Shown in pieces: positions 1 through 21,127 of a stretch of 21,127 nucleotides of DNA. Made by a program: the position numbers and the translations under genes. Under the pieces are notes generated by a model. It made no database searches. It was not told the DNA's origin and was given only the letters and a program-made list of their open reading frames with translations. The DNA is from a virus, in IMG/VR virus record IMGVR_UViG_3300028384_000943, positions 1-21,127 of that record; one strand, 5' to 3'. Position 1 is the stretch's first letter; the number at the start of each line of letters is the position of its first letter.

Positions 1-1
1 T

Positions 2-1225
2 GGTGAGAATATTATCATGTACAATTATAATATGTACACTGGTCATTCTATTACAGCAACTGATACTGTTACAACCAATACAGCATATACTACTAGGACC
101 GAGGCAACTGAATTTGTTGGTTCATTGACTGGTAATGCTGACACCGCTACTCAGGCGGGCAGTGCAGGAACAGCAGGAGCTATTGGTGGAGGTGGATCTG
201 CTGGAACAAAGAACACTGCAGCTGCACAAGCTGTTGACACAAAGGCAACAGTGTTGCCAACAAATTCGGTTATAAAGAACTCTTGGTTCAATTCTGCATA
301 TGGTATATTCAAAGTTGCTGTTGATGTTGGTGATGTTATTAAAAATTCTATAAACAGGTTTGTTGACTATGACGGTGTGTCAAATAGAACTTTGACAACG
401 AGGGAAGTCAGATCCAAACTAAGAAATGCAGCTGCTCAAGCAAATGAAAGTTTTATTGGTACTACTATTGCTGAAGGTATATTGAATACAACTTATTCTA
501 ATGCTGTTCCTTCTCAGATAGGTTCTATTATTGATGATGAACCAACACCTAGAAATCCAAATCCAAAAGAGGTGTTTGGTAAGATAAAAGGTGCTGAAGC
601 AAAAAGATTTTCTGGATCTGTTCAGAACAACGTGGTCACAATCATACCAAATCCAATCTATGACCCAACAAGAAAGAAAACTATTACCGAAAGAACTAAA
701 CTTGCTAGAGGAATTACCATGGCAAAGTTCTTTGGGAGTCATGGTGATCCTATTACGATGGATCATATGTTTACAGAAGATCGTTTTGAAACAGCAAAAT
801 ATCTGTATCTTCATGCTCAACTAATGCGATCAGTAATTGAAGATGAAGGGGATTTTGATGAGTTTAGACTCGTAGTTTCAGAAGGTGTTTATAAACCTTC
901 TGAAACAGAAACGATAGCAGCAGGTAGTGTTAATGACTATAGAACATATGGTCGTGCTATTGTATATGAACTAAGAAATCGTAAAGGTGAAATTGCACCA
1001 AATAAAACATTTAAACTTGCAGCATGGTGGAAAGATAGTCAACAGTATGAAAAGATGATATTAGACTATGACACATATAATCCAGATGGGTCTCTAAATG
1101 TACAAATTATTGTAATTATGCCAGAATTAACAGAGGGATATAAGGCAAGTTATCAAAATAGACTTGAAACAAGATACAATAATTATGTACAAGCAACAGG
1201 TGAATTGATCGAAATACTTGCCTAA
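2..1225 (+). CDS. gp5: gp5-like baseplate hub protein, C-terminal part (5' partial)
   Basis: The frame is open to the left edge, so the ATG at 17 is probably internal and the gene likely begins upstream. Position directly before gp25 and gp6 is where T4-like cyanophages carry the gp5-type baseplate hub gene. The visible part starts with a fibre-like, Gly/Ala-rich low-complexity linker (first ~75 residues), then a compact conserved-looking domain rich in NPNPKEVFGKIKG, SGSVQNNVVTIIPNP and SHGDPITMDHMFT type motifs. About residues 270-330, counted from the ATG at 17, resemble the outline of a peptidase M15 fold (VVSEGVYKP followed by YGRAIVYEL), but the usual zinc-binding His and Asp are not evident. 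I see no T4 lysozyme domain in this part. No cysteine or membrane segment stands out. The gp5 name rests on synteny and remembered family sequences, so it is moderate; it may instead be a separate structural protein. Confidence 0.55.
   Translation, partial: GENIIMYNYNMYTGHSITATDTVTTNTAYTTRTEATEFVGSLTGNADTATQAGSAGTAGAIGGGGSAGTKNTAAAQAVDTKATVLPTNSVIKNSWFNSAYGIFKVAVDVGDVIKNSINRFVDYDGVSNRTLTTREVRSKLRNAAAQANESFIGTTIAEGILNTTYSNAVPSQIGSIIDDEPTPRNPNPKEVFGKIKGAEAKRFSGSVQNNVVTIIPNPIYDPTRKKTITERTKLARGITMAKFFGSHGDPITMDHMFTEDRFETAKYLYLHAQLMRSVIEDEGDFDEFRLVVSEGVYKPSETETIAAGSVNDYRTYGRAIVYELRNRKGEIAPNKTFKLAAWWKDSQQYEKMILDYDTYNPDGSLNVQIIVIMPELTEGYKASYQNRLETRYNNYVQATGELIEILA
875..906. repeat. Perfect 12-bp inverted repeat inside the gp5-like gene
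   Basis: GTTTCAGAAGGT at 875-886 is the exact reverse complement of ACCTTCTGAAAC at 895-906, with an 8-nt spacer GTTTATAA. It would form a 12-bp hairpin in mRNA within codons for the VSEGVYKPSET stretch. No U-tract follows, so it is not a standard intrinsic terminator. Confidence 0.8.
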
Positions 1226-1231
1226 TTTGAT

Positions 1232-1239
1232 TATAAATA
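1232..1239 (+). promoter_or_regulatory. T4-type late promoter word TATAAATA before gp25
   Basis: An exact TATAAATA lies in the 32-bp gap between the gp5-like gene and gp25, followed by an AAAAAGGA ribosome binding site at 1243-1250 and the ATG at 1258. T4 late promoters consist essentially of this -10 element, read with the gp55/gp33/gp45 system. The predicted start point would leave a very short leader. Confidence 0.75.
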
Positions 1240-1257
1240 GGTAAAAAGGAAATAAAC

Positions 1258-1701
1258 ATGCCAGCAAAAGCATTTGCATTAGAAGATGGAAATTTAAATA
1301 CAACTGCTATAGCCAGTACTAAGAAAGTTGTGTATAAAGATCTTGACTTGTTCTTTTCACCAAAACCTTCTGGTGATGTGTATAAGAAGCAAGATGTTGC
1401 TGCTGTAAAACAGTCAGTCAAAAACATACTGATGACTAATTTTATGGAAAAACCTTTCAACAGTACATATGGTGGAAACCTAAATAGTTTTCTGTTTGAA
1501 CTTGATACTACTGTAGAAGCTGATATTCTTAGAGATCAGATATTTGAAACGGTCACATTGCACGAACCTCGTGCTTTGATGAGAAGTGTCTACATATCTT
1601 TACAACCAGAAACAAACACTATTAACGTGAACATTTCATTTCAGGTTTTGAATTCAGTTGAACCGGTTTCTTTAGAATTATCACTTACGAGGTTAAGATA
1701 A
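1258..1701 (+). CDS. gp25: Baseplate wedge subunit gp25
   Basis: This 147-residue protein matches the GPW/gp25 family in size and pattern. It is a small wedge component that joins gp6 and gp53 and contacts the end of the sheath in contractile phage tails and related injection systems. The NFMEKPFNSTYGGNL region (61-75) and the LHEPR motif (101-105) followed by alternating hydrophobic beta strands to the C-terminal SLTRLR are the recognisable parts. Its start is preceded by a good AAAAGGA site and by a late promoter word. It is followed directly by gp6 with TAA and ATG adjacent, so the two are very likely translated from one mRNA. Confidence 0.92.
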   Translation: MPAKAFALEDGNLNTTAIASTKKVVYKDLDLFFSPKPSGDVYKKQDVAAVKQSVKNILMTNFMEKPFNSTYGGNLNSFLFELDTTVEADILRDQIFETVTLHEPRALMRSVYISLQPETNTINVNISFQVLNSVEPVSLELSLTRLR

Positions 1702-3540
1702 ATGGCAACTACTACTAGATCAGCAGACCTTGATTTTAATGTAATCAAGAATAGACTTAAGGATTATTTCAAAAGTAAAGATGAATTTAATTCTTATGAC
1801 TTTGAGGGTGCAGGACTTAACAACCTTCTAGATGTTCTTGCCTACAATACACATATGAATGCACTTACTGCAAACTTTGCATTAAATGAAGCATTCCTTC
1901 CAACTGCACAACTTAGAAGTTCTGTACTTTCACATGCTGGTATGTTAGGGTATGAAACTCGGTCACGTACATCAGCAAAGGCTCTTGTTGAATTATCTCT
2001 TAATTTGACAAACGTTGTTGGTAGACCAGTGACCATCACCATTCCTCGAGGAACTCAATTTACTTCCTCTATTGATGGGACAACATATACATTTAGAACA
2101 CTAGAATCATATGCAGCAAGAGATAATGGTTCGGGTACATATGAATTTGCTACAACTGCAGGCTCTACAGATATTCCAATTTATGAAGGCATAGAAAAAA
2201 CAAAAACCTTTATTGTTGGCCAGAAAGATGAAAGACAGGTTTACGTCATACCAGATGAAACCATGGACAAATCCACTGTCCGAGTTTTAGTGTATGATAG
2301 TTTGACATCAAATACATATAGAGAATATCTACCTTTGTCTCAGGCAATTCGTATTGATTCAGAGACAGAGTACTACAGCATACATGAATCGCCCAATGGA
2401 TTCTATGAGGTCAATTTTGGTGATGGAACATCCTTTGGTAAATCTCCGGACCCTGGGCAAAAAGTTGTTGTTACATACCTTTCATCAAAAGGTGAAGATG
2501 CAAACAACGGAACCTTATTTACCGCGGCCAATCAGGTATCAGTTAACAATGTTAACTATGTTTTAAGTACCGTAACATCATCAGAGTCAAGTGGTGGTGC
2601 AGAAAAACAGACCATTGAATCTATTCGGCAACTTGCTCCGATTGCATTTGCTGCACAACAAAGACTTGTTACATCACTTGACTATAAAGGAATCATAGAA
2701 ACCAATTTTGCTGATGTAAAAGAGGCAGCTGTTTGGTCTGGGGATCAAAACATACCACTTGACTACGGTGCAGTTTATATTTCACTTAACTTTAAAACCG
2801 GAACTGCAACAAGTGTACAGCAAGCAGTTAAAGACCAGATTAGAGCAAACTATGTGAAGAATCTTTCTACTATGTCCATGACACCGAAGTTTGCTGACCC
2901 TCGAGATGTGTTCCTAATTTTAACAACATCATTTAATTTTGATCCTGCACTTATCGGGACCTCTAGCCAAACACAAGAATCAAATATCATACAATTTATA
3001 GTGAACTACTTTGCAAGAAACCTAGAATCATTTAACAAGGTATTCCGTAAAAGTAATCTACTCACAGAAATTGATGCTCTTAACAGAGCAGTTTTAAATA
3101 CAAAGATTGACATAGAAGTTCAGATGCGCGAAGAAATTACGGCAGCTGCTTTAAATACATTTGAAGTTCAGTTCCCTTGTGCAATTAAAGAACCAGATGA
3201 TCTATTCCATAGAATCAGAACAGAGGCATTTGAATTTAACGGACTGGTCTGTATTATAAAAAATAGACTACGAACAAATCAACTTGCTATATTTGATCTG
3301 GATGATAACATTGTACTTGATAATGTAGGCAGTTATAATTCCAGTACCGGTCTTGTTTCTTTCGTAGGATTTGAACCAACTAGACTTTTAAGTGGTGAAA
3401 CATCTCTTAAAATCCAAGTAACACCAGATAATGACTCATCTATACAACCACTTAGAAATATGATACTCAAATTGGAAACTGATAGATCATCTGCCACAGC
3501 AGTTATTGATCGGCAAACAGAAACACTTAAAGTAACATAA
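1702..3540 (+). CDS. gp6: Baseplate wedge subunit gp6
   Basis: The product (612 residues; T4 gp6 is 660) is the wedge protein that forms the continuous inner ring of the baseplate and is related to the baseplate J family. It opens with an ADLDFNVIKNRLKDYFKS segment followed by helices containing LLDVLAYNTHMNALTANFA, a hallmark of gp6 from marine T4-like phages. A GDG turn at 240-242 with downstream SPDPGQKVVVTYL is the typical baseplate-J signature. The C-terminal third has the conserved fibre-free core seen after that domain. The start codon immediately follows the gp25 stop, and its own TAATG stop overlaps the next start, indicating translational coupling on both sides. Confidence 0.93.
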   Translation: MATTTRSADLDFNVIKNRLKDYFKSKDEFNSYDFEGAGLNNLLDVLAYNTHMNALTANFALNEAFLPTAQLRSSVLSHAGMLGYETRSRTSAKALVELSLNLTNVVGRPVTITIPRGTQFTSSIDGTTYTFRTLESYAARDNGSGTYEFATTAGSTDIPIYEGIEKTKTFIVGQKDERQVYVIPDETMDKSTVRVLVYDSLTSNTYREYLPLSQAIRIDSETEYYSIHESPNGFYEVNFGDGTSFGKSPDPGQKVVVTYLSSKGEDANNGTLFTAANQVSVNNVNYVLSTVTSSESSGGAEKQTIESIRQLAPIAFAAQQRLVTSLDYKGIIETNFADVKEAAVWSGDQNIPLDYGAVYISLNFKTGTATSVQQAVKDQIRANYVKNLSTMSMTPKFADPRDVFLILTTSFNFDPALIGTSSQTQESNIIQFIVNYFARNLESFNKVFRKSNLLTEIDALNRAVLNTKIDIEVQMREEITAAALNTFEVQFPCAIKEPDDLFHRIRTEAFEFNGLVCIIKNRLRTNQLAIFDLDDNIVLDNVGSYNSSTGLVSFVGFEPTRLLSGETSLKIQVTPDNDSSIQPLRNMILKLETDRSSATAVIDRQTETLKVT

Positions 3541-4586
3541 TGGCTCATTCACCAAACAATTCAGAAACTCTGAAGGACTTTAATCGCCTTCCTGTTAACC
3601 TCAGGAAAAGTGCCATATCAGAAGCACTTCCAGAGTATTTCCAAGAAGATTATCCCAACCTAATAGCTTTTTTAGAAGGATATTATGATTATCTTGATTC
3701 TGATGAGCAGTGGGGTGGTATAATAAATGAAATTGCAACAATACGAGATTATGAGGACACTGAACTCGAAAGGCTAGATTTTCTTTTTGATGAGGTAGGC
3801 CTTGGTATTGGTGCTGACTTCTTTAATAAACCAAGGGAGGTTATCAGAAACTTTGGTAACTTCTTCAGGGTAAAAGGTTCTGAATACTCTGGATATGGTT
3901 TCTTTAGATCTTTCTTTAATGAGGAAGATGTTGAAATAATATATCCGAAGAATGATCTGATATATGTTGGTGTAGATGAGATCGGTACAGAGTTTGGTAA
4001 AAGAATCCATGACGGTAAAATTTATCAGGTGTTTTCACTCCTTGTAAGTTCTCCCTTTCCTATCCATGTTTGGGAAACATTATGGAGAAGATATGTACAT
4101 CCATCAGGGTACCATCTAGCAGCCGAAGTTGTAATTCTATCAGACACACCTGTTGGTGTAACAACTGAGGAATCATTACCTGAACTTGATCCTCGTGAAA
4201 AGGTTCACTCTAGTGCTTCACTGGTATTCGGTAGGATTGAAGGTGAGGTCACCGGTATCTACGCTGATAACGATGATAGGCAAGGTTATGTTAATGCTGG
4301 TTATGTCAATCCTGGATACTTCCAGATTGTCGATGACGATGCAGATCATGCACCAGAAAGACTCAGTGTATACAAGACACCAGAGAAATTTGGTCTTTCG
4401 GAAACTATCCGTTATATCGACACAAACTTTGCAGATGTGGATCACTGGGCTGGTTTCCATCTCACATACGACGATACATTCACGAAGTTCTCAAGTACTT
4501 CACCATTTACTACTTTCGATGGAACATATCATGTTAAAGCATCTGACAGTGATGGACCGGTATCGCTGTATAACTATTATAAATAG
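3540..4586 (+). CDS. Post-gp6 baseplate/virion structural protein
   Basis: The 348-residue product begins one base before the gp6 stop ends (TAATG). Its first ~160 residues resemble the N-terminal domain of the large structural protein that follows gp6 in T4-like cyanophages: an LPEYFQEDYPNLIAFLEGYY helix, a DYEDTELERLDFLFDE segment, then a KGSEYSGYGFFRSFFNEE segment and a YPKNDLIYVG strand. In those phages the protein is usually much longer, so this one looks like a short version with a different C-terminal part rich in Asp, Gly and Tyr. By position it could replace T4 gp7, but I see no sequence basis for that name. A structural role in the baseplate is likely; the exact function is unknown. 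Confidence 0.7.
   Translation: MAHSPNNSETLKDFNRLPVNLRKSAISEALPEYFQEDYPNLIAFLEGYYDYLDSDEQWGGIINEIATIRDYEDTELERLDFLFDEVGLGIGADFFNKPREVIRNFGNFFRVKGSEYSGYGFFRSFFNEEDVEIIYPKNDLIYVGVDEIGTEFGKRIHDGKIYQVFSLLVSSPFPIHVWETLWRRYVHPSGYHLAAEVVILSDTPVGVTTEESLPELDPREKVHSSASLVFGRIEGEVTGIYADNDDRQGYVNAGYVNPGYFQIVDDDADHAPERLSVYKTPEKFGLSETIRYIDTNFADVDHWAGFHLTYDDTFTKFSSTSPFTTFDGTYHVKASDSDGPVSLYNYYK
4578..4585 (+). promoter_or_regulatory. T4-type late promoter word TATAAATA overlapping a stop codon
   Basis: The exact TATAAATA occupies the last codons of the preceding gene (Tyr-Lys-stop is TAT AAA TAG). It is 26 bp before the next ATG at 4611, and a TAAGGA ribosome binding site follows at 4597-4602. The spacing resembles that at gp25, which supports a real late promoter. 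Confidence 0.7.
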
Positions 4587-4610
4587 TGGTATTAAATAAG
4601 GAACTTAAAA

Positions 4611-5657
4611 ATGGCAAGACAAATAATAGCAGTCGGTAGTGCAGGGAACGACGGAACAGGAGATACCCTGCGTTCTGGTGCTATCAAGATGAATGATAAC
4701 TTCGAAGAACTCTACAGAGATGTTTCCAATCTGGGTGTTCTCGTATCTGATTCAGCAGGTGGGTTGAATCTAGAAGGTATTTCTTTTGATCAAAGAAGCG
4801 TTGTGTTTATCGGTGTGGATAGTCCAAACTCAACTCCATCCGACACGAACGAAACATTCTTGAATGCAACAGAACCTACAAAAGACAACACTATCACCTT
4901 GCCAGATAGTTCAGGTACAGTTGCACTTTTATCTGATATTTCAATTAATCCTAATATCCTTGATTCTGCCGCTATCTTAGCATTTACAAGTTCTCTTGAC
5001 TCTGCAAAAACAATCACCTTGATAGGACAAAATTCTATTGATTCAGTTGGTGTGATTGGTCTTATTGATACAACATACATAAACAACAGGGTTGATCCAG
5101 GACTTGATTCAACTTTAACTCGTCAAGAAATTGATACATATGTAACCAAAAATTATTTGGTATCGCGCAACATTGTATTGGATTCAGCAGATGTAATTGC
5201 AATACACAATCAATTAGATGTAAATGCTTTTGATTCAGGTAATTTTAATCAACTACTTCAAGCGGCTGAAGTTTCGATAATACCTAGCACTCACAATACT
5301 AGATCACTTGGCACAAATACAAATAGATTTTCTAATGCCTTTATTCAACAATCAGTGGAAATTGATAGTGCAAGGTTAGCTTACACTAGTGGCCAACAAA
5401 GGTTACAAGTCACAAATATAACAGGTATAAGAATATCTGATGGAACCGACTCGTCTGTATTATCATTGGCGGGAACTGGTTCATACAATACAGGTATCAG
5501 ACTTGCATTAGGACAATATGCAGAGGCATCTTTACCATCTGATGGTATAGCAGGAGACCTAATTATTATCACAGATGGTGATTCAGCAACAGGTGGTCCA
5601 ACTCTTGCATTCAAAGACAGCAACAACGGAACTTATATTAAATTTAACACTGCCTGA
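4611..5657 (+). CDS. Asp-Ser-rich fibre-like virion structural protein
   Basis: The product has 348 residues. The N terminus carries the motif AGNDGTGDTLRSG followed by KMNDNFEELY, a short module common at the start of structural and fibre proteins in marine T4-like phages and thought to be an attachment element. The rest is low in aromatic residues and rich in Ser, Thr, Asn and Asp, with 13 Asp-Ser dipeptides (several as LDSA), as in beta-rich fibres. The C terminus ends with an AGDLIIITDGDSATGG-like strand-turn pattern. It has its own late promoter and a TAAGGA site, so it may be made independently of the gp25-gp6 message. Position between the post-gp6 gene and gp8 suggests a baseplate-attached short fibre or decoration; this is inference. 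Confidence 0.65.
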   Translation: MARQIIAVGSAGNDGTGDTLRSGAIKMNDNFEELYRDVSNLGVLVSDSAGGLNLEGISFDQRSVVFIGVDSPNSTPSDTNETFLNATEPTKDNTITLPDSSGTVALLSDISINPNILDSAAILAFTSSLDSAKTITLIGQNSIDSVGVIGLIDTTYINNRVDPGLDSTLTRQEIDTYVTKNYLVSRNIVLDSADVIAIHNQLDVNAFDSGNFNQLLQAAEVSIIPSTHNTRSLGTNTNRFSNAFIQQSVEIDSARLAYTSGQQRLQVTNITGIRISDGTDSSVLSLAGTGSYNTGIRLALGQYAEASLPSDGIAGDLIIITDGDSATGGPTLAFKDSNNGTYIKFNTA

Positions 5658-5698
5658 GGTGGTGGTTGAGGTGGATTCTAATCCATAAGGAATAAAAA
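5658..5698 (+). promoter_or_regulatory. 41-bp spacer with GGTGG repeats and gp8 ribosome binding site
   Basis: This spacer holds a direct repeat of TGAGGTGG (5655-5662 and 5667-5674, the first including the upstream stop), then a TAAGGA ribosome binding site (5686-5691) eight bases before the gp8 ATG at 5699. No TATAAATA is present, so gp8 is probably read from an upstream promoter. Confidence 0.5.
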
Positions 5699-7048
5699 AT
5701 GCCAGCAATTATTACAAGACAACTTAGAAAAATTTTAGCAAGAAACTTCTTTGACGGTTTCAATCTAAACAGTAACAACTATTATGTTGGAATTGGTCGT
5801 CCAGAGCAGTGGGATTCATCCGACAATGTTCCTGTACCAGAGGACACAATTACTGATATCAGACAGGTTCGTGACCAACTGATGTCCGTAAAAAAGGTTC
5901 AGGCTGTATCACAGGTTGTTCCAAGAAACAACTGGATCAGTGGTACAATCTACTCACAGTATGATGACTTGATTTCAGGATATCCTACACAGCCATATTA
6001 TGTAAAAACTGATAACAATCAGGTATTTGTGTGTTTGGAAACTGGTAGAAATGCATCTGGAACCATCGTCCCTTCAACTGTTGAGCCGCAATCATCAAAT
6101 GACAATTCTTTCAGACTTGGTGATGGATATGTTTGGAAGTTTCTATACACCATATCTGCATCATCTGCTAATCAGTTTATGTCATCAAATTTTATGCCGG
6201 TCTCTAAACAAGGTGTAACTGATTCAAACTCTACTGGCATTGAGTTACGTCATGAATCAGTACAAAATAACACCAAACCGGCAATGATTACAAGCATTGT
6301 CCTGACAAATGGTGGTACCGGTTACACGTCTAGACCTACGGTCGGTATCACCGCGCCGACAGGTGTTGGAGCTTCTGCCTCTGCATTTATTGATTCTGGA
6401 TTAGGTATCGTGACCCACATTACCATAGATGCAGATAGTTCTACTCTTGCACATGGCGCTGCATATTACAACACTCCAACCATTTCAATCACAGGTGGTG
6501 GTGGATCTGGTGCCACTGCCCGAGCAGTTGTTGCCCCTGATTCAGGCGTCGGTAGAGATGCAAGAGAAGATCTAAGGTCAACTGCCGTTATGTTCCACTC
6601 TCAGTTAGAGCCAGATGACAGTGACTTTATTACGGGTCAAGACTTCCGTCAGGTTTCACTGTGGAGAGATCCAAGACAACAGAACGGAGCACTATTTACG
6701 GACTTGACTGGTAATGCACTAGATAAATTAACATTGAGCAGTACCGTGACTGCATTTACTCGTGATAAGAAAATGGAAGGTCAAACCTCGGGTGCAATTG
6801 CATTTGTTGATCACATTGATTCAAATGAGATTTTCTATCACCAAACAGACAGCACAGGTTATATTGCTTTCCAAGATGGTGAAGCACTACAGGAAACAAA
6901 TGGTGCTGGTGACGGCATAATTGACTCTGCTCTTATCAAACCTAAATATGATAAGAATACCGGTGATATTTTGTACATAGACAATCGTGCAGCAGTCCTA
7001 AGAGATACCACACAAACCGAAGATGTAAAAATAATTATTTCGTTCTAA
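5699..7048 (+). CDS. gp8: Baseplate wedge subunit gp8 with Gly-rich insertion
   Basis: The N-terminal half has the gp8 pattern of marine T4-like phages: residues 21-35 (FNLNSNNYYVGIGRP), a PRNNWISGTIYSQYDD segment near 75-90, and the RLGDGYVWKFLYTIS motif near 139-153. gp8 dimers stabilise each baseplate wedge around gp10 and gp7 in T4. The protein has 449 residues against 334 in T4. Most of the surplus is a roughly 84-residue insertion at 196-279 made of two GxGYxxxPxV / GGGGSGATA units, a beta-repeat that recurs in phage surface proteins. The core resumes at about 285. It is followed within 10 bp by the DUF4815 gene, whose TAAGGA site overlaps this stop codon. Confidence 0.88.
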   Translation: MPAIITRQLRKILARNFFDGFNLNSNNYYVGIGRPEQWDSSDNVPVPEDTITDIRQVRDQLMSVKKVQAVSQVVPRNNWISGTIYSQYDDLISGYPTQPYYVKTDNNQVFVCLETGRNASGTIVPSTVEPQSSNDNSFRLGDGYVWKFLYTISASSANQFMSSNFMPVSKQGVTDSNSTGIELRHESVQNNTKPAMITSIVLTNGGTGYTSRPTVGITAPTGVGASASAFIDSGLGIVTHITIDADSSTLAHGAAYYNTPTISITGGGGSGATARAVVAPDSGVGRDAREDLRSTAVMFHSQLEPDDSDFITGQDFRQVSLWRDPRQQNGALFTDLTGNALDKLTLSSTVTAFTRDKKMEGQTSGAIAFVDHIDSNEIFYHQTDSTGYIAFQDGEALQETNGAGDGIIDSALIKPKYDKNTGDILYIDNRAAVLRDTTQTEDVKIIISF

Positions 7049-7058
7049 GGAATAGAAG

Positions 7059-10000
7059 ATGGCAAATACTTTAACGCAAACCCTTTTTGAAACCAAATAC
7101 AAAGACGATTTCAAAGATAGTGACCACTATCATAGAATATTGTTTAACAGTGGTAAGGTTCTTCAGGCAAGAGAATTAACTCAGCTACAGACCATTCTGC
7201 AAAAACAGATCGAGCGGTTTGGTACAAATATATTTAAAGAAGGTGGTGCTGTACTCGGTGGTGGTATTACCGTAAACACAAGATATGAATTTGTCAAACT
7301 CGATACCTCTGTTAATGGTTTGCCGGCCACACCTAACTCATTGCTGGGTGTTACTATTACCGGTGCTACATCAGGCATTATAGGTAAAATTGTAGAGGTT
7401 GTTCCTGCCACGGGTGGTGATCCAGCCACAATTTATGTTGAATACACAAATACAACTGCAGGTGTTGCAGGGGCAACAACTCCAATCCGGTTCACACCTG
7501 GTGAAAACCTGACTAACTCTGTTTCAACTTTAACGGTACAGTTAACTAACACTGTAGCAAATCCTGCATTTGGTACAGGAAGTAAAGCATCAACAAATAC
7601 AGGTGTATTTTTTACCCAAGGTAACTTTGTACAGGCTGATGCACAAAGTAAAATTATATCAAAATATACATCAAACCCTTCACTGAATGTTGGATTTAGA
7701 GTAGCACAAAGAATATTTACGGTAGACGATGATCAGGGGTTATATGATAATCAAGGGGCACTTCCAAATCTTACTGCTCCAGGCGCTGACCGTTATCGCA
7801 TTGACTTGACACTTGCACTTGAATCAGAGGTTGATTCAGATGAAATTTTTGTGTTCTATGCAAAAGTCCAGAAGGGTAAGGTCATTGAGGTTGTATCATC
7901 CGATGAATCATATAATAAAATTGAGGACTTCAGTGCAACCCGTATTAAAGAAATCAACGGTGACTTTATCAAGCGGCCATTTAAAATCAACTATGAAAGA
8001 CATCCGACTGATTCAGCAAATAAGTATTCTCTAAGAGTTTCTCCAGGTCTTGTATATCTCAATGGTTACAGAAACGAATATGCCGGATATACATCTCTTG
8101 ATGTGAATCGTGCTGATGATACCGAACAAATTACAAATGATGTGATATCTATCGGTATCGGTAACTATCTACTTTGTGATAGTTCACTTGGTGTTCCTAA
8201 CATTGATGAGTTCGAGCAGTATGACTTGATGGCCGGATATCGGTACAGTGGTGACAGCCTTGGTACTGCTAGAATTAAATCAGTTGAAGAGGATGGGGCA
8301 AATATCCGATATTACCTGATGGATGTTCAGATGAATGCAGGTAAAGATTTCCGTAAGGTTCGTTCAATCGGTATCAACAGTACAAACTATGCAAATCCAA
8401 TTTTGGAAAATGCAAGTGCTATATTAAAGGACAAAACAAACAACACTCTTCTTTATGGATTTACACACCCTCGTGTCCAAGGTATCGTGAACACGTCATA
8501 TAATGTTCTAAGAAGGGACACAAGAACAACCGATGGTTCCGGTAATGCTTCTTTGCCAACACTTTCTGGTGGTGAATTATATGCAGATACAACTGACTGG
8601 ATCATTGCAAGGACAGATACCGGTGTGTTAATTAGCCCGTCCATTACATTGATTGGTGGTGGAACTGGTGCAACAATTAGTGGTGCACCTACTTCTACAA
8701 ACCTTGAAATTCTATATAAGAAATCGGTCAATGCAACAGCAAGAACAAAAACCATCACAAATACAACTGTCACAACAACCGTGACAACCCCTGGAACTGG
8801 TGCACCATATATCTCACTTGGTAAGGCAGATATCACAGGGATTGAAAGAGTTCGTATCACTGATTCAGACGGTCAAGATGTACAGGCAAGGTTTGTTCTG
8901 GATAACGGACAAAGAGATAACTTCTACGATGTCGGTCGTTTGGTCCTTAAAGGTAACCAAACTGCACCAACAGGTAACGTCTTTGTTCGGTTTAACTACT
9001 ATGCACATGGTTCATCAGGTGACTTCTTTGCACCATCATCTTATCCATCACCTTACAACAAGATTCCAAAATACACCACTACATCAGGTAGAACATATGA
9101 CCTGAAAAATGTATTTGATTTCCGTTCTCGTAAGGATGATACAGGTGCAAACTTTAGTGCCGCAACAGCAAGAGTAAATTCCCTTCCGACAAACACCTCT
9201 TTGGTAACTGCAGATGTAACTTATTATCTTCCTCGCTACGATAAGTTGATTGCCACTAATCCTCTGCAGTATCTGGAGGGTAATTCAAGCTTTAATCCAC
9301 AATTCCCAGAAACACCAGAAGGTGCCATAGAGTTATATCAGATTAAGATGAACGCTGGTTCCATCTCTGATAGTGACATGGAGATGAGAAAGGTTGAGGC
9401 CAAAGGGTTTACGATGAAAGACCTATCACGACTTGAGGATAGGTTGGACAATCTTGAAGAGGTAACTGCTCTCAGTCTTTTGGAAATAGATCTTAAAAAC
9501 TTCTCTGTACTTGATTCAAATGGATTGGATAGAACCAAATCAGGGTTCTTGGTGGATAATTTTGTCGACCATCAGTCATCTGCAGTAGACAACGTTGAAT
9601 ATCGTGCAGCTGTTGATCCTCAGAATAAAATTCTAAGACCTCAGTTCTCAGAAGAAGAAATTAGACTGATTTATGATTCATCATTATCTACGAACACTAT
9701 CTTAAAAGGTGATAATGTTTATATGGATTACAATCATGCTTCATATATCAATCAGGATATCGCCTCTGGTACAGAAAACATTAACCCATTTGCGGTAATC
9801 ACCAACCATGGATTTACTGAACTGTCACCATCCTCTGACCACTGGAAAGAAACTAAGGTTCGTCACACAAAGGTTGTGAGTGGTGGAACAAAGTTGGATA
9901 ACCAGTCAAACAGACTATTCGGTAACTGGGGATGGAACTGGGGTGGAGTTTCTGTCGGTACCAATGTAACAGGTGCAAGGACTGCACAAGAAGGACAGTT

Positions 10001-12134
10001 TAACGTAACACGGGTAAATCGTGTTGTATCAGAACAAACTATCCGTGAAGTCATTGACGAAAAAGTTATTGATGTTGCATTGATTCCATTTATGAGATCA
10101 GTTAAGGTATCTTTCCGTGTACAAGGTTTGAAACCAAATACTCGTCACTATCCATTCTTCGATGGTGTTTCAGTTGCTGATTGGGGTGATGGAACAGTTA
10201 ACTTCTCAAGACATGCCGCAAACTCAACCGTTGCAGGTAACACAAATAATCGTGCAACAAATCATCCAGATGCACCAAATGCAGCAGACCGTGTGCTTAC
10301 CTCTGATGCACAAGGTAAGGTTGAAGGTACATTCTTTATACCAAATACAGATACTATTAGGTTCAGAACCGGTACTCGTGCATTTGAAGTGATGGATGTA
10401 ACAGGTGGTGATCGTGATTTCTCAACATCATCTGCCAAAGGTTTCTTTGATGCAAATGGTGTACTTGAAACAGTGGATCGTACCGTAAAGGCAACCCGTC
10501 AGATTGCAATCAGGTCTGTTGTAACAGGTCGCTCACGGATTAATCCTCCAAGTGATGGTCCAGGGTTTGGTGAACCAGGTGATCCTTTAGCACAATCATT
10601 CTTTGTAAATAAACCAAACGGTATATTCATCACGAAGGTTAAGGTATACTTTAAAACAAAAGACACAACAATACCTGTTCGTTGTGAAATCAGGCCTATG
10701 GTTAATGGATATCCGGATAACATTCCTGTTCCTGGAGCAGTTAAGTTCCTTAATCCTGTTGATGTAAGTGTATCAAATGATTCACTCACTGCAACAGAGT
10801 TTGAATTTGAAGAACCAGTATTCCTGAGCGGATTAACCGAATATGCCTTTGTCCTTCTTGCGGAATCAGTAGAGTATAATGTGTACGTTGCTGAAACTGA
10901 GAAATTTGAGGTTGGATCAACTTCACGTAAAGTTGCAAAACAACCTACACTCGGCTCAATGTTCCTATCACAGAATGGTTCAACTTGGACCGCTGCACAA
11001 AATAAGGACATAAAGTTTGAGTTAATGCAGGCTAAATTTACAAATACATCTGCAGAGGTTATCTTAGAAAATCCAAAACTTCCATTGGATCTGCTTCCTG
11101 TAAATCCATTTGAGGTTGACTCGGGTACAAACGTTGTAAAAGTTAATCAGCCGAACCACGGTTACATTGCAGGTGACACTGTTATCATAAGTGGTCTTGA
11201 TAGTTCAACATCATTCGGTAACGGTCTGACCGGTGCAAGTATGAATGGTTCCAGAACTATTATTGATGTGGATGAAAACTTCTACACGGTTACTGCTGGT
11301 GACTCATCTACTGCAGGTTCGGTATTCGGTGGAACGTCCGGTCTTGCAACTCAGAATATACACTATGAAATTCTGACACCTAAGATTCAAACCTTGATTC
11401 CAAAGAATACTGACATCACAATAGATGCAAAGCTCACTGACGGTAAATCTCTTGCCGGTAACGAAACACAATACACTAAGGCCGGTACATACAGCAGAAT
11501 TATCCTCAACGAAGATAACTACTTCTTGACACCTAAGGTTCTTGCCAACCACGAACGTGAGGCAAATTCAATGAGTGGTGCAAAATCTGCAACATTTAAA
11601 TTAAATCTAACATCTGCAGACAGTGATTTGTCTCCTGTAATTGATTTACAGAGAACAGGTATGTGGATGTTCCATAATGAAATTGATTTTCAGGATTCTG
11701 CAGGATCGCTTGGTGTAACCGTAAACTTGAACAGAAACAACCCAATTGATTATGCCGATGAAACCGACCCTAACGGTGGTTCACATCTGTCAAAACATGT
11801 CGTGAAACCTGTCATATTGGAATCTCCATCTGTGGGTGTTAAGGTGTTACTATCTGCAAACAAACCATCGGTTGCTGACTTTGATGTATACTATAAGGTT
11901 GCAACCGAAGATCAGAACTTTGATGATTTAAATTGGACAGAAATTGCTGCCGAAGAGGTTATTCAGAGTGATGAAAATCCGGCAGTGTTTAGAGATTACA
12001 CTTACTTGATTGGAGACACCGTAGGGTTTGTCGATCCATTTGATAAGTTTATAATTAAGATTGTGATGAAATCTAGAAGCAGTGCTTTGGTTCCTTCATT
12101 TAAAGATCTACGAGTAATTGCATTGGCGGTATAA
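7059..12134 (+). CDS. Giant DUF4815-type virion structural protein
   Basis: At 1691 residues this is the largest gene in the window. The start shows the DUF4815 hallmark: a YKDDFKDSDHYHRILF segment (14-29) followed by ARELTQLQTILQKQIERFG (37-55). Proteins with this domain sit just downstream of gp8 in T4-like cyanophages and are detected in virions; they occupy roughly the place of T4 gp10 and associated wedge parts, but direct homology to gp10 is not something I can show. The middle is a chain of beta-rich segments with Gly/Thr/Asn-rich turns. The last ~80 residues (VYYKVATE ... FRDYTYLIG ... FKDLRVIAL) form the conserved tail of the family. The start is preceded by TAAGGA, and the stop overlaps the next start as TAATG. 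Confidence 0.85.
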   Translation: MANTLTQTLFETKYKDDFKDSDHYHRILFNSGKVLQARELTQLQTILQKQIERFGTNIFKEGGAVLGGGITVNTRYEFVKLDTSVNGLPATPNSLLGVTITGATSGIIGKIVEVVPATGGDPATIYVEYTNTTAGVAGATTPIRFTPGENLTNSVSTLTVQLTNTVANPAFGTGSKASTNTGVFFTQGNFVQADAQSKIISKYTSNPSLNVGFRVAQRIFTVDDDQGLYDNQGALPNLTAPGADRYRIDLTLALESEVDSDEIFVFYAKVQKGKVIEVVSSDESYNKIEDFSATRIKEINGDFIKRPFKINYERHPTDSANKYSLRVSPGLVYLNGYRNEYAGYTSLDVNRADDTEQITNDVISIGIGNYLLCDSSLGVPNIDEFEQYDLMAGYRYSGDSLGTARIKSVEEDGANIRYYLMDVQMNAGKDFRKVRSIGINSTNYANPILENASAILKDKTNNTLLYGFTHPRVQGIVNTSYNVLRRDTRTTDGSGNASLPTLSGGELYADTTDWIIARTDTGVLISPSITLIGGGTGATISGAPTSTNLEILYKKSVNATARTKTITNTTVTTTVTTPGTGAPYISLGKADITGIERVRITDSDGQDVQARFVLDNGQRDNFYDVGRLVLKGNQTAPTGNVFVRFNYYAHGSSGDFFAPSSYPSPYNKIPKYTTTSGRTYDLKNVFDFRSRKDDTGANFSAATARVNSLPTNTSLVTADVTYYLPRYDKLIATNPLQYLEGNSSFNPQFPETPEGAIELYQIKMNAGSISDSDMEMRKVEAKGFTMKDLSRLEDRLDNLEEVTALSLLEIDLKNFSVLDSNGLDRTKSGFLVDNFVDHQSSAVDNVEYRAAVDPQNKILRPQFSEEEIRLIYDSSLSTNTILKGDNVYMDYNHASYINQDIASGTENINPFAVITNHGFTELSPSSDHWKETKVRHTKVVSGGTKLDNQSNRLFGNWGWNWGGVSVGTNVTGARTAQEGQFNVTRVNRVVSEQTIREVIDEKVIDVALIPFMRSVKVSFRVQGLKPNTRHYPFFDGVSVADWGDGTVNFSRHAANSTVAGNTNNRATNHPDAPNAADRVLTSDAQGKVEGTFFIPNTDTIRFRTGTRAFEVMDVTGGDRDFSTSSAKGFFDANGVLETVDRTVKATRQIAIRSVVTGRSRINPPSDGPGFGEPGDPLAQSFFVNKPNGIFITKVKVYFKTKDTTIPVRCEIRPMVNGYPDNIPVPGAVKFLNPVDVSVSNDSLTATEFEFEEPVFLSGLTEYAFVLLAESVEYNVYVAETEKFEVGSTSRKVAKQPTLGSMFLSQNGSTWTAAQNKDIKFELMQAKFTNTSAEVILENPKLPLDLLPVNPFEVDSGTNVVKVNQPNHGYIAGDTVIISGLDSSTSFGNGLTGASMNGSRTIIDVDENFYTVTAGDSSTAGSVFGGTSGLATQNIHYEILTPKIQTLIPKNTDITIDAKLTDGKSLAGNETQYTKAGTYSRIILNEDNYFLTPKVLANHEREANSMSGAKSATFKLNLTSADSDLSPVIDLQRTGMWMFHNEIDFQDSAGSLGVTVNLNRNNPIDYADETDPNGGSHLSKHVVKPVILESPSVGVKVLLSANKPSVADFDVYYKVATEDQNFDDLNWTEIAAEEVIQSDENPAVFRDYTYLIGDTVGFVDPFDKFIIKIVMKSRSSALVPSFKDLRVIALAV

Positions 12135-12337
12135 TGAAAGCAAGAGTTGAAAATCACAATACTCTAGTTCGTGATTTAAATAATAATGCAATATTGAATG
12201 TTGACACCTCGTCAATTAAAAAGGCAAAGATTGCTAAAAATTTAAGAAGATCACAGACGCAAGAGATTGAAGATATAAAGAATGATGTGACTGAACTTAA
12301 GTCCATGATGAGAGAAATACTGGATAGGCTACGATAA
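12134..12337 (+). CDS. Small coiled-coil protein, conserved baseplate neighbour
   Basis: The 67-residue product is basic in its middle (SSIKKAKIAKNLRR) and ends in a heptad-like helix, EIEDIKNDVTELKSMMREI, that should form a coiled coil. It begins MKARVENHNTLVRDLNNNA, a pattern I associate with a small gene that follows the DUF4815 gene in many T4-like marine phages. Both ends overlap neighbours by one base (TAATG), so translation is probably coupled to the giant upstream gene and to the fibre-like gene downstream. The function is not known; a small assembly factor or minor baseplate component is plausible. Confidence 0.75.
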   Translation: MKARVENHNTLVRDLNNNAILNVDTSSIKKAKIAKNLRRSQTQEIEDIKNDVTELKSMMREILDRLR

Positions 12338-13230
12338 TGGCAAGAAAAATACATATCGACAGTGATTATACTCTCCAGCAATGGATTGACAGTCAGAATA
12401 CCATGTCTGACTATATGGGTAATCTTGACAGTTTCAGATCAGATATCTTAGATAACTTTGTGGTCACTCCTCATAATAGTTCAACTGGGGCAAGTTTTGT
12501 CACAGCATTGAATTACCTCTATGATCCATTAATGCAAAAATTGTTGGGTATATTTAACGGTACGGGTTCTACAAATTTTGATGAACTTGAACTAAGAGTA
12601 GATTCTGGTACATTCAATATACTCAGAATAGATATGCAAGACTCTACTGTTGGAAAGAATAGTTTAGGAAGATCCACTCTCTTTGCTGCCGATGCTCATG
12701 TTCGTGACAGTTATGAGGATGGAGATTCTATCGGATCAACTAACCTTGCACAAAGCATCATCAACGGTTATGTTCATCTAATACCAGATTTTAACTATGA
12801 TTTGTATATTGAAAGTAATGCTACCTTTGCAAACATTGTTGTGAATGGTTCCTTCAATGCATCTCTTTTAGATAGTGCAAAGTTCAATCATTATCAGGTT
12901 GTTGATAGTTCAAGAGTTGACAAACTCATTGCTGATAGCAATGGTGTGGTCACAATATCACAAACACACATATTGAATTTTCATCCACAAAATCCGGATT
13001 TAGATTCGATAAGTGTCAGTAACGTTTTAAGAAATGTTAATCTCATCAGTGATAGTGCTGTTATCACTGATGCTAATATAAATAATTTAATCTTGGATAG
13101 TAATCTGGATTTTGACGGAATAAGATTTAGAACAGCAAGTAAATTTTTAATCACGGATTCCTCGAGTCCAGATTCAGCAAACGCCCCAGGTGTGATATAT
13201 CTTGGTGGATTTAAATTAGATTCGGTGTAG
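12337..13230 (+). CDS. Fibre-like structural protein, first of two paralogues
   Basis: The 297-residue protein has an N-terminal head domain (QQWIDSQNTMSDYMGNLDS, then FVTALNYLYDP) that recurs in the next gene, followed by a beta-rich region full of Asp-Ser dipeptides (16 in total) in contexts such as LLDSAKF, ISDSAVI and PDSAN. The shared head probably docks the protein on the baseplate, while the repeat part forms a shaft or adhesin. The start codon overlaps the upstream stop. An 11-bp inverted repeat and an internal TATAAATA sit near its 3' end. I do not recognise a specific T4 counterpart. Confidence 0.65.
   Translation: MARKIHIDSDYTLQQWIDSQNTMSDYMGNLDSFRSDILDNFVVTPHNSSTGASFVTALNYLYDPLMQKLLGIFNGTGSTNFDELELRVDSGTFNILRIDMQDSTVGKNSLGRSTLFAADAHVRDSYEDGDSIGSTNLAQSIINGYVHLIPDFNYDLYIESNATFANIVVNGSFNASLLDSAKFNHYQVVDSSRVDKLIADSNGVVTISQTHILNFHPQNPDLDSISVSNVLRNVNLISDSAVITDANINNLILDSNLDFDGIRFRTASKFLITDSSSPDSANAPGVIYLGGFKLDSV
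13044..13072. repeat. Perfect 11-bp inverted repeat inside a fibre-like gene
   Basis: CATCAGTGATA (13044-13054) and TATCACTGATG (13062-13072) are exact reverse complements around a 7-nt spacer GTGCTGT; a G-U pair could close the loop by one more step. The hairpin lies five bases upstream of an exact TATAAATA. There is no U-tract, but AT-rich sequence follows. Confidence 0.75.
13077..13084 (+). promoter_or_regulatory. Possible internal late promoter TATAAATA
   Basis: This exact TATAAATA lies inside the first fibre-like paralogue, about 150 bp before the start of the second (13234). It could give separate late transcription of the second paralogue and the genes after it. As it falls in AT-rich coding sequence, chance is possible; the adjoining hairpin makes it more interesting. 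Confidence 0.4.
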
Positions 13231-13233
13231 AAA

Positions 13234-13920
13234 ATGACAAGAAAAGAAGAGATATTAACCAATGCTCCAATAGGACAATGGGTAACTAAAACAAATCTGA
13301 TGTCAGATTACATCGGTGACCTTGACCTGTTGGACTCAGCATTTAGGGCATATGATAGTGATATATACAAATCAAATGATTCAAATGTTGTTTTTGCAAT
13401 TAACTATCTTTGGGATGCTATCGACAGCATCAACTCTTTATTAAACAGTGGTGTTCTTACACTCAAAAACATCAAGGCAGATTCAGCAACTTTTCGTATC
13501 ATTAGAGCAGGTATGCTTGTTGCCGATAGTGCTACCATTGATAGTGCCTATATTCAAGACCTTACCGTTTCCGGAGTCTTGGATGTAGATAGCGCAGAAT
13601 TTGATATCATCAATGTAAATACAATTAACGTTGACAGTGGTGGAACTCTTTACATTGACAGTGCAACAGTAAATTATTTAAATGCTAATTTTATTCTAAC
13701 CGATAGTGCTAAAATAAATAAACTGCAATCTGGTAGCATCATCTCTGATAGTGCTACGATTGACAGTGCATTCATAAATAACTTAACGGTAAGTGAATCA
13801 TTCACCTTTGATAGTAACAAATTTACGGATGCACATCTACTTACAATTAAAAATGAATCTGGCACAATTGTTCTTGCCGGATATATCTTGTCTACGGATT
13901 CTGATGTAGGAACTCCATAA
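13234..13920 (+). CDS. Fibre-like structural protein, second paralogue, DSA repeats
   Basis: The 228-residue product shares the head motif of the preceding gene (GQWVTKTNLMSDYIGDLD, then NVVFAINYLWD) and lies only 3 bp after it, pointing to tandem duplication. The rest is a run of short beta repeats: 15 Asp-Ser dipeptides, nine of them Asp-Ser-Ala. The unit DSATIDSA-[YF]-I-x-[DN]-LTVS occurs twice, at residues 98 and 172. It is shorter in the distal region than its paralogue. No strong Shine-Dalgarno sequence precedes the ATG, so translation may depend on the upstream ribosome. A trimeric fibre or fibre connector is the likely role, by inference. Confidence 0.65.
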   Translation: MTRKEEILTNAPIGQWVTKTNLMSDYIGDLDLLDSAFRAYDSDIYKSNDSNVVFAINYLWDAIDSINSLLNSGVLTLKNIKADSATFRIIRAGMLVADSATIDSAYIQDLTVSGVLDVDSAEFDIINVNTINVDSGGTLYIDSATVNYLNANFILTDSAKINKLQSGSIISDSATIDSAFINNLTVSESFTFDSNKFTDAHLLTIKNESGTIVLAGYILSTDSDVGTP

Positions 13921-14924
13921 TGGTGAATAGAGCATTTATTGAAAACGGATCCACAGGAATAAGAGAGACAACTCTTGCTGAGCATAATAACATGCTTGGC
14001 AGGATTGCATACCTTTATCAACAAAGTCAGCCGATTACATTATCCGTTGTGGCAAGTAACGGTAACATCTCACCGAACATGACAGACACCAGGTATAAGT
14101 CTGGTACCGCTGCAAGAAACACATCTGGTGCTTGGCCTGCAGTTACATCATATCCACCAGAAAGTACAACAGGGGAACCTGAACTGGTGGTAGGTACAAC
14201 TTATGATAAGATTTCTCAAACAGTCTCAACACCCACATCCTTTACAAATTCAGATTATCAGTCACTAAATATAAAACCTATATACCGTGAAACTGATGGA
14301 TCATTAAGAGAAATGTCATACAATCAGATATTGGCATACTTCATTGATGGTGTAGCTGATGCCATGGTTTCAACTAACACAGTTTCAGATGCTGCGGGTG
14401 GATCCTACTTTATATCAACTTCATCATCTGTTTCTGGTGCAACAAACCTTGGTACTGTCTTTGTTGACACTCATGCAAATCTTTCTGGATATTTAGCATC
14501 TAACATAGGAACAGCCGGTACATATCAAGATGTTTTTACTACCACAACATATAGTTTGTTTAGAGTAGATTCCGCTATTTCATCTCAAAGTTCTGGGTAT
14601 AGAACACCTCTTGTGGTTGACTATTCAGCAAATAGGAAGAACACTCCTGCAGGTTTAAGACATATGACATATGCAGAGTTTGATAGTTTATTCGAACCAC
14701 TAGTTAGATATGCATTACACAGTGTTGCAGGATACACACTTAGGTATAATATAAATGGTAGTGGTACAAGGCAAGGTACTCAGATTGCAAACAGACAGAT
14801 GATTGGTGTGAGTGGAGCATATACCAAATATGCAGCAACTCAAGATGATTACCGAGCACAAGAATTTCCTAACGGTACTCTTGTTGTACAGAATGCATTT
14901 AACCTTAATTTAGAGAGAACATAA
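13920..14924 (+). CDS. Virion structural protein of unknown role
   Basis: The 334-residue protein starts through a TAATG overlap with the second fibre-like paralogue. It is rich in Ser, Thr, Tyr, Gly and Asn and has few cysteines and no obvious membrane segment, as expected of a beta-rich capsid or tail surface protein. Recognisable stretches are IRETTLAEHNNMLGRIAYLY near the N terminus, and later LRHMTYAEFDSLFEPLVRYA and NGTLVVQNAF near the C terminus. I do not recognise a T4 counterpart. Its place between fibre genes suggests a fibre or baseplate tip component. Confidence 0.6.
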   Translation: MVNRAFIENGSTGIRETTLAEHNNMLGRIAYLYQQSQPITLSVVASNGNISPNMTDTRYKSGTAARNTSGAWPAVTSYPPESTTGEPELVVGTTYDKISQTVSTPTSFTNSDYQSLNIKPIYRETDGSLREMSYNQILAYFIDGVADAMVSTNTVSDAAGGSYFISTSSSVSGATNLGTVFVDTHANLSGYLASNIGTAGTYQDVFTTTTYSLFRVDSAISSQSSGYRTPLVVDYSANRKNTPAGLRHMTYAEFDSLFEPLVRYALHSVAGYTLRYNINGSGTRQGTQIANRQMIGVSGAYTKYAATQDDYRAQEFPNGTLVVQNAFNLNLERT

Positions 14925-14925
14925 G

Positions 14926-15423
14926 ATGCAAGGACATAAGTTTATAAAGGCAATGTTTGCCAATAATGAAAAGAACATCATTGAATCTCATTGGCAAAGT
15001 GAAGATAATGATAATGAGGTTAGAATAGAATTTTGTCCTGCTGAAGATGGTGACGAAGTATATGAGGAAATTAAAAAGCATATGGACATCGAGACAATAC
15101 ACGATGAAACATATGAGGCCATCAAAGCACAAGATCGTGTTTATCGTGAAGCAATTCTGGAATTAGCCAAACAAGAAGGATATGTTTGGGATATACAAGA
15201 CCTAGAAACTGACACAAAAATTGAACACATATTTAAGATTGCTACGAAAGCAATATTTGAAGACACAGATGCTGCATTAGAAAAAGAGAAATTATTTCTA
15301 TACAAACTTCAACTTTTTGAGGTTGGGAAAATTAAAGGTTCAAAAGATACAGCCTTAAAAAAGAAATTGAGACAAGCAAAGACTGTTATCGAGGCCACAA
15401 AGATTGCTTGTGAATTTTATTGA
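14926..15423 (+). CDS. Small acidic helical protein, unknown function
   Basis: The 165-residue product begins one base after the preceding stop. The N-terminal half is acidic (SEDNDNEVRIEF, EDGDEVYEEIKK), and the C-terminal half is helical and Lys-rich (DAALEKEKLFLYKLQLFE, KKKLRQAKTVIEA). It does not look like a structural beta protein; a chaperone or assembly factor for the neighbouring fibres would suit its place, but I have no motif to prove it. Its TGA stop at 15421-15423 touches the stop codon of the convergent radical SAM gene with no base between them. Confidence 0.6.
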   Translation: MQGHKFIKAMFANNEKNIIESHWQSEDNDNEVRIEFCPAEDGDEVYEEIKKHMDIETIHDETYEAIKAQDRVYREAILELAKQEGYVWDIQDLETDTKIEHIFKIATKAIFEDTDAALEKEKLFLYKLQLFEVGKIKGSKDTALKKKLRQAKTVIEATKIACEFY

Positions 15424-16515
15424 TTAAATATCTAAGGTTCTTAGTTGTACTCTTGCATTGGGATCATAAGAAGAACAATTTCTTGTACATTGAGGAATAG
15501 GTGATTCTTCTATAGACTTTGGTAGATATTCGGTCCACCATTTATTCTTAAGCATATTTTCTATTGTATTATAATAGATATTATTATCCCATCTATTTTT
15601 ATTATATTCTTTAATAAGATCAGCTGAATAAAATTGTTCTTGATGACTAATATCATCTGAACCAAGGTCTGAATATCCAAAATAACAACAAGGCCAAACT
15701 TGGCCATCAAAGTTTATATTGACTTTGTTGATCAAAGCCCACCTGCAGACAACTTTCCTTTTATATTCTTCATAATCTTCTTCATCGGACATGTGAGCAA
15801 TAAAGGTGTTTTTTAATTTAGATCCATCAGCCCGTTCTAAAATCTGAATTTTACCTTTTTCATCTACAAACTCATAAACATCGTCCTTAGAAGATTTATT
15901 ATAGAATCTTTCACTCATTACAAAGGTATGTTGTGTTGACCCTGCTTTTGTAGCAACTTCTTTTATCTCTTTCATATATGGTTGATTGTGTTTAAATAGA
16001 ATAGTCTGTGATGTAGTCCTTGCAAGAGTTTGAGAAAAAGCCTCCATATTTCTTAGAATTTTATCTAAGTTTGTATTCCTTCTGTAATGTGAATGTATCT
16101 CTTGAGTATGGCCATCGATGTCCCATTTTACATGTAAACGCGGTCCATGAGTTTTTCTTTGAAGTCCTCCAAACTTAAACCAAAAATCTTCATCCCTCAT
16201 ACTTCCATTAGTGTCAATTGAAACTGAAAAATCTGGTCTTTCTTTATTCACATCCAAAAAATATTCTATGATTTCATGTATGTCTGGATGCATCATAGTA
16301 TCACCCCAGGTTGGCACCAAGGCAAGAAAATTTATTCTGCTAAGTAGATCTGGAGTAAATGTTCTAAAAATTTTTTCTTTAGGAACATGAACAAGAGGTA
16401 CTCTCTCATTTCTAGCAAGACCGTTTTTATTTGTTCTATGACATTGTGGGCATTTTGCATTACAATAAGTTGTAATGTCATATGATATATTTAGATTATG
16501 GGGTTCAAATAACAT
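15424..16515 (-). CDS. Radical SAM protein with SPASM-like C-terminal cysteines
   Basis: The radical SAM signature CxxxCxxC is intact (Cys18, Cys22, Cys25 in YCNAKCPQC) and would hold the 4Fe-4S cluster that cleaves S-adenosylmethionine. TWGDTMMHPD (69-78) stands where the SAM-binding GGE-type motif usually is. Later cysteines at 257, 276, 277, 343 and 347 look like ligands of an auxiliary cluster (SPASM or twitch type). Such enzymes modify peptides or small molecules such as sugars. The protein has 363 residues, within the usual range. It is the last gene of the minus-strand cassette, 1 bp after a glycosyltransferase gene, so its substrate may be a glycan or a glycosylated protein. The substrate is unknown. 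Confidence 0.85.
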   Translation of the reverse strand: MLFEPHNLNISYDITTYCNAKCPQCHRTNKNGLARNERVPLVHVPKEKIFRTFTPDLLSRINFLALVPTWGDTMMHPDIHEIIEYFLDVNKERPDFSVSIDTNGSMRDEDFWFKFGGLQRKTHGPRLHVKWDIDGHTQEIHSHYRRNTNLDKILRNMEAFSQTLARTTSQTILFKHNQPYMKEIKEVATKAGSTQHTFVMSERFYNKSSKDDVYEFVDEKGKIQILERADGSKLKNTFIAHMSDEEDYEEYKRKVVCRWALINKVNINFDGQVWPCCYFGYSDLGSDDISHQEQFYSADLIKEYNKNRWDNNIYYNTIENMLKNKWWTEYLPKSIEESPIPQCTRNCSSYDPNARVQLRTLDI

Positions 16516-16516
16516 T

Positions 16517-17134
16517 CTATATCTTAAAATCCTTGTTTACTTGATGTTGAAAATGACAAGCATCTGTCGGATACTTTATAAAATGATCTAATATATAATT
16601 CCATGGTTGTCCTATATCGTTGTTAGGAACAGAATATCTTTCTATGATATATGACAAAAATACCTCATTGTTTCTTATCCAACAAGAGCTCAACTCTTCG
16701 GGATATAAATTATCATCTAGTGCTTCTAGGAACTTGGCCTGTGTTGCAGGTAATCTTTCTGAACACCTAAGATACTCAGATCTCAACCATTTTGTCACAC
16801 CAATAGGCATTTGATACACAGACACATTATCAAGATTAAATGTATCAAATATCACTTTATCTGTTTTAGGTATCACATCCAAATCTAAATATAGAACTTC
16901 ATCATACTGACTTAATAAATTTTCAGTTTGAAACAGTTTATAGAACTGAACATCAACATAATTATTTTGATCAGGAGTAAATATCTCATAGTCAGAATTA
17001 CACAACTGAGCATATTCTTTTTGTTTTTCTATGAGTTTATCTTTGTGAAAATTAAATGATGTCACCTTCTCTTCTGTTGCTGAAGGATGGTTATCAGTTA
17101 AATCTGACCAAACACTAAAGATTATTCTTTTCAA
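16517..17134 (-). CDS. Putative DxD glycosyltransferase (short paralogue)
   Basis: The 205-residue protein carries YLDLDVIP with Asp84 and Asp86, the DxD pattern that binds a metal and a nucleotide-sugar in GT-A glycosyltransferases. The N-terminal layout (KDKLIEKQKEYAQL, then FYKLFQTENLLSQYDEVLYL) parallels the neighbouring 268-residue gene, with the DxD at the same residue number, so the two are paralogues. It is shorter mainly between the DxD and the C terminus; the ends (QVNKDFKI here, VINKNFEY there) still align, so it is compact rather than cut off. Its start overlaps the upstream gene by 20 bp and its stop is 1 bp from the radical SAM start. Acceptor and sugar are unknown. Confidence 0.7.
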   Translation of the reverse strand: MKRIIFSVWSDLTDNHPSATEEKVTSFNFHKDKLIEKQKEYAQLCNSDYEIFTPDQNNYVDVQFYKLFQTENLLSQYDEVLYLDLDVIPKTDKVIFDTFNLDNVSVYQMPIGVTKWLRSEYLRCSERLPATQAKFLEALDDNLYPEELSSCWIRNNEVFLSYIIERYSVPNNDIGQPWNYILDHFIKYPTDACHFQHQVNKDFKI

Positions 17135-17921
17135 TGTATTTCCTTACATACTCGAAATTTTTATTTATGACATGCACTATGTTTGGATTATCTTTTATAG
17201 ATTTACGGACCATTGTAAGAGTGTAATGCCACTTTTTATCTAAGTCTAAAAGATTGACATTGTTTTGAAGCATCTTGTAACTGAACAGCGTTTCATTATC
17301 ATAACCAAACATATTTGAAATTATCTCCGGAAACATACCATCCTCTGTTGCCAATTCGTGCATATAATCTAGGTCATTTTCAAAATCGTCAAAGTATGCA
17401 AGTTTTTTCAACTGTTCATTGTTTGCTAATATTATACCTGTGTTATACACATCATTTTCACCGTCCATACCATTATACATTAACATTGCCTTTGTGTTCC
17501 AATATTTTGCAGTAGGAGATCTTATAGTTGAAAGAGCTTTATTTTTCCACTTCATCATATTTACATTAAAATCTTTCATTGCTCCATCATCGTGATTGAC
17601 TCTTACTGCAATTCCTTTAGACACGTCTATATCAAATATATTTTCTTTTGTTAAGGGAACAACATCAAAGTCAAAGTAAACAACTTTATTATACTTCTTG
17701 CTGTTTTCATATAGCAAATGTATCTTGTAAAAGTTTATGATATTATATTCGGTGATGTATGGTCTGTTTTTAAATGTTTCCTTGTATTGTTTATACTGGT
17801 CATCGTCACCATAGAGTTTGTATTTTACCCCTATAGCTTCTGCATACTGTTCCTGTCGTCTTTTTAGAAAGTCATAATGATCTTTTAAGTTTTCAGTTTC
17901 TTTATAAAATGAAAATATCAT
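17115..17921 (-). CDS. Putative DxD glycosyltransferase (long paralogue)
   Basis: The 268-residue protein has VYFDFDVVPL with Asp84 and Asp86 as the likely DxD metal site, preceded by the short helical segment FYKIHLLYENSKKYNKV. A NTGIILANNEQLKKL region further on and the acidic LATEDGMFPEI segment are typical of the second half of small GT-A glycosyltransferases, where the acceptor site forms. It has no signal peptide and no membrane helix, so it acts in the cytoplasm. It overlaps the methyltransferase gene by 4 bp upstream and its paralogue by 20 bp downstream, evidence of one operon. The sugar and acceptor cannot be read from the sequence. Confidence 0.75.
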   Translation of the reverse strand: MIFSFYKETENLKDHYDFLKRRQEQYAEAIGVKYKLYGDDDQYKQYKETFKNRPYITEYNIINFYKIHLLYENSKKYNKVVYFDFDVVPLTKENIFDIDVSKGIAVRVNHDDGAMKDFNVNMMKWKNKALSTIRSPTAKYWNTKAMLMYNGMDGENDVYNTGIILANNEQLKKLAYFDDFENDLDYMHELATEDGMFPEIISNMFGYDNETLFSYKMLQNNVNLLDLDKKWHYTLTMVRKSIKDNPNIVHVINKNFEYVRKYIEKNNL

Positions 17922-18547
17922 CTACCTATCACCATAAATCTATCATATTCACCTTTCCAGTTTTTTGTACCAGAGTAATATATCTCTCTTAACGGTAATT
18001 CTGAAATAAAATGATCAAGCGAATCGTGGCAGTTAATGTGACTGTCTATATCATAATAGTTATTTGATTGTAGACACACAACCATGTCTTTATTCTTTTT
18101 CACTAACATTTCATTTAAATCTTCTTGGTCTATATGCTCACATGCAGTACATATCAATACTTTTTTTTCATTATTTCTTGTTTCACTGTTTGCAAACTTT
18201 AGACCATCCTCAGTAATAAAATGAATCTTATCATGTACCTTTAACTGTTCACCATATATTTTGCACACAGGATCTAGATCATAGTTCCAAATATCTCCGT
18301 CAAACTTTGAATCCTTTATGAGATATGATAACAAACCATACCAACCACCAATCACTATACAAGCATCTTTATCTTGCATGTATGGTTGTAATTCTTTTAC
18401 TGCCCAAATTTTATTTTCAAATTGTCCACGACTTAAAGAATCAAGGACATCTTTTATGCGAAAAAGATCAATGTCCTTACTCTTTTTTGAATCGTTGTAA
18501 ACATTAGTGAGGCAACTGATTATTTTCTCAAAGAATAATTGTTTCAT
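17918..18547 (-). CDS. Putative class I SAM-dependent methyltransferase
   Basis: I chose the ATG at 18547 (209 residues, starting MKQLFFEKI), because the longer frame to 18634 would overlap the upstream gene by over 100 bp; this start overlaps by 20 bp, like another junction in the cassette. IVIGGWYGLLS (64-74) fits the glycine-rich SAM-binding motif I, YDLDP (89-93) the acidic residue after strand 2, and ICTACEHID (122-130) the motif after strand 4. The fold is therefore a Rossmann methyltransferase, related to small ones seen in T4-like marine phages. The target is unknown; the glycosyltransferase neighbours suggest a sugar or a modified protein. A DNA or RNA target is possible, but no NPPY-type catalytic motif is seen. 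Confidence 0.65.
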   Translation of the reverse strand: MKQLFFEKIISCLTNVYNDSKKSKDIDLFRIKDVLDSLSRGQFENKIWAVKELQPYMQDKDACIVIGGWYGLLSYLIKDSKFDGDIWNYDLDPVCKIYGEQLKVHDKIHFITEDGLKFANSETRNNEKKVLICTACEHIDQEDLNEMLVKKNKDMVVCLQSNNYYDIDSHINCHDSLDHFISELPLREIYYSGTKNWKGEYDRFMVIGR

Positions 18548-19067
18548 GTATTTTATTATCAAATGTTTTATAGTTGAAGTTATAGTCCCAAATATATCGG
18601 TCCATACCAGCATATTTGCGTGTGTTATAATCAATGTTACGGGAAAACTTATCCCAATATTCTGTATTGCGATATGATGTCCAAGTCATGATAGAGCTGT
18701 TTAACATGGTTTCATATGCATGAGATTCCCAATACATATCTTCTTTCCAGTAATCTCTCATAAAGTGTGGAACTCTCCAGTCTATAGATTCAATATAAGG
18801 AAAAGGGTTATCAATGATGTCGATATCGAGATCAAACATGACACAACGGCCATCCAATACAAAGTCGTGTCTGAATACATGAAGCTTGTTCCACCATTTT
18901 GCAAGTTTAGGTTTGTTAGGAATTTCTATACAGTCTATTATAACATCTTTTTTGTCCTCTGTAAAACAAAAAATAGGGTAATCTGCATAGTTCATTAACT
19001 TTTCTGCTTGACGGTTAACATCATCAGCAGTATATTTTTTACCATGTTTTAACAGTATTACATTCAT
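18528..19067 (-). CDS. Putative small glycosyltransferase, first gene of the cassette
   Basis: The 179-residue product begins KYTADDVNRQAEKL (11-24), then a CFTED strand, a WWNKLHVFRHDF segment (58-69) and MFDLDIDIIDN (77-87) with the DxD at Asp79-Asp81. This order is typical of a small GT-A-like family in bacteria and phages. The C-terminal GMDRYIWDYNF fits the position of the conserved acidic residue that closes the active site. It is not closely similar to the two paralogous glycosyltransferases, so the cassette holds two types. It is the promoter-proximal gene; the site AAGGA lies 11 bases upstream of its ATG, next to a TATAAT on the same strand. The sugar and acceptor are unknown. Confidence 0.72.
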   Translation of the reverse strand: MNVILLKHGKKYTADDVNRQAEKLMNYADYPIFCFTEDKKDVIIDCIEIPNKPKLAKWWNKLHVFRHDFVLDGRCVMFDLDIDIIDNPFPYIESIDWRVPHFMRDYWKEDMYWESHAYETMLNSSIMTWTSYRNTEYWDKFSRNIDYNTRKYAGMDRYIWDYNFNYKTFDNKIHETIIL

Positions 19068-19080
19068 GAAGTTATATATC

Positions 19081-19099
19081 CTTATAAATAGATTATAAG
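19081..19099. promoter_or_regulatory. Palindromic divergent promoter region
   Basis: CTTATAA (19081-19087) and TTATAAG (19093-19099) are exact inverted copies around a 5-bp spacer. On the plus strand the element includes TATAAATA (19083-19090), the T4 late promoter word, 50 bp before the ATG at 19140. On the minus strand the same element reads TATAAT (19097 down to 19092), 25 bp before the cassette's first ATG, with AAGGA at 19083-19079. One site may therefore serve both directions. Activity in the minus direction is inference. Confidence 0.6.
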
Positions 19100-19139
19100 T
19101 TTATCATGTCGAGTTACTTAGCATCGAGATTGGTCCAAA

Positions 19140-19490
19140 ATGGCAGAATACGAAAAATTTACGATTGACAAAGGTTCCGATATAGCAATTCAATTGGACC
19201 TTACAGACACATCTGGAAATCCCAAAAATCTCACCAACTATAGTGCTGCCGCTAAAATGAAGCGCAACTATAACAGCACTGACTCTGACACATTAACATT
19301 TGCTGCAGCAATTAATGTGCCCGAAACTGATGGTATCCTAACTCTTTCCTTGACAAATGCTCAAACAGATACTCTTAAAGTAGGCAACTATGTATATGAT
19401 GCAGAGATCTCTTATGTTGATTCAAACGGATCAACTGTTGTGGAGAGAATCCTTGAAGGAAAAATTAGAGTTAGCCCATCGGTGACATAA
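19140..19490 (+). CDS. Small Ig-like (BppU N-terminal-like) structural protein
   Basis: The 116-residue protein has the pattern of a BppU-N-like beta-sandwich domain found alone or at the start of phage baseplate and receptor-binding proteins: FTIDKGSDIAIQLDLTDTSG, then NLTNYSAAAKMKRNY, then LTLSLTNAQTDTLKVGNYVYDAEI and a final ILEGKIRVSPSVT strand. Such domains attach adhesins to the baseplate. There is no clear Shine-Dalgarno site before the ATG and a stop codon lies 21 bp upstream in frame, so no earlier start exists. Its TAA is followed at once by the next ATG. Confidence 0.75.
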   Translation: MAEYEKFTIDKGSDIAIQLDLTDTSGNPKNLTNYSAAAKMKRNYNSTDSDTLTFAAAINVPETDGILTLSLTNAQTDTLKVGNYVYDAEISYVDSNGSTVVERILEGKIRVSPSVT

Positions 19491-19733
19491 ATGGCAACAA
19501 ATATTACACATATTAAAAAGATTACCATAGGTACCCCTGTCCGAAAGGTCACAGGTGCTGCTGCTCAAACAATTGGTGACTTAACTGATGTAACCATACT
19601 TGCTGAAAGTAACGGTAATATATTAGCATATAATGCTGCGACTGGCAAGTTTGAATCTACTAGTTCTTTAAAAGATTTAATCATATCAGCAGGTGGTCAA
19701 GCATCGGTTGATTCTGCAGGAGGAGATTTCTAA
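19491..19733 (+). CDS. Small fibre-associated protein
   Basis: The 80-residue product starts directly after the previous stop and its own stop overlaps the tail-fibre start (TAATG). Its core, GDLTDVTILAESNGNILAYN followed by ATGKFES, is a short module widespread in tail-fibre and collar proteins of T4-like phages, usually as one of several repeats in a long chain. Here it stands alone with a basic N terminus and a Gly/Ser/Asp-rich tail. It could be an adaptor between the Ig-like protein and the fibre, or a fibre piece split off by a gene break. The AGGAGGAG site for the next gene lies within its last codons. Confidence 0.6.
   Translation: MATNITHIKKITIGTPVRKVTGAAAQTIGDLTDVTILAESNGNILAYNAATGKFESTSSLKDLIISAGGQASVDSAGGDF
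19718..19725 (+). promoter_or_regulatory. Strong ribosome binding site deciding the fibre start
   Basis: AGGAGGAG lies 7 bases before the ATG at 19733, which selects that start over a second in-frame ATG at 19775 created by a tandem duplication. The second ATG has no such site before it. Confidence 0.8.
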
Positions 19734-19816
19734 TGGCAAATAGACTGCTTATAAAAACCTCCAATAGAACTCCTATGTCAAATAGAATTCTTATAAAAAC
19801 CTCCAATAGAACTCCT
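19733..19816 (+). repeat. 42-bp tandem duplication at the fibre N terminus
   Basis: Units 19733-19774 and 19775-19816 match at 39 of 42 bases, and the last 27 bases are identical. The length keeps the frame and duplicates a 14-residue start peptide, including the initiator Met. Confidence 0.9.
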
Positions 19817-21127
19817 GTAATTACAGAAGCATTAAACAATTCTGCAAAAATTCTTTTAACTGGTGAGTTCGGTTACACATACACTACAGGCGATTCTGCT
19901 GGTGGGGATAGACTCTTTATTGGTGCTGGCGGTAACACTTCTGGTAGATCTCGTGAAGTTCATGTTGTTGGTGGTAAATATTTCACTGATATGTTGGACC
20001 ATCCACGTGGTCAACTTCATGAAAATGCTGCAATCATTACTGATGCTGACAAGAAGATCAACCAACTCAAAGTTGATAATATCACTGTTGACGGAAATGC
20101 AATTACCACATCATCTGGTGATCTTACCCTAAATCCTACTGGTGGAACTATCGATGCATCCACTTCCACTATTTCAAACGTTGTTGACCCTACAGCTGCT
20201 CAAGAGGCCGCCACAAAGAACTATGTAGACACAAAAGATATTGTATTCGTTTCTGGTGATACAAATGTAGACGGTACCGGTAATGTTCAAACCGGTTCAT
20301 CAATTCAACTTAAAGGTGCTTGGAATACCAACACAAAAAGAACAGATATCTCTGGTAACTCAGTTAAGGTCGAGGTCAATGTAGATTCTGATCTACTTGG
20401 ATTGTCTAGACTTACGGTTGATAATATTGATGTCAACGGAAATACCGTTACCACAACTTCTGGCGACTTGACATTAAACTCTGCTGGCGGTACTGTTATT
20501 GTCGGTGGAAATTTACAGATTGACGGAACTACAACAACTGTTAACTCAACAAACCTTACAGTAGATGATAAGAATATTACTCTGGCATCAGGCGCTGCAA
20601 ATCCTACTGCTGCTGACTCTGCTGGTATCCATGTAGACGGTGCTAATGCTGATATCTTCTACGATGCACCGACTGACACTTGGAACTTCAATAAAGATGT
20701 TGTTGCTCCAAACATTGATGTGAGTGGTAGCATTACAGTTACTGGTGGAATCACTGGTGGATATAACGGATTTGATTCTGATTTCACTCAAAAGTCTACA
20801 ACAGATCTAAGTGAAGGAACAAATCTTTATTATACGACGGTTCGAGCAGATTCAGATTTTGATGTCAGACTTGCTACAAAAACAACTGATAATCTAACTG
20901 AAGGTTTATCAAACCTCTACCATACAGCTGCTCGTACAAGGCAATCAATTTCTGCATTTGATGCAGGTGGATTTGGTTCTTTAAGTTATGACAACTCGAC
21001 CGGTATTTTCAGCTATCAGGGGGTCATTTCTTCAGAGATTCGTGGTCTTTTTAGTGGTGCAGGTGATCTATCATATAACTCTAGCACTGGTCAATTCAGT
21101 GTAGACGTTGAACAGGTTTATTCAAAG
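19733..21127 (+). CDS. Repeat-built tail fibre protein (3' partial)
   Basis: The frame runs from the ATG at 19733 to the right edge without a stop (465 codons visible), so the C terminus and probable receptor-binding tip are missing. The N terminus is a duplicated 14-residue element (MANRLLIKTSNRTP, MSNRILIKTSNRTP). Shaft modules follow: LxVDNIxVxGNxxTTxSGDLTLN occurs at about residues 112 and 227. VDPTAAQEAATKNYVDT (about 150-166) is a well-known phage fibre motif. Two NLYxTxxR units begin at 364 and 394, in the TxxLSEGxxNLYxTxxR context seen in many tail fibres. It would form a trimeric fibre attached to the baseplate, possibly via the two small proteins just upstream. Confidence 0.85.
   Translation, partial: MANRLLIKTSNRTPMSNRILIKTSNRTPVITEALNNSAKILLTGEFGYTYTTGDSAGGDRLFIGAGGNTSGRSREVHVVGGKYFTDMLDHPRGQLHENAAIITDADKKINQLKVDNITVDGNAITTSSGDLTLNPTGGTIDASTSTISNVVDPTAAQEAATKNYVDTKDIVFVSGDTNVDGTGNVQTGSSIQLKGAWNTNTKRTDISGNSVKVEVNVDSDLLGLSRLTVDNIDVNGNTVTTTSGDLTLNSAGGTVIVGGNLQIDGTTTTVNSTNLTVDDKNITLASGAANPTAADSAGIHVDGANADIFYDAPTDTWNFNKDVVAPNIDVSGSITVTGGITGGYNGFDSDFTQKSTTDLSEGTNLYYTTVRADSDFDVRLATKTTDNLTEGLSNLYHTAARTRQSISAFDAGGFGSLSYDNSTGIFSYQGVISSEIRGLFSGAGDLSYNSSTGQFSVDVEQVYSK

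Follow-up and report, generated by a model that had tools for sequence, protein, structure and literature searches.

Phage O-antigen conversion (gtrABC) uses phage-encoded glycosyltransferases. T4 is the phage precedent for DNA glucosylation, and its DNA glucosyltransferases have the GT-B fold. In SAR11-type phages, glycosyltransferases and radical SAM genes of the fibre region have been noted before as host-surface genes. The published description of the pelagimyophage host recognition cluster places tail fibres, GT8-type glycosyltransferases and radical SAM cassettes in a hypervariable stretch behind VrlC and reads the enzymes as modifying the O-chain (Zaragoza-Solas 2020, PMC7029224). Here, we analyzed an incomplete record, 21,127 bases long, from an uncultured marine T4-like virus, the whole of which we call the window. 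By place and gene content, the enzyme-bearing slot of the window falls under the host recognition cluster as defined there (PMC7029224); it is a variant of the published cluster, not a new system. The enzymes move jointly with a small gene of the late operon, and the boundaries of the moved block are fixed; this offers a handle on what the enzymes modify and makes a formerly vague annotation testable in cultured phages such as Mosig.

Layout of the slot and its enzymes

Besides T4-type baseplate genes, the window encodes a VrlC-like giant protein along with structural and fibre proteins; the order is VrlC-like, fibres, enzymes, fibres, and the gp14 end lies beyond the contig (Table 1). Five minus-strand ORFs fill exactly 15424-19067 and are transcribed in the order GTc, MT, GTa, GTb, SAM. 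The overlap is 4 nt between MT and GTa and 20 nt between GTa and GTb, and a gap of 1 nt separates GTb from SAM; the overlap of MT and GTc is 20 nt from the conserved MT ATG (18547) and 107 nt from the earliest possible start. On the left edge, the stop of upL at 15423 directly meets that of SAM at 15424; on the right edge, GTc and r19140 (19140) are divergent with 72 bp between them. An overlapping five-gene minus-strand operon that abuts a plus-strand gene on the left and diverges from fibre genes on the right is what the original prediction had described, and the same holds for its higher AT content: GC content is 31.3% in the slot and 36.7% and 39.4% on its two sides. Since slot GC is lower than that of the flanks in 66 of 66 relatives, the drop is a lineage trait, and recent acquisition judged from low GC was rejected.

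Two further features of the window should be mentioned. A pair of paralogous structural genes with recurring DSA/TIDSA motifs (12337-13920) lies in a block absent from the cyanophage empty sites, and a short in-frame tandem repeat (NRLLIKTSNRTPMSNRILIKTSNRTPV) is found at the start of the large fibre gene (19733-19820).

Table 1. Features of the window, with positions counted from its first base
Feature	Position	Strand	Description
VrlC-like giant protein	7059-12134		named after Mosig and cyanophage homologues
fibA	13920-14924	+	Ser/Thr-rich structural protein with a homologue family; left flank
upL	14926-15423	+	165 aa, non-enzymatic, conserved family; left member of the exchange module
SAM	15424-16515	-	radical SAM enzyme; SPASM/twitch-like C-terminal cysteines C257, C276, C277, C343, C347
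GTb	16517-17134	-	GT8-like paralogue of GTa, TTG start; Pfam Glyco_transf_8 0.0013
GTa	17115-17921	-	intact GT-A glycosyltransferase (predicted fold); DFD, NTG, HxxxK motifs
MT	17918-18547	-	predicted class I SAM-dependent methyltransferase fold; 209 aa when started at the conserved ATG, with the reading frame open to 18634
GTc	18528-19067	-	DxD glycosyltransferase, second type; opens the minus-strand operon
Late promoter of r19140	19083-19090	+	T4-type, TATAAATA; right boundary of the exchange module
r19140	19140-19490	+	conserved, 'L-shaped tail fibre assembly' type; PHROG 3304 5.7e-17, PHROG 1084 1e-23; right flank

Three DxD glycosyltransferases of two types had been predicted; the DxD motif is present in GTa, GTb and GTc, and GTc is of the second type, but three working enzymes are doubtful because of a deletion in GTb. 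In the family alignment of GTa, D84/D86, N160-T161-G162, H250 and K254 are invariant, and the DxD, the [FY]N[ST/A]G-type motif, the C-terminal His-x3-Lys and the GT-A fold of the predicted model mark it as a GT8-like GT-A enzyme. Pfam gives no match for GTa itself, and a PDB profile search with its alignment (A1) returned nothing convincing; in Foldseek, the AlphaFold model (pLDDT 92) matched GT8/GT24/GT6 structures (E 3e-7), and its matches include LARGE1, UGGT, LgtC and the PBCV-1 capsid glycosyltransferase. GTb keeps its DxD (D84-D86) and the C-terminal His/Lys. An in-frame deletion of about 47 residues relative to its relatives (a DNA gap of 141 nt against the close relative L029, at window 16763-16797) leaves the GT8-like motif set of GTb without the NTG segment. 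Because this segment is a conserved core motif, GTb is probably impaired, as judged from the alignment, and gene decay after duplication is a possible history. In one contig (L215:7267-9009), homologues of GTa and GTb form a single fused protein of 580 aa, suggesting that the two enzymes work jointly. Please note that this contig is binned as Rhodobacteraceae and holds fibA, an upL-like gene and the cassette all together. For GTc, the invariant D79/D81 and a match to the glycosyltransferase PHROG 1962 (4.4e-7) point to a glycosyltransferase, with an additional weak match to glycogenin.

The AlphaFold model of MT (pLDDT 90) has more than 900 PDB matches at E<=0.001 in Foldseek, with SAM-methyltransferases making up most of the top ones; its fold also comes close to that of nicotianamine synthase, and profile comparison gave spermidine synthases at 3e-4. 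The model thus predicts a Rossmann SAM-binding class I fold, in agreement with the class I methyltransferase first proposed. The fold comparison suggested at that time returned GT-A for GTa and a SAM-methyltransferase fold for MT (rows of L028 were left out of the alignments for the structure models).

The last gene of the operon had been called radical SAM/SPASM-like. Its radical SAM part holds, with a Pfam Radical_SAM match of 1e-8 and an invariant CxxxCxxC, whereas the SPASM part scores 19.3 bits (0.0014) in Pfam, under the cut-off of 21.5, with five extra invariant cysteines present (invariant in relatives: 18, 22, 25, 257, 276, 277, 343, 347). By profile, the closest protein is BlsE cytosylglucuronate decarboxylase, a sugar-acting enzyme (9.5e-6). 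Scanning 84,980 bacterial and archaeal species turned up only six relatives of SAM. Two, L215 and L216, have this phage-type cassette together with fibA, and a third (L217) matches a viral contig (L016), both being 11,572 b long, so that at this search depth SAM appears to be largely a virus family. In L029, the place of SAM is taken by a radical SAM-type gene (6033-7226) that is unrelated to it and lies on the other strand. Adjoining radical SAM relatives also occur in other phage contigs without VrlC and upL (L012, L013, L016-L018).

The slot in relatives and the exchange unit

All five enzyme families are conserved among relatives, and modification enzymes occupy the same slot in every informative one. 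The 58 complete distinct slots comprise 40 all-sense, 11 all-antisense and seven mixed cases, so the earlier wording of a cassette 'inserted antisense' is misleading. The length of complete slots varies between 904 b and over 10 kb. The enzyme order GTc>MT>GTa>GTb>SAM is conserved, with GTc>MT and MT>GTa the commonest neighbour pairs in window-type cassettes; other slots add a carbamoyltransferase, aminotransferases, B12-binding, radical SAM, desaturase, nitroreductase or Asp/Asn hydroxylase genes. The dedicated modification pathway beside fibre genes that had been envisaged is supported. C48C1-type slots (L097:8428-9947) always hold a glycosyltransferase and a second conserved protein of 230-240 aa with HxN and GHY motifs, possibly an Fe/2OG-type oxygenase, a reading that found no support from Pfam or PDB profiles (A9).

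The late promoter TATAAATA stands upstream of r19140 in nearly all relatives. With its own promoter, the fibre operon that follows does not depend on the slot, and cassettes can therefore sit in either direction. Sense cassettes usually overlap upL (mostly by -1 to -41 nt) and hence belong to the late structural operon. No clear late promoter was found for the antisense operon of the window, or for antisense cassettes generally, and a sigma-70 scan (29 sites against 26.5 expected) was uninformative.

DNA comparison places the boundaries of the exchanged block. The window and L030 are 75.6% identical up to 14928, i.e., to the start of upL at 14926, where similarity is lost; it recovers weakly in GTa-MT-GTc and fully from 19082, at the r19140 late promoter. 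L040 and L041 share 94.7% identity as far as the first part of fibA and 93% from just before r19140 onward, and between these flanks upL and the enzymes are unrelated and reversed (r19140 100%, upL 27%, MT 24%). L032 and L040 show the converse, with upL and the enzymes 85% identical and the flanks about 67-75%. Since the breakpoints fall at the upL start codon and the r19140 late promoter (19083), the exchangeable unit, as these alignments delimit it, is upL plus the enzymes, about 4.2 kb. Relatives swap such blocks as one unit. The original prediction had treated upL as flank; the DNA breakpoints and the fibA-seeded scan below assign it to the exchange unit instead.

In a first survey, viral contigs were searched from SAM, GTa and r19140 seeds, which gave about 100 loci; at least one enzyme of these families lies between upL and r19140, or in what the contig covers of this stretch, in 65 of 65 distinct upL loci. 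It should be kept in mind that surveyed loci are related by descent and counts are not independent events. A upL-seeded scan, with closer subsets of the upL alignment as query and partly overlapping the earlier contigs, found an enzyme beside upL in 44 of 45 distinct cases. The fibA-seeded scan of 40 distinct loci gave 36 with upL and enzymes, four with neither and none with only one. upL is absent from the whole genomes of six module-free isolates and present in those of Mosig and C48C1. For the comparison of flanks in cassette-less relatives that had been proposed, empty sites exist (P-HM2, S-CAM9 and ACG-2014f run VrlC, one small gene, then r19140); enzyme-less relatives also lack upL. The one exception, and the sole upL found without enzyme neighbours, is L213:1151-3386, where fibA-upL is followed directly by a neck gene, with neither enzymes nor r19140.

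In partial Mantel tests, upL correlates with GTa (0.65) and MT (0.50) given fibA, whereas fibA given upL gives 0.18 with GTa and 0.12 with MT; upL thus tracks the enzymes more than fibA does, and some fibA link is kept by upL (upL-fibA given MT 0.44). Other roles of upL were considered as well. A plain fibA chaperone was rejected, as the window and L030 are 74% identical in fibA and only 37% in upL, and fibA occurs without upL. A RiPP (Nif11-type) precursor was also rejected, with a sub-threshold Nif11 match in one of 41 upL members. PDB profile searches with the upL (A5) and fibA (A14) alignments gave nothing convincing, and the A5 matches to TFIID bromodomain entries were taken as chance.

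What the cassette may modify

The observation behind the original prediction is confirmed, and its interpretation overall is partly supported; decoration of phage fibres or of the host surface, as first proposed, is plausible. We lean toward a swappable late module that decorates a virion protein, with upL as adaptor, chaperone or acceptor. The analysis shows the protein families and folds, the late-promoter context, the upL-enzyme linkage and the block exchange; a virion protein as substrate, the order of reactions and the role of upL are inferred. The glycosyltransferases would most likely attach at least one sugar to a fibre or adhesin protein, e.g., fibA, a candidate acceptor, or the large fibres; the methyltransferase-fold and radical SAM enzymes would tailor the sugar or peptide; upL, from the late structural operon, would be the dedicated non-enzymatic partner; and phages would trade upL and the enzymes jointly between the junction at the upL start and the r19140 late promoter. 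Swapping would then probably alter the chemistry of the viruses' own fibres. The PBCV-1 match of GTa, a virion-protein glycosyltransferase, counts for virion decoration. Counting against it are the equally good resemblance of GTa to LgtC, the antisense cassettes with their lack of a clear late promoter, the presence of Ser/Thr-rich structural proteins other than fibA, the enzyme-free upL of L213, and the fact that neighbouring genes co-transfer without functional coupling. More tentatively, and rather doubtfully, upL may mark a class of late modules that is exchangeable and widespread among marine T4-like phages, in which a carrier or acceptor is combined with interchangeable glycosyltransferases, radical SAM and tailoring enzymes; if so, decoration chemistry would be swapped as a unit, like fibre tips.

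The main rival is host-surface modification, in which lipopolysaccharide or surface glycans of the infected cell are altered and superinfection is blocked or recognition changed. LgtC, to which GTa is structurally close, is a lipo-oligosaccharide galactosyltransferase, and O-chain modification is the published reading (PMC7029224). We nevertheless consider this rival unlikely, though it deserves serious attention: most cassettes lie within the late structural operon, and the linkage to upL, a structural-operon gene, is left unexplained. A strongly hydrophobic segment occurs in only six of 420 slot ORFs (at least 100 aa, hydropathy cut) and in none of the window's slot, so no O-antigen flippase machinery is visible; gtr O-antigen conversion relies on a membrane flippase and a bactoprenol glucosyltransferase, and no flippase-type membrane proteins were found in the slots. 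Modification of a virion protein fits better because the enzymes are late and soluble, lie next to fibres and are linked to a protein of the structural operon.

A small-molecule or cofactor pathway, whose enzymes make a diffusible or virion-carried compound, seems improbable to us. The richer slots of Mosig and other relatives, which hold several radical SAM genes besides carbamoyltransferase, aminotransferase and desaturase genes, would suit it, as would the nearness of SAM to BlsE, a sugar decarboxylase of an antibiotic pathway; the window, however, has only glycosyltransferases and two tailoring-type enzymes, with no scaffold-making enzyme among them, and neither the fibre-side position nor the upL linkage would be accounted for. 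It is very improbable that the enzymes are neutral hitchhikers at a site that simply tolerates insertions, flanked by fibA and an independent late promoter, with upL co-transferring by adjacency. The conserved promoter of r19140 does let the slot tolerate inserts either way, GTb appears to be decaying, and L213 has a upL without enzymes, but where the module is missing upL is missing too, even if fibA stays, upL stays with enzymes in phages whose fibres and enzymes differ (e.g., C48C1), and catalytic motifs are conserved. DNA hypermodification by glucosylation or similar is scarcely credible. The T4 precedent and weak QueC matches in a few other slots speak for it; against it are the predicted GT-A fold of GTa (GT-B in the T4 DNA glucosyltransferase pathway), the fibre-module location and a window in which no base-modifying enzyme was found, consistent with the earlier remark that nothing here points to DNA.

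Comparison with known systems

Within the open-access literature, and in the accessible parts of the published accounts, the exchange-unit definition, the upL partner, the orientation flips and the GTb deletion were not encountered, and no experiment on such a cassette was found. PBCV-1 A64R (2p6w) shares a related GT-A fold and is a viral glycosyltransferase acting on a virion protein; it belongs to a eukaryotic virus capsid, however, and the similarity to GTa is one of remote fold only (about 12% identity). Among phages, the C48C1 type (OQ984149) shares upL followed by a glycosyltransferase, a second gene and an r19140 homologue, all in sense; unlike the window it uses other enzymes (GTn and an unassigned protein, possibly 2OG-oxygenase-like) and has no fibA. 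The slot of Pelagibacter phage Mosig EXVC030M (56-71 kb) shares MT and GTa homologues (GTa 45% identity), upL and fibA, but holds about 20 genes, including a carbamoyltransferase, aminotransferases, nitroreductases and a desaturase. Compared with the published host recognition cluster (PMC7029224), the exchange unit is here resolved to upL and the enzymes, with defined boundaries.
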